Assembly (NCBI GenBank): GCA_001567505.1
Contig: LLEU01000010.1
Location: forward strand, 1 to 64,000
Length of the DNA: 64,000 nucleotides
Source of the DNA: Acidobacteria bacterium OLB17
GTDB taxonomy: Bacteria; Acidobacteriota; Blastocatellia; Pyrinomonadales; Pyrinomonadaceae
Direction: 5' to 3'
Shown here: piece by piece, positions 1 to 64,000 of the stretch
Layout: each line of letters opens with the position of its first letter
How positions within the stretch are numbered: position 1 is the stretch's first letter
The notes under the pieces: generated by a model
What the model was told of the DNA's origin: nothing
What the model saw: the letters and a program-made list of their open reading frames with translations, nothing else
Database searches by the model: none
Program-made: the position numbers and the translations under genes

Positions 1-1049
1 GGACGGCGGCGGTTCGGTCGCGGCCGAGGAGCAGGGCTCGGCGTTGAAGCTGCCGCCGAGATCGGCAAAGGCAGCGGTTCAGGTTCCGCCGATGCAGGTT
101 CGGGAACGCTTATTGGAACTGTTGTTGGAGGCTCCGTCGCGGCAGAAGCGGGCAGCGGTTCGGCTTCATCGAGGGCAAGGCTGCCGGTGTCGAGGTCAAG
201 AACGTCGTCTAACGCCTCCGTAGGCACCCGTGCGGACGCGACGGTATCAAATTCGCTTTCATCGTACACCTCTGACGGCTCTTTGGCCCTTGCTTCCGAA
301 TGAACCTCGACGCCATCATATCGAACAACGACAGCGGTCAAGTTATCTTCCGCACCGCGCTGATAGCAAGTCTCTTTTATGATCCGACAGATCTCGGTAG
401 GATCCGTTCCGGCGAGAATGACCGCAAGCTCAGGGTCGGGTATGTGCCGCGTAACGCCGTCCGAACACAGAAGATATGTACAGTCGCGTGAAACGATCTT
501 CGTCTTTAGATCGAGGCGAACGGAAGGTTCAGCTCCGAGAGCACGATTTATCACGTTCTTCGCCGGATGATTCTCGGCTTGTTCCTCGGTCATTCGTCCC
601 GCACGGACTTCGTCAGCGACGACTGAATGATCTTCCGTCTCCCTATGGAGCGAGCCGTCGCGATCGAGACGGTAGAGTCTCGAGTCGCCTGCGTGGCCGA
701 TCGTTGCGATGTTCCCATCAAGGTGCAATGCGACGACCGTCGTTGCCATTTGGGCAAGCTGCGAGAGCTCGTTCGACATTTGATAGATCGCGGCATTCGC
801 CTGCCCGAGCGCGATCTCCATAACGTGCTCGGCATCGGAGCCCGGAAGCGCGTTATTAAAGGCTTCGCCCAAGATCTCCATCGCCATTTGTGAAGCGACC
901 TCGCCTGCCTGAGCTCCGCCGACACCGTCCGCGACCGCGAATATCCCGGCCGTCGGATTCGAGAGATAAGAATCCTCATTCTGGGGCCTCTTTTCGCTGA
1001 GTCCTCTATCGCTGACGGCAGCCGACGTGATTTGAAATCCTTGGGTCAT
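1..1049 (-). CDS. PP2C-family Ser/Thr protein phosphatase (PstP-like), 3' end beyond window
   Basis: Metal-dependent phosphatase that would reverse Ser/Thr phosphorylation by kinases such as the one at 11358. From the ATG at 1049 the frame is open to base 1 (349 codons visible). PP2C motifs are in order: SEKRPQNEDSY near residue 20, FAVADGVGG near 40, GHAGDSRLY near 120, and GAEDNLTAVVV near 235, which closes the catalytic domain. The last 60 or so visible residues are rich in Pro, Ala and Glu and look like a linker leading to something outside the window, possibly a membrane segment. It is the last visible gene of a minus-strand run of FHA, PBP2 and RodA, 17 bases below rodA, so a role in controlling wall synthesis is inferred from context. 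Confidence 0.9.
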   Translation of the reverse strand, partial: MTQGFQITSAAVSDRGLSEKRPQNEDSYLSNPTAGIFAVADGVGGAQAGEVASQMAMEILGEAFNNALPGSDAEHVMEIALGQANAAIYQMSNELSQLAQMATTVVALHLDGNIATIGHAGDSRLYRLDRDGSLHRETEDHSVVADEVRAGRMTEEQAENHPAKNVINRALGAEPSVRLDLKTKIVSRDCTYLLCSDGVTRHIPDPELAVILAGTDPTEICRIIKETCYQRGAEDNLTAVVVRYDGVEVHSEARAKEPSEVYDESEFDTVASARVPTEALDDVLDLDTGSLALDEAEPLPASAATEPPTTVPISVPEPASAEPEPLPLPISAAASTPSPAPRPRPNRRR

Positions 1050-1066
1050 CGTTTCCTGGTTATAAG

Positions 1067-2848
1067 TCAGATCGCGGACGGTCCTGCTCCGGCGGGCTCG
1101 ACATTTATCGTGTCGCGAAGGCGGTCCATCGCGTTTCGATGTGAGAATGCCATCAGCATCCCAAGCATAACAAAGCTCGTGATAAGGCTGAACCCGCCGT
1201 GGCTTACGAATGGGAGCGTGATTCCTGTCATTGGCAACGCCCGCGTTATGCCGCCAATGTTCACGAGTGCCTGAAAACCGATGAATGCGGCAAGGCCGAT
1301 CGAGCAAAGTTTGCTGAACATATCACGCGAATCGCGAGCGATCTGAACACCCGCCGTAACGAACAAAATTAGCGCAAAGGTTACCAACAATCCCCCTGAA
1401 AGTCCAAGTTCTTCTCCGATAGCAGCGTAAATGTAATCCGAATCGGAGACGGGAATGAGTTCGGGGTAACCGAGGCCAAGTCCACGTCCCGTAACGCCTC
1501 CGGAAGCGATACCGAAGGTTGCCTGTGCCGGCTGGAACGCGAGCATGTCGAACCATGCGTCGGTGTTGATCGAACGCTGAAGCCCCGGATCGTCCTCGAG
1601 CTGTCCGGGCAGTTTCGGATTATTCTTTACGAGTTCGGCGAAGTAGCGGTCGTAATCATCCTTCCACCAGTCTGTGTCGGGTGACGGCGGGTCAAAGCCG
1701 TCGAGCCAAAGATGGAACCGCTGCTGGATGCGATCCGGAAGCACCGAACGCACAGGGCCTGCGACGGTCGGAAGAAGCGGCACCCTTGCCTGCGTTGATG
1801 GCGGGAGTGCTCCGACAACCAATATGCTCACCGCAAGAAGCACCGTGCCGACCAGGACGAATCGCTGCGAGAACCGGCGGACGGCGATCAGGTAGAGCGT
1901 TGCATAGACCGCGCTAAAGACCATCATCTGCCCGAAGTCCTTCAAGACGAAGAACGGCAGGAACGGCAGAACTGCCATGAACACAAGCGGAACGACATCC
2001 TTTGCCCGAGGCAAGCCCCAGTACGTCCGCGCAAGGTTCCTATAGAGGACCGCAAGTATTGCGGCGAAGCCGACCAGGAAGGGCACTTTCGCCGGTTCCC
2101 ACGGGGTCATATTCCCCAGGAATTTTCCCGCCTGTGACGTAATAGCTGCAAAAAGCAGCGGTATCAAGGTGAGCAGTACGATGACGAAGCCGTTCCCGCT
2201 CAATATTCTCTGGATGTCGTCCCGTCGAACGAGAAAGAACACCGCGACAAAGGAAAAGATCGCAAAAAGCGGGATCAGTGTGTTCGACGAGAGCAGCGTT
2301 CCGGAGATCGATTCCTTGACCGGACGCGGCGTCTCCTGAGACAGATCGACCGGATGCGGGTCCGAGGCAGGCAGGCCGACCATCTGTTTTTTTTCGGCCG
2401 AATAGTTTTCCGTTATGTAGTGCAGCTGCGCTGTCCTGATCTTTGCCGAACGTTCGCGTGCGATCGCGGCGAACTTCGCATCGAGCAACGCACGAGCCTT
2501 CTCGCGATCGGTCATTGAAGAATTCTCGATCTTTGAACGCGTTGCGTCGTCGATATCCGCAACATATTCGCGATCCGAGAAAAGGCGGTATTGGACGGTC
2601 AATCCGATCGAAAAGAGGATCACGCAGGCGGTGTACGGTATCCACGAGCCGCGATATGAGAGGACCTTTCGTAAAAGGATCGGAAGAAGAGCGAGTATAA
2701 GGATGAGGCCGACATTCCGAAATGCGACCAGCGAACTCGTCTCGTAACCTCGGATAAGCGCCGAATAGCTGATCGCATAATGAGCGATAGCCGTCATAAA
2801 GGTGACGATCAGCAGGACACAGACGTGGGTAAAGGTTCGGTTCGACAC
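1067..2848 (-). CDS. SEDS peptidoglycan glycosyltransferase, FtsW/RodA/SpoVE family
   Basis: Polytopic membrane enzyme that polymerises lipid II into glycan strands together with a class B PBP. Starts at GTG, 593 residues, against roughly 370-430 for typical RodA/FtsW. The extra length includes a charged region at about residues 75-180, between N-terminal membrane segments, and a non-membrane stretch around 370-430. SEDS signatures are clear near the C-terminus: GLGLGYPELIPVSDSDYIYA, then EELGLSGG, then ITLPFVSHGGFSL. It starts 3 bases after the stop of the neighbouring PBP2 gene, so the two are probably translated together and act as a pair. RodA is favoured over FtsW because of the PBP2 neighbour, but the sequence alone does not settle this. 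Confidence 0.9.
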   Translation of the reverse strand: MSNRTFTHVCVLLIVTFMTAIAHYAISYSALIRGYETSSLVAFRNVGLILILALLPILLRKVLSYRGSWIPYTACVILFSIGLTVQYRLFSDREYVADIDDATRSKIENSSMTDREKARALLDAKFAAIARERSAKIRTAQLHYITENYSAEKKQMVGLPASDPHPVDLSQETPRPVKESISGTLLSSNTLIPLFAIFSFVAVFFLVRRDDIQRILSGNGFVIVLLTLIPLLFAAITSQAGKFLGNMTPWEPAKVPFLVGFAAILAVLYRNLARTYWGLPRAKDVVPLVFMAVLPFLPFFVLKDFGQMMVFSAVYATLYLIAVRRFSQRFVLVGTVLLAVSILVVGALPPSTQARVPLLPTVAGPVRSVLPDRIQQRFHLWLDGFDPPSPDTDWWKDDYDRYFAELVKNNPKLPGQLEDDPGLQRSINTDAWFDMLAFQPAQATFGIASGGVTGRGLGLGYPELIPVSDSDYIYAAIGEELGLSGGLLVTFALILFVTAGVQIARDSRDMFSKLCSIGLAAFIGFQALVNIGGITRALPMTGITLPFVSHGGFSLITSFVMLGMLMAFSHRNAMDRLRDTINVEPAGAGPSAI

Positions 2849-2851
2849 GTT

Positions 2852-4747
2852 CTAACGCTTCTTCTTTACTGGCTTCGCGGCCTTCGGCTTTACGGTATAT
2901 CTCTCACCTAAAAGGCCGAGTTCTCGGGCCTCAGGATAATTTCGGCAGCTATCGGTGCCGCAGTCCCGCCGCCGAAACGGCCTCCAATATCTTCAACGAG
3001 AACGGCGATCGCGACCTGCGGATTCTCAAGCGGTGCAATACTGATGAACCAACCGTCGGTACGGTCACGCGTAAGGAACTTCTTTTCTTCGATGACCTCG
3101 CCGTTCTTACCGGTCTTTTTTTACGATCGTGAATTTTCGTCGGCCATTCTCGTCATAAACTGGCACGTCGTCTTGCTCGGCCGTACCGGTCTTGCCACCG
3201 GCCGCGATCCCGGTTCCGGCCAACAGCGCACGCACACGACCGCCGGTGCCTCCCGGTTCTTCCGTGACCGTGGACATTATTTCACGTGCGATCGCTGCCT
3301 GCTGTGGCGAGAGAACTTGAGAGAAGGCAACCGGCGGAAGGTCGGCCTCTATCTTCGGTTTAATGAGTTGGCCTTTCAAATTGCCGACGCCCGCCGCGAT
3401 CAACGCCATCTGGAAAGGAGTCATCTGCGAGGCGAGGCCCTGGCCCATACCTTCAAGGCCGAAGTCGTAAAGCGTCAGATCCTTGCCAACGACCATTGTA
3501 GATTGACGCGGGCTAAGAGAGTTCGCGATGCGGTTAGAGCTTGCATTCCACACCTGCGGGAAAAACCCCTGGACGAGTGCATCTTTTGGTTCGTCAACGG
3601 TCGCTATGCCGAACTGCCGGGCCGTCTCCGCCATTCGTTCGCGTCCGAGATAGTTCGCAAGCTGTGCGAAATACTGATTGCTTGAGACCTTAAAGGCTTC
3701 GCGCAGCGGCACGTCCATCCGACAGATCTCGCAGCTGCCGCCTGCATCGCAAATTGGCCGCGAGCCGCGGAATGGCGTGTAACAAGGCGGGTTGGCGGTC
3801 GAAGGAAGATCGGGGAAAAGTGCATCCTGCTTTCCGGCACGGAAAGCCGAGACCATCGTCAACGTCTTGAAGGTCGAACCCGGCGGATAGAACTGCCGCA
3901 TTGCGCGACTCAAGAGAGGTTGATTCTCCCTGTCGGTCTCGAGGCGTAGATACCCGTCGTTCGTCCGTACATCGTCGAGACTGTACGACGGATTCGAATA
4001 TAATGCGAGTACGTCCCCGGTCTGCGGATTTAGTACGACGATCGCCCCTTTCTTTCCTTCGAGCTGCTTTGCGACAAACTGCTGAAGCTGGCGATCGATC
4101 GTCAGGCGGACATCCTTGTTGACGGGCTCGGGTTGGCGATACTTAAAGAGAATGTCCCACGCCTCAGGCGCCAGATCATCCGAGGCAGAGAACAGAGTTC
4201 GTTCGAGTCCGGGCGTACCGCGTTCGGAACCGAGGAGATGTGCCATCTCGCGATCAAGCGGATATGAGCGTTCAATGGCGCCGTCCTTCGTGAGCTTGTA
4301 ATAGGCAAGCGTCGAGTCGAGTTTGCCCGTGCGGTCGAGGATCCAGCCGCGAAGGTCTGCGGCACTTGTCCTTCGGCGTCGAAGGTCTTTGTAGGCGAGT
4401 GCCTGGAACTTGTCATTCTCCTCGTCCGCGAATTTTGTCCAATAGACGTGGAAGCCGAAAACCGTTAATGCGGCAAGAACAAAGAACATCTGCCAGACAA
4501 AAATGCTGCGGTTTGCTAAATTAACCGTCAACCTTTTTGCAAGCGTCGGCGGGACTGCCTTCTCTGCAGTCAAACGCGGCCGTCTTAGCGTCTCGAGCAG
4601 AAAGACGGCTATAAAGCCAAGCAGCAGGAAGAGACAGGCGAGATACAAGATCGAAAGGCCGGCGGGAGTGCGTTCAAGTACTTGGCCGCCGAAGATGTAT
4701 TCGGGCCGCAGGATTTTCCAGTCGATCAGAGCAAGAAGGAGATTCAT
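2852..4747 (-). CDS. Penicillin-binding protein 2 type transpeptidase, broken by two compensating frameshifts
   Basis: Class B PBP that cross-links peptidoglycan at the outer face of the inner membrane. An N-terminal membrane anchor (about residues 25-110 hold two hydrophobic stretches) is followed by dimerisation and transpeptidase domains. All three catalytic motifs are intact: STFK (about residue 291), SSN, and KTG in GGKTGTAEQ. About 20 residues after KTG the frame hits a stop just past an A7 run (3116-3122). Reading one A fewer continues as family-like sequence (TGKNGEVIEEKKF, then TDGWFISIAPLENPQVAIAV) until a second break near 2940-2942. One extra A there restores the original frame: NYPEARELGLLGERYTV and a Lys-rich tail ending at 2852. 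The whole span is exactly 632 codons. Two assembly indels are the likely explanation. Confidence 0.85.
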
Positions 4748-5649
4748 TCGTCACCCCGCTCCTTGTTGGTTTCGGCGGCCTCATCCTCCGGTATTACCTC
4801 GAACTTTACATCGACCGCGCCGAACGTGACAACGTCGTCGTTCTTGACCGCGACCGCCGCTCCGTACGCGATCTTCTCACCGTTCACTTTTGTGCCATTC
4901 GTCGAACCGGTATCCGCGACCGCAAGCTCTCCGGTTTCTGATACGGCGAGAGTTGCGTGGTGTTTGGAAACGCTGTCGTCCTCGATGCGAAGCATACTCT
5001 CGGCCGTCCGGCCAACGCTAACGCGGCCCGGTGCCGGAACTCGGATCTTGACCTCATTCTCGAATCCCGCGAGCGTGAATCTTGCGGCGCAAATGAAGGC
5101 TGTGGGCCCCGATGCGGGCTGCTCCATTCCTTCAGAATCCTTGACGGGATCTGACGTTCCGGATCCCGGATCGACCGCCAGCGACGGCATCGCAAGTTGG
5201 ATCTCCTTTTCATCCTCATCCTTGTCTGAAGCCGGGTCGAACGACGCGATGAACCGAATGCCCTCCGTGAAGTAGTCGGGCTTCACGACGACCGAGAAAG
5301 GCGCCGCGGTGTAGTATCGCTGATCGTTGATATGGTCCATCGCGGCGACAAAAAGCTCATTCTCAAGGGCTTCAATGATCGCCGGATCGTCCGTCTCGAA
5401 CTTGTCCCATTGCATTTTCAGAGTGATCGAATATGGGACAACCTTTCCTTTGCCCAGAACTTCACGGGCTTCCGAATCAAGGATCGCCTTCAACCGCTCG
5501 ATAAGTGAGCTTGTTGCCAGGCCGCTGGTCGGTTTTCGCTGCCTTCCGGTGAATCCGTCGAAGATATCACCGAGTTTTGCGAGGACGCCCCGCAAAAGGG
5601 AATCGATCGACATCGGCTTCGGATTGGCTGGGCTATCTTCTGTCATCAC
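4744..5649 (-). CDS. FhaA-like protein: N-terminal DUF3662-like domain, C-terminal FHA domain
   Basis: FHA domains bind phosphothreonine peptides, and in mycobacteria FhaA links Ser/Thr kinases to wall synthesis. Residues 45-140 resemble the DUF3662 domain of FhaA (VVPYSITLKMQWDKF, then DHINDQRY and a YFTEGIRFIASFD strand). A low-complexity linker follows, then an FHA domain at about 200-285 with the phospho-binding signatures VSVGRTAES, SVSKHHATL and TGSTNGTKVNG. The stop overlaps the PBP2 start by 4 bases, which suggests translational coupling. It is the first gene of the minus-strand wall/signalling operon. The FHA assignment is firm; the DUF3662 assignment rests on pattern only. Confidence 0.85.
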   Translation of the reverse strand: MMTEDSPANPKPMSIDSLLRGVLAKLGDIFDGFTGRQRKPTSGLATSSLIERLKAILDSEAREVLGKGKVVPYSITLKMQWDKFETDDPAIIEALENELFVAAMDHINDQRYYTAAPFSVVVKPDYFTEGIRFIASFDPASDKDEDEKEIQLAMPSLAVDPGSGTSDPVKDSEGMEQPASGPTAFICAARFTLAGFENEVKIRVPAPGRVSVGRTAESMLRIEDDSVSKHHATLAVSETGELAVADTGSTNGTKVNGEKIAYGAAVAVKNDDVVTFGAVDVKFEVIPEDEAAETNKERGDE

Positions 5650-5860
5650 ACCAGATACGTTGGCTTAAATACTAGCGAATATTACCGGATAAAGAAAAAT
5701 TCGGCGGCCTATTGTAAAACTATGTTCAACTATGGCAAAATAATTTTGGAATGTTATCGGCCTTCCACATTTCTTCTTGATAGTGCTCCCTGTTTCGTCT
5801 TCGGCCCCGTGGTCGGAGCCTGAGGGAGTTTTACCCGACGAAAACACACTCGAAAATAAT

Positions 5861-6529
5861 ATGAATTGCCGCTTGAAAATAAAGTCTTGCGGATGCTCGG
5901 GCGAATCCGGTTTCTCGATAACGGAACTTTTTGTGACGCTATCGGTACTGGCGATCGTTTGTGCGATCTCTATTCCGTACATTGTCAGCTACCGCAAGGT
6001 TTACCGCTCGGACGACCAGGCCATTCGAATTATGGACGTCATCCGCGAAACCTCCCAACTTGCGATGACTCGCCGGCGGACGATGCGTCTTGAGATCGAT
6101 CTGACTGATAACGCTCTTCTCCAGATCGACGAGAACAACACGAACCCGGACACCCTTATTAAACGAATTCCGCTCGACAATGTTCAGGATATTCGTGTTG
6201 ATATTCCGCCCGCGGGCGTTACGGCGCCGAATCCGCCGAACTACAACAATATTTCGTTCGCGACTGATACCCTGGGCCACCAAGATTCGGGAGGCACGAC
6301 CGTCTCAGGACATATGGTTTGGGCGGCGCGATTCGAGAGTCAGGGGACCGTTGTCGATGCGGCCGGAAATCCCGTGAGCGCGACGATCTATGTTTGGCCG
6401 CCAAGCGCTCCGGCCAGCAGCGTTTCAAGAAGCAAAGGTGAGATCCGAGCGATCACGCTTTTCGGTGGAAGCGGCGCTCTTAGATATTGGAAGTATGACG
6501 GCTCGACGTTCGTTGCGAGCACCCAGTAG
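5861..6529 (+). CDS. Type IV minor pilin / GspH-FimT-like pseudopilin
   Basis: Prepilin-like protein of about 222 residues. The class III signal is ESGFSITELFVTLSVLAIVCA, with Gly before the mature Phe and Glu at position 5 (written here only as a pattern: G-F-S-I-T-E-L). The hydrophobic helix is followed by a DDQAIRIMDVIRETSQLAMTR stretch typical of FimT/GspH. The C-terminal half is a beta-rich globular head. The start was placed at ATG 5861 because a longer in-frame start at 5777 adds a non-conserved, unusual leader; no clear Shine-Dalgarno is seen for either. First gene of a four-gene minor pilin operon; these proteins usually prime the pilus or pseudopilus tip. Confidence 0.8.
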   Translation: MNCRLKIKSCGCSGESGFSITELFVTLSVLAIVCAISIPYIVSYRKVYRSDDQAIRIMDVIRETSQLAMTRRRTMRLEIDLTDNALLQIDENNTNPDTLIKRIPLDNVQDIRVDIPPAGVTAPNPPNYNNISFATDTLGHQDSGGTTVSGHMVWAARFESQGTVVDAAGNPVSATIYVWPPSAPASSVSRSKGEIRAITLFGGSGALRYWKYDGSTFVASTQ

Positions 6530-6538
6530 GTCAAAAAT

Positions 6539-7099
6539 ATGGACACGAAAAACGAATCCGGCTTTTCCTATATTGATGTAATGATCGCGATCGTCATCCT
6601 GATGGTCGGGATCTTGGCTCTTATGTCTGGGATGGGCGGCGCCGTTCTGCAGGCCCGCTCGCAGGAGCAGCAGATGGTCGCAAAGCAGGTCGCTGCATCA
6701 GCGATGGAGTCGATCATGTCGGTCAAGGAGACCGATCCCGACCGCCTCGGTTGGAAAGCGATCGGCAATGTCGGCTCAAATCCGGACATCAACGGCGTGC
6801 CGCAGGGCGTATTCGTAAGCGGATTTCAGGACGTACACGAAGGCGCTGGCCCGGACGAGATCATCGGGACGGCTGATGATGACGGGCCGACGATCCCTAA
6901 CCTCCAACGCCAAATAACAATTGTGGATGAGTGCGACCCCGACGCACCTTCCTATAACTGTCCGACACCGGGTACAGCTCCGGTGAGATTCCGCAATATT
7001 CGTGTCGATGTCCGCTATTTTGTTGGAGCGGTTCCGCGAACCGAGTCCTTGCAGACCGTTTTGACCGACTACGCGATCTCAGCTGATGCGGGAGTTTAG
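6539..7099 (+). CDS. Type IV minor pilin, PilV/GspI-like
   Basis: 186-residue prepilin-like protein. The N-terminus has a short leader ending in ESGFSYIDVMIAIVILMVGI, with Asp replacing the usual Glu5 of the mature helix, as in some minor pilins. The hydrophobic helix (residues 10-33) leads to a GGAVLQARSQEQQMVAKQVAASAMESI segment, which is PilV-like. The head contains the acidic stretch GAGPDEIIGTADDDGP, a possible metal-binding loop. It lies 9 bases downstream of the FimT-like gene and immediately upstream of a PilW-like gene, in the usual minor-pilin order. Confidence 0.8.
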   Translation: MDTKNESGFSYIDVMIAIVILMVGILALMSGMGGAVLQARSQEQQMVAKQVAASAMESIMSVKETDPDRLGWKAIGNVGSNPDINGVPQGVFVSGFQDVHEGAGPDEIIGTADDDGPTIPNLQRQITIVDECDPDAPSYNCPTPGTAPVRFRNIRVDVRYFVGAVPRTESLQTVLTDYAISADAGV

Positions 7100-7103
7100 A
7101 TTT

Positions 7104-8165
7104 ATGACAACGATTCGAACCAAAACACTGAACGAACAGGGTTTTTCGCTTGTCGAGCTGTTGATCTCGATCACACTGTTCACTATCGTCACCGGCAGCA
7201 TCTTCGGTGTTATGCAGGTCGCAAGGACAACGCGATCCGTGGTAAGTGAGAAGACCGGCCTCAACAAGAACGTGCGTATTGCGCTCAACCTTGTCGGGCG
7301 TGATGCATATAACGCCGGGTTCGGCTATCCGCTTAGGAACACAGTTATCCTCACCGATAACCGGATCGGTTCACTGCTCGGTATCCCGAACGATCCGGAT
7401 ACGACACGCGACACCGTCGCGCCGATAATTGCGGGTGACAACCGAACGCTGAACACCTACAACCAGACTCCGAACGTCAGGACGGACCAGGTAACATTCC
7501 TATTTAAGGATTCGAATTTCAACCTGGTCGGCGGCGTTTCGCAGCCGCTTAAGGTCAACGCGGCAACAACCAAGTCCAGCGGAACGATCGACGAGATCGT
7601 GCCGCTTTCGGGCAGCAATTCGCTTTGCGACGTGAACGACCTTTATCTGGTTACGGGAAGTTCGGGTTCGACGCTCGGCCTGGTGACAGGCAAGAGCGGT
7701 ACGAACAAGATCGAATTCTCGAATGGCGATGTTCTTGGGATCAACCTCGCGGGCCCTAGCGGAACACTCCGTCAGATCACCGTCCCGGCAAGTATCCAGA
7801 AGGTGCGAATGGTTACGTACTTTGTTACGCCTGACGGAACATTGACCCGCCGCGAATACGCGAACGTTCCGCCGGTCGGCGCGGCTCCGCCTACCAATTG
7901 GGTCGATGCACCGCTGATCTATGGAGTACAGAATTTCCAGATCGAATACATTATGGACGACGGGTCGGTGACGAATAACCCGATCGCCGGGCCTGATGGT
8001 GTTGCCGGTACGGCCGACGACATCCCGACCAATCTTGCTGCCGTACGGCAGATCCGTCTGACGGTCGATGTCCGATCGGTCGAGAACGCACCGGGCGGCC
8101 AGCCTTATCACGAGACGCAGACCGCGACCTTCAGTACACGGAACCTTGGCTACGAAGCGAACTAA
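7104..8165 (+). CDS. Type IV minor pilin, PilW-like
   Basis: About 353 residues. The prepilin signal NEQGFSLVELLISITLFTIVTG is followed by an amphipathic region (TRSVVSEKTGLNKNVRIALNLVGRDAYNAGFGYP), which is characteristic of PilW/PilJ-type minor pilins. The ATG at 7104 was chosen because a GGAG at 7091-7094 sits at good spacing; the ATG at 7086 would overlap pilV and extend the leader by six residues. Near the C-terminus, GPDGVAGTADDIPT is an acidic loop like the one in the preceding gene. A role in pilus priming or tip assembly is inferred from family and operon. Confidence 0.8.
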   Translation: MTTIRTKTLNEQGFSLVELLISITLFTIVTGSIFGVMQVARTTRSVVSEKTGLNKNVRIALNLVGRDAYNAGFGYPLRNTVILTDNRIGSLLGIPNDPDTTRDTVAPIIAGDNRTLNTYNQTPNVRTDQVTFLFKDSNFNLVGGVSQPLKVNAATTKSSGTIDEIVPLSGSNSLCDVNDLYLVTGSSGSTLGLVTGKSGTNKIEFSNGDVLGINLAGPSGTLRQITVPASIQKVRMVTYFVTPDGTLTRREYANVPPVGAAPPTNWVDAPLIYGVQNFQIEYIMDDGSVTNNPIAGPDGVAGTADDIPTNLAAVRQIRLTVDVRSVENAPGGQPYHETQTATFSTRNLGYEAN

Positions 8166-8188
8166 GCATTAGAAGTAGGTACAAAACG

Positions 8189-11167
8189 ATGGAAACCGGA
8201 AGAGAAAATACGACGAATTCACCGAAGGCAACGGGTGAGAACAGCGAACGCGGTTCGGCGATCGTGATCGCGCTTTTTGTACTCGCACTTGTGAGCGTTT
8301 TTGCCGCGATGGCAATGACGCGTACAGCGGCCGAGGCGGCAGCGGTCGGTAACGAAACGGCCGAGGCCCGTACGTTCTATGCCGCGCAGGGAAGTCTCGA
8401 GTCGATGACGCGGAATTTTAATAAGTTGTTCGGGGCAAAGCTGAGCCCGACCGCGGCAGACATCACGAAGATCGAGAACGTCCCGCCTCCGGGCCTGGCC
8501 GGCTACACCTTCGCACAAACGGTCGGCCGTACGTCGGCAAGCGAGAATGTCGTGCTGACAGGCGGCCCGTACAGCGGCCTGATCGCCCTTCGTGACAACT
8601 GGCAGCTTGTTACGACGACTACCGATAACCAGGGAGTGCAAGTGCAGTTGACGCGAAATATCCTCAACAACCGTATCCCGATCTTTCAGTTCGGTATCTT
8701 CTACGATGATGACCTCGAGCTTTTCCGCCCGCCGCTTTTCAGCTTCGGCGGACGCGTTCACTCGAACGGTAATTTCTTTATCTCACCGGGCAGCGAGGGT
8801 GTTTATTTTGATTCACGTGTGACGGCTCACAAGGAAGTGGTCACGCAAACGTGGAGGAACGGATACACGGGCGACTCTAGTAACAGTAAGACGTATATTA
8901 AGAACGCATCCGGCGTGAACAAGCGGTTTTATCCTTCTGAAGGAAGTGTATGGAATTCAGGCAGCGGGCCGAATGTATTTGCCAGCAATCCTGATATGCC
9001 GCCGGGATATAAAAATCCGAATTGGCTTGCAAATACCGCCAAGTTCGACGGTAACCTGCAGGCCCACGTCGCGGAACTCCGGCTGCCGCTTAAGGTCTCG
9101 CCCAACTCCGACCTTATCGACATGATCAAGCGCGGCAAGGAAAAGCCGGATTCGACCGGTGGTGACCTTGTTAATAATGCGGGAACCGTGGAAGCGGTCA
9201 CGGACGCGACAAAAGACGACGCGATCACGAAGGGCGAACGCTATTCGAATAAGAACGGCATCCGCATTAGTCTTGCCGATTCAAAAGCAAAGCTTCCGGG
9301 TTGTGCACTTAGTACAGGTTCGGCGGTCACGGGGCCGTGCGGCATCCGCCTTGATGGGAATTGGGACGGTAGTGCAGAACCGAACACTGCAGACACAGTG
9401 CTCGACCATCGTTCGCGAGGCTACGATATGAACGCGACCTTCCCGATGACCGATGGATATCGGGCTACACGCGTCAACGGCGAAAGGCTCTATACCGGAG
9501 ATCCGCTTGCTCGCCAAGTGTGGATAAAGGTTGAGACCGTCGCGTATGACAGTTCTACAGGCGTCCTTATGACGCGGGATATAACCGCGGAGTTTCTCAG
9601 TTTGGGTGTTACGGAGGAGTCACCGATAGCGATCGACGGATACACCGGTACGAAGACCAACAATGGGAGCTACAGTACGCCATCCTTCAATGTTACCGCG
9701 ACGTCACCGCAACCGCCTTCGACATACCCCGATAGTCGATCGATCATCAAACTTCAGCGGTTCGCGATCCGGGGCGAAGCGATCCCAAATAATTCTCCGG
9801 TTTCGGGCGGAATACTCAGCTACATCGGTTCGTCCCCAACGGGCTTGAACTACGTCCGACGCTACACGAATGCAGACCTGACTGAGATCGCCAGTGGCTG
9901 TCAGACAGGATGTACCGCGGACGATGCGGGTTCTATCTCAAGTGCATATGAGAACTACGGACATCTGAAACTCGTCAATGGTACAAGCAACGCGATCGTT
10001 CCTTTTCCGATCGAGATGTTCGACGCTCGAGAAGGCCTCTATTACGATCAAAAGAGCAAGACATACTACTCTGACTCGTACTACGATAACTACGAAAAGG
10101 TCGCCCGGAATGGGGTGATGAGCATGGTCGATATCGATGTTGCTAATCTCCGACGTTTCCTTCGCGGCGATTTCGACAGTCGCTTTCCGACCGGCACGCC
10201 GTTCTCAACAATGATGGGCCACTCGCTGACCGCAGCTGACGTTCCCCAGGAAAGTGGATGGGTACTTTACGTCTCCGACCGTCGCGGCGATGCGAATTTC
10301 AACGGCAAGTACGATATGGAGGACGTTTACGGTTCCGCACCCGGAAATGACGGGGTCTTGCAGAAAGGCGAGGACGTCGATCCGGTAGGCCAATACGGAA
10401 ATGGCATCCTTGACGTGTCTTACGGAAATGAGGCCGCGCGATATCGCGACGACACGATCTACGCCGACGCGGCCTCGGTCAATGATCACAAGTACTATCG
10501 ACGTGGGGTCCGCCTTATTAACGGTACGACACTTCCGGGGAACTATGACTCATCAAACTCGTCCAACACCCGGGGACTCACGGTAGCTTCAGAGAACGGC
10601 ATCTACGTCTGGGGCAACTATAACGCGACGGGTGTTGTAAGTGTGCCCTCAACAGGGAATACACCTTACTACCAGTACCTGCCGTTTAATACTGCTCTTC
10701 ACATCCCGGCATCGATCGCGGCGGATGCGGTTACGATCCTCTCGAACGCATGGAATGACGGGGAGAGCTTCAGATTCCCGTTCGACCTTGCGGATTCAGG
10801 GTGTGGACCGCGATGCGCGTCAGATACGACGATCCGCTTTGCGATGCTCTCGGGTGATACCATCGCAAGCCATGAAGCTACCCCGAATCAGGGCGGAATG
10901 TCTCCAAGGTTGAATGGCGGCGTTCACAACTTCAAGAGGTTCCTCGAGCATTGGACCGGTGAGAACTTGAACTATGCCGGTTCGCTCATCAATCTCTTCA
11001 ATTCGCGAAATAATAACGGGGCGTTCAAGTGCTGCGATATGGTTTACGATCCGCCGAGACGTAACTGGGTGTTCGACAGCACATTCCTGGACCCGACGCG
11101 ACTGCCGCCGGCAACTCCGTTCTTCCAATACGTTCAGACAACAGGATTCCGACGTACGAATAACTAG
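8189..11167 (+). CDS. Very large PilX-like pilus-associated protein with Asp-rich calcium-type loops
   Basis: 992 residues, several times the size of ordinary PilX. Residues 20-60 hold an ERGSAIVIALFVLALVSVFA helix followed by TRTAAEAAAVGNETAEARTFYAAQGSLE, which is the PilX N-terminal pattern. It is preceded by a hydrophilic leader. The rest is a large beta-rich, Ser/Asn/Gly/Tyr-rich extracellular region with few cysteines, several in close pairs (SGCQTGC, SGCGPRC, KCCD). Around residues 690-735 are two EF-hand/dockerin-like loops, DANFNGKYDMED and NDGVLQKGEDVD, followed by GNGILD. ATG 8189 has AAGTAGGT upstream. It closes the minor-pilin operon and could be the adhesive tip subunit; that role is inference. 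Confidence 0.75.
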   Translation: METGRENTTNSPKATGENSERGSAIVIALFVLALVSVFAAMAMTRTAAEAAAVGNETAEARTFYAAQGSLESMTRNFNKLFGAKLSPTAADITKIENVPPPGLAGYTFAQTVGRTSASENVVLTGGPYSGLIALRDNWQLVTTTTDNQGVQVQLTRNILNNRIPIFQFGIFYDDDLELFRPPLFSFGGRVHSNGNFFISPGSEGVYFDSRVTAHKEVVTQTWRNGYTGDSSNSKTYIKNASGVNKRFYPSEGSVWNSGSGPNVFASNPDMPPGYKNPNWLANTAKFDGNLQAHVAELRLPLKVSPNSDLIDMIKRGKEKPDSTGGDLVNNAGTVEAVTDATKDDAITKGERYSNKNGIRISLADSKAKLPGCALSTGSAVTGPCGIRLDGNWDGSAEPNTADTVLDHRSRGYDMNATFPMTDGYRATRVNGERLYTGDPLARQVWIKVETVAYDSSTGVLMTRDITAEFLSLGVTEESPIAIDGYTGTKTNNGSYSTPSFNVTATSPQPPSTYPDSRSIIKLQRFAIRGEAIPNNSPVSGGILSYIGSSPTGLNYVRRYTNADLTEIASGCQTGCTADDAGSISSAYENYGHLKLVNGTSNAIVPFPIEMFDAREGLYYDQKSKTYYSDSYYDNYEKVARNGVMSMVDIDVANLRRFLRGDFDSRFPTGTPFSTMMGHSLTAADVPQESGWVLYVSDRRGDANFNGKYDMEDVYGSAPGNDGVLQKGEDVDPVGQYGNGILDVSYGNEAARYRDDTIYADAASVNDHKYYRRGVRLINGTTLPGNYDSSNSSNTRGLTVASENGIYVWGNYNATGVVSVPSTGNTPYYQYLPFNTALHIPASIAADAVTILSNAWNDGESFRFPFDLADSGCGPRCASDTTIRFAMLSGDTIASHEATPNQGGMSPRLNGGVHNFKRFLEHWTGENLNYAGSLINLFNSRNNNGAFKCCDMVYDPPRRNWVFDSTFLDPTRLPPATPFFQYVQTTGFRRTNN

Positions 11168-11357
11168 GAACCCGCAAAATGTCTGAGATACGGACGCGCA
11201 CCTGAAAATGAGCTCGATAAGGCTCAGAAGTAGGGCTGCGGGCGATTTTTACGCGGCCGGTCAATTAAGGGTGAACATTCTATCTGTGATATCGTAATCG
11301 GTGTTGGAGTTAAAGGCAGAAGCGAAGCTTTTTGTATCCCTCGTTGCGTGTCTTTAG

Positions 11358-12859
11358 ATGAGAGAACTTTCCCTTTTAGATTCCAGGCTTGACAGACGCT
11401 ACGACGTTCGCAAACGGCTCGGACAGGGAAGCTATGCCGAGATCTTCGTCGCGCACGACACACTCGCCTCGCCGCAGTCGCCACACTGCACGGTTGTCCT
11501 AAAGGCGCTGAACGTCTTTCTGCAGGAAGACGTTGATATTGACCTCGAAAAGACCCTCGTTGAGAATTTCCAGAACGAAGCCGTTGCGCTCGACCGGGTT
11601 CGGCATCCTAACATCATTAGTCGGTTGGGACACGGAACCGCGCGCGACCTCGCGGGTGTCGTATTCCATTACTTGGTGCTTGAGTTCCTCGCTGGCGGGG
11701 ACATCCAGTCGCTGATCCGAACGAGGCCGCTTCGGATCGACGCCGCTCTCAAATACGTCGAACAGGCCTGTGCCGGGCTCGCACACGCGCACTCTCGCGG
11801 GATCATTCATCGCGACATCAAGCCGCAGAACCTCCTACTTACCGAAGATCTCGTGACGTTGAAGATCGCAGATTTCGGAGTGGCACGTTTTTCGGCCGCG
11901 GATTCTCCGATCACGCGGGTCGGCACGAATGTTTACGCTCCACCGGAGCACAGCCCCGCTTATGTAAGCGACTCCCCGGAAAGGCTCACGCCCGCTGCCG
12001 ATATCTACTCGCTCGCCAAGACCGTCTATACGATAGTCACCCGAGAGCCGCCTAGGGCGTTCACCGGACGGCCGATCGAGAGTCTGCCTGCGAGCTCAAA
12101 TGATGAAGAATGGTCCGACAGCCTTTTGGACGTACTTAATCGCGCGACCGCTGACGATCCCGGACGAAGGCCGCAGTCCGTTGAGGAATTCTGGTTCGAT
12201 CTTGGGCCGGTATTGAACATCGTCGGGGATATGGATCCGGAGACCGTTGTCCGACGGACGGCCGACCTGCCGCAGCCGCACGTCTCTCGCGGTTACACGC
12301 CGCTTGTGCCGGAACAGCCGAGCTTTGAAGCCGTCCTAAAAGAGAACACACATTCGTCGGCACGAGGATCTCAACGCCTTCGGCCCCGTTTCCGCAATCG
12401 AGGGCGGTGCTCGAATACCCTGCCTACGAGCCGCCGAAGGAACCGATCGCGAACGCGGTTACTCCGCCGGTAACACAGATGCCTTTGAGCAGGAAGGAGC
12501 GGAGGTGGAAAGGCCCCATCAGGCGTTTTGCGATCTTCCTTCTCTTTGCGGTGATCTTTACCGGTGCGCTTTACGGAACAGCGGTATATTTTCGGAATAG
12601 CGGTATAATCGAATCGGTCCGAAACCGGTTCTCGCCAAAGATCGCGGTCGCGAATACGGATGTCTATCTGCGTCCGGAGCCGAATACGAACAACGATCCG
12701 GTCGGCCTGGTCACAAAGAATTCGCGTGTTCGCATCGTTGCGACGCAGGACAATTGGTATCAGGTCGATATTGTTGAGCAGGGCCGCCAGCGAGCCGGCG
12801 GGCCGAACTCGACACACGGCTGGCTTTACGGCAAGTACGTCGATATACAGGAGAATTAG
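11358..12859 (+). CDS. Membrane Ser/Thr protein kinase with extracytoplasmic SH3 domain, frame break near 12359
   Basis: Hanks-type kinase domain at about residues 12-285: glycine loop LGQGSYAEIF, catalytic loop IIHRDIKPQNLL, metal-binding IADFGVARF and an APPE-like YAPPEHSP motif. The kinase frame then runs into non-family Arg-rich sequence. Adding one G at the GG ending the TCGTCGG at 12354-12360 joins it to a downstream frame reading TRISTPSAPFPQSRAVLEYP, a transmembrane helix (about 12525-12595) and a bacterial SH3 domain (VANTDVYLRPEPN to HGWLYGKYV) ending at 12859. The span is 3n+2, as expected for one lost base. Kinase inside, sensor outside is the common STPK plan. It is followed 6 bases later by an FHA gene, a probable partner or substrate. 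Confidence 0.85.
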
Positions 12860-12865
12860 GTAGAA

Positions 12866-13831
12866 TTGAGCTCCAATATCTTACAAAAGGTCAGGCGTTG
12901 GGTTGATGAAGACGCGGTCGAGGGCGTCCTCGAAGATTCTGCCCGAAACGCGAAAGCAAAGGCCCGTAATCGTGCAGAGCAGTTTATCGCCGAAGTTGCG
13001 CAGAAGATCGATGCGGTCATTCGCGACGAAATGGTCCCATTGCCGCAAGGCACGGTCATCATCCCGCGCGAGTTCACCGTCTTTTTGAGTGCGGATGATG
13101 ATAAGGAATGGCAGGGCGAGAAGCGTCGCGGCCTTGCTAAGGGCCTGCATCACGTTCTCGGCGAGCGGGCCCGCGAGATCGCCGGAAAGAAGAAGCTTGA
13201 GACGCCTTCGTTCGGGATCGAATTCAGGATCGACGGCACCCTCGAAAAAGGAGAGATAAGGGTCGAACATAGTTGGGAAGATTCGACTTCCAACAAAACC
13301 GGCGTACTTGCCCGTCCTAAAGTCCTGGAGCAGCCCGTGGAACGCGATACGATCTCTGTCCACGTTGCGCCGCCCGAACCGCCGCCCGCGGCCAAGATCC
13401 CGGCCGCGCCGACGACCGTCTCGCAACTAAAGAATCCCGTAACGGCTCGCGAGATCGCGCAGGCGGTTCCGCTTCCGGCGCCAGAAGGCGAGGAGATGAC
13501 CCACGTTGCTCCACGGGCGAAAGAGCTCTACAAGCTCGAGGTCTGGCGAGGCGGTCAGCGACAGAACGTCATACCGATCTATCAACGGCAGATCGTCATT
13601 GGCCGTGGCTCAAAATCGAAGCCTGTGGATATCCCGCTCTCCGGCGATGTTGAGATCAGCCGTCGCCATCTTGTTATCGGTATGGAGGAGAACGGCTCGT
13701 TCTGGCTCCTGAACGAGGGCCGGAATGCGGCCGAGATCGGTACGTTCGCTCTTCCCGTGGGGCAACGCTACCAGCTCCAGCCGGGAATGACGATCACCGT
13801 CTGCAGCTATTCGCTTCGTGTGGTGCGTTAA
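12866..13831 (+). CDS. Second FhaA-like protein: DUF3662-like N-terminus plus FHA domain
   Basis: 321 residues from a TTG at 12866. The first 145 residues form a DUF3662-like domain (IPREFTVFLSADDDKEWQGE, then a TPSFGIEFRIDGTL strand). A Pro/Ala-rich linker (about 155-215) precedes an FHA domain at about 225-321 with IVIGRGSKSKPVDIPL and VEISRRHLVIG; the usual TGSTNGT loop is diverged to NEGRNAAEIG. The TTG start is chosen because the stop of the kinase is only 6 bases upstream; no better ATG precedes the conserved region. Together with the kinase it forms a phospho-signalling pair matching the module at 1-5649. Function is inferred from family only. Confidence 0.8.
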   Translation: MSSNILQKVRRWVDEDAVEGVLEDSARNAKAKARNRAEQFIAEVAQKIDAVIRDEMVPLPQGTVIIPREFTVFLSADDDKEWQGEKRRGLAKGLHHVLGERAREIAGKKKLETPSFGIEFRIDGTLEKGEIRVEHSWEDSTSNKTGVLARPKVLEQPVERDTISVHVAPPEPPPAAKIPAAPTTVSQLKNPVTAREIAQAVPLPAPEGEEMTHVAPRAKELYKLEVWRGGQRQNVIPIYQRQIVIGRGSKSKPVDIPLSGDVEISRRHLVIGMEENGSFWLLNEGRNAAEIGTFALPVGQRYQLQPGMTITVCSYSLRVVR

Positions 13832-14307
13832 GTCAATGTAGATAGCTCATTTAGGGCGACCAGCCTCAGAACTTCCTTTAATGACTCTTCCGCCTTTATG
13901 ATCGTGTCTTTCGGATAGCGAAGCTTTACCGCATGCTCCTCGAACTCATCGCGATCCAATACGATCGCCTCTTTGCCGGGCCATACCAACACGTCGATAT
14001 CAAGATCGACGTATTCGAGGATGCAGTCTCGCAGGACCGGAGGCATTGCGATATTGCAATAGAAGTTTCGCAGTTTTCCGGCAGGATGCTCAAAGCGGAA
14101 AACATTATACCAACGGTCGAGCCAGTAGAATTCGTGAGAGACGGTACCTGCTTCGATACGTCCGAGGTCGGGATGCTCAACAGCTGCGTCAAACGCGCCG
14201 ACGAGGTCGATTCGTGTGTCGTCCTGGCGAACGATGTCGCCTGACCATTCGCGTCGAATTGTCCCGTCAAAAGCGAGGGAACGAACCGTAACGTGCCTAG
14301 TCTTCAC
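13828..14307 (-). CDS. DUF402-domain protein, likely nucleoside di/triphosphate phosphatase
   Basis: 159 residues. The core YWLDRWYNVFRFEHPAGKLRNFYCNI is followed by YVDLDIDVLVWPG and LDRDEFEEHA. These match the DUF402 (FomD/Ntdp-like) fold, in which the clustered Asp residues bind divalent metal. Known members hydrolyse nucleoside diphosphates or CMP-linked intermediates; the substrate here is unknown. It converges on the FHA gene with a 4-base overlap of the stops. It starts 11 bases inside the end of the universal stress protein gene, so those two probably share a transcript. Confidence 0.8.
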   Translation of the reverse strand: MKTRHVTVRSLAFDGTIRREWSGDIVRQDDTRIDLVGAFDAAVEHPDLGRIEAGTVSHEFYWLDRWYNVFRFEHPAGKLRNFYCNIAMPPVLRDCILEYVDLDIDVLVWPGKEAIVLDRDEFEEHAVKLRYPKDTIIKAEESLKEVLRLVALNELSTLT

Positions 14308-14749
14308 TTCTTACGATCAGGACAGAGCAGTGTGCGTGGTGAACGACGGAATCTGACACCGAACCAAGTAATAGTCGCTCCCAGCGGTTATATCCATGAG
14401 AGCCGAGAACGATCATATCGGCCTTTAGCTCTTCTGCGGTCTCGACTATGCGGCTGTCGGGCGAGCCAAATAAGATGTCGCTAGAGATCGCCGGCGGATC
14501 CTTTTCAAACTCGGCCTTTAGCATCGCGGTCGTCGAGGCGATCACCTTATCTGCGTGGTCACGGGCGGCCTTCTCGATCTCCGTAGTGTCCGGCAGGTAT
14601 CCGCTGTAAACATCTATCCCGAGCGGGACGGCCATATCAACTACCGTCACGATGTGGATCGAGTCGGCACCCGATAGTGCGAACTTCTTCACGGCCGCGG
14701 CGGCCGCTTCGCCATGCTTCGTTCCATCCGTCGCTAGGATGATCTTCAT
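14297..14749 (-). CDS. Universal stress protein, UspA family
   Basis: 150 residues, the usual single-domain length. The N-terminus is MKIILATDGTKHGEAA, and the C-terminal ATP-binding signature is MIVLGSHGYNRWERLLLGS followed by SVLIVRS, fitting the G-2x-G-9x-G(S/T) pattern of the ATP-binding UspA subfamily. These small cytosolic proteins are stress-induced. The gene lies between a MarR regulator gene and the DUF402 gene on the minus strand and may be co-transcribed with either. Confidence 0.9.
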   Translation of the reverse strand: MKIILATDGTKHGEAAAAAVKKFALSGADSIHIVTVVDMAVPLGIDVYSGYLPDTTEIEKAARDHADKVIASTTAMLKAEFEKDPPAISSDILFGSPDSRIVETAEELKADMIVLGSHGYNRWERLLLGSVSDSVVHHAHCSVLIVRSED

Positions 14750-14809
14750 CGTTGTCGCCTCCCAATGCTGATTTCTTTGATTATATCAGACCTTTGGTCG
14801 TTGTTGAGG

Positions 14810-15280
14810 TCAGTCTTCTTCTTCAGGGTCCTGGCCGGTGTACGTATTGCGCAGTTTGCCGAGCAGGTCGAAGAGTACAAGCCGTTCGGTTTCGCTCAAG
14901 TTCTCCAAAGTGTCTTCCTCAAGCTCGTGCCACTGCGTTTCGACCTCGGCGCGGATCGCCAGCCCTTTCTCGGTCAGGAAAACGCGAGTGCTCCGGCCAT
15001 CAACTTCGCCTTTGCGGACGTGAACGAGATTGATCTCGACAAGCGCCTTGACCATCTTACTCACTGTCGGGGCCGCAAGATTGAGACGCGCCGCGATGTC
15101 AGCCTGCCGCAGGCCGTTCTTTTTCCACAGCTCTATCAGGACGAACGCCTGGCCGGCGTGGAGCCCGATCGTCGCCATATTTCGCTCAAGGGAATTACGA
15201 AAGGCGGTCGATGCCCTCGCTAGAACGAAGCTGATCGTCTGCTCAAAAACAAATTCTGCGGGTCTTGGTGCCATTGGCAT
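14810..15280 (-). CDS. MarR-family transcriptional regulator
   Basis: 156 residues with a winged-helix core: GLHAGQAFVLIELWKKNGLRQADIAARL, recognition helix APTVSKMVKALVEINLVH, then wing VRKGEVDGRSTRVFLTEKG. MarR dimers usually repress divergent or downstream genes until a small ligand releases them. Directly upstream of its start lies the array of inverted repeats at 15320-15405, and the divergent gene at 15446 begins on the far side. The regulator probably controls itself and that gene. Two start codons (15280 and 15274) are possible. Confidence 0.9.
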   Translation of the reverse strand: MPMAPRPAEFVFEQTISFVLARASTAFRNSLERNMATIGLHAGQAFVLIELWKKNGLRQADIAARLNLAAPTVSKMVKALVEINLVHVRKGEVDGRSTRVFLTEKGLAIRAEVETQWHELEEDTLENLSETERLVLFDLLGKLRNTYTGQDPEEED

Positions 15281-15319
15281 CTTTAACGAATTAGCGGCCT
15301 ACGCGCTATTCCTTAGGGA

Positions 15320-15405
15320 GCTAACGATAGATCGTTAGCACGCTAACTACATATAATTAGCAAGCTAACAAAAGTTAATTGGCAGGCTAACCAAATAAAG
15401 TTAGC
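15320..15405. promoter_or_regulatory. Array of four 20-bp inverted repeats with 22-bp period, probable MarR operators
   Basis: Four units occupy 15320-15339, 15342-15361, 15364-15383 and 15386-15405, each separated by exactly 2 bases. Every unit begins GCTAAC. The right half-sites are GTTAGC, ATTAGC, ATTGGC and GTTAGC. The first unit is a perfect palindrome (GCTAACGAT-AG-ATCGTTAGC). The array fills the intergenic space between the marR-type gene and the divergent gene at 15446. A 22-bp repeat places dimers on nearly the same helix face, which suits cooperative binding. Confidence 0.75.
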
Positions 15406-15445
15406 GTGGTATGAAATGTTATGCAAGTCCGCTAAGATTGATTTA

Positions 15446-15826
15446 ATGGAAAAGAATGAAAGACTTAAACGATGCCGCGACCTGCTTCTGAAACTTCATA
15501 AATCTATGGTCGATCTCGAGCGGTCGCTTTATGAAGGTATCCACGGGGAACTGACCGCGGGACAGTTCCTCAACCTGCTGCTTGAGAATGATGATTTCGC
15601 GTGGCTCCGCCGCTTTTCGCTGCTGATCGTCGAGATCGATGAACTTTTCGATCAAAAGGATGGCATAGCGGAGGAGGATATTGATGCGGCGCAAGCGAAA
15701 GTTGCCGAACTAGTCCGTATGGACGGCGGCGATGATTATTTCGAAGACAAATACAAATACGCTCTGCAGCACAGCGTTGAGGCAGCATCACTGCAGAGCG
15801 AATTAAGGTCTTTAACCGGAGACTAA
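15446..15826 (+). CDS. Small conserved-looking hypothetical protein divergent from the MarR gene
   Basis: 126 residues from ATG 15446. I do not recognise a named family. It looks all-helical and soluble: ERLKRCRDLLLKLHKSMVDL, then ELTAGQFLNLLLENDDFAWL and LLIVEIDELFDQKDGIAEED, with many acidic residues and no membrane segment or signal. A longer start at 15416 is possible but would begin only 11 bases after the operator array. Its position next to the repeats makes it the obvious target of the MarR regulator. It converges on the transaldolase gene, with the stops 3 bases apart. Confidence 0.7.
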   Translation: MEKNERLKRCRDLLLKLHKSMVDLERSLYEGIHGELTAGQFLNLLLENDDFAWLRRFSLLIVEIDELFDQKDGIAEEDIDAAQAKVAELVRMDGGDDYFEDKYKYALQHSVEAASLQSELRSLTGD

Positions 15827-15829
15827 GCC

Positions 15830-16480
15830 TTAGGAGCGGCCGCTCTTTTTCCAATCAGCCAAGAACGCCTCAAGGCCATTGTCAGTAAGCGGGTGCTTGA
15901 TGAGTTGCGTGATCACCTTGAAAGGGATCGTGGCGACATCGGCCCCGGCGAGAGCAGCGTTGACGATGTGCATCGGGCTTCGGATCGACGCGGCGAGCAC
16001 CTCGGTCGCAAACCCGTAGTTATCGTAGATCTGGACGATCTGCTCGATCAATTCCATTCCATTGTGGCTTATATCGTCGAGGCGGCCGATGAATGGCGAA
16101 ATGTATTTTGCCCCGGCCTTTGCGGCAATAAGAGCTTGCGTGGCTGAAAAGCAGAGCGTCACGTTTACCGAGATCCCTTCGTCGGAAAGCTTTCGTGTCG
16201 CCTTCATACCATCGACGGTCATCGGACATTTGATCACGACGTTCTTTGCGATCTTCGAATACTCACGGCCTTCCTTGAGCATTCCCTCGAGGTCAAGGGA
16301 AGTCACCTCGGCTGAAACATCGCCACTCACGATCTCGCATATCTGCGCAATGTGCTCTTTAAAATCGACATTACCTTCTTTTGCGATAAGGCTCGGGTTT
16401 GTCGTAACGCCATCGACGAGGCCCATCTCATTGGCCTCGCGGATCTCGTTCAAATTGGCTGTATCAATAAAAAATTTCAT
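15830..16480 (-). CDS. Transaldolase of the short TalC/FSA-type subfamily
   Basis: 216 residues, the length of the small single-barrel transaldolase/fructose-6-phosphate aldolase group. [16 protein letters not shown] and [17 protein letters not shown] form the first strands. The Schiff-base lysine lies in [11 protein letters not shown], and [18 protein letters not shown] and [10 protein letters not shown] follow. Transaldolases of this type transfer dihydroxyacetone units in the pentose phosphate pathway. It is the last gene of the hslV-hslU-lipoprotein-FAH run, 7 bases after its neighbour. Choosing between transaldolase and F6P aldolase activity needs an active-site comparison. Confidence 0.9.
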
Positions 16481-16487
16481 AAAGTGT

Positions 16488-17129
16488 CTAATCCTTCGCT
16501 GCTGTCACGGGATTTGAGAGCACACCAATGCCCTCGATCTCGACTTCGCAGACGTCGCCTTCATTGAGTTTTGAAACTCCGGCAGGCGTACCTGTTGCGA
16601 TCACATCGCCCGGCATCAGCGTCATCTGTCTTGATATATATCGTATCAAATACGCGTGCGGGAAAACCATTTGTGAAGTGCGGCCTTGCTGACGGACCTC
16701 GCCATTCACGCGGCAGATCACTGAAAGATCCGACGTATCTAAGCCTCCGACAATATGCGGGCCGATGGGGCAGAACGTGTCGAACGACTTGCCTCGCGTA
16801 AACTGGACGTCGCCTCTCTGTACGTCGCGAGCGGTAACATCATTAAGGCAAGTAAACCCTTTTATAAAAGGCTCTACCGCATCGTCATCGCGTAAATTTC
16901 GACACTGCTTGCTGATAATGATCGCGAGTTCGGCCTCGTGCTCGACTTGCTGCGACTGCCTTGGGATCACGATCGGCTCGCCGCTTACGACGAACGCCGA
17001 CGGTGCTTTCAGGAACAAAAGCGGCGCTTTCGGTACCTCGTTGCCGAGCTCCTTTGCGTGGTCGACATAGTTTCGTCCCACACAGACGATCTTCGATGGG
17101 CGGAACCCCTGAGTGATCGGTTCTAGCAT
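16488..17129 (-). CDS. Fumarylacetoacetate hydrolase (FAH) family protein
   Basis: 213 residues matching the catalytic FAH fold: [17 protein letters not shown] at the start, then [16 protein letters not shown], the metal-binding [11 protein letters not shown], and [25 protein letters not shown] and TGTPAGVS. The family includes acylpyruvate hydrolases, oxaloacetate tautomerases and hydroxymuconate-type hydrolases, all Mg-dependent and cytosolic. Nothing in the neighbourhood points to aromatic degradation, so an oxaloacetate/acylpyruvate housekeeping role is more likely. It lies 6 bases below the FN3 lipoprotein gene. Confidence 0.88.
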
Positions 17130-17135
17130 CTTTTT

Positions 17136-18227
17136 TTACTGTCCCGCGGTCGTCTCGGAAACGATCTCCGACGGCGGGCTTACATTCCCGGCCGTATCGG
17201 TCGCCGTAATGTAATAAAAATATCGCTTGCCGGGTTCGACCGCCTTATCCTGGAACGAGTTGCGTTCAAGGAGTTCGGGCGTGAGCAACTGCCATTTGGG
17301 CAGTTCGAGACTTCTATCGAGCGAGCGGTAGATCCGGTAGCCTTTGATATCTTTCTCGGGATTCGTCGCAAAGAAGATCGAGATCAGGTCTTGGCCGACC
17401 GCAAGAGTTATCGCGGTGGGAGCGGACGGCGCGAACGTATCTACGGGCTTAATCTCCAGAATGTTGCTCTCGGTACTCTCCACAGGCTCCGATCCGGTGC
17501 CGAGGGAAACAGCGCGGACGAAATAGAAATACTGCTTTCCAAATTCGAAGAATTCGTCGCGAAACTCCGTCTCGGTGATCGGCGTCTTGTTGAGAAGCCT
17601 TGCGGGTTGCTTCTCGCTGGACGATCGATAGACGTTATAGCCGAGCAGACTTGGTGGAGTCGTGCCGTCGATGTTGCTTGCCGGGGCAGACCAGGAGAGC
17701 GTCACTGCATCCTGCGAGAGTACCGAGACGAGTGCTGAGGGATTCGAGGCCACACGGCCCGCCGGCTCGATCACAAGAAAATTCGAGAATGCCGCCTTTT
17801 GCCCCGAGGCGTTCGCAAACCGCAGCGCGTAGATCAGCCGGACAGGCTGCGAGGCAAATTGAAGTTCGTCGGTGTACGACAAGATCTTGCCGCCAAAATC
17901 GTCATCGACGATCTTCAGGGTCTTGATGATGTTCGATCGCGATGCAAAATCCTCTTCGGTTAGCGAGCGCGGCGCGGTCACGGGTTCGGCGAGGCGGTAA
18001 ATATCAACTCTATCAATATTTAGCACACTTCCTTTACCTGCGTTTCGAGCGGGCATCTTCCATGAGATCCGCACGGTATTGCCGCGTTGATATCCCGATA
18101 CTTCGGCTCGCTGGCTCACCCGCTCCTTTGGTGGCCGAGGCAGTCCACGCTTTCCGCAGGCGGCCGAGCCGATCGCAATGGTCAGGCAAAAGAAGCCTAG
18201 ATAAAAGGATGTTCGCCTAAAGAACAT
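17136..18227 (-). CDS. Lipoprotein with fibronectin type III repeats
   Basis: 363 residues. The N-terminus is a lipoprotein signal, with a hydrophobic stretch (residues 8-22) ending in the lipobox GSAAC. After a basic RLPRPPKER-like linker there are about three FN3-type beta-sandwich segments, recognisable from VRISWKMP, VTLSWSAPAS with LLGYNVYRSS, and DIKGYRIYRSLD with RYFYYITATDTAGN. FN3 modules mediate protein or glycan contacts, so this is probably an envelope scaffold protein. Its start overlaps the end of hslU by 11 bases. Linkage of this lipoprotein to the HslUV protease operon is seen here, but its meaning is unknown. Confidence 0.85.
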   Translation of the reverse strand: MFFRRTSFYLGFFCLTIAIGSAACGKRGLPRPPKERVSQRAEVSGYQRGNTVRISWKMPARNAGKGSVLNIDRVDIYRLAEPVTAPRSLTEEDFASRSNIIKTLKIVDDDFGGKILSYTDELQFASQPVRLIYALRFANASGQKAAFSNFLVIEPAGRVASNPSALVSVLSQDAVTLSWSAPASNIDGTTPPSLLGYNVYRSSSEKQPARLLNKTPITETEFRDEFFEFGKQYFYFVRAVSLGTGSEPVESTESNILEIKPVDTFAPSAPTAITLAVGQDLISIFFATNPEKDIKGYRIYRSLDRSLELPKWQLLTPELLERNSFQDKAVEPGKRYFYYITATDTAGNVSPPSEIVSETTAGQ

Positions 18228-19605
18228 ATTGTCGAAGGTTCTGATCGGTTATCAGGCCGCCAAGTTTGGCGGTCACGTATTCCGCATCGATCCGCTGGTG
18301 TTTTTCTGTGAGTTGGTCACCCTCGAAACTGATCTCTTCAAGTAGTTTCTCAACCAGCGTATGCAGGCGGCGGGCACCGATATTTTCGGTTGAGCGATTC
18401 AGCTCTTCGGTCATCTCGGCGATCTTGTCGATCGCGTCGGGCGTGAATTCGAGCTCTATGCCTTCGGTGCCGAGAAGGGCCTGATATTGCTTTAGCAAAG
18501 AATTCTTCGGCTGTGTAAGGATCCGCTTTAGGTCCTCGATCGTAAGTGCTTCTAATTCAACACGGATAGGGAAACGTCCCTGAAGTTCCGGGATGAGATC
18601 CGCGGGCTTTGCAACGTGAAATGCTCCAGCGGCGATGAAGAGTATATGGTCGGTGCTTACCATTCCGTATTTCGTATTCACGTTCGTCCCTTCGACTATC
18701 GGCAGAAGGTCGCGCTGAACGCCTTCACGCGAAACAGAAGGTGTGTTCCCTGACTCTCGGCCAGCGATCTTGTCGATCTCGTCCAGGAAGATGATGCCGC
18801 TCTGTTCGGTCTTTTGGATGCCGGTGCGACTGACAGATTCCATATCGGTAAGGGATTCGAGCTCGTCGCGGAGGAGGAATTCGCGAGCCTCGGCAACCGT
18901 AGCTCGACGATTGACGGTCTTGCTCGGGAACATATTCCCGAACATATCCCGCAGATTTACGCCCATTTCCTCCATCCCCTGGCCTCCGATGAAATCGATC
19001 GTCGCGTTCGACCGATCTTGCGTGCTGATCTCGATCATTCGGTCTTCGAGTTGTCCGCTGCGAAGCTGTGAACGAAGTTTCTCGCGTGTGCTTTGCGAAG
19101 ATGTCTGAGTCGCACTCTCGTCGCCGTCATCAGCGGCGTAAGGCTGCGTCGGGAATAGGATATCGAGAAGTTTCTCCTCAACATTCGCTTCGGCACGCGG
19201 TTTCATTTCTTCAAACGCACTTTGCCGAGCCATATCGACGCCGACCTCGACGAGCTCGCGTACCATGCTCTCGACATCACGGCCCATGTATCCGACCTCG
19301 GTGAACTTTGAGGCCTCGATCTTAATGAAAGGCGAGTTCGCAAGTTTCGCAAGGCGCCGTGCGATCTCGGTCTTGCCGACGCCGGTCGAGCCGATCATCA
19401 GGATATTCTTTGGTAGAACATCTTCGGCGATCTCGGGCGCGAGTTTCTGCCGTCGGATCCGATTCCGAAGGGCGACGGCAACGGCTCGTTTTGCGGCCGA
19501 CTGCCCCACGACGTAGCGGTCGAGTTCCGCAACTATCTCCCGCGGGGTCAACGCATCAAGTTTTGGTGCGGCGGCCGATACTTCGCCGCCAAGGTAAATA
19601 GCCAT
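18217..19605 (-). CDS. hslU: ATP-dependent protease ATPase subunit HslU
   Basis: 462 residues, AAA+ unfoldase that feeds substrates to HslV. LTPREIVAELDRYVVGQ opens the protein. Walker A is GSTGVGKTE (about 70-78), the pore segment is GYMGRD, and Walker B is GIIFLDEIDKI. The intermediate (I) domain occupies about residues 120-245. Sensor elements are in GRFPIRVELEAL and the C-terminal NIGARRLHTLVEKLLEE. The last residues, QYVL, are the tail that docks into HslV. Its ATG overlaps the hslV stop (both at 19605), so the subunits are translationally coupled. Confidence 0.97.
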   Translation of the reverse strand: MAIYLGGEVSAAAPKLDALTPREIVAELDRYVVGQSAAKRAVAVALRNRIRRQKLAPEIAEDVLPKNILMIGSTGVGKTEIARRLAKLANSPFIKIEASKFTEVGYMGRDVESMVRELVEVGVDMARQSAFEEMKPRAEANVEEKLLDILFPTQPYAADDGDESATQTSSQSTREKLRSQLRSGQLEDRMIEISTQDRSNATIDFIGGQGMEEMGVNLRDMFGNMFPSKTVNRRATVAEAREFLLRDELESLTDMESVSRTGIQKTEQSGIIFLDEIDKIAGRESGNTPSVSREGVQRDLLPIVEGTNVNTKYGMVSTDHILFIAAGAFHVAKPADLIPELQGRFPIRVELEALTIEDLKRILTQPKNSLLKQYQALLGTEGIELEFTPDAIDKIAEMTEELNRSTENIGARRLHTLVEKLLEEISFEGDQLTEKHQRIDAEYVTAKLGGLITDQNLRQYVL

Positions 19606-20135
19606 TACAATACTTCGACCGCGACCTCGTCGTTTGTGTAAATGCAGATCTCGCCCGCGATTCTAAGCGATTCTTCCGCGATCTCTTTGGCTGAGAGCTT
19701 TGTGTGTCTGATCAATGCCCTTGCCGCCGCAAGCGCGTACATACTACCGGAGCCTACTGAAAGAAGGCCGTCATCAGAGGCAATTACGTCACCCTTTCCC
19801 GATATCAAGAAGGCGTCCGTTTTGTCGGCAACGATCAACAATGCCTCGAGATTGCGAAGATACTTGTCCGTTCGCCAATCTTTACTGAGCTCGATGGCCG
19901 CACGTTCAAGGCGGCCTTGAAATTCGTCAAGTTTTGATTCGAAACGCGTCAAAAGGGCAAACGCGTCGGCCGTTGAACCCGCAAATCCGGCAACGACATC
20001 GCCGTTCCGGAGCCTTCGAAGCTTTTTCGCGGAGCTCTTGATGATCGTCTCGCCGAGTGTGACCTGTCCGTCGGCGGCCATTGCCGTCTGTCCGTCCTTT
20101 CGCACCAGCAAGACTGTCGTCGAACGGATCCGCAT
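19605..20135 (-). CDS. hslV: ATP-dependent protease proteolytic subunit HslV
   Basis: About 176 residues, N-terminal-nucleophile threonine protease forming the double hexamer of HslUV. After the short propeptide MRIRS comes [21 protein letters not shown], where the first Thr is the catalytic nucleophile exposed by processing. [15 protein letters not shown] and [15 protein letters not shown] complete the fold. The ATG at 20135 was chosen over 20150 because a GAGAAA lies just before it and family propeptides are this short. The upstream region 20136-20225 separates it from the divergent amidotransferase-like gene. Confidence 0.95.
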
Positions 20136-20225
20136 TTTCTCGGTCTGCATACAAAAAAATCATACGGGTTTAATTACAAATCCTCAAATTGACTAAAAAC
20201 GCAGTTTAGTCGAACATAAAAGTTT

Positions 20226-20968
20226 ATGACGGTAAGGCCGCGAGTCGGATTACAATGCGCTTGGAACTCGAAACGGACAGGTTTTACCTCGGCCGCGATT
20301 ACAGCGAGGCCGTAGAAGCGATGGGCTGCACGCCGGTCCATATCGCATTGATCCCGAGCAAGGAGTTTATCGCAGCGGTTGCTGACCAACTTGACGGCGT
20401 ACTGCTTCCCGGCAGCGACTCGGACGTCGATCCGCAATATTTTGGCGAAGCTCCGCATCCAAAACTTGGGCGCGTTGTGCCCGAAAAAGATGCGGTGGAT
20501 CGTCTTTTGCTTGATGAGGCTGAACGGCGAGACCTGCCGATCCTTGCGATCTGCTTCGGTATGCAGGCCCTGAATGTGCATCGTGGAGGCTCCTTGATCC
20601 AGGACATCGGTTCTCAGGTCGAAACGCCGATAAAACACGAGCAGGGAATACCGCGGGATCGAAATTCGCATTCGATCACGCTGGAGAAAGGCTTGCTTTC
20701 GGGATTACTGCCGGCCGGAGCGACAAGCTGTCGAGTCAATTCGCACCATCATCAAGCCATTCGGGACCTTGGCGCGGATCTAAAGGCGACGGCGTGGGCT
20801 CCGGACGGCGTTGTTGAGTGTATCGAGGACACAAGGCCTGGGAAGAACGTGCTTGGAGTGCAGTGGCATCCTGAGCTTAGCTGGGAAACGGATGAGGTTT
20901 CGGCGAGCATTTTCCGCTGGTTTGCCGAGTGCTGCAGGGATGCACGACTAAAAAGAGCATCTCGTTGA
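20226..20968 (+). CDS. Class I glutamine amidotransferase-like (peptidase C26) hydrolase, frame break near 20252
   Basis: Likely gamma-glutamyl-gamma-aminobutyrate hydrolase relative (PuuD family). The nucleophile is in AICFGMQALNVHRGGSL, and the His and Glu are in GVQWHPE. The frame in which these lie has a first ATG at 20255 (MRLELETDRFYLG). The true start is probably ATG 20226, giving MTVRPRVGL, because adding one A within TTACAATG (20251-20257) reads GLTMRLELETDRFYLGRDY, as in relatives. The span is 3n+2. The substrate is unknown; no putrescine pathway genes are nearby. It is the first gene of the plus-strand run leading to recO. Confidence 0.85.
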
Positions 20969-20981
20969 AGGAAGATAGTAG

Positions 20982-21362
20982 ATGGAAAAACCGATACTCT
21001 TGATCATTGCTGCATGGTTCATACCCGGTGCAGGCTATTTTCTGCAGGGAAAGGTCGTCCGCGCCGTCGTGATCGGTGTTGTTGTCTGGTGCCTTTTTAT
21101 ACTTGCGATCGTGAACGGCGGTGCTTACTATCCGGGCTTTAGCTATCAAGACGGCCAACTCCTTTACCTTCTGAACTTTGTTTCAAGGATCGGCAACGGA
21201 CTCGGCGGCTTCGTCAGCTATTTTATGGCGGCTCAGCCCGATAAGCACATCGCCGCCCTTGCAACATTCGAGTACGGCGGCCGATTCCTTGAAGTTGCGG
21301 GCCTTTTGAACTATTTGGCCGTGATCGACTCCGTCGATATTAAGCTCAGGAGGAAGCAGTGA
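20982..21362 (+). CDS. Small multi-spanning membrane protein, DUF6677-like
   Basis: 126 residues with an N-terminal membrane segment (ILLIIAAWFIPGAGYFLQGK), which resembles TM2/DUF6677-type proteins, a second helix (AVVIGVVVWCLFILAIV) and a more polar region containing NFVSRIGNGLGGFVSYFMAAQ. A third helix is likely near residue 105. Function is unknown. It lies 13 bases below the amidotransferase-like gene, and its stop overlaps the start of the next small gene (GTGA), so they are coupled. Confidence 0.65.
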   Translation: MEKPILLIIAAWFIPGAGYFLQGKVVRAVVIGVVVWCLFILAIVNGGAYYPGFSYQDGQLLYLLNFVSRIGNGLGGFVSYFMAAQPDKHIAALATFEYGGRFLEVAGLLNYLAVIDSVDIKLRRKQ

Positions 21363-21532
21363 TCCATTTCATCTACTTGGTCCTTTTTGCTTTCTTTGTG
21401 TCCGTTGCTTTTGGGGTATTTACGACTGGAACAACAAAGCAACGGGTTTGGTATGCCGGTAAGACGTTCCTTCAATTTATGGCGATAAGCCTCGTACTCG
21501 CCTGGATACTATACTTTATACCACCAAATTAA
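21359..21532 (+). CDS. 57-residue membrane protein, hypothetical
   Basis: Small gene beginning with GTG overlapping the stop of the previous gene by four bases. It encodes two hydrophobic helices (IHFIYLVLFAFFVSVAFGVF and FMAISLVLAWILYFI) flanking a basic turn with TTKQRVWYAGK. A ribosome-binding AGGAGG at 21348-21353 lies at proper spacing. The overlap, the Shine-Dalgarno and the clean two-helix hairpin support a real gene. It may form a complex with the upstream membrane protein; function is unknown. Confidence 0.65.
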   Translation: MIHFIYLVLFAFFVSVAFGVFTTGTTKQRVWYAGKTFLQFMAISLVLAWILYFIPPN

Positions 21533-21550
21533 GGTAATACTTTAATAAAT

Positions 21551-22309
21551 ATGGCCGTAGTCGAGACCGAGTGCATCGTCCTGCGAAGCTACGATCTGGC
21601 CGACGCCGACAAGATCGCCGTGCTTCTAACGGCGGATCACGGCATCGTAAAAGCGGTCGCAAAGGGAGCAAAGCGTCTTAAAAGTAAGTTCGGCAGCGGA
21701 CTCGAACCACTCTCGCGAGTGAATGCCGTATATTTTAAAAAGGAGACGCGCGAGCTCGTCGATCTCGACAAAGCGGAGGTTCTCGAGTCCGCCTTCGACC
21801 TCATAAGCTCTCCCGAGGTGTTGACGCAGTTCTCATATCTGACGGACATCCTGATCTCGCTCGTGCCGGCGGAAGATCCGGACCCGGCGATCTTTAGGAT
21901 GATGAATGCGAGCTTGGGAGCGGTCCGCAAGAGCCCGGATTCGCTCGACGCTGTCTCGGTCTATTTTGAGGCGTGGCTGCTGCGGCTCGCCGGTTTCTTT
22001 CCAAGTTGGGATAGCTGCTCTATTTGTAAAATTTCGTTCAGGGAGGAAGAGGCAGCGCAGATCGGAGCGGAATTTCAGCTCATCTGTGTGAGATGCAGGA
22101 AGAGTGCGGGCGGTGACACGCTAACGGCAGGAGACCGGGAGGTGATCGCCCGATCTCGACGCCAGTCACCTGCGGCTTTTGCGTCCGAGTCGATCCCACC
22201 GGAGACGCTCGCGAAGTTGTCCGCGATCTTCAAGCGGATGATCGGCCGTGCGACCGGGTTCGACAAGATCGACCGCGCTCTGCACGCGGGAGTGCGCGTG
22301 CCGCGATAG
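21551..22309 (+). CDS. recO: DNA repair protein RecO
   Basis: 252 residues, the usual RecO size. The N-terminal OB-fold is clear (TECIVLRSYDLADADKIAVLLTADHGIVKAVAKGAKR, seen as the family's first strands), followed by the helical domain and a zinc site formed by two Cys pairs (CSIC and CVRC) about 23 residues apart. RecO loads RecA onto SSB-coated single strands together with RecR. It lies 18 bases after the small membrane-protein gene, and the LptF-LptG gene follows after 22 bases. Confidence 0.95.
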   Translation: MAVVETECIVLRSYDLADADKIAVLLTADHGIVKAVAKGAKRLKSKFGSGLEPLSRVNAVYFKKETRELVDLDKAEVLESAFDLISSPEVLTQFSYLTDILISLVPAEDPDPAIFRMMNASLGAVRKSPDSLDAVSVYFEAWLLRLAGFFPSWDSCSICKISFREEEAAQIGAEFQLICVRCRKSAGGDTLTAGDREVIARSRRQSPAAFASESIPPETLAKLSAIFKRMIGRATGFDKIDRALHAGVRVPR

Positions 22310-22331
22310 AGTCGCGGAAAAGCGCCCAAAT

Positions 22332-24683
22332 ATGACGAGGGTCAGTTCACTCATTTCACGCTATTTATTGGGTGCGGTCGTGCCGTACTTTCTCTTTTCA
22401 TGGGTTCTTTTAACGGTGATCCTTTTCCTTCAGCAGGCAAGCCGCTATTCCGAACTCTTCTTTAACATCAATATTCCAAGCTCACTGATCTGGCAGCTGA
22501 TGATCGGCCTCATTCCGAATGTCATTGCTTTCACTTGTCCGATGGCCGTACTTGTGGGTACGATCATAGGCCTCTCGAAAATGCAGGGTGACAGTGAGTT
22601 GACCGCGATTCGAGCGGCCGGCGTCGGGAATGTTCAGATTGCTGTGCCGATCGTCATTCTTGGGATCGCACTCTCGCTCTTTGCCCTTGTCGTGAATATC
22701 AAGGGAGTGCCATTTGCTGCCGCCCTCGTGCGGGAGGTCGCAATGAGGTCGGCGATCTCAAAATTCGAATCCCCGATCGAACCTGGCATCTTTTACACGG
22801 AGATCGATGGATACACGATCCTCGCCCGTGACACCGACCCCACGAACGGCGACCTAAAACGCGTCTTCATCTCGCAAAAGGACAGTGCGAACGGCGTGTA
22901 TCGGCTGATCACGTCCGACATCGGCCGCATACAGATCGCGGGCGAATCTACTGAACTTGTGCTCGAGAACGCGGCGGTCGTGACAATTCCCGAAGCGGAA
23001 AATGGCGGAAAGTATGCATTTGAGCGTATACACGACATTCGCGTCGCGCTAAAGACAAAACGTGCCGAGTTACTCAAACGCCTAGCAAGTTCGGTGCGTT
23101 TGCCGGACGAACTCGGGCTCGAAGACCTGACCGACGCGGCGGCAGCTGCCGAAGGGAAGACGAGGGTCGAAGCCCAGATCGTACTTTTCAGGCGTTTCGT
23201 GATGTCGCTCACGCCGCTCATCTTCTCCCTTTTGGGAATGATGATGGTGCTGCGATTTCGCCGCGGCGGACGAGGCTTCGGGATCGTACTTGCCCTTGGC
23301 GCCCTCGTTGGTTATTATCTCGTCGCCTTTTCGGGCGAACAGCTCGCTCGGGCCGGAGCACTTCCGGTTGCCGTGGCGAGTTTGCTTCCGGTCGCGGCAA
23401 GTTTGGCGGCGATGTTTTGGCTCGTTTACGGGCCGAGGTTTCGATTCGCCGAGTCAGCATCCAATTTCATCAGTTCGCGAATTGAAAGGTTCAAAGGACG
23501 TTCGGCCGGCCTGTCATTCAAGAACCGGATTGTCGATGTGACCTCAGGCCTTCGTGATTTTGATATCGCGGCCAGCGTTGCGTGGTACTTTCTGCTTGCG
23601 ACGGCATTCTTGCTGATAGTTTTCCTGATCTTTACGGCCTTTGATACCTGGCGCTTTGCGTCGCAGGTCGAGAACGGCGGTTGGATGCTCGTGAAGTATC
23701 TGACGTTCCTGGTTCCGTTCGCGTACCTCCAGATCGCGCCTTCGGCGGCAATGATCGCCATTCTGGCCGCATACGCGATCAAGTCCCGCAACAACGAGCT
23801 CGTCACGTGGGCGGCGGCAGGGCAGAGTATGTTTCGCCTCCTGATGCCGTGTCTTGCCCTCGCCCTTGTGCTTGGCGTGGCTGACTTCGCGGTCCAGGAA
23901 ACGATCGCCCCCCGAGCCAATCAGGTACAGGACAGCGTGCGGGCGGAACTCCGAAGCGGCGGAAAGCCAGCGCCCCCAAAGCGGCTGTGGACGTCGGAAG
24001 GTAAATATCTCTTTTCGTATATCCTCGGGCCTGACGGGCCATATTCGCGAAAAGGTGAAGGTCGTCATTATTCTGCGTCTGATAACGAAATGGACAGACT
24101 GCGGGGCAGTGGATCCGTCGGATTTTCTGCACGCGATATATTCGTTTTGGAATTCTCGGACGATAATGAAAAATTGCAAACCGTGTACCGTGCACGTGCA
24201 GGTGAGTTTAATGATTCTCTTGTAAGACTCTTCGATGTCGTGTCGATCTCTCGTTCCGAAAGTGGATTGGATGAGGAAATAAAAAGGGAAGTTGAGTTGA
24301 AGGCGGAATTCGATCCATTTAGGAACGTTGGAGGGAAACCGAATCACCTTTCGGTTCGTGAGCTTGCGGAATCCGCCGCCGCCGCCGGGGCAAGATCCGA
24401 GCGAGATACATACGCCGTTGGCGTCCAAAAGCGTATTGCATCGCTTTTCGTTCCGCTTGTGATTGTGCTTTTTTCGGCTCCTTGGGGTATATCGCTTCGG
24501 CGTGCTCCGATGGTAAGTTCGCTCAGCGTTGCGGTTGGCCTTTGGCTTGTATTCATCGGACTCACGAATATCTTTGAGCAGTACGGCGCATCCGGTTTCC
24601 TTCCGCCGATCGTTGCCGTGTGGACCCCTGTCTTTGGGTTCGCGACTCTCGGCATCTACCTGATCTCTCGTATCCGGACGTAA
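22332..24683 (+). CDS. Fused LptF-LptG lipopolysaccharide export permease
   Basis: 783 residues, about twice a normal LptF or LptG. The first half (about 1-385) has the YjgP/YjgQ pattern: RYLLGAVVPYFLFSW helix, SSLIWQLMIGLIPNVIAFTCPMAVL, GLSKMQGDSELTAIRAAGV, a periplasmic beta-jellyroll and three C-terminal helices. The second half (about 400-783) repeats it: VAWYFLLATAFLLIVFLIF, YLTFLVPFAYLQIAPSAAMI, KSRNNELVTWAAAGQSMFRL, jellyroll, and RIASLFVPLVIVLFSAPWGI. Each domain contributes the coupling helix that contacts the LptB ATPase, so one chain would supply both transmembrane halves of the LptB2FG transporter. ATG 22332 begins right at the first helix. The fusion is continuous with no internal stop. 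Confidence 0.88.
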   Translation: MTRVSSLISRYLLGAVVPYFLFSWVLLTVILFLQQASRYSELFFNINIPSSLIWQLMIGLIPNVIAFTCPMAVLVGTIIGLSKMQGDSELTAIRAAGVGNVQIAVPIVILGIALSLFALVVNIKGVPFAAALVREVAMRSAISKFESPIEPGIFYTEIDGYTILARDTDPTNGDLKRVFISQKDSANGVYRLITSDIGRIQIAGESTELVLENAAVVTIPEAENGGKYAFERIHDIRVALKTKRAELLKRLASSVRLPDELGLEDLTDAAAAAEGKTRVEAQIVLFRRFVMSLTPLIFSLLGMMMVLRFRRGGRGFGIVLALGALVGYYLVAFSGEQLARAGALPVAVASLLPVAASLAAMFWLVYGPRFRFAESASNFISSRIERFKGRSAGLSFKNRIVDVTSGLRDFDIAASVAWYFLLATAFLLIVFLIFTAFDTWRFASQVENGGWMLVKYLTFLVPFAYLQIAPSAAMIAILAAYAIKSRNNELVTWAAAGQSMFRLLMPCLALALVLGVADFAVQETIAPRANQVQDSVRAELRSGGKPAPPKRLWTSEGKYLFSYILGPDGPYSRKGEGRHYSASDNEMDRLRGSGSVGFSARDIFVLEFSDDNEKLQTVYRARAGEFNDSLVRLFDVVSISRSESGLDEEIKREVELKAEFDPFRNVGGKPNHLSVRELAESAAAAGARSERDTYAVGVQKRIASLFVPLVIVLFSAPWGISLRRAPMVSSLSVAVGLWLVFIGLTNIFEQYGASGFLPPIVAVWTPVFGFATLGIYLISRIRT

Positions 24684-24715
24684 AAAAAGGTCCGGCGAGA
24701 AGACTCAGCCGGACC
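24682..24715 (-). terminator. Intrinsic terminator of ahcY
   Basis: GGTCCGGC (24689-24696) pairs with GCCGGACC (24708-24715) around an 11-base loop. Read on the minus strand the hairpin is followed by seven T residues (24682-24688). It lies 27 bases beyond the ahcY stop, and its T tract overlaps the stop codon of the convergent lptFG gene. Confidence 0.85.
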
Positions 24716-24741
24716 GGATCTTGAGCAAGAGGAAAGGGAAT

Positions 24742-26078
<1,337 letters not shown>

Positions 26079-26089
26079 TAAAGGAAAAA

Positions 26090-27253
26090 TTAGCCGTTCG
26101 TGCCGACCGCGGTCTCGGCCGCGTTGCGAAGAGCTTCCGCTTTGTCGGTCTTCTCCCAGGAGAATTCGTCGTTCGCGCGGCCGAAGTGGCCGAAGCGAGC
26201 CGTTGCCTTATAGATCGGACGTCGCAGGTCGAGCGTCTCGATAATGCCTTTGGGGGTTAGGCTGAAATTCTGCTTTACGAGTTCGGCGATACGTGCGTCG
26301 TCGATCGTTCCGGTCCCGTGAGTGTCAACTAGCACCGAGACGGGTTCGGCAACGCCGATCGCATACGCGAGCTGGACGGTACACTTATCTGCAAGGCCGG
26401 CAGCGACAACGTTCTTTGCAATATAACGCGCCATATAGGCTGCCGAGCGATCGACCTTCGTCGGATCCTTGCCCGAGAAAGCGCCGCCGCCATGCGGGGC
26501 ATAGCCACCGTAGGTATCGACAATGATCTTGCGTCCCGTGACTCCGGCATCACCCATCGGGCCGCCGATCACGAACTTGCCGGTCGGGTTGATGTGGTAT
26601 TTCGTATTCTCATCAAGCAGGTCTGCGGGGATCGTCGGTTTGATGACCTTTTCCATCACGTCCTCGCGGATCTGCTCGATCGGGATCTCCGCCGTCTGCG
26701 TCGAAATAACAACAGCCTCCACGCGGAATGGTTTGCCGTCGCGATACTCGATCGAGACCTGTGATTTGCCGTCCGGACGCAGATAAGGGATCGTGCCGTC
26801 TCGGCGCACCTCGCTAAGCTTCCGGGTGAGGTTGTGGGCCATCTGGATCGGCATCGGCATCAGCTCAGGTGTCTCGTTACACGCGAATCCGAACATCAGG
26901 CCCTGGTCGCCCGCACCACCGGTATCGACGCCCTGAGCAATGTCGGGCGACTGTGTGCCGATCGCGTCGATCACAGAGCACGTGTTCGAATCATAGCCGA
27001 ACTCAGCATTGTGATAGCCGATCTCTTCGATGGTCTCTCGGATGATCTTTTTGTAGTTGACCGTCGCAGAGGTCGTGATCTCACCGGCTACAACGGCTAG
27101 TCCCGTGGTAACAAGCGTCTCACAAGCGACGCGTCCGGTCGGATCCTGTTCGAGGATCGCGTCAAGGATCGCGTCAGAGATATTGTCTGCGATCTTATCC
27201 GGGTGGCCTTCGGTAACTGATTCCGAAGTGAATAAGAAATTTCCGTTGCTCAA
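26090..27253 (-). CDS. metK: Methionine adenosyltransferase (S-adenosylmethionine synthetase)
   Basis: 387 residues. Makes SAM from methionine and ATP. Family motifs are [20 protein letters not shown] at the start, [21 protein letters not shown] in the middle, and [22 protein letters not shown] near the C-terminus. The start is assigned to TTG 27253 because AAGGAG lies 10 bases before it and the family begins right there. The upstream ATG at 27304 would add 17 unconserved residues across the Shine-Dalgarno. A sigma70-like promoter lies upstream at 27312-27341. It heads the metK-ahcY unit. Confidence 0.96.
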
Positions 27254-27311
27254 AATATTAAAGCTCCTTCTGGGAATATAGTCGTTAAAGCCGACCGATG
27301 ACAAAACGTAA

Positions 27312-27341
27312 ATAATAATCGCTCTAAAAGCTGGTTGTCAA
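27312..27341 (-). promoter_or_regulatory. Sigma70-like promoter for metK
   Basis: On the minus strand a perfect -35 TTGACA (27336-27341) is separated by 18 bases from a -10 TATTAT (27312-27317). The predicted transcript would start near 27305 and carry a leader of about 50 bases before the AAGGAG and TTG start of metK. Confidence 0.6.
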
Positions 27342-27361
27342 AGGAAAATGCCTCTGAAACA

Positions 27362-27579
27362 ATGTCCGTTACAAAATACTTACAAAGGGCCTTCGCATCT
27401 CTTCCTTAAACACGACGGATGAATCGGCCCGTGAGGCTGGAGTACAACCGTTCGACAGAGCCAAGCTCCTGGCGGCGGTAGATCTGTACTTGCTAAAGAG
27501 GGAACTACCCGTGAAAGCCGGTAAGCTGCCAAAGCGGCAGTTTGGGCACGGGATGGCGGGCAAGAGGCTCTGCGTCTGA
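27362..27579 (+). CDS. Possible small protein gene of about 72 residues, frame break near 27402
   Basis: Tentative. A frame open to the TGA at 27577 reads SLNTTDESAREAGVQPFD, then RAKLLAAVDLYLLKRELPVK and GKLPKRQFGHGMAGKRLCV, with composition and codon use like nearby genes, but no start codon in that frame. An ATG at 27362 in another frame gives MSVTKYLQRAFASLP and then stops. One additional T in CCTTAAAC (27402-27409) joins the two into one protein. This resembles the single-base losses seen elsewhere in the window. No family is recognised. A 64-codon frame on the opposite strand is an alternative but has no supporting signal. Confidence 0.35.
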
Positions 27580-27610
27580 TAATAAGGATTATGTTGTTGA
27601 TGGAGTGGCG

Positions 27611-28093
27611 TCAGCCGATCAGCTCAGGCCAATCCTCGGGTGGCGGCGTATCGCCCTCAGGCGTGTCGCTCGTGTGCCCGCTTGCGGCCGAAAGCTCAAT
27701 GACCTTTTGATCGACGAACATCGGACAATCAAGACGTAGTGCGAGGGCGATCGCGTCCGACGGACGAGCATCAAGCAGCACCTTATCTCCTTTCTTGTCA
27801 ATGAATTCGATACGGGCGTAGAAAGTATTCTCGGCAAGATCGGTGACCACGACAGCGGTCGCATGAAGGCCGCATTCGATTACGAGATTCCGCATAAGGT
27901 CGTGCGACATTGGCCTTTGCGGCACAAGTTTCTCGATCTCGATGGCGATAGCGTTCGCTTCGAACGCACCGACCCAAATCGGGAGTACCGTCTCGGAATC
28001 GAGGCTCTTAAGCACCACGATCGGCGTATTGGTATTCGGGTCCATTATCAGGGCTCCGATCTTGACCTCGATCAGTTTTCCTCCGTCTGCCAT
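27611..28093 (-). CDS. Bifunctional nuclease (BFN/DUF151) family protein
   Basis: 160 residues from ATG 28093. KLIEVKIGALIMDPNTNTPIVVLKS and LPIWVGAFEANAIAIEIEKLVP, then MSHDLMRNLV, AENTFYARIEF and LLDARPSDAIALALRLDCPMFV, are the characteristic BFN/DUF151 blocks. Plant relatives have been reported with DNase and RNase activity; bacterial roles are mostly uncharacterised. The acidic, Pro-rich C-terminus (about 20 residues) is variable. It starts one base after the miaB stop, so the pair is cotranscribed. The longer frame upstream of 28093 lies inside miaB and is rejected. Confidence 0.88.
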   Translation of the reverse strand: MADGGKLIEVKIGALIMDPNTNTPIVVLKSLDSETVLPIWVGAFEANAIAIEIEKLVPQRPMSHDLMRNLVIECGLHATAVVVTDLAENTFYARIEFIDKKGDKVLLDARPSDAIALALRLDCPMFVDQKVIELSAASGHTSDTPEGDTPPPEDWPELIG

Positions 28094-28094
28094 G

Positions 28095-29420
28095 TCAAAC
28101 GACCTCTCCGAACATAGAATTTGCTTTAACTTGTGTGACTTTAACGTTGACAATAGAGCCAAGTAGGGATCTGTCGCCGACGAAATTGACCACTTTATGG
28201 CACGTTGAGTGGCCCGTGATCCCGTTCTCGGTGCGGGCGGATGTCCCTTCCGCCAAAACTTCAAGTGAAGCCTGATGATATCGCTCTAAACGCTTGTTCT
28301 GACATGCCTTTTGGACGTTCTCAAGCTCGAGGAACCGAAGGGTCTTTTCCGCCGGCGATACGTTGTCATCCAGCTCGTGGGCCGGCGTTCCGGGCCTTGG
28401 TGAATATTTGAAAATATAGGCGCTATCGAATCCGCAATATTTCACAAGCTCGACCGTATCTTTGAAATCGGCCTCAGTTTCACCCGGAAAGCCGACGATA
28501 ATGTCCGTAGTGATCGCGATGTCGCGAACTGAGCCGCGGATCCGGTCGATCTGTTTCAGGTAACGGTCTATCGTATGGCCACGTTTCATTAGCTTTAGGA
28601 CGCGGTTGCTGCCGGACTGAACGGGCAAATGGACCCAATTGCAAAGATTTTGGTGTGTTTCGATGGCCTCGACTATGTCCTCGTGAAAATCGCGGGGAAA
28701 TGAGGTCGTGAACTTGATCCGCTCGATGCCGGTCGCCGCGACCGCTCGCAGCAACCGCGAGAAGGCCGACTTCCCTGCAAAACCTTCAAGTCCTGCTTCA
28801 GTATCCGGCTTGTAACTATTTACGTTTTGGCCAATTAGGTGGATCTCTTTTACGCCACGCCGCTTTAGTTCGAGTGTCTGCCGGACGATCTCGGCTGCCG
28901 AGAAACTGCGTTCGCGGCCGCGCGAGAAAGGCACGATACAGTAAGTGCAGAACTTATTGCAGCCTTCGATTATCGGCAGGAATGCGACGTAGGGCGAATG
29001 GCGGTGCGTATCCGCGACCGTCCAGTCATAATCGTCCTCGCGTTCACCGAGGTCAACGAGGCCCGACTCGCCGTCGATCGTTCGAGTCAAAATGTCACCG
29101 ACTCGCCCGACCGCTCTTGTTCCGACGACAAAATCCACGCCCGGGATCTTCTTAAGGAGCGTTTCTCCTTCCAACTGGGCCACACAGCCGAGCACGCCGA
29201 CCACGGGTTTGGGCCCGTCGGAGTGCCGAATTCGTCCGACCTGCGTGTAGAGCTTCTGTTCGGCTTTTTCGCGGACGGAGCACGTATTTATGAGTACGAC
29301 ATCCGCATTTTCGGCATCATTCGTAATTTCAAAACCATCCCGCCCAAGGGCCGTCGCGACGCGTTCGGAATCGGACACGTTCATTTGACAGCCATAGGTT
29401 TCGAGATAAACTTTTTTCAT
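28095..29420 (-). CDS. miaB: tRNA-2-methylthio-N6-dimethylallyladenosine synthase MiaB
   Basis: 441 residues. Radical-SAM methylthiotransferase that adds the 2-methylthio group to i6A37 of tRNAs. MKKVYLETYGCQMNVSDSE opens the UPF0004 domain, and its three Cys (CQMN, NTCSVRE, GCVAQ) bind the auxiliary cluster. The radical-SAM motif is EGCNKFCTYCIVPFSRG. VGFPGETEADF and the C-terminal TRAM domain follow. The ATG at 29420 was chosen because the UPF0004 domain begins there; longer in-frame starts would run into dnaE. Only 2 bases separate this start from the divergent dnaE start. Confidence 0.95.
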   Translation of the reverse strand: MKKVYLETYGCQMNVSDSERVATALGRDGFEITNDAENADVVLINTCSVREKAEQKLYTQVGRIRHSDGPKPVVGVLGCVAQLEGETLLKKIPGVDFVVGTRAVGRVGDILTRTIDGESGLVDLGEREDDYDWTVADTHRHSPYVAFLPIIEGCNKFCTYCIVPFSRGRERSFSAAEIVRQTLELKRRGVKEIHLIGQNVNSYKPDTEAGLEGFAGKSAFSRLLRAVAATGIERIKFTTSFPRDFHEDIVEAIETHQNLCNWVHLPVQSGSNRVLKLMKRGHTIDRYLKQIDRIRGSVRDIAITTDIIVGFPGETEADFKDTVELVKYCGFDSAYIFKYSPRPGTPAHELDDNVSPAEKTLRFLELENVQKACQNKRLERYHQASLEVLAEGTSARTENGITGHSTCHKVVNFVGDRSLLGSIVNVKVTQVKANSMFGEVV

Positions 29421-29422
29421 AG

Positions 29423-32400
29423 ATGCCGTCCAAGCCCACCACTCAAAAAAACGCGGAAAAGGACTTTGTCCACCTGCATTTGCATACAGATTATAGTCTT
29501 TTGCGGAGTACAGTCCAATTACGCCCGCTCGCAAATAAGGTTGCGGAATTGGGAATGTCGGCCTGCGCGATCACCGACCTTGGGAATATGTACGGCGCGG
29601 TCTCATTCAGCAACACAATGAAGTCTGCGGGCGTCAAGCCGATCGTCGGCTACGAGGCTTTCGTTGCTAGTGGCAGCCGTTTTGACCGCACAGCGACCGT
29701 CGCGGCCGGTGAACGTGGATTCTACGATCTTGTACTCCTTGCCGCTGACCTCGACGGCTATCGAACGCTTGCTTATCTGTCCTCGATGGCCTTCAAAGAA
29801 GGCCTTCATCACCGGCCCCGTATCGACCTCGAACTGCTTTCGGAACGTTGCAAGGGCCTGATCGCTCTTTCCGGTGGCGATAACGGTGCCGTGGCGCATT
29901 ATCTTCGGTCGGGAGATGTCCAGAAGGCTGCGGATTACGCAAGAAAACTTGCGTCTATATTCGGAAAAGAGCATTTCTATCTTGAGATGATCGAGCGCGC
30001 CGATCGCGAACTCAATGGCCAGATCGCCCGTCTCGGCAAGGAGCTTGATCTTCAGCTTGTTGCGACGAACAGCGTCTTTTACCTTGAGCGTGAGGACGCA
30101 CGCGCACGCGAAGCCCTCATCGCAATCGACGAAGGCCGAATGCTCTCGAATAATCTCGCAGATGAGCCTAATCGGTACTTGCGTTCAAAAGAAGAGATGT
30201 GGGAGCTATTCGGCGAGGATTATCCGGAAGCTCTTGAGAACACCGTAAAGATAGCGGAGATGTGCACGCTCGTCATTCCGCAAGGCGACGACGCCAGGCA
30301 GTTGCCGTCGTTCCCGATCCCGCCCGAATTTGCGTCCTTGGACGAGTACGCCTATTTCGAGAAGGTCGCTCGTGACGGCTTCGAGGATCGTAAGGCGACC
30401 GATTGGTTGCCTCTTATCGAAGCCGGTGCTTTACGGCACGGCCTCGACGTTTATGAAGCTCGACTCGTCCGCGAGATCGAGACGATCAAACGTATGGGCT
30501 TTCCCGGCTACTTCCTGATCGTCTGGGATTTCATTCGTTATGCCCGCGAACAGAATATTCCGGTCGGCCCCGGACGCGGTTCTGCCGCAGGTTCGCTCGT
30601 TGCTTACTGCCTGCGGATAACGGACGTCGATCCGATCGAGCATGATCTCCTTTTCGAGCGCTTCCTTAATCCCGAACGCATATCGATGCCGGATATCGAT
30701 ATAGATTTCTGCATACGCGGCCGCGGAGAGGTCATCGATCATGTAACAAGGCTCTACGGGCGTGATTCCGTCTGCCAGATCGTCACATTCGGGACAATGG
30801 CTTCTCGTGCAGCCGTAAAGGATGTCGGTCGCGTCCTCGGAATGTCGGTTGGCGAGGTCGAGCGCATTGCAAAACTTCTTCCGCCGCCGCGAAGGGGCCG
30901 GAATATCAGCCTCGCGCAGGCGATCAAAGAAGTGCCGGAGCTTAAGCAGATGATCGAGGCCGACGCGAGGGTGCGCGGCCTCTTCGACCTTGCACAGCGC
31001 GTCGAAGGTTGTTCCCGGCACACTTCAGTTCACGCCGCCGGTGTTGTGATCTCGCCGAAGCCGCTTCACGAACTCGTCCCGGTCGCAGTTTCGCCGAAAG
31101 ATGAACTGACGAGTCAGTATCCGATGGGCGATCTCGAAAAGGTCGGGATGCTCAAGATGGATTTCCTCGGCCTGACCACGCTTACCATCATCGAAGATTG
31201 TCTTAAGAGCCTTCAGGAACGCACCGGCACGACCATCGATTGGAAGAAGGTCCCTACCAATGACCCCGAAACGATGCGGCTTTTTGCCGAAGGCAGAACG
31301 GATGCCGTGTTCCAGTTCGAATCTTCCGGGATGCAGGAGATATGCCGTCGGATGCGGCCGGAGGACCTTGAGGATCTTTCGGCACTGAATGCTCTTTACC
31401 GCCCTGGCCCACTAGACGGCGGGATGATCGATGATTTCGTTGACCGTCGCCGCGGCTTAAAGGAAGTCGAATATATGGTCCCCGAGATGGAGGAATTCCT
31501 GAAGGCGACCTTCGGCGTTTTCGTTTATCAGGAGCAGATCATGCAGATCGCTCAGAAGCTCGGCGGGTACAGCTTGGCGATGCGGACCTGATGCGGCGTG
31601 CGATGGGCAAGAAGAAGATCGAGGAGATGGCAAAGCACCGCGACAAGTTCGTCAGCGGAGCCGTTGCACGGAAGATCGACAAGAAGATCGCAACGGAGAT
31701 CTTCGAACTGATGGCAAAATTCGCGGATTACGGATTTAACCGCAGCCACAGTATCGCGTATGCGCTCGTCGCATTTCGAACTGCGTACCTTAAGGCACAT
31801 TATCCGGCGTATTTCTACGCCGCGGTGCTCTCTCACGAAGCTCAAGATGCGGCAAAGGTCTTCAAATATTCAAACGAGCTAAGGCAAATGGGCCTTGAAC
31901 TTCTTCCGCCGGACATAAACGAAAGCGGTCTCGGATTCACGCCTTCCGATTCGGCCGTGAGGTTCGGTCTGAGCGCGATCAAGGGACTGGGCACGAACAG
32001 CATTTCCGCGATCATTGCCGCACGCGAGGCCGGCGGCCCTTTTACTTCCCTTGCGGATGTCGTTTCGCGGCTTGCACCCGGAATGGTAAATCGTCGTGGA
32101 ATCGAAGGCTTGATCGCGGCTGGTGCCTTCGACACCCTGCGCTCCGAAGGCGAGTCGCTTGAGAAATGGCGTGCCAGGCTTCACGCACATATTGGCGATG
32201 CGATCCAGGCCGGTTCACGAGCCGCCGAAGATAGGGATCGAGGCCAGGAAGGCCTTTTCGCGGCCACAAGTGATGAGGGCCTAGTTGCGGAGATCAGTCT
32301 GCCGGATGCCCCGGCCTGGACCATTGCGGAAATGGCAAAGAATGAAAAGGCCGCGATCGGTTTCTACCTCTATGCACATCCGATCGACGCCTTCGCCGCC

Positions 32401-32943
32401 GAACTCGAGGCTCTGCACGTTCCGCCGATCGCGTCAGTGGGTGATGGCGGCGCGCGTGAAGTTCGCGTAGCCGGCGTAGTCACGGCGGCCGCGGTTAGAT
32501 ACAGCAAGAACGGCAAGCGGTTTTGCACACTCAGGCTTGAGGATCGTTCGGGCGGTATAAAGTGTGTTGCGTGGTCTGAGACGTTCACGAAATTCAGCAC
32601 GCTGCTGCAGGATGACGAGGCCGTCGTGATCTCCGGCAAGGTCGAATCGGGTGAGGGCATCGAGCCGACGATAATTATTTCGACCGTCAATTCCCTCTCG
32701 GAGGCCGCGATGGCAAACGCGAGTTCGGTTTCAATAAATATCCCTGAGAAGCTTACCCGGCGGAACGAACTAGAAGAGCTTTTTGTGATCCTAACCAAGA
32801 ATCCCGGCCGCTGCGGCGTTTTTCTCGACGTTGCGGCCGAAGGCGTCGATATCAAACTCCATTCACGCGCAACGAATATCCTGCTAACACCTGCCCTTCT
32901 GAGCGAGATCAAAGCATTCGGCTGCGACGTGAAATGGGAGTAG
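29423..32943 (+). CDS. dnaE: DNA polymerase III alpha subunit DnaE, frame break near 31576
   Basis: Replicative polymerase, about 1173 codons. The PHP domain starts with FVHLHLHTDYSLLRS. Palm catalytic residues are in RISMPDIDIDFCIRGRGEVI, and VGPGRGSAAGSLVAYCL and QYPMGDLEKVGMLKMDFLGL are clear. A stop falls at 31589-31591 after GGYSLAMRT. Adding one G to TTGGCG (31574-31579) gives YSLGDADLMRRAMGKKKIEEM, which is exactly the family sequence, and the rest (helix-hairpin-helix, OB fold) reads on to 32943. The span is 3n+2. An assembly indel is far more likely than a real lesion in an essential gene. No good Shine-Dalgarno precedes ATG 29423. Confidence 0.93.
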
Positions 32944-32964
32944 AAAATGTTAAAATAGCAACTT

Positions 32965-33786
32965 ATGACAACAGCCTTTGAGCGTGTCCAAACGGCGAGG
33001 CACCCAGAGCGTCCATATGCGATGGACCTGTTCTCGACCGTCTTTACGGACTTTATCGAGGTCCACGGCGACCGGCGATTTGCCGACGACCCAGCGATGG
33101 TGACAGGGTTTGCACGGCTGGACGGCCGCGAGGTCTGCGTGATTGGCCAGCAAAAAGGCCGCGACATAAACGAACGCCGCCATCGCAATTTCGCGATGCC
33201 AAAACCCGAAGGCTACCGAAAGGCCCTTCGCGTGATGCGGATGGCCGAGAAATTCGGCCGCCCGATCATTACTATCATTGACACTCCCGGCGCTTATCCC
33301 GGCATCGATGCCGAGGAACGCGGCCAAGCCGAGGCTATCGCATTCAACCTTCGTGAGATGGCGTCGCTGAAGGTCCCTGTGATCGTTGTCGTACTTGGCG
33401 AAGGTGGTTCGGGCGGAGCGCTCGCGATCGGTATCGGCGACCGAGTCCTGATGATGGAGAACGCTGTTTATTCCGTGATCACGCCGGAAGGGTGCGCAGC
33501 GATCCTCTGGAAAGACGCGGGCCGAGCACCCGACGCCGCCGAAGGTTTGAAACTCACAGCTGACAACCTAAAAAAGTTCGATATCGTAGATGAGATAGTT
33601 CCCGAACCTGAGCCCTGGAAGATGCCGACCGATGGCGATGAAGCGTCCCAAAAAGCCTTCGATGTGATCGCCGGCAAACTGAAAGAACGGATCATCGCCA
33701 CCCTAGATGCTCTCGGTGTCAAAGACTCAAAAACCCTGATCAGCGACCGTTACAAAAAATTCCGTAAGATGGGTGCATGGGTTTGA
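32965..33786 (+). CDS. accA: Acetyl-CoA carboxylase carboxyltransferase alpha subunit, short N-terminus
   Basis: 273 residues, against about 315-320 for the common enzyme. AccA pairs with AccD to transfer carboxyl from carboxybiotin to acetyl-CoA in fatty acid synthesis. [55 protein letters not shown] and [21 protein letters not shown] match AccA throughout. The usual N-terminal helical segment of about 50 residues (coiled-coil rich) is missing. There is no room for it, as dnaE ends 21 bases upstream. No accD is in the window. Confidence 0.93.
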
Positions 33787-33982
33787 GCCATACCCTTCGG
33801 CCAAAGCGTGCCGTTACGTCGGCAAATAGATGTTGGCACATATGTGACACGTATATCTGTAATGGCAATGAGTGTTGCGGCATTCATATTTGACAATTCG
33901 CGTTGTTTGGGGATTGGTTGACCGCAATTTGTTACGATGCAAGGGTCAAAAGGTAAAGTGTTGGTCGGCACCACGAAAGAAA

Positions 33983-34024
33983 AGGCCGATACGTCCTTCC
34001 TTTCACGGAAGCACGCATCGGCCT
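33983..34024. terminator. Hairpin between accA and ssb, possible terminator
   Basis: AGGCCGAT (33983-33990) pairs with ATCGGCCT (34017-34024), with a partly self-complementary loop (CTTCC with GGAAG). It lies 26 bases beyond the ssb stop on the minus strand, where a T-rich stretch (TTTCTTTCG) follows. The rest of 33787-34050 shows no gene. Confidence 0.5.
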
Positions 34025-34050
34025 GATATTACATTTATACCGCCCCGATG

Positions 34051-34515
34051 CTAGAACGGGATGTCGTCATCGACCGGCCCGGAAGACGACGACGCGGGTG
34101 CCGCTCCGGCACTCGCGGACGAGCCTTGGCCGCCGCCGGTGTACTGAGGCTGATCCTCTTCTGAAGGGCCACCAGAGTACTCGCCGCCGCGGCTTCCGAT
34201 GAACTGCATATCGGTCGCTTGAACATCCAGCGTGTAACGATTGTTGTTGTCGCGGTCGGTCCATTCTTCAATGCGAAGGCGGCCTTCGATATATACGGGA
34301 GAACCTTTCGTGAGGTATTTTGCCGCATTCTCTGCCTGTTGACGCCAAAGCGTGATCTTGAACCACGTTGTTACGTCCTGCAGCTCGCCGGACTTATCGC
34401 GTCTCTTTTCGTTGGTCGCCACCGAAAAACTACAGACGGCGACGCCTTGTGGGGTGTAGCGGAGATCCGGGTCTCTGCCCAGATTCCCAACGATCGTGAT
34501 CTTATTGAATGACAT
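34051..34515 (-). CDS. ssb: Single-stranded DNA-binding protein
   Basis: 154 residues. The OB-fold spans 1-105: FNKITIVGNLGRDPDLRYTP, VATNEKRRDKSGELQDVTTWF, and YLTKGSPVYIEGRLR with YTLDVQATDMQFIG. A Gly/Ser-rich linker leads to the acidic tip DDDIPF, which recruits partner proteins including RecO. It is not clustered with rpsF/rpsR here but stands alone between accA and a beta-propeller gene. Confidence 0.95.
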   Translation of the reverse strand: MSFNKITIVGNLGRDPDLRYTPQGVAVCSFSVATNEKRRDKSGELQDVTTWFKITLWRQQAENAAKYLTKGSPVYIEGRLRIEEWTDRDNNNRYTLDVQATDMQFIGSRGGEYSGGPSEEDQPQYTGGGQGSSASAGAAPASSSSGPVDDDIPF

Positions 34516-34643
34516 TCAGATTCCTCGATTCAAGATATTTTTTCGAACTATCGGGACAAGTATAGCTTCAAATATGTCACGGTCAAAGAGCGCGTGCTAA
34601 AATTGACCTTTTGCCCTGAAGGGCCTGAACTTTTCGCTGGCTA

Positions 34644-35741
34644 ATGAGGCTTTTTTCAGTTATTTTTACGACCATTTTCGCCATTTCCGGCATTGCGGAC
34701 GTGCGTTCGCAGACGGCTGCTCCGTCGCCGGAAAGGACAGCTTCTGATGCTGTAAAATGCTGGAGCTATGCGGACGCGGATGTGTATTTTCGTTCCTTGG
34801 CCGCCGGTACGCGGGCTGCCTATATTGCGACGGACAAGGGCAGTTTGATCGCGATCGACGCCCTTTCCGGATCACGGTTATGGAAGGCGGAGTTTGGCGG
34901 CGACGCAGTCTCGAATGTGGCTGCGGGAACTGCAAATGCGGCGATCGTCACGCGTCCAGTGGGAGAGGCAGGTGATACGGGGCGTGCCACGCTTCGGGTT
35001 CTGAGCAAGGAGACCGGCATCCTCTTATGGAAGGCCGAAGTTGAGGGCTCGGGGCCGTTCTACTTGATCGAGGCCCAAAATGTGATCGTTGCCGCCGCGA
35101 CTACCGGCGAAGTACTCGCGTTCGACGCGGGCACGGGAGACCTAAAGTGGAAGCTTGCGTTCGCAGGCGGCCTTACGACGACACCGCGTTCGGACGAGTC
35201 GCTCATCGTTGTGGCGACGGGTGATAAGCGTGTTGTGGGCGTAACGCTAATGGGCGGCGAGTCGCGAATGTCGTTCGAGTTGAACCGGGTCGCAAAGTCT
35301 TTGCTCTTTGAGAACGATAGCGTGTTTGTCGGGGATGCCCGAGGGGAGATCCTGCGGTTTGAGGCAGGCGATGGCGGCGATGCGAAATGGAGATATCGTG
35401 CGGGTGCGCAGATCGGCTCTATTGCGGATATCGACGACACCCTATTGGCCGCATCTTTCGATAACTTTCTATACTCGGTCGATCGATCTTCCGGCCACGT
35501 GAACTGGAAGCTTCGGCTGCCTTCGAGAGTGCTCGCAACTGCGGCCCTGAACGAGGATCGACTTCTCGTCCTTGCCGGCGATCAAAAAACGGCCGCTATC
35601 GTCCTTTCCAAGAACGGAAGGGTCGATTCGCAACTCGCACTCGACGACGGGCCGATCGCTGCTGCATCGGCCGGCGGGCGGACGTTCGTCCTTTCGCCGG
35701 TGAGCCTAACGGCTTACGGGATCGGCTCGTGTCCAAAGTAA
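34644..35741 (+). CDS. Exported PQQ-type beta-propeller repeat protein
   Basis: 365 residues. A signal peptide (MRLFSVIFTTIFAISGIADVRS) precedes a seven- or eight-bladed propeller built from PQQ-like repeats: GSLIAIDALSGSRLWKAEFG, VLSKETGILLWKAEVEG, VLAFDAGTGDLKWKLAF and YSVDRSSGHVNWKLRLPS. The fold is that of BamB and alcohol-dehydrogenase-like propellers, but no lipobox Cys and no catalytic residues are evident. A BamB-like envelope scaffold role is possible, not shown. Monocistronic, with a hairpin right after the stop. Confidence 0.8.
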   Translation: MRLFSVIFTTIFAISGIADVRSQTAAPSPERTASDAVKCWSYADADVYFRSLAAGTRAAYIATDKGSLIAIDALSGSRLWKAEFGGDAVSNVAAGTANAAIVTRPVGEAGDTGRATLRVLSKETGILLWKAEVEGSGPFYLIEAQNVIVAAATTGEVLAFDAGTGDLKWKLAFAGGLTTTPRSDESLIVVATGDKRVVGVTLMGGESRMSFELNRVAKSLLFENDSVFVGDARGEILRFEAGDGGDAKWRYRAGAQIGSIADIDDTLLAASFDNFLYSVDRSSGHVNWKLRLPSRVLATAALNEDRLLVLAGDQKTAAIVLSKNGRVDSQLALDDGPIAAASAGGRTFVLSPVSLTAYGIGSCPK

Positions 35742-35742
35742 A

Positions 35743-35772
35743 AAGGCATCGCGGCCGCTCGCCGGATGCCTT
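35743..35772 (+). terminator. Hairpin terminator after the beta-propeller gene
   Basis: AAGGCATC (35743-35750) pairs with GATGCCTT (35765-35772) over a GC-rich loop, starting 2 bases after the stop at 35741. No long T run follows on the plus strand. On the minus strand the stem is followed by TTTAC, so it may serve both convergent genes. Confidence 0.55.
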
Positions 35773-35806
35773 CGAATCTTAGTTTGCGGGCTCTGCTCTC
35801 ATGTCG

Positions 35807-36038
35807 TTAGTGCCCTGCCTGTGCGTGATGCATCATTGCATAAATTTCGTCTTTGATAGCAAGTTTCTTTCGCTTTAGCGTAGTCTCTTCCAATTGTTCT
35901 TCGTCTGATGGGAAGCTGAGATGCTGCAATTCACTGAGGCGTTTTTTCGTGCTCTTCATGTTGATGAACGAGTTCGCGAAATTGCTGGTTCGTCTTTAGC
36001 AATTCGTCGCGGACAGGGTCCGCTACTGACATATCCAT
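35807..36038 (-). CDS. YdcH/DUF465-like small protein, frame break in an A6 run
   Basis: Small helical protein of about 76 residues. From ATG 36038 the frame reads MDMSVADPVRDELLKTNQQF and RELVHQHEEHEK, then breaks at the six T residues at 35942-35947 (A6 on the coding strand). With five A it continues RLSELQHLSFPSDEEQLEETT, LKRKKLAIKDEIYAMM and HHAQAGH to the TAA at 35807. The pattern (a QF..L..H..H-type start, then LKRKKLAIKDEI) is that of DUF465/YdcH proteins, which are common and of unknown function. The span is 3n+1, as expected for one extra base. Confidence 0.7.
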
Positions 36039-36170
36039 AGCAATCGTGGTCCTCACTTTTTCAATGGTCTAAACCCGAGTCCGGGCCATTAGCTGTTTTG
36101 GCATCGGGCTTAACCTGATGTTATCTCAAGAGCGATGACGAATCAAGTAAAAAAACTCGAAGATGAGAGT

Positions 36171-36638
36171 TCATAACGAGCGTCTCATCAAAAAACCGTC
36201 CTCAGAAGGCGAACGATATAGGCCCTTTCTTAAATGTTGAACAACAAAGGAGTTACGGGCATAGAATGCGATAGCATCCGCGTTAGATACGCGGACCTCA
36301 AGCCAGATCCGGCCGACACCCGCTTCCCTGCAGCGCTCGAGAAATGAGTCGAAGAGGCGTTGGCCGTTGCCCATGCGGCGATGAACGGGGGAGACAGCGA
36401 TGTTATAGATCTCTGCGTCGGTGCCGGCCGCATCCGCGGCGGTGATAAGCCGGCCTACAACAAAGCCGACCGTGGCGTTCTCGTCTGTCTCAAGGCGCAG
36501 CATTATGGAGTTAGGATCCTTGATCTCGGCCAGGTAATCGTTCGCGGCCCACGGACTCAGGCCGGTCTCTTCGCCCAAGGCGATCAACGCCGCGATATGG
36601 ACGGCCTCGATGGGACGAATGCGAAATGGCTCAGGCAT
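36171..36638 (-). CDS. rimI: GNAT-family N-acetyltransferase, RimI-like
   Basis: 155 residues from ATG 36638. The GNAT core IYNIAVSPVHRRMGNGQRLF (acetyl-CoA loop R-R-x-G-x-G) is followed by IWLEVRVSNADAIAFYARNSF. RimI acetylates the N-terminus of ribosomal protein S18 and is often encoded beside tsaB, as here, where the start overlaps the tsaB stop by 8 bases. General GNAT function is certain, RimI specificity is likely from context. Confidence 0.8.
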   Translation of the reverse strand: MPEPFRIRPIEAVHIAALIALGEETGLSPWAANDYLAEIKDPNSIMLRLETDENATVGFVVGRLITAADAAGTDAEIYNIAVSPVHRRMGNGQRLFDSFLERCREAGVGRIWLEVRVSNADAIAFYARNSFVVQHLRKGLYRSPSEDGFLMRRSL

Positions 36639-37266
36639 TGTGGGGTTTTGATAAGAAGATCGGGTCAGAATCCGGTACTCTGGGGTCTTCAGCAGCCGAC
36701 GCGAGGAGTTCGGAAAGCACACCGGCCTCGGTCGCCGGACAGTTAAGGCCGTCTTCGATCTCGATACCGTTCGCGGTGATCAAGTGTTCGATCGCAAGGT
36801 TCTGCAACTGGCCACGCAGTTCGTTCATCGCTGAGTGCAGGATAGGTGATTCCGGTGCCGTGATCGCATGATCCGTTACCTCGAAGATCTGCGAGGCGAT
36901 CATGCCTCTGCCGACCGGAATGGAAGCACAAACGATGCCTTTTGAGGCACTCGCGATTGCGGCCAAGACCGGGATGATCCTGACCTTTGCTCCGACGGCC
37001 CTAGCGAGCCCTAACGCGGTGGAAATACCGATCCTGATCCCCGTGAAGCTACCGGGGCCTGCGGACACTACGATCGTTTTTATCTCGTGTCGAGAAATGC
37101 CGCTTTCTCGAATTAGTTCGTCGATCTTTGGCAGCAGGAATTCCGCCTTTGCGGCCGATGGTGGATCACCTGAATATGTGTGAACCTTCCCGCCGGCGCG
37201 GACGGTCACACTGCCGCCCAGAATTGACGCTTCAATCGCTAATGTGGCTTCGGTCGTCAGTCTCAC
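36631..37266 (-). CDS. tsaB: tRNA threonylcarbamoyladenosine biosynthesis protein TsaB
   Basis: 211 residues from a GTG. The ASKHA-fold signature VVSAGPGSFTGIRIGISTALGLA and an N-terminal ATLAIEASILGG strand identify TsaB, the partner that stabilises TsaD in t6A37 synthesis. The C-terminal half is shorter and more divergent than in E. coli. Its first 35 bases lie inside the end of the nucleotidyltransferase gene, a larger overlap than usual. A start further downstream would cut into the conserved first strand. Confidence 0.88.
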   Translation of the reverse strand: MRLTTEATLAIEASILGGSVTVRAGGKVHTYSGDPPSAAKAEFLLPKIDELIRESGISRHEIKTIVVSAGPGSFTGIRIGISTALGLARAVGAKVRIIPVLAAIASASKGIVCASIPVGRGMIASQIFEVTDHAITAPESPILHSAMNELRGQLQNLAIEHLITANGIEIEDGLNCPATEAGVLSELLASAAEDPRVPDSDPIFLSKPHNA

Positions 37267-38149
37267 GTTGAGGCCTATTATACGACATCGAGCGACGTAT
37301 GGAGGCCAGGCCCCGCTTGCTGAACGATCGGAGTTGATAGTGGATCCTCAGACTTGCGTCAAAGCTGCCGCCGACATCGACGGTCGAAGCGATCGGGTTG
37401 GGCGCCGTTCGCTTCCTGATCTGCAGAATTAGCTTGCGCGGATCGCGGAGGCTAATATCTAGCGGCTCAAGCTTCGAGTCAGACGCCCATTCGCGTTCGA
37501 CGCACGCAGTGAGCCATTTCGGCAACGTCTCGGCGGCGTCGGCGATCGGAGTATCACGCAGATCTAGGCCGAAATATTTAGATGCAAGGCCGATCGCACA
37601 CACGATCCAGCGTCGGCGCTTCGGTTCGACCTCATCGAGGCACATCTGCCAATTGAAAGTCTTTGGACGATTTGCTACGAGGTAGTAAATGTCCCAGAGC
37701 TTTTCGCGGTACTGTCCGCCGTCGATCAGCCAGTGAACACAGACGACCCTGAGGTGGTCCTCAGCTGAAAGGATGCGGACCGGCTCGCCGTCAAGTTCCA
37801 GCTGTTCGCAGCGGGCGAAGAGCGTTGCCCAGTCGAGTGAATCGTGGCGGGAGAATTCATTATGGAGGTCGATGACGAGTTTTCGGCCCGCGGACGATGT
37901 ACGGATGCGTTCCGCCTCTCGAAAATGCTTTGACGGGACCGCAAGGTCGATGTCCGACGAAATGCGGCTTACCATTTCGGGATACGAACGTGAAATTGCC
38001 CAGCCCTTGAAAAGCACGGGTTCGATCCCTTCCGCGTGAAAGAGTCGAAAGGCGTCCGCGATCTTCTTCTGCTGTGCCTTTCGATATATCGTTGCCCAGC
38101 GGAATTCGTCAAAGACCTCGTCTTCGTCCTGTATGGGATCGTACTGCAT
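37232..38149 (-). CDS. Nucleotidyltransferase of the NTP_transf_5 type
   Basis: 305 residues. LFKGWAISRSYPEMVSRISSDIDLAV (about residues 46-71, written as two neighbouring motifs: KGWA and SDIDL) matches uncharacterised nucleotidyltransferases of the NTP_transf_5 group. Two Asp in S-D-I-D-L and a later VIDLHNEF would bind metal, and DHLRVVCVHWLIDGGQYREKLWDIYYL is the typical C-terminal helical block. Members of this family occur in lasso-peptide and polysaccharide clusters, usually beside PqqD and HprK-like genes, as here. Its substrate is unknown. A strong terminator separates it from the upstream PqqD-peptide gene, so it probably has its own promoter or is read at lower level. Confidence 0.75.
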   Translation of the reverse strand: MQYDPIQDEDEVFDEFRWATIYRKAQQKKIADAFRLFHAEGIEPVLFKGWAISRSYPEMVSRISSDIDLAVPSKHFREAERIRTSSAGRKLVIDLHNEFSRHDSLDWATLFARCEQLELDGEPVRILSAEDHLRVVCVHWLIDGGQYREKLWDIYYLVANRPKTFNWQMCLDEVEPKRRRWIVCAIGLASKYFGLDLRDTPIADAAETLPKWLTACVEREWASDSKLEPLDISLRDPRKLILQIRKRTAPNPIASTVDVGGSFDASLRIHYQLRSFSKRGLASIRRSMSYNRPQRETDDRSHISD

Positions 38150-38192
38150 CTGTTTGGCTACAACGTAGCATGCCTTTGCAAAAGGCTCAAGG

Positions 38193-38225
38193 CAAAGAAA
38201 AAGCGGAGGCGAAAATGTCTCCGCT
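38193..38225 (-). terminator. Intrinsic terminator after the PqqD-peptide gene
   Basis: AGCGGAG (38202-38208) pairs with CTCCGCT (38219-38225) over a 10-base loop. On the minus strand the stem runs into TTTTTCTTT (about 38193-38201). It lies 36 bases beyond the stop of the PqqD-peptide gene and 44 bases before the nucleotidyltransferase start. Confidence 0.85.
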
Positions 38226-38260
38226 GAGGGTACGAATTTCCGAAATGCGGCGAGATCCGA

Positions 38261-38758
38261 TCACGCGATGCACGTAAAGGTCGGCGTCATTCCTGCGTTG
38301 TCGCACATATTTGTCGAACAATTTGTAACAATCTGAGGACAATCAGAACTTCTCGAGCAGTTGCACGACGTCGCCGCCAGAGCGCTTTGCGGAGCCGCAA
38401 GCGACGCTATGATCGGAAGAGCGGCAACGGAGGCGATGCCGACCTTCTTGAGCATTTCGCGTCGGGTGCTGCCCTTGAATCGCGGTGCGACCTTGGTTTC
38501 CAGCAGGCCCTTGCTGCTAAGTTGGTCGATGGCGAGCCAAACAAAATCTTCGGTCACGGTGCCCTTCGAGCTTTTCTCGAACTCACGAACGATATCGCCC
38601 ACCGTATTCACACCGTCACAAGACATCCAAACGAACGCGGCGCTGTCGTTAAGACAATGAGCTTTATTGGCTTCCGTGTCATAAACGAGCATTTCGCCGG
38701 GCATTTCCTGCACGACGAGTCCCCGTTTTCGAGCCTTGGGTGTTTGTAAATCTGCCAT
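38261..38758 (-). CDS. PqqD/RRE-like domain fused to a Tat-like signal and a six-cysteine peptide
   Basis: 165 residues in three parts. Residues 11-87 are a PqqD-type RiPP-recognition-like winged helix (MLVYDTEANKAHCLNDSAA, then VWMSCDGVNTVGDIV and WLAIDQLSSKGLL). Residues 97-128 look like a secretion signal placed internally: STRREMLKK, then VGIASVAALPIIASLAA and an AxA-type site (SALA before ATS). The remaining 37 residues carry six Cys (132, 134, 140, 147, 152, 163) and many Ser/Thr/Asn. A very good Shine-Dalgarno (GGAGGATC) precedes the ATG. Upstream is a HprK-like kinase gene, downstream a nucleotidyltransferase. It may be a modified, exported peptide carrying its own recognition domain, or a membrane-anchored PqqD. 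Function is unknown. Confidence 0.8.
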   Translation of the reverse strand: MADLQTPKARKRGLVVQEMPGEMLVYDTEANKAHCLNDSAAFVWMSCDGVNTVGDIVREFEKSSKGTVTEDFVWLAIDQLSSKGLLETKVAPRFKGSTRREMLKKVGIASVAALPIIASLAAPQSALAATSCNCSRSSDCPQIVTNCSTNMCDNAGMTPTFTCIA

Positions 38759-38780
38759 TCTGATCCTCCGATAAAATAAA

Positions 38781-38806
38781 GGCGTAAAATATAACGCTAA
38801 AACGCC
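38781..38806 (-). promoter_or_regulatory. Hairpin between the HprK-like and PqqD-peptide genes
   Basis: GGCGT (38781-38785) pairs with ACGCC (38802-38806). On the minus strand it is followed by TTTATTTTAT and then the GGAGG of the PqqD-peptide gene. It could be a weak terminator/attenuator or a processing stem that sets different levels for kinase and peptide. Confidence 0.45.
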
Positions 38807-38811
38807 ATATT

Positions 38812-39612
38812 CTACAAAACTTTCGTCAGGTACTGCAAGAAAATTTCTGCAAAGCGCGGCGCGTGAGTTCGCTTTGATCTAATAATTAGAGCATTTTCCA
38901 TCACTCGCTGCATCACCCGAATTGAGTATGCCGAGTTAATTCTAATTGGGAGTGTAAACGGCGTGAGCGTCATCATCCCTTCCGCCGGCGTCAGTATTCT
39001 TGGCCGAAATCTCGCATTTTCCGCGTATTTCGTAAATAAGACGGCTCCGACCGGCATCGGCGAGCTTGCCGCCTTATCCGTTGAGACATCGACATTATAA
39101 GGCCTGTACCTGCCGTCGTCGGTCCGCATATTGATCGGCCGAGCGTAAGGGTGGACGAATCCACGCTCGTCAAGTATAGCAAATTCGTCGGAAAAATAGG
39201 TGGCCCCGCGTTTTACGAGTTCGAGGACGAGCGTCGATTTTCCCGAGAAGCTGTTTCCAGGGATGAGTAGTGCTCGTCCATTGATCCCGACCACGCCCGC
39301 ATGTACGAACACGCGGTCGGGACAGTGCTCGCCGATCCTAACGCGCAGGTAGCTGTCAAAATATTTGAAGACCCCGCGTGCGATCTCGTGGTGAGTGATG
39401 AGCTCACCATTGTGCTCGAAGAAGTAGCCGTGTTCGTTGTTCTTGCCGAAAACAAATACGTGTTCGGCCGGCCTATTCGACGGCTGCAGATCTCCAAGAA
39501 GCGACCTGCGGGCAGTTTCGATCGCCCGCTCCAAAATGCGGGCATTTCTGGATTCGAACCGTATTGCGAGGCCGAAGGAGACGAAGTCGAAACGGTGCGA
39601 GGACAACGCCAT
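38812..39612 (-). CDS. HPr-kinase-like P-loop protein
   Basis: 266 residues from ATG 39612, which overlaps the stop of the WbpL-like gene by one base (TAATG). VFVHAGVVGINGRALLIPGN, then SFSGKSTLVLELVKRGATYF, forms a Walker A (GNSFSGKS, about 119-126), and SDEFAILD (141-148) takes the place of the HprK acidic motif. This is the HprK C-terminal fold without the N-terminal HprK domain. Related kinases phosphorylate lasso-peptide precursors or occur in exosortase-type polysaccharide clusters. Here the likely substrate is the neighbouring PqqD-peptide, by inference. A longer in-frame start at 39840 lies within the previous gene and codes for unlikely sequence. Confidence 0.8.
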   Translation of the reverse strand: MALSSHRFDFVSFGLAIRFESRNARILERAIETARRSLLGDLQPSNRPAEHVFVFGKNNEHGYFFEHNGELITHHEIARGVFKYFDSYLRVRIGEHCPDRVFVHAGVVGINGRALLIPGNSFSGKSTLVLELVKRGATYFSDEFAILDERGFVHPYARPINMRTDDGRYRPYNVDVSTDKAASSPMPVGAVLFTKYAENARFRPRILTPAEGMMTLTPFTLPIRINSAYSIRVMQRVMENALIIRSKRTHAPRFAEIFLQYLTKVL

Positions 39613-40643
39613 TATTCGGAGATCCTCCGAGGTGCGGTAATGAGTTCGACGCCTAGCAAGATCACGCATATCGCCGCAGCAGCGATCCAGGCCGGGATCA
39701 AGCTTTGGCCGATCGCGGGCATCGTAACCGCGACGACACCGCCCGCGAGAGCAAGAAATCCATAGAAGATCGAGACTGTCGCATGTGAATATCCCCGACG
39801 CACAAGCTGCTGATAAATATGGCTCCGATGCGCGTGCCAAACTTTCTCACGCCGCAGAAGCCGCCTTACGAGCGTGTAGAGCGAGTCGAACAAGAACGGC
39901 CAAACAAGGAAGCAAGCGAGCGGAAGGCCGATGGTCCTGATCCCCGAACCGTTCGGGGCGAGCAGGCCTATGCTAGCGAAAGTGAATCCAAGAAACGCGC
40001 TTCCGGCATCACCCATAAAGATCTTTGCGGGCTGCCAGTTGAAGACGAGAAATCCGAGCGATGACGCGAATATCACACTTGCCAAAATCGCGAGTTCTAC
40101 CTGCCCGGAGATCACGCCGAGGACGCACCAACCGGCCGCGGCAGCCAGGGCCTGTATCCCCGCGATGCCGTCAATGCCGTCCATAAAGTTGTAGGCATTT
40201 ATGAGCCAGACGATAAAGAGCAGTGAGATACCGAACTCGATAACGCTCGAAAGTTCAGCCTGCTGACCGCCAAAAAAGATCGGGAATGGGCCGCGATCGA
40301 TAAGCACAATGGCGGTCGCGACGGTGTGAACGGCGATCCTGACGAAAGGCGGGAGCCCTCGCAGATCGTCGATCCAACTGATAGCGACGACAAGGACGGC
40401 ACCGGCGACGAAACCGTAAGAGATGGTCGAATGAGCGGAAGTCGAATAGATTACGAACGCGGCAAGTGAAATGCACGCGATGACTATCCCACCGCCTCTT
40501 GGCGTCGGAAGAGAGTGGGAACTTCGCTCATTCGGGACATCGAGGATCCCCTTTGCCAGCGTCCATCTGCGCACAAGGAAAACGCCTGCGGCCGAGACCA
40601 CAAAGACGATCACCGCCAAAATTGTTAGTACACTTGGATTCAC
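39612..40643 (-). CDS. WbpL/WecA-like undecaprenyl-phosphate sugar-1-phosphate transferase
   Basis: 343 residues, polytopic MraY/WecA superfamily enzyme that starts lipid-linked oligosaccharide synthesis. Signatures are LDVPNERSSHSLPTPRGGG, ISWIDDLRGLP (metal-binding DD), NAYNFMDGIDGIAG and IFMGDAGSAFLGF, plus LVRRLLRREKVWHAHRSHIYQ with the conserved HxHxxH-like motif. WbpL-type enzymes prefer UDP-N-acetyl-6-deoxyhexosamines, consistent with the UDP-L-amino-sugar cassette upstream. Its start overlaps the stop of the preceding glycosyltransferase by 4 bases. Confidence 0.9.
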   Translation of the reverse strand: MNPSVLTILAVIVFVVSAAGVFLVRRWTLAKGILDVPNERSSHSLPTPRGGGIVIACISLAAFVIYSTSAHSTISYGFVAGAVLVVAISWIDDLRGLPPFVRIAVHTVATAIVLIDRGPFPIFFGGQQAELSSVIEFGISLLFIVWLINAYNFMDGIDGIAGIQALAAAAGWCVLGVISGQVELAILASVIFASSLGFLVFNWQPAKIFMGDAGSAFLGFTFASIGLLAPNGSGIRTIGLPLACFLVWPFLFDSLYTLVRRLLRREKVWHAHRSHIYQQLVRRGYSHATVSIFYGFLALAGGVVAVTMPAIGQSLIPAWIAAAAICVILLGVELITAPRRISE

Positions 40644-41892
40644 CCTAGCAACGTCCTCCGATACGCCGATAGTGCGGTTTCAATAGAATACTTCTCAATA
40701 GCAGCGATGCGGGCTCGCTTGCCCATCTCGGCGAGCTTGTCCTTGTCCGATGCGAGCCGCTCGAGGGCCGTCAATAGGCCGCGGGGATCGCCCGGTTCAC
40801 AGTTCACGCCGACGTCGTCGTCAGAGATGACAAGATCGACCTCGCTTCCCTGTTCGCTGATCGCAAGGATCGGCTTTCCCGCAGCGAGAATGTTGTACGT
40901 TCGGCTCGGCATCGATACGCCCTTCATCTGCGGAACGAGCGACACGATCGCTGCATCACACGCGTTCAAGAACACGATCTGCTCGGAGCGCGGCCGTGGT
41001 TCCAAAAGTGTGATGTTCGAGAGTGCGTTCTCGGCGGCAAACTTTTTTACGAAGGGCAATTTAACACCTGTACCCAAAAAGACAAAATGGAACTGCGACG
41101 CAGGGTCGGCATCAAGAGCCTTGGCGGCCGAAAGTATCGTGTCGATGTCGTTCGGGTAGCCCATATTGCCCGCGTAAAGCAGCACGAACCGGTCTAGAAG
41201 GCCGAGTTCACGAAGCAGTGCGTTCTCGGACCTCGGCCGCGGCTCGACCGTCTCAAGCTCGGCCCAATTTGGAATAACGGTTATCGGAGTATCAAGGCCC
41301 AGTGTTTTCCGGCTTAAAAGCTCGTGCATATCGCGACCGACCGCGATTATCCCGGAGGTATGCTTATAGAGCCAGCGGTTACAAAAGCCAAGAAACCTTG
41401 CGATCAGCCCGTTCGGACGTGCTTTTCCGGCCGCTATAAGGATCTCCGGATAATTGTCGTGTACCAGCAGCGTGTACGCCGCCCCGCGAAATATCGCTGC
41501 GACAGCGACTATGAACGGCATCGTCGGCGGATTCGTGACGACAAGGACGCGATCACCTTTTCTAAGCGACGGAACGCGAGCAACAGCATTGAGCAGCTCA
41601 ACGTAAGCATGTTAACGATCCGGAACGCGATCACATTCTTGTTCAGGGTGGTCCCGGCAGCCCGAAAGATCTCGACGCCGTTCAGAACCTCGTGTTTTGG
41701 TGCCTGTGTGCCGCGGGCCGAGTAATTCGGCTGGCCGCAAAGAGCCTTGACCTCGAACGTATCGGTCAAACCTTCGGCGATCTTTGTCAGGTAATAACCT
41801 GTCGACGTCATCTCCGGAAAATAAAGCTCGGAGACCACCCAGAGTCTCGGCTTTGGTTCGGATGACGATCGTTGGCTTAGTTTATCGGACAT
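40640..41892 (-). CDS. Family 4 glycosyltransferase (WcaI-like), frame break near 41563
   Basis: About 417 codons. The N-terminal part reads WVVSELYFPEMTSTGYYLTKIAEGL and CGQPNYSARGTQAPKHEVLNGVEI, a WcaI-type opening, then breaks after LLLAFRRLEK. One extra A in CTTAGAAAA (coding strand, near 41563) gives RKGDRVLVVTNPPTMPF, which leads straight into the C-terminal part (VHDNYPEIL, FVLLYAGNMGYPNDID, GVSMPSRTYNILAAGKPILA with the GT-B nucleotide-sugar site). The span is 3n+2. It transfers a sugar during assembly of the surface polysaccharide. It overlaps the next upstream glycosyltransferase stop by 11 bases. Confidence 0.85.
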
Positions 41893-43075
41893 CTGCGACT
41901 AAGTGCGGGCGACGCGAAAGTGCCTCCGAAAGTACGCGGGCCGTTGCCTCGTCTATTTCCGATCGGGAGAGCCATGCCTCGGCGTATTCTCTTGCACGTT
42001 GCGACATCTGAGCGTAGTCCTCATCGCTCATCTCAACGCATCTCTTGATCTGCTCTAAGAACACCCTCCGCTTACCGAGGGAGATCGCCCAACCGATCCC
42101 CTTGTCCTCAATATCGGCCCAGACAGTGTTGTCGCTCGTAAGAAGCGGACAGCCGGCGGCGAGAGCCTCAATAAAAACATAGCCAAAGTTCTCATTCAGC
42201 GTCGGGAGGACAAAATAATGACTTTCGGCAAGGCGCCTTACAGCCTCGTTGTTCGGGAGAGCGCCGGCGACAGAAACGCTCACGTTCGGCGGCAGGCCGT
42301 CGATGATCGTTCTGCATTCCCGCCAATAGGCTTCGTCGTCTATCGGCCCGATGATCTCTAGGACGGCTTCGCCATTATCGATCTCCTTTAGACAGGTCAG
42401 AAGGTACGCAAGATTCTTCTTCGGCGAAATGCGCGAGAGATAAGCGAACCGCACCTTCCCGGGAACCTTCTTTGGCTTCCACTCAGGCGAGAAGTCCGGG
42501 AGTATCGATCGCGGTGCAAGGTCCGGTGCGGTCATAACGTCGAGATCCTTGCCAAAGACCGTACGGATATCCTGAGCATCTGCTTCGAACGAGGCCTTCC
42601 AGATCACGCCTCGGTACAACTGAACCGCCTTCGCGTATGCAAGGAATAGCTTCTTTTTCAAAGGCTTTATCGAGAGAGCCGCCTTCGACATCTCGCCGCA
42701 CGGAGAAAGTACTACGGGCAGATCGCTGATCAGGCCCTTCCTGCGTGCTGCAAGGAACCGGAGTACCGGCAGGCTGAAGGTGCTGTTCAGATAGACGATG
42801 TCCGGGTTAGCCTCTTTAGTCAACTGTGCAGCCCTGGCGGCCGTCAGTTCTCCGCTCTCGAAGTAATACGCTTCTGCGTTACCGATCGAATTCCATTTTC
42901 GAGGTTCAACGTCCTTGTATGGCGAGGTCTCGGCGAGATCGTGGTTCCTTGTAACGATATAGAAGTCGAATTCGCCCGAGAATCGGTCAACAAGGTTCAC
43001 GACCGACCACATTCCGCCTCCGCCCTTAAAACCCGGCAGATAATAGTCGCAAAAGATCAAGATACGAGGCCGCAT
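41882..43075 (-). CDS. Family 4 glycosyltransferase
   Basis: 397 residues, GT-B fold. The start ILIFCDYYLPGFKGGGGMWSVVNLV is the acceptor-side Rossmann domain with the glycine-rich loop. VRFAYLSRISPKKNLAYLL and FVLPTLNENFGYVFIEALAAGCPLLTSDNT (E-x7-E type: ENFGYVFIE) form the donor site. Donor sugar and linkage cannot be told. It is part of the minus-strand polysaccharide operon, 16 bases after the epimerase gene. Confidence 0.88.
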   Translation of the reverse strand: MRPRILIFCDYYLPGFKGGGGMWSVVNLVDRFSGEFDFYIVTRNHDLAETSPYKDVEPRKWNSIGNAEAYYFESGELTAARAAQLTKEANPDIVYLNSTFSLPVLRFLAARRKGLISDLPVVLSPCGEMSKAALSIKPLKKKLFLAYAKAVQLYRGVIWKASFEADAQDIRTVFGKDLDVMTAPDLAPRSILPDFSPEWKPKKVPGKVRFAYLSRISPKKNLAYLLTCLKEIDNGEAVLEIIGPIDDEAYWRECRTIIDGLPPNVSVSVAGALPNNEAVRRLAESHYFVLPTLNENFGYVFIEALAAGCPLLTSDNTVWADIEDKGIGWAISLGKRRVFLEQIKRCVEMSDEDYAQMSQRAREYAEAWLSRSEIDEATARVLSEALSRRPHLVADVR

Positions 43076-43091
43076 TCGATTGGTACAACGA

Positions 43092-44191
43092 TCACGAGCG
43101 GTGCTTTCGCTGACTCAGGTAACCGAGGACTATCCGAGTTACAGCGCTCGATACATTCGGTTCGGTGTACTCCGCCGGCGGGGTCCAAGCTGCGGGTTGC
43201 GCAAGGGCAAGCTCGACCGCCGAAACGATCGCATCGGGTGAGCTTCCGGCCAGAATGTTGCTTCCGCACTCTATCGTCTCGGCGCGTTCTGTAACGTCGC
43301 GAAGGGTCACGTTCGGGATCTTGAAGATACAGCATTCTTCCTGAACTGTGCCGCTGTCGGTCAGGACGGCCAGTGCATTCTTCTCAAGTTTTACGAAATC
43401 GAAGAAACCCATTGCATCGAGAAGGCGAACTTTATCACTCGAGGGAGCGATACCAAACTCTGCAAGTTTTGATGCTGTTCGAGGATGGACGCTGACAAGG
43501 CAGGGCTTGCCGTAGCGTTCTGCCGTACGGCTAAGGCCCTCAAAAATATTCGCAAGCCGCTCTTGCGAATCAACATTCTCCGCTCGATGAAGCGTTACGA
43601 GGAGATAATCGAATTGTGCGACACTGAGACGTTCGAGAGCGTCGCTTGCGTCGATCTTCGGTGCGAAATATTCAAGTACTTCGAATATCGGATTACCGGT
43701 CACAAAGATCCGATCCCGTTCGATGCCTTCCCGCAAAAGATTCTCCTTGCTCCGATGCGTGTAAGGCATCAGTACATTGCTCGAGTGGTCGATGATCCGC
43801 CGGTTTATTTCCTCAGGCACGCGGTCGTCAAAGCAGCGATTTCCCGCCTCCATATGAAAGACCGGAATGCCGCGTCGAGCAGCGGCGATCGCCGAGAGGG
43901 CACTGTTCGTATCACCGAGGATCAGGATGCGGTCGGGGCGATGTTCGGCGATCGCCTCGTCACATTTTGCGAGGATCTGGCCGGCCTGGTCCGCAAAAGA
44001 GGATGACCTGATGCCGAGAGCGACATCGGGGGTCCGCACCTCAAGCTCGCGAATGAAAACGTCGCTCAAGTTCTCCTCGTGGTTCTGTCCGGTGTGGACC
44101 GTGACATGCTCGCAGTGCTGATCGAGCAGGTTCAGGACGAGGCTCAGGCGGATTATCTCGGACGCGTCCCGAATATTGTCATTACCTTCAT
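43092..44191 (-). CDS. UDP-N-acetylglucosamine 2-epimerase family enzyme, frame break near 44160
   Basis: WecB/CapG/FnlC-like, about 366 codons. ATG 44191 gives MKVMTIFGTRP and then a frame break. One more G in CCGAGATAATC reads GTRPEIIRLSLVLNLLDQHC, then THTGQNHEENLSDVF-type sequence (VHTGQNHEEN) and joins the long frame. ILILGDTNSALSAIAAARRG, VFHMEAGNRCFDDRVPEE and NRRIIDHSSNVLMPYTH are the epimerase motifs. The span is 3n+2. With the two genes upstream it forms a dehydratase/reductase/2-epimerase cassette for a UDP-N-acetyl-L-6-deoxyhexosamine. Confidence 0.88.
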
Positions 44192-44204
44192 AGGGCGTGT
44201 GATC

Positions 44205-45251
44205 CTAGTTTGCCGCGAATCTCCGTATCTCGGAATCGGCCTCTGTGAGCAGCTTTAGAAGCTCATCGCCTGCGATGTTGTCGTTTCTGGACGAATACTC
44301 GCTCGTAAGAGCAGCTTCAAGATCTGCACCGTCGCGAAGCTCTGGAAGCACCGGCAGAATCACATAGTAATCGCCGGACTCGATAGTTCTAAAACATTCT
44401 TCTTCAGAGACCATTATCTCATGAACTTTTTCGCCCGGGCGGATGCCGGTAAAGATCATCTCGACCTTGTTCTCGCCCATCAGCACCTGCGCGACATCGG
44501 TGATCTTCGCGGCCGGGACCTTCGGGATGAATGTGCAGCCGCGCCGGCCGCTCCGTACCGCTTCGAAGACGGTATCGACCGCTCGATCCAGGCTAAGGAG
44601 GAACCGCGTCATCTCAGGCAGCGTGATCGTCACGGGCTTTCCCTGGCGTATCTGTTCGACAAACAGCGGAATGATCGAACCGCGTGAAGCTATCACGTTC
44701 CCGTAGCGGACACAGTTGATATTCACGTCCTTGCAGTCACGATTCGCTTCGAGCAAGATCCGTTCCTGCACGGCCTTCGTCATCCCCATCACGTTGATCG
44801 GTTTGCAGGCTTTATCGGTCGAGATGCCGACGACCAATTCCACAGGCAGGTCGTTCTCTCGTAATGCTCTTGCGACGTTCGCCGCCCCGCCGATATTCGT
44901 TTCGACGGCTTCGAGCGGAAAGTATTCGCAGGAAGGCACCTGCTTAAGTGCGGCAGCGTGAAAGACGACATCTGAGCTCCGCATAGCGGCGAGAAGGGCG
45001 GGATAATTTCGAACGTCACCGATCCGAAATCGAAGAAGGTCCTGCGAATTCTGGTAGATGATCTCGTCGGTCGCCGCCTTGCGGTCCATAAAATCGAGCC
45101 GCATATAATGCTGCTTTGCTTCGTCGCGGGAGAAGACCGTGATGCTTTCGGGTCGCCCCATTTCGCCCGTCAATATTCGCCTGACGAGTGTTTGGCCGAG
45201 CGATCCTGTGCCGCCGGTTACGAGAATGCGTTTGCCTTCGAGTGTGTTCAT
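44205..45251 (-). CDS. UDP-N-acetylglucosamine 4,6-dehydratase/5-epimerase (FnlA/CapE-like)
   Basis: 348 residues, short-chain dehydrogenase fold of the polysaccharide-biosynthesis (CapD-like) group. RILVTGGTGSLGQTLVRRIL is the NAD site. In place of YxxxK it has MGMTK (in KPINVMGMTKAVQERIL), as in CapE/FnlA-type enzymes. NINCVRYGNVIASRGSIIPLF and the C-terminal FTGIRPGEKVHEIMVSEEE match the family. It should convert UDP-GlcNAc to a 4-keto-6-deoxy-L-hexose, the first step of UDP-L-FucNAc or UDP-L-QuiNAc synthesis. Its start overlaps the stop of the reductase gene by 4 bases. Confidence 0.88.
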   Translation of the reverse strand: MNTLEGKRILVTGGTGSLGQTLVRRILTGEMGRPESITVFSRDEAKQHYMRLDFMDRKAATDEIIYQNSQDLLRFRIGDVRNYPALLAAMRSSDVVFHAAALKQVPSCEYFPLEAVETNIGGAANVARALRENDLPVELVVGISTDKACKPINVMGMTKAVQERILLEANRDCKDVNINCVRYGNVIASRGSIIPLFVEQIRQGKPVTITLPEMTRFLLSLDRAVDTVFEAVRSGRRGCTFIPKVPAAKITDVAQVLMGENKVEMIFTGIRPGEKVHEIMVSEEECFRTIESGDYYVILPVLPELRDGADLEAALTSEYSSRNDNIAGDELLKLLTEADSEIRRFAAN

Positions 45252-46147
45252 CTATGAAAGTCGTCGTAGGGGGTCGTGTCTTCCGCCATCTTTTGGATCA
45301 TTGTCGGCCAGTCATCGGGCCGAAATCCCGTCGCCGCATTGAACGCAGAAGCGTCAAGACTTCGGTCAATTACAAGCTGGTCCGATGGCTCGATCTCGAC
45401 CGCAGCGTCGTAGAATTCATCTACAAGGCCGAGCAATTCGTACTTGTTGATCGGTTCCGACGCGATATGGTAAATGCCGCTCAACTCCGGGTGGTCAACG
45501 ACCAAATTTCTGATTATATCGGCAATCACTATCGTTGGAAAGCCGCTGTATATCGCGGTCGTGTATCCGAAAACTCGGCCGCCGCGATTTGAAAGGAACC
45601 ATTCGATAAGACTGTGCGACGTGTTGAGCTCGCGCCCGATGATCGACGACCGGATCGTAAGCGCGTTCTCCTGCGTGATCTCGCCCAACTGTTTGCTCTT
45701 GCCGTAAAGATCCAAGGCATTAGGTGTGTCCTGTTCCGTGTACATCCCGCGGCCTCCGTCAAATACGCAGTCGGTGCTGAAATGTATAAGCCGAAAGCCG
45801 TGTTTGCGCGAGAGCATCGCAAGCCGTTGCGGCAAGATAGCATTCAGCTCAAGTGTCGTTATTACGTCCTTCGCCGACGGTATCTGCTTTACTACGCCGA
45901 CTGCATTGATGACAACGTCAGGCGACACATCTGCGATGACGGCCTCAAGGCGTTCCGCGTCGGTCGCCTGGACATCTTCTATTACGGAGTTCCGGTCGAA
46001 GATCCCGTACCGCTCAACGGACGAGAAAGAGCCTCGAATTGTCCCGTACGCCTCAAAATGCGGCGCAAGGCATTGGAGTAGTTTATGCCCCAGCATGCCG
46101 GTCGCACCGAGGATCAGGACCTTTTGTTTTTTCGCTTGTAAGGACAC
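45248..46147 (-). CDS. RmlD-like SDR sugar-nucleotide reductase
   Basis: 299 residues. KVLILGATGMLGHKLLQCL (NADP site), VINAVGVVKQIP, FSTDCVFDGGRGMYTEQD, YGKSKQLGE (YxxxK) and IRSSIIGRELNTSHSLIEWF are the RmlD/WbvR/FnlB pattern. FnlB/CapF proteins carry an additional C-terminal cupin domain of about 110 residues; this protein ends without one, more like WbvR of the L-quinovosamine route. It probably reduces the 4-keto sugar made by the dehydratase encoded next to it. Confidence 0.85.
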   Translation of the reverse strand: MSLQAKKQKVLILGATGMLGHKLLQCLAPHFEAYGTIRGSFSSVERYGIFDRNSVIEDVQATDAERLEAVIADVSPDVVINAVGVVKQIPSAKDVITTLELNAILPQRLAMLSRKHGFRLIHFSTDCVFDGGRGMYTEQDTPNALDLYGKSKQLGEITQENALTIRSSIIGRELNTSHSLIEWFLSNRGGRVFGYTTAIYSGFPTIVIADIIRNLVVDHPELSGIYHIASEPINKYELLGLVDEFYDAAVEIEPSDQLVIDRSLDASAFNAATGFRPDDWPTMIQKMAEDTTPYDDFHR

Positions 46148-46208
46148 GTTTTAGACTTGGCGGTGAATCCCGGATTCGGGCGAATTGTCTCAAATACGGG
46201 CAAAAGGC

Positions 46209-47297
46209 TCAACCCCGACGGGAGCTTTCTTGAGAGAGTATCATGGAAGCGGCCTCGGCCACCTCGTTCACCGTCACCATTTTCAGGCATATGTTGTCGT
46301 TAAAGCAGTCAGGCGTGTGACAGCCTTCACATTCGACCTGCCGTCGGAAGATGGCGTGTCCGGTGCCGAAAGGCGTCCAGCGTCCCGGATAGTCGATCGC
46401 TGCAAAGATCGCCGCGCAGCGGACACCAACAGCAGCCGCAAGATGCATAGTGCCGGTGTCGTTCCCAAGGTAAAGCGAACAGCGGCGAAGTACGGCGGCG
46501 GATTCGCGTACCTGCAGCTTCCCGGCGCCATTCAAGCCGCGGCCCCACGTGTCAATTAGGCGGTCGCCGCTCTCGCGGTCTTCCGGGCCGCCAAGGACTA
46601 TCGGGAGCACATCGTGGGCATCGATCAGGCGGGCTACCACTTCGGCATATCGCTCTTCGAACCAAACCTTCGATGGCCACTTACTGCCGGGAGCGATCCC
46701 GACAAGCGGCGCACCGTTATTCAGAGTAATGGCGGAAAGAAAGTCAGACGCACTTTTCTCTTCTGCCTCAGAAAGAAGAAGCTCGGTCGAGAGATCATCA
46801 GGATCGGCCTCAATGCCAGCTTCGTTAAGGAGAGCGAGTAGGTGACTTGATTCGCTTGTGATCTCGGGTGTTGGGGCCGGTATCGGCCCGGCGAGTGAGT
46901 TCTTCGCCGTAAAATCCAGCCCAAATACCGTTCGGCAGCCGCACATACGGAAGAATGTCCGATCACGGGCGATCTGTTTCGCCGCGCGCGCGCGCGGCAT
47001 TAGGTAAAAGACCGCATCGAAGTTACTACTGCGGATCTTGCGGCATAACTGCAACACACCAAAGAGATTCTCGCTCGCGGAAACATTTGTCGGATAGTCG
47101 ATGAATCGGTCAAACAGGCCAGCGGGCGGTAAAACTGCCTTTGGCGCGAGGTAGTGCGGATTCTTCTTGTCGAAATTGGAAAGGAGCGTTAACCGAGCCT
47201 CAGGAAAACGCTTGCGCAATGCCCAAAATGCCGGCAAGGCCACGAGCGTATCGCCCAGATGGCCAATGCGCATCACAAGTATGTTCTTCAGGCCCAA
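46209..47297 (-). CDS. Family 9 glycosyltransferase (heptosyltransferase-like)
   Basis: 362 residues, GT-B fold. ILVMRIGHLGDTLVALPAFWAL at the start, VGIAPGSKWPSKVWFEERYAE, and LYLGNDTGTMHLAAAVGVRCAAIF are the ADP-heptose:LPS heptosyltransferase signatures. It overlaps the kinase gene rfaE1 by 10 bases; the two following enzymes make ADP-heptose, so heptose is the likely donor. A Cys-rich tail (VECEGCHTPDCFNDNICLKMV) near the C-terminus is typical of part of this family. Confidence 0.88.
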   Translation of the reverse strand: MGLKNILVMRIGHLGDTLVALPAFWALRKRFPEARLTLLSNFDKKNPHYLAPKAVLPPAGLFDRFIDYPTNVSASENLFGVLQLCRKIRSSNFDAVFYLMPRARAAKQIARDRTFFRMCGCRTVFGLDFTAKNSLAGPIPAPTPEITSESSHLLALLNEAGIEADPDDLSTELLLSEAEEKSASDFLSAITLNNGAPLVGIAPGSKWPSKVWFEERYAEVVARLIDAHDVLPIVLGGPEDRESGDRLIDTWGRGLNGAGKLQVRESAAVLRRCSLYLGNDTGTMHLAAAVGVRCAAIFAAIDYPGRWTPFGTGHAIFRRQVECEGCHTPDCFNDNICLKMVTVNEVAEAASMILSQESSRRG

Positions 47298-48259
47298 GAC
47301 GTATCGTTAAGGTGTTGCTTTAACTCAGCGAGCGTAAGTGTTGTTGTTCCAGAGCGTTCGACGACAAGGCCTGCCGCGATGTTCGCGAGCTTTGCCGCCG
47401 TTTCAAGTTCAAGGCCCGAACCGAGGGCGGTTGCCAGTGTCGCGATCACGGTGTCGCCCGCACCCGTCACGTCAAAAACTGCCCTCGCAAGGGCCGGAAG
47501 GTGAACGGACGCCCCGTCCCGGCGAAACAGACTCATCCCGTCGCTTCCTTCGGTTATGAGAAGTGCGTCAACGTCGATGGACTCAAGGAGCCGCTTCCCC
47601 GCTGTTTGAACGAGGCCTTCGGCGTGTTCGTAAAGGTTTACGGCCTCGGCGGCCTCTCGGCGATTCGGCGTGAGCAATGAGGCACCCGCGTACTTCTCGT
47701 AGTCCTTGCCTTTCGGATCGACAAGTACCTTGATCCCGGCCGCCTTTGCTGCACTAACGGCGAACGCGATCGCCTTCTCGCTCAAAACGCCTTTTGCGTA
47801 GTCCGACAGCACGACCACGTCGGCCGCCTCGACGGCACTTGAGATGCGGTCTAGGATCTCAGCTTCGACCTGATGGGAGCATCTGCTTTCGTCCTCCTGA
47901 TCGATGCGTGCAACCTGCTGGCTATGGGCAACCAGGCGCGTTTTGACGGTCGAAGGGCGGCCTGTTGAAACGACTAGATCCGAATCGGAAACACCTGCGG
48001 ACCTCAAGACCTCGCGAGTCTGAGTGCCGGCATCGTCATCGCCGATCACGCCAACAAGCCGGCACGCTGCACCGTATGCAGCGATATTCGCGGCGACGTT
48101 CGCTGCTCCGCCTGCTGCGAGCGTCATACGCTCGATCTTTACGACCGGCACGGGTGCCTCGGGTGAGATCCTATTCACGCTGCCCCACCAATACCGATCG
48201 AGCATCACGTCGCCAATGACGGCGACAGTCGTGTTCTGAAAATTGTCTAGAAGGCTCAT
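47288..48259 (-). CDS. D-glycero-D-manno-heptose-7-phosphate kinase (RfaE1/HldA)
   Basis: 323 residues, ribokinase fold. VAVIGDVMLDRYWWGSVNRI, AAGGAANVAANIAAYG and the catalytic FDVTGAGDTVIATLATAL identify the RfaE domain I kinase, which makes heptose-1,7-bisphosphate. In E. coli this domain is fused to the nucleotidyltransferase; here it stands alone and the second activity is on the adjacent gene. It is followed by the heptosyltransferase gene and preceded by rfaE2-gmhA (3-base gap). Confidence 0.92.
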   Translation of the reverse strand: MSLLDNFQNTTVAVIGDVMLDRYWWGSVNRISPEAPVPVVKIERMTLAAGGAANVAANIAAYGAACRLVGVIGDDDAGTQTREVLRSAGVSDSDLVVSTGRPSTVKTRLVAHSQQVARIDQEDESRCSHQVEAEILDRISSAVEAADVVVLSDYAKGVLSEKAIAFAVSAAKAAGIKVLVDPKGKDYEKYAGASLLTPNRREAAEAVNLYEHAEGLVQTAGKRLLESIDVDALLITEGSDGMSLFRRDGASVHLPALARAVFDVTGAGDTVIATLATALGSGLELETAAKLANIAAGLVVERSGTTTLTLAELKQHLNDTSWA

Positions 48260-48262
48260 CGA

Positions 48263-49266
48263 TTATCTATCCGAAGGTGTCTCGAGGTCGATCAGCTCGC
48301 AAATGATGTGCGCGGCGGTGATATGTCCCTCTTGTATTCGGGCGGTCCGCTCAGAAGGCACCATGATCGCAATGTCGGACAGCCCGGCGAGCCGTTTCCC
48401 CTTCGATCCTGTAAAGCCGATCACCTTCATTCCGCGGGAGCGGGCGGTCATCACTGCGGCAAGCACATTCGGCGAATTTCCGCTTGTGCTGATCGCGATC
48501 AGACAGTCGCCGCTTCGTCCGAGAGCCTCGACCTGACGGGCAAAGATGCGTTCAAAGTCGTAATCATTCGCGAGAGCTGTCAATGCTGATGTATCAGTGG
48601 TCAAAGCGATCGCGGGAAGAGCGATCCGTTCGGTTTCGTATCGCCCGACGAATTCCGCGGCAATATGCTGAGCGTCCGCGGCGCTCCCGCCATTCCCGCA
48701 TATCAGGACCTTGCCTCCTGAGGCGAACGTCTCCGAAATAAGCCTTCCCGACCGCCTTATCGCGTCACCGACGGCCTGCTCGAATTCCTCAAATACAGCG
48801 CGATGTTCACTGATCGAATCCGTAACTGCGTCGTCACTGCGACCGTGCGCAGGATTCCGCCGGACTTCAATGCGCTCGAGTATCGCCGACGTTGAGAATC
48901 CTTCGGCCAATGGGATCGAGACAACCTCACCGCCGGCCGCGCGAACGACATCGGCGCCGACGATCTGTTCGATCGGCCAATCGCCGCCCTTTACCAAAAC
49001 ATCCGGGCGAAGTTCGCGGATCAGGTTTTCGGGTGTAAGTTCATCGAAGACACGACCTCGTCCACGGCCTTTAATCCGAGAAGGACGGCCTTTCGGGCTT
49101 CCTCGCCGACAACTGGCCGGCCGGCACCTTTCATCTGCCGGACAGAATCGTCGCTGTTAAGGCCGACTACCAACCTGTCGCCGAGAGCCTTTGCTTTGTT
49201 CAAGAGCTCGATGTGGCCGGGGTGAATGATATCGAAGCAACCGTTTGTAAAGACGAGTTTAGGCAT
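48263..49266 (-). CDS. Fusion of heptose-1-phosphate nucleotidyltransferase (RfaE2) and GmhA isomerase, frame break near 49053
   Basis: About 334 codons. Residues 1-135: [20 protein letters not shown] and [19 protein letters not shown] (cytidylyltransferase HxGH fold), then a break after VDEVV. One extra base in GTCGTGTC gives [20 protein letters not shown] and [18 protein letters not shown], closing with [11 protein letters not shown]. Residues about 150-334: a SIS-domain GmhA with [20 protein letters not shown] and [20 protein letters not shown]. GmhA makes heptose-7-phosphate from sedoheptulose-7-phosphate, so the fusion carries the first and last steps of ADP-heptose synthesis, with rfaE1 next door. 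No gmhB phosphatase is visible. Span 3n+2. Confidence 0.85.
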
Positions 49267-49291
49267 CTGTGGTCAGTAATTGAACTCGATA

Positions 49292-50821
49292 TTATTGCAC
49301 AGCGGTACGCGGTTTTGCACCGAGTGCACGAGCCAGGAAGACAAGGATGAAAACGCCTAAAACAGCCGTCGTACCGACCTTGAATCCGTATGGAATGATC
49401 GAGGCGAAGAAACTCTCGTAAGAGACCGACGTTAGGATCATAAAATAGACGGCCGCGCGCCAAACGATGATCTTTTGATCTTCGACAAGAGCACGATAGA
49501 GGATCCTCAAAAGCAATCCGATAAACAGCATACCGATCGGCACTCCGATCGGCCCGAAGTTCCGAAGCAGGTCGCCCATCGGCGTCAGGCCGAAGGAGTT
49601 CTCGCTGTAGTTGAAATATAGGTCGCTATATTGTCGCGGCTCCGAGGCCAACGGCTTATCGGGCCATACGACACGCGGGATCATAAAGCTCGAAAGGTCT
49701 TTGACGATGTTGTTGTCAAGGCCATAGCTCTCTTCGTAAGGAGCAAGCTGTTCGTAATTGGAGACGACCACGGCGAGCGAGCTAACGAGATCGATCCGTT
49801 CGGCAAAAGTATAAAAGCCGGAGTTCAGGGTTGAGAATTTGTCATTCGAGCCTATCTTATCGAGCGTCTCCAGGATGTTTCCGCTGTATGTCGAAAGGTT
49901 CGAGGCCGACTCATCGCCCTTTACATTACGAAAGGTCGTACCGTAGATCGTGCCCAGGATCAAGGCAACGGTCAAGACACTTCCGGCAAAAACGGTTTGC
50001 TTAAGCCGAAATTGCCTTCCAGAAAGTTTGTATGCAAGAGCAATTACGATAAATATCTGGATAACACTGCCGCGGTTGCCTGCATAGAGGGCCTTTGAGA
50101 GAGCTGTCGCCGCAAGGAGCACCAATAGTGTCGCCGATCTAAAGTCGAAGGTCTGTTTGCTGAAGATGATGAACCAAAGAACAAAACTAGCCTCAAGCCA
50201 GAAGAGCGTTGTAAGAAAGATCAGGCCGTCGTAGGTTCCGATCTCGCTTGCTCGTTGGAAGCCGATAAGGCCAAGGCCGAGTGCTAGAACGGTATTAGCG
50301 ATCCCGAGGAAGAGGAGTACCGAGGCCGGGATCGAATAGCTTTCGGGGGCAAAGTCCACTTTGGGCAAGTGGCGGTCGATGAATGCCCCGATGTGTAGGC
50401 CGAGCGGCAGGAAATAACCGACGGCAAGTCCCGCATAGCCCATAATTATTATCCAGACGGTGTATGGATAATTCACCTGCGGGTCCTGAACGAAGGCCAA
50501 AAAATATGGATGTGAGAAGCCTGCCGCAAGCGAAAGCCCGCCGAGCACGAATGCCGGATAGAAGTAGGAAAGTGTCGCAAATATTATCGGATCGGCAAGC
50601 GAGAATTTACCGCGTCTTTTCAGAATGATCAGCGGTATCGCCATTACGACCGCGAGAGCAGCAAGCCACGGAAGCAGATACGGATACGGAATGCCGAGCG
50701 AAGTATCCGTCATCATTAGAAGCGCTATCACGCCCGCAACCACGGCGAACGCCATAATTGCGATCGCAGGCAGTGGATTTCTAGCAGCATCTCCCGATGT
50801 CGCGACGAATCGTGTTGCCAT
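49292..50821 (-). CDS. Polytopic membrane protein, probable O-antigen/EPS polymerase (Wzy-like)
   Basis: About 509 residues with ten or more hydrophobic segments and one large periplasmic loop near residues 310-410 (containing SGFYTFAERIDLVSSLAVVV and FMIPRVVWPDKPLASEPRQY). The R-x-x-W-P-D-K motif recurs in O-antigen polymerase-like proteins. Wzy proteins join lipid-linked repeat units in the periplasm. Start at 50821 chosen because it follows the methyltransferase stop by 8 bases; the longer start at 50857 would overlap it. Assignment rests on topology, that motif and context. Confidence 0.7.
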   Translation of the reverse strand: MATRFVATSGDAARNPLPAIAIMAFAVVAGVIALLMMTDTSLGIPYPYLLPWLAALAVVMAIPLIILKRRGKFSLADPIIFATLSYFYPAFVLGGLSLAAGFSHPYFLAFVQDPQVNYPYTVWIIIMGYAGLAVGYFLPLGLHIGAFIDRHLPKVDFAPESYSIPASVLLFLGIANTVLALGLGLIGFQRASEIGTYDGLIFLTTLFWLEASFVLWFIIFSKQTFDFRSATLLVLLAATALSKALYAGNRGSVIQIFIVIALAYKLSGRQFRLKQTVFAGSVLTVALILGTIYGTTFRNVKGDESASNLSTYSGNILETLDKIGSNDKFSTLNSGFYTFAERIDLVSSLAVVVSNYEQLAPYEESYGLDNNIVKDLSSFMIPRVVWPDKPLASEPRQYSDLYFNYSENSFGLTPMGDLLRNFGPIGVPIGMLFIGLLLRILYRALVEDQKIIVWRAAVYFMILTSVSYESFFASIIPYGFKVGTTAVLGVFILVFLARALGAKPRTAVQ

Positions 50822-50829
50822 CTTTCGGA

Positions 50830-51504
50830 TCAAACCTCTTCGGGCTTTAGGCGGCAAACGGCTATCACACCGTCCGCCAACTGCCGCGAGAACATTACGC
50901 TCACGTCATTGAAGACCTTCAAGTACCAAGGCGTCGTCTTCCTGTGATCGATGCCCATATCGTAAAAAAGAAAATCATCGACGGCCAGATCGTGCCGCTT
51001 CAACAAAAGGCTGAGTGTCGAGTATGAATAATATGCTACGTGGTCGGGATGGACAGGCTCGTGAGTCCCCTTACCGCGGGTCAGCGAATAATAGATCGTC
51101 CGCATTCCACAATAGGCGTTTATCGTCGTGACAACAAGCTTTGTGGACGGGTTCATAAGCGAACGGACGCCGCGCAGAAAGATCCCCGGGTTATTCAGGT
51201 GTTCGATGATCTCGCCGGCAACGATCACGTCAAAATCTCTGGCAAGCCCGGATTCCTCTAGCCTTTCGAGGTCTCCGACGACAAGGTCGGTGTATCCGGC
51301 ACGCTTCAGTTTCTCAAGCCCTTCCAGGTCGCCGTCAAGCCCGGTCACACTCGATGCCGATCTTAAAAGCCGGGCATGCAGGAGCGTCCCGCTTTTTATG
51401 GCCTCATCGGTGTATGGACTGTCGGCGCAGCCGAGATGAAGCACGCGCTTTCCCCTGCATATCTCATCCAAAAAATCGAGCCGCTGCACCATTCTCGGGG
51501 TCAT
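50830..51504 (-). CDS. Class I SAM-dependent methyltransferase
   Basis: 224 residues from ATG 51504. KRVLHLGCADSPYTDEAI is the SAM-binding motif I, VTGLDGDLEGLEKLK holds the acidic motif II residue, and DFDVIVAGEIIEHLNNPGIFLRG is motif III/IV of the UbiE/Methyltransf_11 group. It may methylate a glycan or the growing chain end; target unknown. It lies between the Wzy-like and a glycosyltransferase gene. Confidence 0.85.
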   Translation of the reverse strand: MTPRMVQRLDFLDEICRGKRVLHLGCADSPYTDEAIKSGTLLHARLLRSASSVTGLDGDLEGLEKLKRAGYTDLVVGDLERLEESGLARDFDVIVAGEIIEHLNNPGIFLRGVRSLMNPSTKLVVTTINAYCGMRTIYYSLTRGKGTHEPVHPDHVAYYSYSTLSLLLKRHDLAVDDFLFYDMGIDHRKTTPWYLKVFNDVSVMFSRQLADGVIAVCRLKPEEV

Positions 51505-51587
51505 AATGAAATTCCAAAAAATAGAATAGCATTGACGTCGACGGAGCGACACTTACGTTGGATCGAAAAGCTCCCGATCGCGGCTTT

Positions 51588-52814
51588 TCACGGCCGAGCG
51601 ATGTACCTGTCGAAGACATTCGAGACCGAGACGATCTCTTCAAGCTCGCCGGTCGCCATTGCAAGTGCTCCGGCCGCCAGTTTTTCCCTAAGGGCCGGGT
51701 CGCCGAGCCGCTCGATCGCGGAAGCAAAGCCGGCTGAGTCACCGACCTCGACCAGAGATCCGGTCTTGCCTTCGATCACCGCTTCAGGGATACCATTGAT
51801 CCGCGTCGAAACTATTGGCAGGCCCAATGCCATTGCTTCGAGGATCGACACCGGCAGGCCCTCCCAATGGCTCGGAAGGCCAAAAATATCAGCATTTCGA
51901 AAGAACGCCAGCACCTCAGCGCGCGTTTTGCCGGCGTCGGATGAAAGGACGTACCGAAAGGAATCCGAAACTTCGTAGTCCGCGATTCGCCGTTTCTCCT
52001 CGTCGCTCAATTTCGCAGGGCCGACCCAAATGAACTGAAACTTGTCTTTCAGGAGGCGTGCGGCCTCAAGATAGTCCCAGCGTCCTTTTCTGTCGATGAA
52101 TTGGCCGACCGCGATTACGGTCAGTTTGTCAGGAGGAAGGCCGAGGCCCGAAAGTACATCCTGCCGACGTACCGGCATTCTGAGAGCGCTGTTTACGTCC
52201 TCGCGAGAAAAGGTAGCTCGAGAGATGGTTACTTTGTTGTGCAGCTCTGCCGGTAGGTATGAGCGGATATCGTCAACCGCGTGTTGATTGCCGCCAAAAA
52301 GCTCAAAGTTCGGGAGCCGAAGCAACGCGGTCATTCTCGAACTCCACCGTCGCTTTCGCGCCTCCGAGACGTTGCTCGGCAAGGCGTTCTGTACAGTTAC
52401 GAATGTTCGGCCTTTTCGGGCAAGTCGCTTCAGCAGCGAGACGGATTGCCATGGCCCGGCCTCGATATGAAAGATCTCGCCTTGAGCGGCTGCCGTGTCG
52501 AGCACCGATAGGATCTCTCTTTCGGATCGAAGCCGCCGCAGTTGCCGTCGGATCTTTTCTATAATTCCGCGAGCAGGCGTCGGGTTGTGAACACGTTGAA
52601 GATGAACTATCTCGGCACCGGCGTCGCGAAAGAGGCCTAGGAGCTGAGCATCCGAGGCGCTCGGGGCGATGACACGGAATTTCCACGCGCGAGGCGCGTT
52701 CTTTACAAGCGAGAGGAAATAGATCTGGGCGCCGCCCCAGGTCGTATATGGCCAGATCAGGTTGATCGTAAGCAGGCCTGCGGCCTCCCACGCGTTTCGC
52801 CTCTCGTCCGTCAT
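51588..52814 (-). CDS. Family 4 glycosyltransferase
   Basis: 408 residues, GT-B. LTINLIWPYTTWGGAQIYFL begins the acceptor domain (the gene's GGAQ loop). LTVIAVGQFIDRKGRWDYLE and IFGLPSHWEGLPVSILEAMALGLPIVSTRINGIPEAV are the donor-site motifs (E-G-L-P-V-S-I-L-E). Donor unknown. Its start overlaps the GT2 stop by 4 bases. Confidence 0.9.
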   Translation of the reverse strand: MTDERRNAWEAAGLLTINLIWPYTTWGGAQIYFLSLVKNAPRAWKFRVIAPSASDAQLLGLFRDAGAEIVHLQRVHNPTPARGIIEKIRRQLRRLRSEREILSVLDTAAAQGEIFHIEAGPWQSVSLLKRLARKGRTFVTVQNALPSNVSEARKRRWSSRMTALLRLPNFELFGGNQHAVDDIRSYLPAELHNKVTISRATFSREDVNSALRMPVRRQDVLSGLGLPPDKLTVIAVGQFIDRKGRWDYLEAARLLKDKFQFIWVGPAKLSDEEKRRIADYEVSDSFRYVLSSDAGKTRAEVLAFFRNADIFGLPSHWEGLPVSILEAMALGLPIVSTRINGIPEAVIEGKTGSLVEVGDSAGFASAIERLGDPALREKLAAGALAMATGELEEIVSVSNVFDRYIARP

Positions 52815-53710
52815 CCTTTGCCGCCACCCTTCTGTGCGCCCGCAGCAAACCCAACGGATTTTGCGGCGAGCTGCCCTAAATAGACGAGAAAACTTGCGAC
52901 CGCCTTAGATCGAGAAGGCGCTGAATGCCACCGCGCCGAAAATTGCCGCGAAAGGTTCAGAGGATGGCGTTTATCAAGGAAAAGCGTCCGAAGTATCTTC
53001 CCCTTCGACATCTGATGCAGCGGTTTCGGATATGTGTTCGGCTCGCACCAGACGTACGCTTTCGGTTCCACAAGAAGTCGCCAGCCCGCTTTGCTGAAGC
53101 GCGCCATCCATTGCGCATCGCCCCAACCGTACGGAAAGCGTTTTTCGTCCATCATCCCACATTCGCGAATAGCGGCCGCTGGGAGCAAGAGGCAGTTGCC
53201 GACAAGGCATTCGGCCTCAAATGCCGTTTGAGGCACCGTAAAGGCCGTCCAATCGCTCGGAATGACCCATCCGCCTTTTAGCGTCTTCCAGGTTTGGCCA
53301 ACTTGAAATACTTTGTGCGGCTCGTCCCACAACAGGAGGAGTCCGCCGATGATAGAATGCGGATTCTTGTCGGCCGTATTTACAAGCCTTTGCAGAAATT
53401 GTTCGTGGAAAACCGCGTCATCATTCATCGTGGCGATGAATTCCGGGTCCCATTCAAGGGCCGCTTCGATGCCGCGATTGGTCCCGGCGGCGTAATGGAG
53501 CGTTCCGTCGCCATGGATAACAATGACATCGGGAAATTCGGAGCGGATCGCGTCCGAGGTCCCGTCGGTGGAGCCGTCATCAACGATAAAAAGGCGAACG
53601 TCGAAGCCAGTCCTGTCGATCCGCGAAAGGCTTCGAAGCCCTTGCAGCGTTATCTCTCGACGATTATAGACGGGAATGACGATCGCGACCTTGCGCGCGA
53701 GATCTGACAT
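52811..53710 (-). CDS. Family 2 glycosyltransferase (GT-A)
   Basis: 299 residues. VAIVIPVYNRREITLQGLRS and LFIVDDGSTDGTSDAIRSEF start the GT-A fold, and FIATMNDDAVFHEQFLQRL carries the DxD-like NDDA metal motif. It resembles rhamnosyltransferase-like GT2 proteins, with GWGDAQWMARFSKAGWRLLVEP in the acceptor part. It follows the GDP-mannose 3,5-epimerase homologue by 3 bases. Confidence 0.9.
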   Translation of the reverse strand: MSDLARKVAIVIPVYNRREITLQGLRSLSRIDRTGFDVRLFIVDDGSTDGTSDAIRSEFPDVIVIHGDGTLHYAAGTNRGIEAALEWDPEFIATMNDDAVFHEQFLQRLVNTADKNPHSIIGGLLLLWDEPHKVFQVGQTWKTLKGGWVIPSDWTAFTVPQTAFEAECLVGNCLLLPAAAIRECGMMDEKRFPYGWGDAQWMARFSKAGWRLLVEPKAYVWCEPNTYPKPLHQMSKGKILRTLFLDKRHPLNLSRQFSARWHSAPSRSKAVASFLVYLGQLAAKSVGFAAGAQKGGGKG

Positions 53711-53713
53711 TTT

Positions 53714-54727
53714 TCAGGCCGGCTGAGCAGAGCTTTCGCGATTCGCCGAGAGGGAGCGGCGAACCTCTTCCTCGATCCAGGCGTACGTCGTCGCGAGGCC
53801 GTCCTCGAGTGAGACCTGAGGTTCCCAGTTCAGCGTTTCCCGCAGTTTTGTGTTGTCCGAATTGCGGCCGCGAACACCTTGCGGGCCGTCAATGTGTTTT
53901 TTCTCGATCTCGACGCCTGCGATCCTGGCGACCATGTCGGCAAGCTCATTGATGGTGACCATCCGATCCTGGCCGAGGTTCAGCGGTTCGTAAAAATCCG
54001 AACGCATCAACCTATAGAGCCCTTCAACGCAATCGCTTATGTAACAGAATGAGCGCGTCTGCTCGCCGTCGCCCCAGATCTCGATCACGTTATTGCCGGT
54101 GAGCTTTGCGGTCGCGACCTTTCGGCACATTGCCGCCGGTGCCTTTTCACGCCCGCCTTCCCACGTGCCTTTCTCGCCGAAGATGTTGTGAAAGCGAACG
54201 GTACGGGTCTCGATGCCGTAATCCTCGCGGTAATGATGACAAAGACGTTCGGAGACGAGCTTTTCCCAACCGTACGCATCCTGCGGGGCTGCGGGGTATG
54301 CGTCTTCTTCCTTTAGCGGCTTTACGTCGGTCTCTTCCTGTAAGAACTCAGGATAGATACACGCCGAGCTTGTATAGAGATAGCGTTTTACTCCATTCTC
54401 ACGCGCCGCCTCTAGCTGATGTAGATTGATGAGCGAGTTGTTGTAAAGGATCTGCGCATGGTGCGATGAAATGAATCCCATGCCGCCCATATCCGCCGCC
54501 AAGGCATAGACCTCGTCGATCCCATTCGTCGCTACAAGGCAATTCTCCCAGCGACGGAGGTCGAGCAATAGAAACTCGTCAGCGTCGGTTTCGCCGAACT
54601 CCGGCCTTTTGATATCAACACCGCGGACCCAATATCCCTTTTCTTTTAGATAGGTGACAAGATGGCTTCCGATGAATCCGCCCGCACCCGTTACGAGAAT
54701 GCGCGTTGCTTCGCTCGCTTCAGTCAT
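53714..54727 (-). CDS. NAD-dependent epimerase closely resembling GDP-mannose 3,5-epimerase
   Basis: 337 residues, extended SDR. ILVTGAGGFIGSHLVTYLKE is the NAD site and DAYGWEKL supplies YxxxK. Several blocks are characteristic of GDP-mannose 3,5-epimerase (GME): YALAADMGGMGFISSHHAQI, SSACIYPEFLQEE, GTWEGGREKAPAAMCRK, GDGEQTRSFCYISDCVEG and GPQGVRGRNSDN. GME converts GDP-D-mannose to GDP-L-galactose (and L-gulose), well known in plants and reported in a few bacteria. Here the product would feed the polysaccharide. Recognition is from memory of the plant enzyme motifs. Confidence 0.85.
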   Translation of the reverse strand: MTEASEATRILVTGAGGFIGSHLVTYLKEKGYWVRGVDIKRPEFGETDADEFLLLDLRRWENCLVATNGIDEVYALAADMGGMGFISSHHAQILYNNSLINLHQLEAARENGVKRYLYTSSACIYPEFLQEETDVKPLKEEDAYPAAPQDAYGWEKLVSERLCHHYREDYGIETRTVRFHNIFGEKGTWEGGREKAPAAMCRKVATAKLTGNNVIEIWGDGEQTRSFCYISDCVEGLYRLMRSDFYEPLNLGQDRMVTINELADMVARIAGVEIEKKHIDGPQGVRGRNSDNTKLRETLNWEPQVSLEDGLATTYAWIEEEVRRSLSANRESSAQPA

Positions 54728-54753
54728 AGAAAATTCGTTTTGATCCCCTTATT

Positions 54754-57231
54754 TTACGCGTCGTCGCCCGAACGATAGTTGTCGCGCGTGTAGTAGCTCT
54801 GATAGTAGTAGTAATTATCCTGCGCCCGCAGATTCACGTTGTTTAGAACCACGCCGAGGATCTTTGCTCCGATGTCATTCAGCAGCTGCCTTGAACGCCG
54901 GACCACTTGCCGCGAGCTCTTTCCGGAGTGGACGACCAAGATCACGCCATCGACCATCGAGGCGATCAGGACACCGTCGGTGAACGACGCGATCGGCGGA
55001 GAATCGACAACGACGTGCGTGAAATGACCTTCCAGCGTCTTAAGCAGCTTTGCCATCTGTTCGGAACCGATCAGCTCCGCGGGGTTCGGCGGGATCGGGC
55101 CGGAAGGAAGCAAATGCAGCTTAGAACTCGGATCCTGCGTGATAAGGTTCAGTATCTCGGCTTCCGAAAGTTCGTTAGCAAGGATCGTGCTCAATCCGTC
55201 CGCGTTCCCGATCCCGAACACCGAATGAAGTCTCGGCCGACGCATATCGGCATCGATAATGAGGACCTGCGCTCCAGTCTGCGCAAGACTGATCGCGGTA
55301 TTCGTTGCCGTGGTGGTCTTCCCTTCTGACGGAAGACTCGACGTGATCAGGAGCGATTTCGGCGCATGCCCCGCGGTCGATAACAGGATCGAGGTCCTTA
55401 GCTGTCGATAAGCCTCAGCAAGCGAGGAACGCGGGTCTGCGTGGATGAGCAACTCGGAACCGGGACGATCCTCGGGGGTTTCGCCGCCTTCCCCGACCAG
55501 CTGCAGGCGCCTTTTCGGCATAGACTGGATCGTCGGTATCGCGGCAAGGGCCGGAAGATGAAGTAGGCTTTCGACCTCTTCGGTCGAATGCACCGTGTCA
55601 TCAAGGTATTCAAGGAAAAGAGCAAGGCCCATTCCGAACAACGTCGAAAGGAACAGAGCACCGAGCACCGTTGCCAACCTTCTCGGCGAGACGGGTATAT
55701 TCGACGGCACTGCAGGTTCGGTCACGCTTATATTGTTGTCCGACCCTTGGGCGGCAACGTCGTTACTGCTGACCTGCTTTTGAAGGTTTTCTAAAAACCC
55801 TTTGTTGGTGTCGATCGTCTGCTTCAGCAATGCGAGGCTGACGGCGGACTGGTTCTGACCGGTGGCTTCGCCAAATTGTTTATTGAAGTCCGCCCGTATT
55901 TTGTCCTCATTCGCCTTTGCCTGCAAATACTTCGTTTGAAGATTGTAGAGCAACGTCTTTTTTGTTGCTTCGCGATACTTTTCAAGATCGCCCTGAAACT
56001 TTTGGACCGCGTTATCGATCGAGTTCTGATAGCTCGTTATCTGCGCGTCGATCTCCTTTATCTCAGGAGCTCCTTCCTGATATTCCTGCAGCTTGAGGGC
56101 TCGTGCCTGCCGAAGGTCCGAGATCTTTTTCAAAGTATCGGACTGGAACGCACGAATATTATTTTGCTGTTCGGTAATGAAGCGGGCCATTTCGGCTTCC
56201 GCCATTGCGGCAAGGCGTTCGGGAGACTTTGCTACCTCAAAATAATTCGCCTCAGCATTCTTTCGCGCGTTCTCGGCCTCGAGCATCGACTTATTCAGGC
56301 CGGAGAGGCGGTCCATGACGATCGTTGAATCATCGGATGTTTTGAGGATGCCCGCATTCTGGGTCATCTCGACGAGTTTTTCCTCGTCGCGCCGAATGTC
56401 GGATTGCAGGCTCGCGATCCGCTCCTGCAGGAAATCATTGGTCTTTCGGCTGGTGCCGGTCCGCTTCTCCTGGTTCTGGTTTACGAATGTCTCGGCAATG
56501 GCATTTGCCACGAACGCCGCCAAGGCGGGATCCGTGCTGTTAAACGAGATCTCGATCAGACGCGTGTCCTTGACGGTCGCGCGAGATTCACGCACCGGAT
56601 CGACGCTTAGGCTGCGGCGTATGACCTCTACGAATGGCGTAAGGCGTACGGCCTCGGCGATCTCATCTGCAGATGCTAGCGTCGAATTCGGATCGATCGC
56701 GGCCAACTGCTCCGACTTTTGCGTCTCGCCGCTTGCAAGGCCGACGGATCTTAAAATGCGTCCAAAGGTCGATGTAGAGTCGGTCCTAGCTAATGCTTGG
56801 AACTCGGGATTCGCATCAAGATTGTGCTCTTTTACTACGCGCCGCAAAAGGCTCTCGCTCCAGAGAAGCTGGAGCTGCGTATTGAAATACGAAGGGTCCG
56901 CGTTCGAGATCGGCCGGGCTCGATCGTTCGTCACAAGGTCGGGATTGACCTGCTCGTTATCGACCTGCACGACGGCCTTAGCACGATAGACATTCGGCTT
57001 GCGGGCAATATAGATCGTTGCAAGCGTCGTCATCACAACGGCAATTCCCGCCACGAGCCAAAGCCTTTTTCGGATAGCCCTCCAGTAGTCGATCAGCTGA
57101 AAACCCTCAGCCTGCCCTGTCTGCGGATAGCCGGGATATCGTCCGGTAGCGGCGATGGTCGGGTCGGCTGGCCGCTCCATTTCCATGGGCTCCGGCGTCG
57201 TCGTTGTAATGATGTTTCGCGTTTCCTTCAT
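54754..57231 (-). CDS. Wzc-like polysaccharide co-polymerase with BY-kinase domain
   Basis: 825 residues. A first membrane helix (LWLVAGIAVVMTTLATIYIA, about residue 55) and a second near residue 505 bracket a periplasmic Wzz/PCP domain with long coiled coil (about 240-460). The cytoplasmic C-terminal part is a bacterial tyrosine kinase: Walker A LITSSLPSEGKTTTATN, Walker A' VLIIDADMRRPR, Walker B THVVVDSPPI, and a Tyr-rich tail (NYYYYQSYY then TRDNYR). It sets chain length and export with Wza. Transcribed right after wza with a 19-base gap. Confidence 0.93.
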   Translation of the reverse strand: MKETRNIITTTTPEPMEMERPADPTIAATGRYPGYPQTGQAEGFQLIDYWRAIRKRLWLVAGIAVVMTTLATIYIARKPNVYRAKAVVQVDNEQVNPDLVTNDRARPISNADPSYFNTQLQLLWSESLLRRVVKEHNLDANPEFQALARTDSTSTFGRILRSVGLASGETQKSEQLAAIDPNSTLASADEIAEAVRLTPFVEVIRRSLSVDPVRESRATVKDTRLIEISFNSTDPALAAFVANAIAETFVNQNQEKRTGTSRKTNDFLQERIASLQSDIRRDEEKLVEMTQNAGILKTSDDSTIVMDRLSGLNKSMLEAENARKNAEANYFEVAKSPERLAAMAEAEMARFITEQQNNIRAFQSDTLKKISDLRQARALKLQEYQEGAPEIKEIDAQITSYQNSIDNAVQKFQGDLEKYREATKKTLLYNLQTKYLQAKANEDKIRADFNKQFGEATGQNQSAVSLALLKQTIDTNKGFLENLQKQVSSNDVAAQGSDNNISVTEPAVPSNIPVSPRRLATVLGALFLSTLFGMGLALFLEYLDDTVHSTEEVESLLHLPALAAIPTIQSMPKRRLQLVGEGGETPEDRPGSELLIHADPRSSLAEAYRQLRTSILLSTAGHAPKSLLITSSLPSEGKTTTATNTAISLAQTGAQVLIIDADMRRPRLHSVFGIGNADGLSTILANELSEAEILNLITQDPSSKLHLLPSGPIPPNPAELIGSEQMAKLLKTLEGHFTHVVVDSPPIASFTDGVLIASMVDGVILVVHSGKSSRQVVRRSRQLLNDIGAKILGVVLNNVNLRAQDNYYYYQSYYTRDNYRSGDDA

Positions 57232-57250
57232 ACAGATCGTCCGATTCGGC

Positions 57251-58195
57251 CTAGAGTCCCGGTATTCCTCGCGACATCAGGAGCGGGATCCCGTTCTTGA
57301 ATGCGGTGCCGATACCGGAAATGATCGCTTTCGCGTTGTCCTTTGAAACAGCAACGATATCGTTCGGCTGAAGGTACGGGTCGTCGGCCTTCCGTTTTTC
57401 GATCGCTGCAAGATTCACTATTATTTCTTCACGCTCAAGGCTGTCCGGCTTTTGACGCAGGATCCGGACGCTGTCCTTATCGGTCGCGTTCCTTAATCCT
57501 TCGGCACTAGCTATGGCCTGTGTAAGCGTTATCGGTTCGCGAACCTCGACCGGCCCTGGTTTGGTGACATTCCCGTAAACATATATGATGTCTGACTTTA
57601 AAACGGAGACGACGTCACCTGGCCGCATTTGAAGATTCTGCTTCCCTTCCTGAAGGTCACGGATCTTGAACGTCATCAGGCCGGGTTGTTCCTGCGAATC
57701 ATCGTCGGTCTTGCAATCGGTGTTGCTCCCGACCCTAACGACGAGCACGCGCGTTCCTGCGTCCTTGCTCGGGCCGCCCGCCATCGCGATCAGCTGCAAC
57801 AGATTGAGTTCGCGGCTTACGAAGAAGCTGCCCGGCTTTTCGACCGCACCGATAACGGCCATCGACTGCGACTTTTGCTCTGCGACCGTAACGGTGACCT
57901 GAGGGTCCCGAAGATAGCTGACCTTGTATGCGGCGACAATATCGTTCGCAAGTTCCCGTTCTGTTTTGCAGACGGCGACAAGGGGTTTTTCCAGTCTGTA
58001 AAGATAGATCTTTCCGTCAGGATTTACAGGCACCTTGATATTCAGTTCAGGATGCCTAAAGACCTGCACATCGAGGATGTCCTGAAATCCGATGCGATAC
58101 CGCTCGTCCCGCGGTGCCGGATTTTGAGCCAATGCGGCGGCGCATAGCGCCGACATCGCAAAACTCATTAGGAATAAGCTGCGTATAAACTTCAT
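57251..58195 (-). CDS. Wza-like polysaccharide export outer-membrane protein
   Basis: 314 residues from ATG 58195. A signal peptide (FIRSLFLMSFAMSALCAAALA) precedes the Poly_export domain RYRIGFQDILDVQVFRHPELN with VNPDGKIYLYRLEKPLVA, followed by SLBB domains (QSMAVIGAVEKPGSFFV; DIIYVYGNVTKPGPVEVREP). No convincing lipobox is present, unlike E. coli Wza. It is the first gene of the 22-kb polysaccharide run. The 169 bases between it and mutS hold the divergent promoters, not resolved by eye. Confidence 0.9.
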   Translation of the reverse strand: MKFIRSLFLMSFAMSALCAAALAQNPAPRDERYRIGFQDILDVQVFRHPELNIKVPVNPDGKIYLYRLEKPLVAVCKTERELANDIVAAYKVSYLRDPQVTVTVAEQKSQSMAVIGAVEKPGSFFVSRELNLLQLIAMAGGPSKDAGTRVLVVRVGSNTDCKTDDDSQEQPGLMTFKIRDLQEGKQNLQMRPGDVVSVLKSDIIYVYGNVTKPGPVEVREPITLTQAIASAEGLRNATDKDSVRILRQKPDSLEREEIIVNLAAIEKRKADDPYLQPNDIVAVSKDNAKAIISGIGTAFKNGIPLLMSRGIPGL

Positions 58196-58364
58196 ACAAA
58201 ACCTGCCTTGCCGACCAGCTGTCTGCATCAAGAACCAAAAACTGAATTAAGCGATGCTGCCCGCACCAAAATGCAAACAAACATCGTAACAGATACCAAC
58301 CGCTTTGAAAATAAGGATTTTGAATGTTTTCGGGTTGTTCGCTAAACTCTGATTTTCAGATCAG

Positions 58365-61015
58365 ATGAGCAACGCAACGCCGATGCTTCGGCAATACCTC
58401 GAAATTAAGAGTCGATTTCCGGGCACGATCCTGTTCTTTCGTCTCGGTGACTTTTACGAGATGTTCAACGAGGATGCCGTGGTTGCCTCAAGAGTGCTTG
58501 AGATCACGCTCACGCTCGTCAGAAAGACTCGCCGAATCCGATCCCCATGTGCGGCGTGCCTCACCACGCGGCAAGCGGTTACATAGCAAAGCTCATAAAG
58601 AACGGTTTCCGCGTAGCGATCTGCGAGCAGACGGAAGAAGCCGGCAAGGGCGGAAAATTGGTAAATCGAGATGTGGTTCGCGTGATCACGCCCGGCACGG
58701 CGATCGATCCGCAGCTGCTTGATGCCCGCGAATCAACTTATCTCGCCGCTGTCTCGGGAAAAGACGAAGCAGCGGGTGCTGCCTTTCTCGAAGTCTCGTC
58801 CGGGAGGCTTTTGGCGACTGAATCCGTCGGTCCGAACGCTTTCGCAAAGGTCATAGAGCAGATCGAAAGTTTTCGTCCGAGGGAGATCCTTGGCTCGGCG
58901 ACCCTTGCCGGGAAGGTTCGTTCCGCGCTCGGAATTTCAGAAAATGCGGCCGGGTTGTTCGATGATCCGACAATGCGCTCGAACGGGGCGACAGTAACGG
59001 AGTTGGCAGCGGAAAAATTCGATATCGATGAGGCCACCCGGCTCTTAACCGCGCACTTTGAGGTCAATGAGCTCGATGCCTTCGGGCTTGCGGGAAAAGG
59101 CCATGCGACGATCGCCGCAGCTGTTTGCCTCGAATATGCAAAAGAGACCCAGCGCGCATCGGCGGAACATATCACGTCGATCGAGCTGCTTGATGCCGAG
59201 GATCATATGGTCCTCGATAACTTGACGCTCAGGAACCTCGAGATACTTGAGTCCCGCAGCGAGTCTTCAAAACGGACGCTCTGCGACGTGATCGATGAGA
59301 CGATCACGGGAATGGGAGCAAGGCTTCTGAAGCAGTGGCTCCTAAGGCCTCTATTAAGGCGCAGCGAGATCCAAACCAGATATTTGGCCGTCGGAGAACT
59401 GCTCGACTCAATTATGCGCGAGAAACTCCGTTTCCTTCTAAAGGAGGTTGCAGACCTCGAGAGGTTGATCGGCCGGCTTAACTTGGGAACTGCTTCGCCG
59501 CGGGACCTTATCTCTCTCAAGCGGTCGATCGGACAAACACCCGCGGTTAACACCATTCTCAAGGATGCATCGTCGCTCCTGCTTCAGGTACTGTCAGAAA
59601 ATATCTTTGAGCTACCCGAGCTTCGCGAACTCATCGAACATGGGATAAGCGACGAGCCTCCCGCGCAGCTTGCCGATGGCGGCGTCATAAAGGCCGGCTT
59701 TAACTCCGAACTCGACGAGCTTCGCCGTCTGCGTTCGAATGCGAAACAAACTATCTCCTCATTCGAGGAAACAGAGCGTCAGCGGAGCGGCATCGCGAGC
59801 CTAAAGGTTCGATTCAACAACGTATTCGGCTATTACATTGAGGTGCCAAAGACACAGACGTCGCGTGTGCCGGACTCTTACGAGCGACGGCAAACGCTCG
59901 CGAACGCGGAGCGATATACAACGCCCGAATTGAAAGAATGGGAAGCAAAGGTCTTCGGCGCGGACGAGCAGATCGCAAAGATCGAGACTGAACTTTTTGC
60001 GTCGATCCGTGACCAAATAAAGGCCGAGAGCCGTCGACTCCAGGTAACGGCGCGGTCTATCGCAACGCTCGATGTGCTTTGTTCACTCGCCGAGACAGCC
60101 GCACGAAGGAACTATGCAATGCCTACGCTCCACGACGGCGACGAATTGGAGATACGCGGCGGCCGGCACCCGATCGTGGAGGCGTTCATAAAAGACTCAT
60201 TCGTCCCGAACGACGCATACCTGAATAACTCGACCGACCGACTCCTGATCGTGACGGGTGCGAATATGGGCGGCAAATCGACGATCCTGCGGCAGATCGC
60301 GATCATTCAGATCCTTGCGCAGATCGGATCGTTCGTGCCCGCAACAGCAGCCCGCCTTCCGATAGTTGACCGTGTTTGGACGCGCGTCGGGGCCTCAGAC
60401 GACGTAGCTTCCGGCAGATCGACCTTTATGGTCGAAATGACGGAGACGGCAACGATCTTGCGGAACGCAACGGCCCGCAGCCTTGTCCTGCTTGACGAAA
60501 TTGGCCGCGGCACCTCGACCTTCGATGGGCTCTCGATCGCTTGGGCCGTCGCGGAATACCTCCATAATTCGCCCGAACATTCGGCAAAGACACTATTTGC
60601 AACGCATTATCACGAGCTTACGGAACTTGCCGACCTGCTGCCGGGCGCAAAGAATTATCAGATCACCGCAACGGAAGAGGACGGCCAGATCGTCTTCTTC
60701 CACAAGCTGCTGCCCGGCCGAGCGTCAAAGTCTTACGGTATTGCGGTCGCTCGCCTGGCGGGACTTCCCGCGGAGGTGATCCTGAAGGCAAAAAGTGTGC
60801 TTGCAAAGCTTGAAGAGTACGAACTTGCGGTCGTCTCCGACGTGGCAACGACCGGCGTTCAAAAGGCGGCAGCGTCGCACGCAGCCTCACAGGCGAGCCT
60901 TTTTTCTCTCGCTAATGAAACGGCGCTCGATGCTATCCGCTCCATCGACCTTGACAACGTTTCTGATTCGGAAGCCAAAGAACTCCTTGCGTCGGTACGG
61001 GCCCAGATCGTCTAG
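58365..61015 (+). CDS. mutS: DNA mismatch repair protein MutS, frame break near 58514
   Basis: About 883 codons. The mismatch-binding domain begins [20 protein letters not shown] and [20 protein letters not shown]. After LEITLT the frame breaks; one added G in ACGCTCGT (58512-58519) gives [20 protein letters not shown] and joins the long frame. The ATPase domain has Walker [15 protein letters not shown], and the signature [19 protein letters not shown] is followed by [11 protein letters not shown]. Span 3n+2. MutS recognises base mismatches and recruits MutL (not in the window). Its stop overlaps that of the convergent HIT gene by 4 bases. Confidence 0.95.
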
Positions 61016-61365
61016 CGATCGTCCGGCCTGATCTTTTCGCCTGAACAGACGTGAAAGTGGAGATGCTTCGAGTCCTGGTACCGCCCAAGGTTCGTGATCA
61101 CGCGGGCGGCACCGCGTTCGGCGACGACCTTCCCGGCAACGGTATTCACCGCTTCGATCAACTCGACAAGGAGTTTTTCATCATCGGGGATAATGGTTAG
61201 CAATGAGTCAATATGCCGTTTTGGGACGACAACGATGTGCGTTTCCCAGAATGGACGCGTGTGATGGAACGCAAGTACGGTATCGGTCTCGAGCACGCGG
61301 TCGATCTCGGCTTTTCCGCTCAATGCGAAGTCGCAATAGAAATCCTCTGTCGTTTCGCGGTTCAT
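61012..61365 (-). CDS. HIT-family nucleotide hydrolase/transferase
   Basis: 117 residues, the size of HINT-type proteins. DFYCDFALSGKAEIDRVLET and HIVVVPKRHIDSLLTI precede the histidine triad HLHFHV (H-x-H-x-H). HIT proteins act on nucleotide phosphoramidates or dinucleoside polyphosphates. Its convergent overlap with mutS is 4 bases. The specific substrate cannot be told. Confidence 0.9.
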   Translation of the reverse strand: MNRETTEDFYCDFALSGKAEIDRVLETDTVLAFHHTRPFWETHIVVVPKRHIDSLLTIIPDDEKLLVELIEAVNTVAGKVVAERGAARVITNLGRYQDSKHLHFHVCSGEKIRPDDR

Positions 61366-61434
61366 AGCTTTGGGGTCGCAGAATCCTTACTGTAGCATTA
61401 TGTCTTGCGACTGCGCTTTCCCGATCGTAAGTTC

Positions 61435-62547
61435 ATGACCAATCCAATGACAGACAACGACCTTCGCCAAAAGATCGGCCAATTATTCTCGATAGGTATT
61501 CCCGGCCCCGATATCGACCGCTCGACCGAAGAGCTCCTCCGTGAGATCCGTCCGGGCGGCGTTTGCCTTTTTGCACGTAATGTCCGCGAGCCGGCACAGG
61601 TTCGCGACCTTTGCGACGGGCTTCGCGAGATCCTTACGGATCCGATAATAAGTGTCGATCAGGAAGGCGGCACTGTCGACCGTTTTCGTCGGATCGTCAC
61701 TCCACTTGCTGCGGCGGGTGAAGTGCGTACCGCTGCAGATGCGCGAAAAATGGGGCGGATCGTCGGTGAACTCCTTCGAATTCTCGGGATCAATACCGAC
61801 TTTGCTCCGGTTGTTGACGTAGTCGACGATGCGCGATCCGGTGCGTCTAATGGCCTATTTACGCGTCCCTTTGGACGTTCAAAAGGATCGGTCGTGGAAC
61901 TTGCAGGAGCGTTCCTTGACGGACTTGAGGAAATGGGAATTTGGGGCTGCCTGAAACACTTTCCGGGGCTTGGCGCCGCAAGGGTCGATTCGCACAACGA
62001 ACTTCCGAAGATCGAGATCTCAGACGACGAACTTTTCGAAGTCGATCTCTACCCGTATCGAGAACTCTTGCCCAAACACGACGTCGGCGTAATGGTCGGA
62101 CACGTCGCCTACACAAAGGCGTCCTTGCAGGAAAAAGCCCAAAATGGCACACTTTTACCGTCATCGTTGAGCGGATCGTTCATTAACGGGCTGTTGCGCC
62201 GAGAGTTCGATTTTGAAGGGATGGTCTTTACCGATGACCTTGAAATGGGTGCGATCGTGCGCGAATTCGGTATGGGTGACGCGTGTCGGATGGCGGTGCT
62301 AGCAGGTGTCGATGCACTCTGCATCTGCGCCGAACCTGCAAATATTCGAGCGGGTTTTGCGGCAGTAGAGCTCGCAGTAGGTTCGGGCGAGATTACCTCG
62401 GAGCGCCTCAAAACGTCTCTTTCGCGGATCGCGGCGGCAAAAGCTCGTCTTTCGAAACCGCTCCCATTCGACGCCGTCCGCATCGCGGAGATCTCGGACG
62501 AGATCGCGGCATTCAACGCTTCTTTACAAGATTCCAGGAGTATTTGA
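61435..62547 (+). CDS. Glycoside hydrolase family 3, NagZ-like beta-N-acetylhexosaminidase
   Basis: About 370 residues from ATG 61435. QKIGQLFSIGIPGPDID, SVDQEGGTVDRFR, and LKHFPGLGAARVDSHNELPK (KH-F-P-G...D-S-H, the NagZ general acid/base loop) with VFTDDLEMGAI (nucleophile Asp) identify NagZ. This enzyme removes N-acetylglucosamine from muropeptides in wall recycling. No signal peptide, so cytosolic. One base separates its stop from the start of the binding-protein gene, suggesting recycling of wall peptides together. Confidence 0.9.
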   Translation: MTNPMTDNDLRQKIGQLFSIGIPGPDIDRSTEELLREIRPGGVCLFARNVREPAQVRDLCDGLREILTDPIISVDQEGGTVDRFRRIVTPLAAAGEVRTAADARKMGRIVGELLRILGINTDFAPVVDVVDDARSGASNGLFTRPFGRSKGSVVELAGAFLDGLEEMGIWGCLKHFPGLGAARVDSHNELPKIEISDDELFEVDLYPYRELLPKHDVGVMVGHVAYTKASLQEKAQNGTLLPSSLSGSFINGLLRREFDFEGMVFTDDLEMGAIVREFGMGDACRMAVLAGVDALCICAEPANIRAGFAAVELAVGSGEITSERLKTSLSRIAAAKARLSKPLPFDAVRIAEISDEIAAFNASLQDSRSI

Positions 62548-62548
62548 T

Positions 62549-64000
62549 TTGAAACTTAAACCTTACGTCCTTTTATCGATCTTCACGCTTCTATTTGGAA
62601 TTGCCGCATCATCTTGCAGGCCTCGGGATAACGGCGTGGTAACGGTCGCCCTGCCTGAGAAGTTCACTGCGTTCGACACGATCACCTCGACTAACTCGGA
62701 CGCAGCGGCAGAACGCGTGAAGAATCTCTTGTTCAATTCGCTGGTTAAGAAGGACGAGAATTTCGACTACGTTGGTGAATTGGCCAAGGACATTAAAACT
62801 TCGGAGGACGGGCTTTCGATAACCTTCGTGCTGCGGGATGGAGTGAAGTTCCATAACGGCAAAGATCTGACCTCAGAGGACGTAAAATACACCCTCGATA
62901 CGCTTTTTGACAGCAAGGGCTATAAGGCACAGGCGTTCTACGACTCAGTTCCGGTAGAAAAACCGGCGGCCAAAAAGCCTGCGGCCGACAATGAGAATTC
63001 CGCCGCGCAAACTGAGGCCCCCGAGACCAATCAAGTCCCGCACATCACTTCGATCGAGGTTCCGGACGCCAAGACGATCGTTATCAAGATCGCTCGGCCG
63101 TCCCTCAAAACGACGCTGCTTTCGAATCTGGTAACGATCCCGATCATTCCGAAGGATTCGGCTGTGCGGCAAAAGGAATCACCCCTCGGTTCAGGGCCGT
63201 TCAAGTTCATAAGCTTTGACTCGGGTCAAAATATAGTCGAATTGGCGGCAAATGCGGACTATTGGGACGGCGCACCGAAGATCCAAAGGCTTCGCCTGAA
63301 GACCATCACCGATGCGAACTCGCTTCAAGCCGAACTGCAGACCGGCGGTGTTGACATTGCCCCAAATCCGAATAACATCTCTGCCGACACGATCAAATCG
63401 CTTTCCGAGAGCCCGAACCTGCAAGTTGTGCAATCTGAAGGGTCTAACATCCAATACTTGATCCTTAACGTTAAGACGCCGGTGCTGGATGATGTGAAGG
63501 TCCGGCAGGCGATCGCATACTCGATCGACCGGCAAAAGATCGTAAATGATCTACTGCTCGGGCAGGCAAAAGTGGCCTCGTCCGTGCTCCCGACCCAGTC
63601 GTGGGCCTACACGCCGGGAACCCAATACAACTACGATCCGGCAAAAGCGAAGCAGCTTCTAGCCGAAGCTGGTTACAAGGGAGAGCCGATCGTTTTCAAG
63701 TTCGGTGCCGGAAATCTAGCCGTCAGCCAGTACGCCCAGATACTCCAGAGCTCGATGAACGATGTCGGCCTGAACATCAGGATCGAGACGATGGATGTGA
63801 ACGTCCTTCGGAAAAAGCTTGCACAGGGCGACTTCGAACTCTATACCGGCGTGTGGATCGGCGGTAATCAGGATCCGATCTTCTTCCGTGAACTATTTAC
63901 TACGGCAAAGATACCGGGACCGACCGCATCTTGTTGCAACCGTGGACGTTACAGTAATCCAGCCGTTGACGAGGCGGTAACTTCGGCGATCGAGACCACC
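62549..64000 (+). CDS. Oligopeptide-type ABC transporter substrate-binding lipoprotein, 3' end beyond window
   Basis: Family 5 solute-binding protein, 484 codons visible. It starts with TTG 62549, preceded by CCAGGAG. A lipoprotein signal (LLSIFTLLFGIAASSC, Cys about residue 25) is followed by the SBP_bac_5 pattern: DYVGELAKDIKTSEDGLSIT with VKFHNGKDLTSEDVKYTLD, ESPLGSGPFKFISFDSG, and VRQAIAYSIDRQKIVND. Residues about 135-165 are a low-complexity Ala/Lys/Glu insert (EKPAAKKPAADNE and neighbours) inside the first lobe. Adjacent to nagZ, it could bind muropeptides or oligopeptides. Confidence 0.88.
   Translation, partial: MKLKPYVLLSIFTLLFGIAASSCRPRDNGVVTVALPEKFTAFDTITSTNSDAAAERVKNLLFNSLVKKDENFDYVGELAKDIKTSEDGLSITFVLRDGVKFHNGKDLTSEDVKYTLDTLFDSKGYKAQAFYDSVPVEKPAAKKPAADNENSAAQTEAPETNQVPHITSIEVPDAKTIVIKIARPSLKTTLLSNLVTIPIIPKDSAVRQKESPLGSGPFKFISFDSGQNIVELAANADYWDGAPKIQRLRLKTITDANSLQAELQTGGVDIAPNPNNISADTIKSLSESPNLQVVQSEGSNIQYLILNVKTPVLDDVKVRQAIAYSIDRQKIVNDLLLGQAKVASSVLPTQSWAYTPGTQYNYDPAKAKQLLAEAGYKGEPIVFKFGAGNLAVSQYAQILQSSMNDVGLNIRIETMDVNVLRKKLAQGDFELYTGVWIGGNQDPIFFRELFTTAKIPGPTASCCNRGRYSNPAVDEAVTSAIETT

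Follow-up and report, generated by a model that had tools for sequence, protein, structure and literature searches.

A phased row of MarR-type operators in a divergent control region conserved in a genus of Acidobacteriota

The stretch of DNA analysed here (the window, 64,000 nucleotides, with positions counted from its first letter) carries a gene of the MarR family, a divergent gene and, between the two, a palindrome repeated at regular distance. The usual picture of a MarR repressor is a single dimer bound to a single operator. The locus raises the question of what a whole row of such sites would do, which of the two genes it belongs to, and whether the regularity of its step has been selected.

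A preliminary description had placed four units of the form GCTAAC-N8-GTTAGC at 15320, 15342, 15364 and 15386. These starts, the left arm GCTAAC in all four units, the perfect 9-2-9 palindrome of the first unit and the exact 22-bp period were all confirmed on the sequence; all four 20-mers are present, with one mismatch in the right arm of the second and two in that of the third. The choice and number of units were not borne out. The true unit is a 12-bp palindrome of MarR/SlyA type, TTAGC-NN-GCTAA, and each 20-mer spans a spacer together with the half-sites that flank it, the right half of the site before and the left half of the site after. Once re-registered, the same half-sites give six phased sites with a step of 22 bp throughout. 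Sites alternate with 10-bp spacers in an array of 122 bp (15291–15412), which fills the gap between the start of marR (15280, minus strand) and that of the divergent gene (15446, plus strand). The features of the locus, with sites scored as matches out of ten, are as follows.

13828–14307, minus strand: DUF402 gene (PF04167, E = 2.4e-17), overlapping the stress-protein gene and lying after it
14297–14749, minus strand: universal stress protein gene (PF00582, E = 4.2e-31), downstream of marR
14810–15280, minus strand: gene of the marR-family regulator P0001 (156 aa; PF01047, AlphaFold2 model, Foldseek), presumed owner of the array
15291–15302, unstranded: operator site 1, TTAGCGGCCTAC, 8/10, in phase with the rest, marR start codon 10 bp away
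15313–15324, unstranded: operator site 2, TTAGGGAGCTAA, 9/10, from the sequence
15335–15346, unstranded: operator site 3, TTAGCACGCTAA, 10/10, exact match (the assembly has two)
15357–15368, unstranded: operator site 4, TTAGCAAGCTAA, 10/10, exact match in the assembly, identical to the Salmonella SlyA consensus given in the cited excerpt (PMC2156107)
15379–15390, unstranded: operator site 5, TTGGCAGGCTAA, 9/10, from the sequence
15401–15412, unstranded: operator site 6, TTAGCGTGGTAT, 8/10, right half altered, overlapping the expected −35 region of the plus-strand gene
15433–15438, plus strand: weak −10-like hexamer TAAGAT, ending 7 bp ahead of the ATG of the plus-strand gene
15446–15826, plus strand: divergent gene of P0002, a 126-aa all-helical protein that matches nothing in Pfam or NCBIfam

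Between positions 15281 and 15445, the best score for six sites was 54/60 at period 22 and at most 34 at the other periods from 12 to 29, while 2000 dinucleotide shuffles of the same interval reached a maximum of 35 at period 22 and of 39 over the whole 12–29 range. Over the whole window, single 12-mers with up to two mismatches numbered 22 against 17.6 expected, which is no excess over chance; the significant part is therefore the phasing and clustering of the sites. In the 2.97-Mb assembly the only two copies of the exact 12-mer lie inside the array, and, judged by this confinement within its own assembly, the regulator is a local one. Counts of the exact 12-mer in each genome of the genus showed no excess over a reversed-pattern control, and remote sites are not claimed.

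A promoter scan returned no sigma-70-like sites and identified neither promoter. Hexamers resembling TAAGAT were found by eye at about the same position in most of the relatives listed, and from the place of this hexamer we infer a near-leaderless transcript for the divergent gene. Only 10 bp separate the array from the start codon of marR, so the marR promoter should lie within the array or against it. In the promoter-proximal site 6 the right half reads GGTAT in place of GCTAA, a change shared by many relatives; perhaps this half doubles as promoter sequence.

The regulator and its neighbours

The assignment of the neighbouring gene to the MarR family was upheld, with P0001 scoring 44.1 bits against PF01047 (E = 1.9e-11; cut-off 24.6). 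Its AlphaFold2 model (mean pLDDT 84) has the standard MarR fold, with a C-terminal tail of low confidence (residues 149–156) and no extra domain for contacts seen in the model. The Foldseek matches listed for this model were MarR-family structures, with E values from 1.8e-7, and included the SlyA–DNA structure 3q5f. Although the operator is SlyA-like, P0001 is by its score not a SlyA orthologue, since it reached 27.9 bits against a cut-off of 120 for the SlyA equivalog (NCBIfam PRK03573). Among the named MarR equivalogs (BilQ, AdcR, OhrR, HpaR and others) the best match was BilQ, at 51.7 bits against a cut-off of 125, and the other 24 among the 25 of 35 NCBIfam matches listed were likewise under their own cut-offs; the ligand is therefore not given by family. 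The stress-protein gene probably shares an operon with marR, judging by the 60-bp gap between the two.

P0002 was modelled by AlphaFold2 at a pLDDT of 95, and homologues were found in 88 of the 162 genomes of the class. Its invariant residues include H18, K19, D23, E30, W53, L54, R55, D65 and E66. P0002 itself had no match in Pfam or NCBIfam, and Pfam matches among 30 relatives were scattered and confined to single members (E = 0.008–0.2). Searches with P0002 gave a weak match among PDB sequences (E = 0.048) and no clear structural match by Foldseek (best E = 0.19); the best VIA-align scores (Z up to 7.5) fell on unrelated helical bundles, under the level that the tool regards as meaningful for such folds. 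Copper-storage proteins appeared among these matches at Z of about 6, which amounts to nothing firm. Beyond the divergent gene, on the minus strand, follow a transaldolase/fructose-6-phosphate aldolase gene (PF00923) and a FAA hydrolase gene (PF01557).

Conservation of the array in the genus and sister genera

Each of marR and the divergent gene is present in 39 of the 41 genomes of the genus; the two genomes that carry neither (G018 and G118) are 89% and 78% complete. A phased array of three to seven sites was found at all 39 loci carrying both genes, in agreement with the preset expectation that the repeats would recur upstream of orthologous marR genes. Contiguous sites scoring at least 7/10 numbered three in two genomes, four in eight, five in 13, six in 15 and seven in one. 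When sites of at least 8/10 were taken at these 39 loci, the step between neighbours was 22 bp in 126 of 140 cases and 44 bp in ten, and the remaining four steps were 9, 13, 45 and 100 bp, one each. An independent search for two sites 22 bp apart, with up to two mismatches, had matches in 37 of 41 genomes within the genus and in 5 of the 121 that represent the rest of the class, while the reversed-pattern control matched 4 of 162 genomes. Two genomes in which both genes are present gave no match in this search (G008 and G028), and their arrays are more worn. The same locus occurs in Acidobacteriota assemblies several of which are labelled Pyrinomonadaceae or Chloracidobacterium.

The operators keep 8.4/10 identity between genomes, whereas the 10-bp spacers keep 4.5/10 against 3.3 expected from composition. 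Spacers are 74% A/T, and their third position is A in 149 of 200 units. Over 36 of the 39 genomes, codon 11 of marR lies between 3 and 68 bp from the first site, a spread of 65 bp. Because the spacers are nearly unalignable and the distance to the flank varies while the step stays constant, the phasing itself must have been selected. We regard this evolutionary evidence, drawn from comparison of genomes, as the strong part of the case.

Outside the genus, 17 genomes of the family have a marR relative (E ≤ 1e-15), and in each of them the region upstream of this gene was read. A palindromic site of at least 8/10 lies next to the locus's own marR at all 39 genus loci and all 17 sister loci, and these sites are putative operators. 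A pair of sites at 22 or 23 bp was present at 15 of the 17 sister loci: six genomes of genus g21 have a single 23-bp pair, three loci a 22-bp pair (G083, G100 and G146), five a 22-15-22 arrangement (G087, G101, G103, G113 and G145) and one a 23-15-23 arrangement (G105). Two loci have a single site each (G102 and G104). The register GCTAAC-N8-GTTAGC is broken at the 15-bp gap of the 22-15-22 arrays, where TTAGC-NN-GCTAA remains intact.

At eight of the 17 sister loci (G100, G101, G102, G103, G104, G113, G145 and G146) the transaldolase gene also present in the window lies directly beyond the sites, with no divergent gene between. Since the sites are there without the divergent gene, they belong to marR, and ownership of the array by the divergent gene is ruled out; relatives of that gene outside the genus, moreover, have a divergent marR at only 4 of 30 loci. 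On this comparison the divergent gene is an optional neighbour. The proposal that the sites are operators of the adjacent MarR-family protein fared well: they look like such operators, and the phased row is kept at orthologous marR genes.

Cooperative repression and competing explanations

In our judgement the locus probably encodes a local MarR autorepressor whose dimers would sit side by side and cooperatively on one face of the DNA and repress the genes on both sides. The identity of the sites, their phasing, their conservation and their link to marR come from comparison; binding, cooperativity, the sign of regulation and a ligand we infer. Each TTAGC-NN-GCTAA would take one MarR dimer, so that up to six dimers would lie edge to edge along one DNA face over the full length of the divergent control region, neighbouring dimers touching and binding cooperatively. 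DNA turns once every 10.5 bp, and a 22-bp step thus corresponds to 2.1 turns, which would bring adjoining dimers together on almost the same face. The step is also about the footprint of one MarR dimer, since 22 bp is both the length contacted by OhrR and the length of the main NadR operators, as described in the cited excerpt (PMC4841544). The strict 22-bp step suggests contact between dimers and cooperativity; the 15-bp step of the sister arrays would place two dimers on nearly opposite faces. With its promoter at the array, marR would repress itself, and the two genes that follow it (stress protein and DUF402) would probably be repressed as well. The divergent gene would be repressed too, since its −35 position overlaps with site 6. 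Ligand binding would release the dimers and switch both transcripts on. Negative autoregulation with two-sided repression by a cooperative row of dimers offers the simplest account of the locus.

If dimers bound independently of one another, 22 bp would be just the closest packing, and more sites would add occupancy and range with no contact between dimers. The 22-bp footprint of OhrR and NadR (cited excerpt of PMC4841544) would suit such packing, as would the variation of site quality and number among relatives. Independent sites would, however, tolerate spacers longer than 10 bp, whereas only 4 of the 140 steps in the genus are neither 22 nor 44 bp, in spacers whose letters are near saturation, and the main steps at the sister loci are 22, 23 and 15 bp; we consider independent binding unlikely. 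Quite improbable, in our view, is activation, in which MarR at site 6 (centre at about −39), together with the phased upstream sites, would recruit RNA polymerase to the divergent gene. Such a role would agree with a divergent-gene promoter that has no recognisable −35 element in the scan, with a proximal site that starts at −44 or −45 from the divergent-gene start codon in 27 of 39 genomes, and with upstream sites at two-turn steps. Against it, site 6 overlaps the −35 position itself, and sites remain beside marR at loci that lack the divergent gene, so that their basic role concerns marR.

Tandem-repeat expansion could also leave a regular period, the step being the footprint of duplication with no function attached, and some Bacteroidales do carry TTAGC-type 12-mers repeated every 21 bp with no MarR-like ORF near, which would suit such a minisatellite. 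The spacers of the present array are nevertheless non-repeated and almost fully diverged, while the half-sites and step persist and the locus is kept across the genus and, in variant forms, across the family; barring strong concerted evolution, spacer divergence largely refutes this explanation, to which we give a minimal chance. Palindromes can fold in RNA, and an attenuator, terminator or small RNA might in principle account for them, yet both coding starts lie downstream of the array, the scan found no terminator-like site, and the lone Rfam match (E = 0.66; 17.5 bits) stays below the gathering score of 78. An RNA element is hardly credible on these results and was dropped.

Some observations also count against cooperative two-sided repression. 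Binding at the outer sites (8/10) may be weak or absent, activation too could proceed from operators with centres near −39, −61 and −83, and the ten 44-bp steps indicate that a single site can be lost. On the same side stand the promoter scan, which identified neither promoter, the two genus genomes that carry neither gene, the two sister loci with one site each, and those steps at which the distant pairs listed mostly have no adjoining MarR ORF. The chain or filament of dimers and the steep repression put forward in the preliminary description would both fit the exact phasing. A bolder form of this idea, which we hold only tentatively, is that the genus-conserved row of three to seven operators builds a MarR nucleoprotein filament on one DNA face, with 22-bp steps and a twist of about 34 degrees per step, in which one ligand event would act as a nearly all-or-none switch. 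In the sister genera, the same contact would then be used in two opposed pairs (22-15-22).

Several known regulators resemble this system in part. SlyA of Salmonella and E. coli has the same 12-bp palindrome, to whose published consensus site 4 (TTAGCAAGCTAA) is identical, and its DNA-bound structure is among those matched by the P0001 model; at hlyE, according to the cited excerpt, SlyA occupies two regions apart from each other and acts there against H-NS (PMC2156107), whereas here the regulator's own locus has three to seven sites in a single phased row. MarR operators do tend, as stated in the preliminary description, to comprise one or two sites, yet three are known, for example the three NadR operators at nadA; regulators of NadR/OhrR type place dimers on about 22 bp as proposed here, and the excerpt describes no evenly stepped row of sites (PMC4841544). 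Long footprints are likewise reported for PecS (20–100 bp) and CrtR (52 bp) and ascribed to single or multiple dimers; no inverted repeats were found for CrtR in that source, and a fixed step is not mentioned in its cited part (PMC6739363). Multi-site control by MarR proteins is thus already known, on the excerpts for NadR, PecS and CrtR (PMC4841544, PMC6739363). Outside the family, the MerR-like BldC forms cooperative multimers on direct repeats and the winged-helix protein RdfS forms oligomers, again as given in excerpts (PMC5859096, PMC11963761). The present array may work like these ordered oligomers on repeated sites, although they belong to other protein families and BldC uses direct repeats where the sites here are symmetric dimer sites (PMC5859096, PMC11963761); it is the phasing alone that suggests this likeness to cooperative DNA-coating regulators. 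A strictly stepped, genus-conserved row of up to seven MarR operators did not turn up in searches of open-access papers.

Taken together, the 39 versions from the genus and the 17 from sister genera, 56 in all, show how operator number, quality and step evolve in this control region, and their pattern is one in which the step is held while letters and copy number are free. Contact between MarR dimers on DNA becomes directly testable by an insertion of a few base pairs. The array suggests a natural design rule for steep switches, a 12-bp site at a 22-bp step, and a target is predicted for an uncharacterised, genus-conserved regulator and for an unnamed helical protein.

Paired sites in distant relatives

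Pairs of exact 12-mers separated by 2–32 bp were sought in one genome per species across 84,980 species, which yielded at least 118 loci. A MarR-family ORF was called where a profile of the genus proteins matched at E ≤ 1e-4 within 400 bp of the pair. Among the 118 loci listed, such an ORF adjoined the pair in 6/6 cases at step 15, 10/11 at step 22, 16/16 at step 25, 13/14 at step 26, 4/5 at step 27, 3/4 at step 28 and 6/7 at step 35; for the eleventh step-22 locus (L095), marR lies outside the stretch examined. The corresponding counts were 2/8 at step 21, 1/9 at step 24, 0/5 at step 42 and 0/5 at step 43, and pairs at 21, 24, 36, 37, 42 and 43 bp mostly had no adjoining MarR ORF among the loci listed. 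That 12-mer pairs adjoin marR genes at 15, 25–28 and 35 bp speaks further against the register GCTAAC-N8-GTTAGC. Read across these genomes, the 12-mer would so be a widespread MarR operator that occurs in pairs in Gammaproteobacteria, Clostridia, Chloroflexi and others, with a step that varies by group. Recognition-helix residues were compared beside the 12-mer pairs, and no signature is claimed.

Pairs at steps 25–28 (L076, L115, L119, L130 and others) came mostly from Aeromonas, Shewanella, Vibrio and Pseudoalteromonas, and consist of two SlyA-type boxes beside a MarR/SlyA-like gene in 36 of 39 cases among the loci listed. Those at step 15 (L077, L096, L101, L142, L168 and L170) belong to Clostridia and Anaerolineales; their boxes adjoin MarR-like ORFs, and the step equals the inner gap of the sister arrays. 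The 21-bp runs of Bacteroidales (Mediterranea, Caecibacteroides) start at 6562 in L141 and at 2343 in L180, and the profile used detected no MarR-like ORF nearby. Paenibacillus has a conserved pair of boxes at a step of 40 bp (L074, L156 and L174), with the nearest MarR-like ORF about 3.3–3.6 kb off, and this pair is a possible remote target. In Amycolatopsis and relatives (L081, L084, L087, L116, L128 and others), dispersed hairpin-like repeats with TTTAGC-NN-GCTAAA cores lie away from MarR ORFs and supply most of the pairs at 24, 36, 37, 42 and 43 bp; they perhaps form a repeat family of their own.

What the first reader, a model, noticed from the sequence alone, without database searches (positions are those of the whole stretch)
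37232..39612. HprK-like kinase + PqqD-domain six-cysteine peptide + nucleotidyltransferase: candidate peptide-modifying module inside a polysaccharide locus
A single protein (38261-38758) carries a PqqD/RRE-like recognition domain, an internal twin-arginine-like signal (STRREMLKK plus hydrophobic run plus AxA site) and a 37-residue tail with six Cys and many Ser/Thr. It sits between a HPr-kinase-like P-loop gene and an NTP_transf_5 gene, families known beside lasso-peptide precursors and exosortase clusters. Seen here without a lasso cyclase, a B protein or a radical-SAM enzyme. If the RRE is fused to its own substrate and the kinase or nucleotidyltransferase decorates the tail, this is an unusual self-recognising, exported, disulfide-rich peptide system. 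The strong Shine-Dalgarno and flanking terminator/hairpin suggest the peptide is made in excess of the enzymes.
Basis: partly seen in the sequence, partly recalled or inferred. Interest (0 to 1): 0.78.

Follow-up and report, generated by a model that had tools for sequence, protein, structure and literature searches.

The report
Folded leader on exported cysteine-rich peptides
Soil and water bacteria of the Acidobacteriota make a large, undescribed family of exported, disulfide-rich small proteins, each carried by a conserved peptide-handling domain and usually encoded between a kinase-like and a nucleotidyltransferase-like gene; it looks like a new way of making modified peptides, but the chemistry is untested.

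Summary
On the minus strand lie an HprK-like kinase (38812-39612), a PqqD-domain protein with an invariant twin-arginine signal and a six-Cys tail (38261-38758), and an NTP_transf_5 protein (37232-38149). The trio is not a local curiosity. It keeps the same order at the end of a polysaccharide locus across the bacterial family (27 of 60 loci strictly contiguous); 74 of 119 family genomes hold all three genes and 30 hold none. In 95 homologues the RR motif is invariant and 93 have an even number of tail cysteines. PqqD domain (62%) and signal (72%) are more conserved within the genus than either enzyme (37%, 45%), while the tail between the cysteines is hypervariable (26%). Two genomes hold at least 30 scattered copies but only one kinase. 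A terminator follows the gene in 16 of 25 loci. Some tails are knottin-like; one passes Pfam's Omega-toxin cut-off. The module recurs in Gemmatirosa (Gemmatimonadota). Best reading: a precursor family in which a PqqD domain is a folded leader for a Tat-exported, disulfide-rich core that the enzymes probably modify. Export, modification and function are inferred. I found no description of it.

The parts
38812..39612 (-). HprK-like P-loop kinase gene (266 aa), first gene of the trio; start overlaps the stop of the WecA-like gene (TAATG)
   Evidence: HprK_rel_A E 1.7e-14; Hpr_kinase_C E 4.4e-5; PDB HPr kinases 1jb1/2qmh E 0.013; Walker A SxxGK and the SD aspartate invariant or nearly so in 46 relatives
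38261..38758 (-). PqqD-domain / twin-arginine signal / Cys-tail protein (165 aa), the proposed precursor
   Evidence: PF05402 E 7.6e-7; relatives in 84 of 119 family genomes
38489..38734 (-). PqqD (RRE-type) domain, residues about 9-90
   Evidence: Pfam match at residues 22-62; the NCBIfam profiles ScmD, PQQ PqqD, lasso PqqD and PqqD_rel_X match members weakly
38447..38467 (-). Twin-arginine motif T-R-R-E-M-L-K, residues 98-104
   Evidence: RR invariant in 95/95, with consensus S-R-R-[EDQ]-[VL]-[IL]-[KR]-K
38375..38446 (-). Hydrophobic run and ALA signal-peptidase-like site, residues 105-128
   Evidence: signal region 72% identical within the genus, against 37% and 45% for the two enzymes
38264..38374 (-). 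37-residue Cys tail (spacing C-1-C-5-C-6-C-4-C-10-C), the proposed core
   Evidence: Cys conserved, the rest hypervariable
38765..38769 (-). Shine-Dalgarno GGAGG, 6 bases before the ATG
   Evidence: sequence
38195..38225 (-). Intrinsic-terminator-like hairpin plus T-run between the PqqD and NTP_transf_5 genes
   Evidence: hairpin in the fold (whole-gap z only -1.55). The consensus scanner did not list it
37232..38149 (-). NTP_transf_5 nucleotidyltransferase-like protein (305 aa)
   Evidence: PF14907 E 1e-21; K48-G49, D66xD68 and D94xH96 invariant in 46/46 relatives
39612..40643 (-). WecA-like glycosyltransferase family 4, conserved upstream neighbour in the polysaccharide locus
   Evidence: PF00953 E 4.6e-37; same position across the family
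36631..37266 (-). tsaB, conserved downstream neighbour (housekeeping)
   Evidence: TIGR03725 above cut-off

Best explanation
The middle gene is a precursor. Its PqqD (RRE-type) domain is a folded, domain-sized leader kept in the cytoplasm, followed by a twin-arginine signal and a hypervariable Cys-framed core. The trans-acting enzymes dock on the PqqD domain: the HprK-like kinase most likely phosphorylates Ser/Thr of the core, and the NTP_transf_5 protein decorates it further, possibly by adding a sugar to the phosphate as in pseudomycoidin. The Tat system then exports the core, signal peptidase cuts after AxA, and the cysteines pair outside to give a disulfide-rich miniprotein, knottin-like in some lineages. 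The gene is set for high output by a strong ribosome site and a terminator at its 3' end. Shown: architecture, co-conservation, conservation pattern, terminator, orphan expansion, intact active-site residues. Inferred: docking, modification, export, cleavage, disulfides, and the final role (extracellular, perhaps antagonistic or surface-associated).
For: Co-occurrence of the three genes in 119 family genomes: 74 have all, 30 have none; pairwise Fisher P 2e-20 to 1e-15, not corrected for phylogeny. Gene order kept at the end of a polysaccharide locus. Leader/core pattern: PqqD 62%, signal 72%, HprK 37%, NTP5 45%, tail without shared Cys 26% mean identity in the genus; in most close pairs tail dN is several-fold that of the PqqD domain. 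RR in 95/95 and even Cys in 93/95. TatC is encoded in the own genome. At least 30 copies in each of two genomes that have one strong kinase hit, with unrelated neighbours. Terminator in 16/25 gaps after the precursor gene. Catalytic residues conserved. Kinase plus nucleotidyltransferase precedent on a lasso peptide (PMC8498205). Structured-leader precedent: NHLP and Nif11 (PMC2887384; PMC12455567).
Against: No modification, export or cleavage is shown. No Ser/Thr position is conserved in all tails; the lasso kinases act on a C-terminal Ser, which only 3 of 95 tails have. G007, with at least 30 copies, has a kinase but no NTP_transf_5 hit, so that step is dispensable at least there. A 97-residue folded domain before a twin-arginine motif is unusual for a Tat signal. 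Vertical, syntenic inheritance inside a polysaccharide locus is more typical of an envelope component than of an antimicrobial. A few distant relatives have tails without Cys or no tail.
Confidence: 0.5

Rival explanations
1. An envelope/polysaccharide component: a membrane-anchored adaptor with a cytoplasmic PqqD domain and a periplasmic disulfide-stabilised tail, phosphorylated by the HprK-like kinase to control or to anchor the polysaccharide made by the neighbouring glycosyltransferases. It is not a released peptide.
For: Nearly fixed position between a WecA-like transferase and tsaB across genera; vertical inheritance; PqqD and membrane region are the most conserved parts; HprK-related and PqqD-related families also occur in named cellular systems such as HPr-rel-A.
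Against: Hypervariable Cys-framed tails, at least 30 dispersed copies per genome away from polysaccharide genes, and persistence of kinase and NTP5 in expanded genomes whose locus has lost most glycosyltransferases (L121, L122).
Confidence: 0.27
2. A normal trans-acting RRE: the PqqD domain binds the leader of a separate peptide encoded elsewhere and brings it to the kinase and NTP5; the tail is a membrane anchor with a disulfide cap.
For: PqqD domains usually act in trans as discrete RREs (PMC12710340).
Against: The conserved cassette leaves little room for a separate precursor: HprK-PqqD and PqqD-NTP5 gaps are mostly under 120 bases. An anchor would not need conserved Cys with hypervariable loops, nor dozens of copies.
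Confidence: 0.13
3. An exported Cys-rich protein family without chemistry: the PqqD domain is only a chaperone that keeps the tail reduced before Tat export, and kinase/NTP5 serve the polysaccharide pathway and are neighbours by history.
For: G007 lacks a detectable NTP5 and orphan copies have no enzyme neighbours.
Against: Presence and absence of the three genes go together across genomes, and kinase plus NTP5 stay together in genomes where the polysaccharide genes at the locus are gone (L121, L122).
Confidence: 0.1

Closest known systems
Pseudomycoidin / paeninodin lasso peptide clusters (HPr-kinase-like K plus nucleotidyltransferase N, with PqqD-like B1)
   Same: An HprK-like kinase, a nucleotidyltransferase-type protein and a PqqD-type RRE around a ribosomal peptide; there the kinase phosphorylates a Ser and N adds one or two hexoses (PMC8498205).
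   Different: Among the neighbours scanned here no lasso cyclase, B2 protease or ABC exporter was found; the RRE is fused to the peptide; export is by a twin-arginine signal; the core is disulfide-type.
HPr-rel-A system (NCBIfam TIGR04352 HprK-related kinase A, TIGR04353 PqqD_rel_X)
   Same: HprK-like kinase with a PqqD-family protein.
   Different: The kinase scores 53.6 bits against a cut-off of 200. TIGR04353 has no match in the own genome and none of 10 relatives passes its cut-off. That model has 74 positions, so a signal and Cys tail lie outside it.
NHLP and Nif11 precursor families, including prochlorosins
   Same: A domain-sized folded leader joined to hypervariable cores, many dispersed substrates per genome for few enzymes (PMC2887384, PMC10783134, PMC12455567).
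   Different: Here the leader is an RRE-type PqqD domain and is followed by a Tat signal; no lanthionine or azole enzymes were seen near the genes.
Knottins / inhibitor cystine knot miniproteins
   Same: C-6-C-5-CC-3-C-4-C spacing in several genera; one tail (L170) passes the Pfam Omega-toxin cut-off; an ICK-like pattern in 19 of 95.
   Different: Bacterial, PqqD-led, Tat-type export. The window's own tail has another spacing (1-5-6-4-10) and matches no toxin family.
SynChlorMet cassette ScmC/ScmD
   Same: HprK-like ScmC with PqqD-like ScmD; ScmD is the NCBIfam PqqD profile with the best score and matches all 20 members scanned.
   Different: From memory, that cassette has radical-SAM enzymes; none was found beside the window's trio. 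Scores are far below the ScmC/ScmD cut-offs.

Membership tests
RiPP (ribosomal, post-translationally modified peptide) system | gene-encoded precursor with conserved leader and variable core | tested here: met
   PqqD/signal 62-72% identity, tail without shared Cys 26%; dN contrast
RiPP (ribosomal, post-translationally modified peptide) system | co-encoded modifying enzymes with intact active sites | tested here: met
   trio conserved; catalytic residues conserved
RiPP (ribosomal, post-translationally modified peptide) system | the core is actually modified and the leader removed | not testable with these tools
   needs mass spectrometry
PqqD / RRE domain | match to PF05402 above the curated cut-off | tested here: met
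   29.8 bits against 23.4
PqqD / RRE domain | three-strand, three-helix RRE fold | tested here: inconclusive
   AlphaFold with 6 sequences gave mean pLDDT 37.3; the profile search of the PDB hit PqqD 5sxy only at E 0.023
HPr-rel-A system | kinase above TIGR04352 and PqqD above TIGR04353 cut-offs | tested here: not met
   53.6 against 200 bits; no TIGR04353 match above cut-off in own genome and relatives
Lasso peptide cluster | B2 protease and asparagine-synthase-like C cyclase beside the precursor | tested here: not met
   Pfam scans of the recurrent neighbour clusters found glycosyltransferases, epimerases, tsaB, rimI, ssb, accA and no C or B protein; a targeted whole-genome search was not made
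Tat substrate | twin-arginine motif, hydrophobic run, AxA site, TatC in the genome | tested here: met
   RR 95/95; TatC E 1.4e-64
Tat substrate | signal near the N-terminus and Tat-dependent export | tested here: inconclusive
   RR lies at about residue 98 after a PqqD domain in nearly all members; export not testable here
Knottin (ICK) miniprotein | six-Cys ICK spacing or Pfam toxin-family match | tested here: not met
   not for the window's own tail; met for some relatives (19/95 pattern, L170 above the Omega-toxin cut-off)
NHLP / Nif11 precursor | NHLP or Nif11 leader domain | tested here: not met
   the only leader-side Pfam domain found is PqqD

The most novel reading that the evidence does not exclude
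A new class of ribosomal peptide: an RRE-type PqqD domain itself serves as the folded leader of Tat-exported, disulfide-rich (partly knottin-like) cores that a single HprK-like kinase and NTP_transf_5 protein phospho-glycosylate in trans, with dozens of different cores in one genome.
Probability: 0.3. Interest if true: 0.88.

Novelty: new variant of a known kind. Interest (0 to 1): 0.72.

Why it matters
RRE domains are known as receptors that enzymes use to hold a peptide's leader. Here the receptor-type domain is joined to the would-be product, in over 90 homologues examined, with the hallmarks of a precursor family. If true, it adds a new leader type, links kinase/nucleotidyltransferase peptide chemistry to Tat export, and opens a large set of bacterial cystine-rich miniproteins. 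It is directly testable: the kinase plus PqqD-signal-Cys-tail pair also occurs in Gemmatirosa kalamazoonensis strain KBS708.

Tried and rejected
Literature searches for HprK with PqqD and exosortase, HprK-related kinase, and Pyrinomonadaceae with PqqD found nothing; the library holds open-licence papers only. The fulvocin-C-related match (E 0.016) recurred in 1 of 20 members and was dropped. Intergenic gaps were mostly too short to hide a separate precursor. No constant partner was found beside the orphan copies. Phage records hold no relative. Positive selection was not claimed: dS is saturated in many tail comparisons.
Full report
What is there. On the minus strand the window holds, in transcription order, a WecA-like transferase (39612-40643), an HprK-like P-loop protein (38812-39612, start overlapping the previous stop as TAATG), a 165-aa PqqD-domain protein (38261-38758), an NTP_transf_5 protein (37232-38149), tsaB and rimI. 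PqqD and NTP_transf_5 pass their Pfam cut-offs; the kinase resembles HprK_rel_A (E 1.7e-14) but far below its cut-off (53.6 against 200 bits). The 165-aa protein has a PqqD domain, a T-R-R-E-M-L-K motif at residues 98-104, a hydrophobic run, an ALA site and a 37-residue tail with six Cys.

A family, not an accident. Relatives of the 165-aa protein occur in 84 of 119 genomes of the same bacterial family. Named relatives at about 80% identity are Pyrinomonadaceae/Acidobacteria metagenome-assembled genomes. The kinase is in 82 and the NTP_transf_5 gene in 83 of the same 119 genomes. All three are present together in 74 and absent together in 30; pairwise Fisher tests give P between 2e-20 and 1e-15, without correction for phylogeny, and several exceptions are fragmented assemblies. 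In the 60 loci fetched first (about 20 of them picked as orphan paralogues) 27 have HprK-PqqD-NTP5 strictly contiguous in that order. Others show duplicated PqqD (L052), duplicated kinase (L091, L138) or the PqqD gene before the kinase (L086, L136). The flanks are constant: epimerases, glycosyltransferases and a WecA-like transferase upstream; tsaB, rimI, ssb and accA downstream.

Leader-like and core-like parts. In 95 homologues the RR is invariant, the consensus is S-R-R-[EDQ]-[VL]-[IL]-[KR]-K, and the tail holds an even number of Cys in 93 (6 to 20, with one of 4). Tails are 15% Cys, rich in G, S, A, T, P and N, and nearly free of Lys, His and Trp; the N-terminal part is 1.9% Cys. Among 21 loci of the genus the mean pairwise identities are: PqqD domain 62%, signal 72%, HprK 37%, NTP5 45%, tail without shared Cys 26%. 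In close pairs the tail dN is usually several times that of the PqqD domain (for example 0.35 against 0.04 for L080/L082); tail dS is often saturated, so I do not claim positive selection.

Orphan expansion. Two genomes of different genera, G007 and G034, each contain at least 30 copies (43 and 48 first-look candidates, 30 scored), scattered and mostly alone. Their tails are longer, with 6 to 20 Cys. Their neighbours are unrelated genes. G034 has one kinase and one NTP5, side by side without a PqqD gene between them; G007 has one strong kinase hit and no NTP5 hit. A tree of PqqD plus signal mixes the copies of both genomes, so the expansion seems partly older than their split. Many dispersed, variable-core copies served by one enzyme set is the pattern of substrates.

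Expression. The PqqD gene has a strong Shine-Dalgarno. Between it and NTP5 an intrinsic-terminator-like hairpin with T-run occurs in 16 of 25 gaps, with different sequences; 6 of 92 other same-strand gaps and on average 0.5 of 25 shuffled gaps have one (Fisher P 4e-9).

Enzymes. In 46 kinase relatives the Walker-A Gly-Lys and the following aspartate are invariant; in 46 NTP5 relatives K48-G49, D66xD68 and D94xH96 are invariant. Both look active. A review of lasso peptides reports that an HPr-kinase homologue phosphorylates a C-terminal Ser and that a nucleotidyltransferase adds one or two hexoses to that phosphate in pseudomycoidin (PMC8498205).

Beyond the family. Full-length relatives occur in other families of the class and in a few other lineages of the phylum. 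Several have knottin-like tails; the L170 tail passes the Pfam Omega-toxin cut-off (23.4 against 22 bits) and 19 of 95 tails fit an ICK-like pattern. In G131 the tail is a Cys-free Thr/Pro/Gly/Asp repeat, in G251 there is almost no tail, and in G343 it is short with two Cys. On a megaplasmid of Gemmatirosa kalamazoonensis (Gemmatimonadota) an HprK-like gene sits directly upstream of a PqqD-RR-Cys-tail gene, with a distant NTP5 relative nearby on the other strand. PqqD plus signal plus variable tail next to an HprK-like kinase is thus the most widespread core.

Most likely mechanism. The PqqD domain acts as a folded leader that the two enzymes recognise; the core is modified in the cytoplasm, exported by Tat, cut after AxA, and oxidised outside. 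Structured, domain-sized leaders have precedent in the NHLP and Nif11 families (PMC2887384, PMC12455567). Architecture, co-conservation, conservation contrast, terminator and expansion are shown; docking, phosphorylation, glycosylation, export and role are inferred. The strongest rival is a membrane-anchored component of the polysaccharide system, favoured by the constant synteny but not by the hypervariable tails and orphan copies.

Novelty. RRE domains fused to enzymes are well described, and a 2025 survey notes that 21% of PF05402 proteins exceed the discrete size without another annotation (PMC12710340). I found no description of an RRE fused to a Tat-exported Cys-rich core, within an open-licence library. 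I file it as a new variant of a known kind (a RiPP-like system with a structured leader), with a fair chance that it is a new class.

Noticed in passing
window 28998-32943: dnaE is split into three frames relative to the intact 1320-aa relative in L084 (breaks near 29400 and 31579), probably assembly indels or a decayed gene.
   Followed up: partly
window 40640-41892: A glycosyltransferase that is one 421-aa gene in L037 is split by a frameshift near 41560, another sign of indel errors in this assembly; the trio itself is intact.
   Followed up: partly
L182:9639-10304 and L181:2608-3423: In G131 the same PqqD-RR-AxA protein carries Cys-free tails, one a long TTTADPG-type repeat that looks like a glycosylation substrate.
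   Followed up: no
L193:6568-8543: Gemmatirosa kalamazoonensis megaplasmid carries the HprK plus PqqD-signal-Cys-tail pair, outside the phylum and in a named strain with a complete sequence.
   Followed up: partly
L060, L065, L066, L071, L131: Several orphan copies in G034 and G007 lie close to ECF sigma factor genes (PF07638) and Ser/Thr protein kinase-type genes; could be regulation or a common pair in these genomes.
   Followed up: no
L091:7225-10379 and L138:7235-10435: Two HprK-like genes flank the PqqD gene; the second is a divergent paralogue (198 and 167 bits against 287 and 286).
   Followed up: no
L170:9551-10042: A bacterial tail that passes the Pfam cut-off of the omega-atracotoxin family: a clear six-Cys knottin spacing in Acidobacteriota.
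   Followed up: partly
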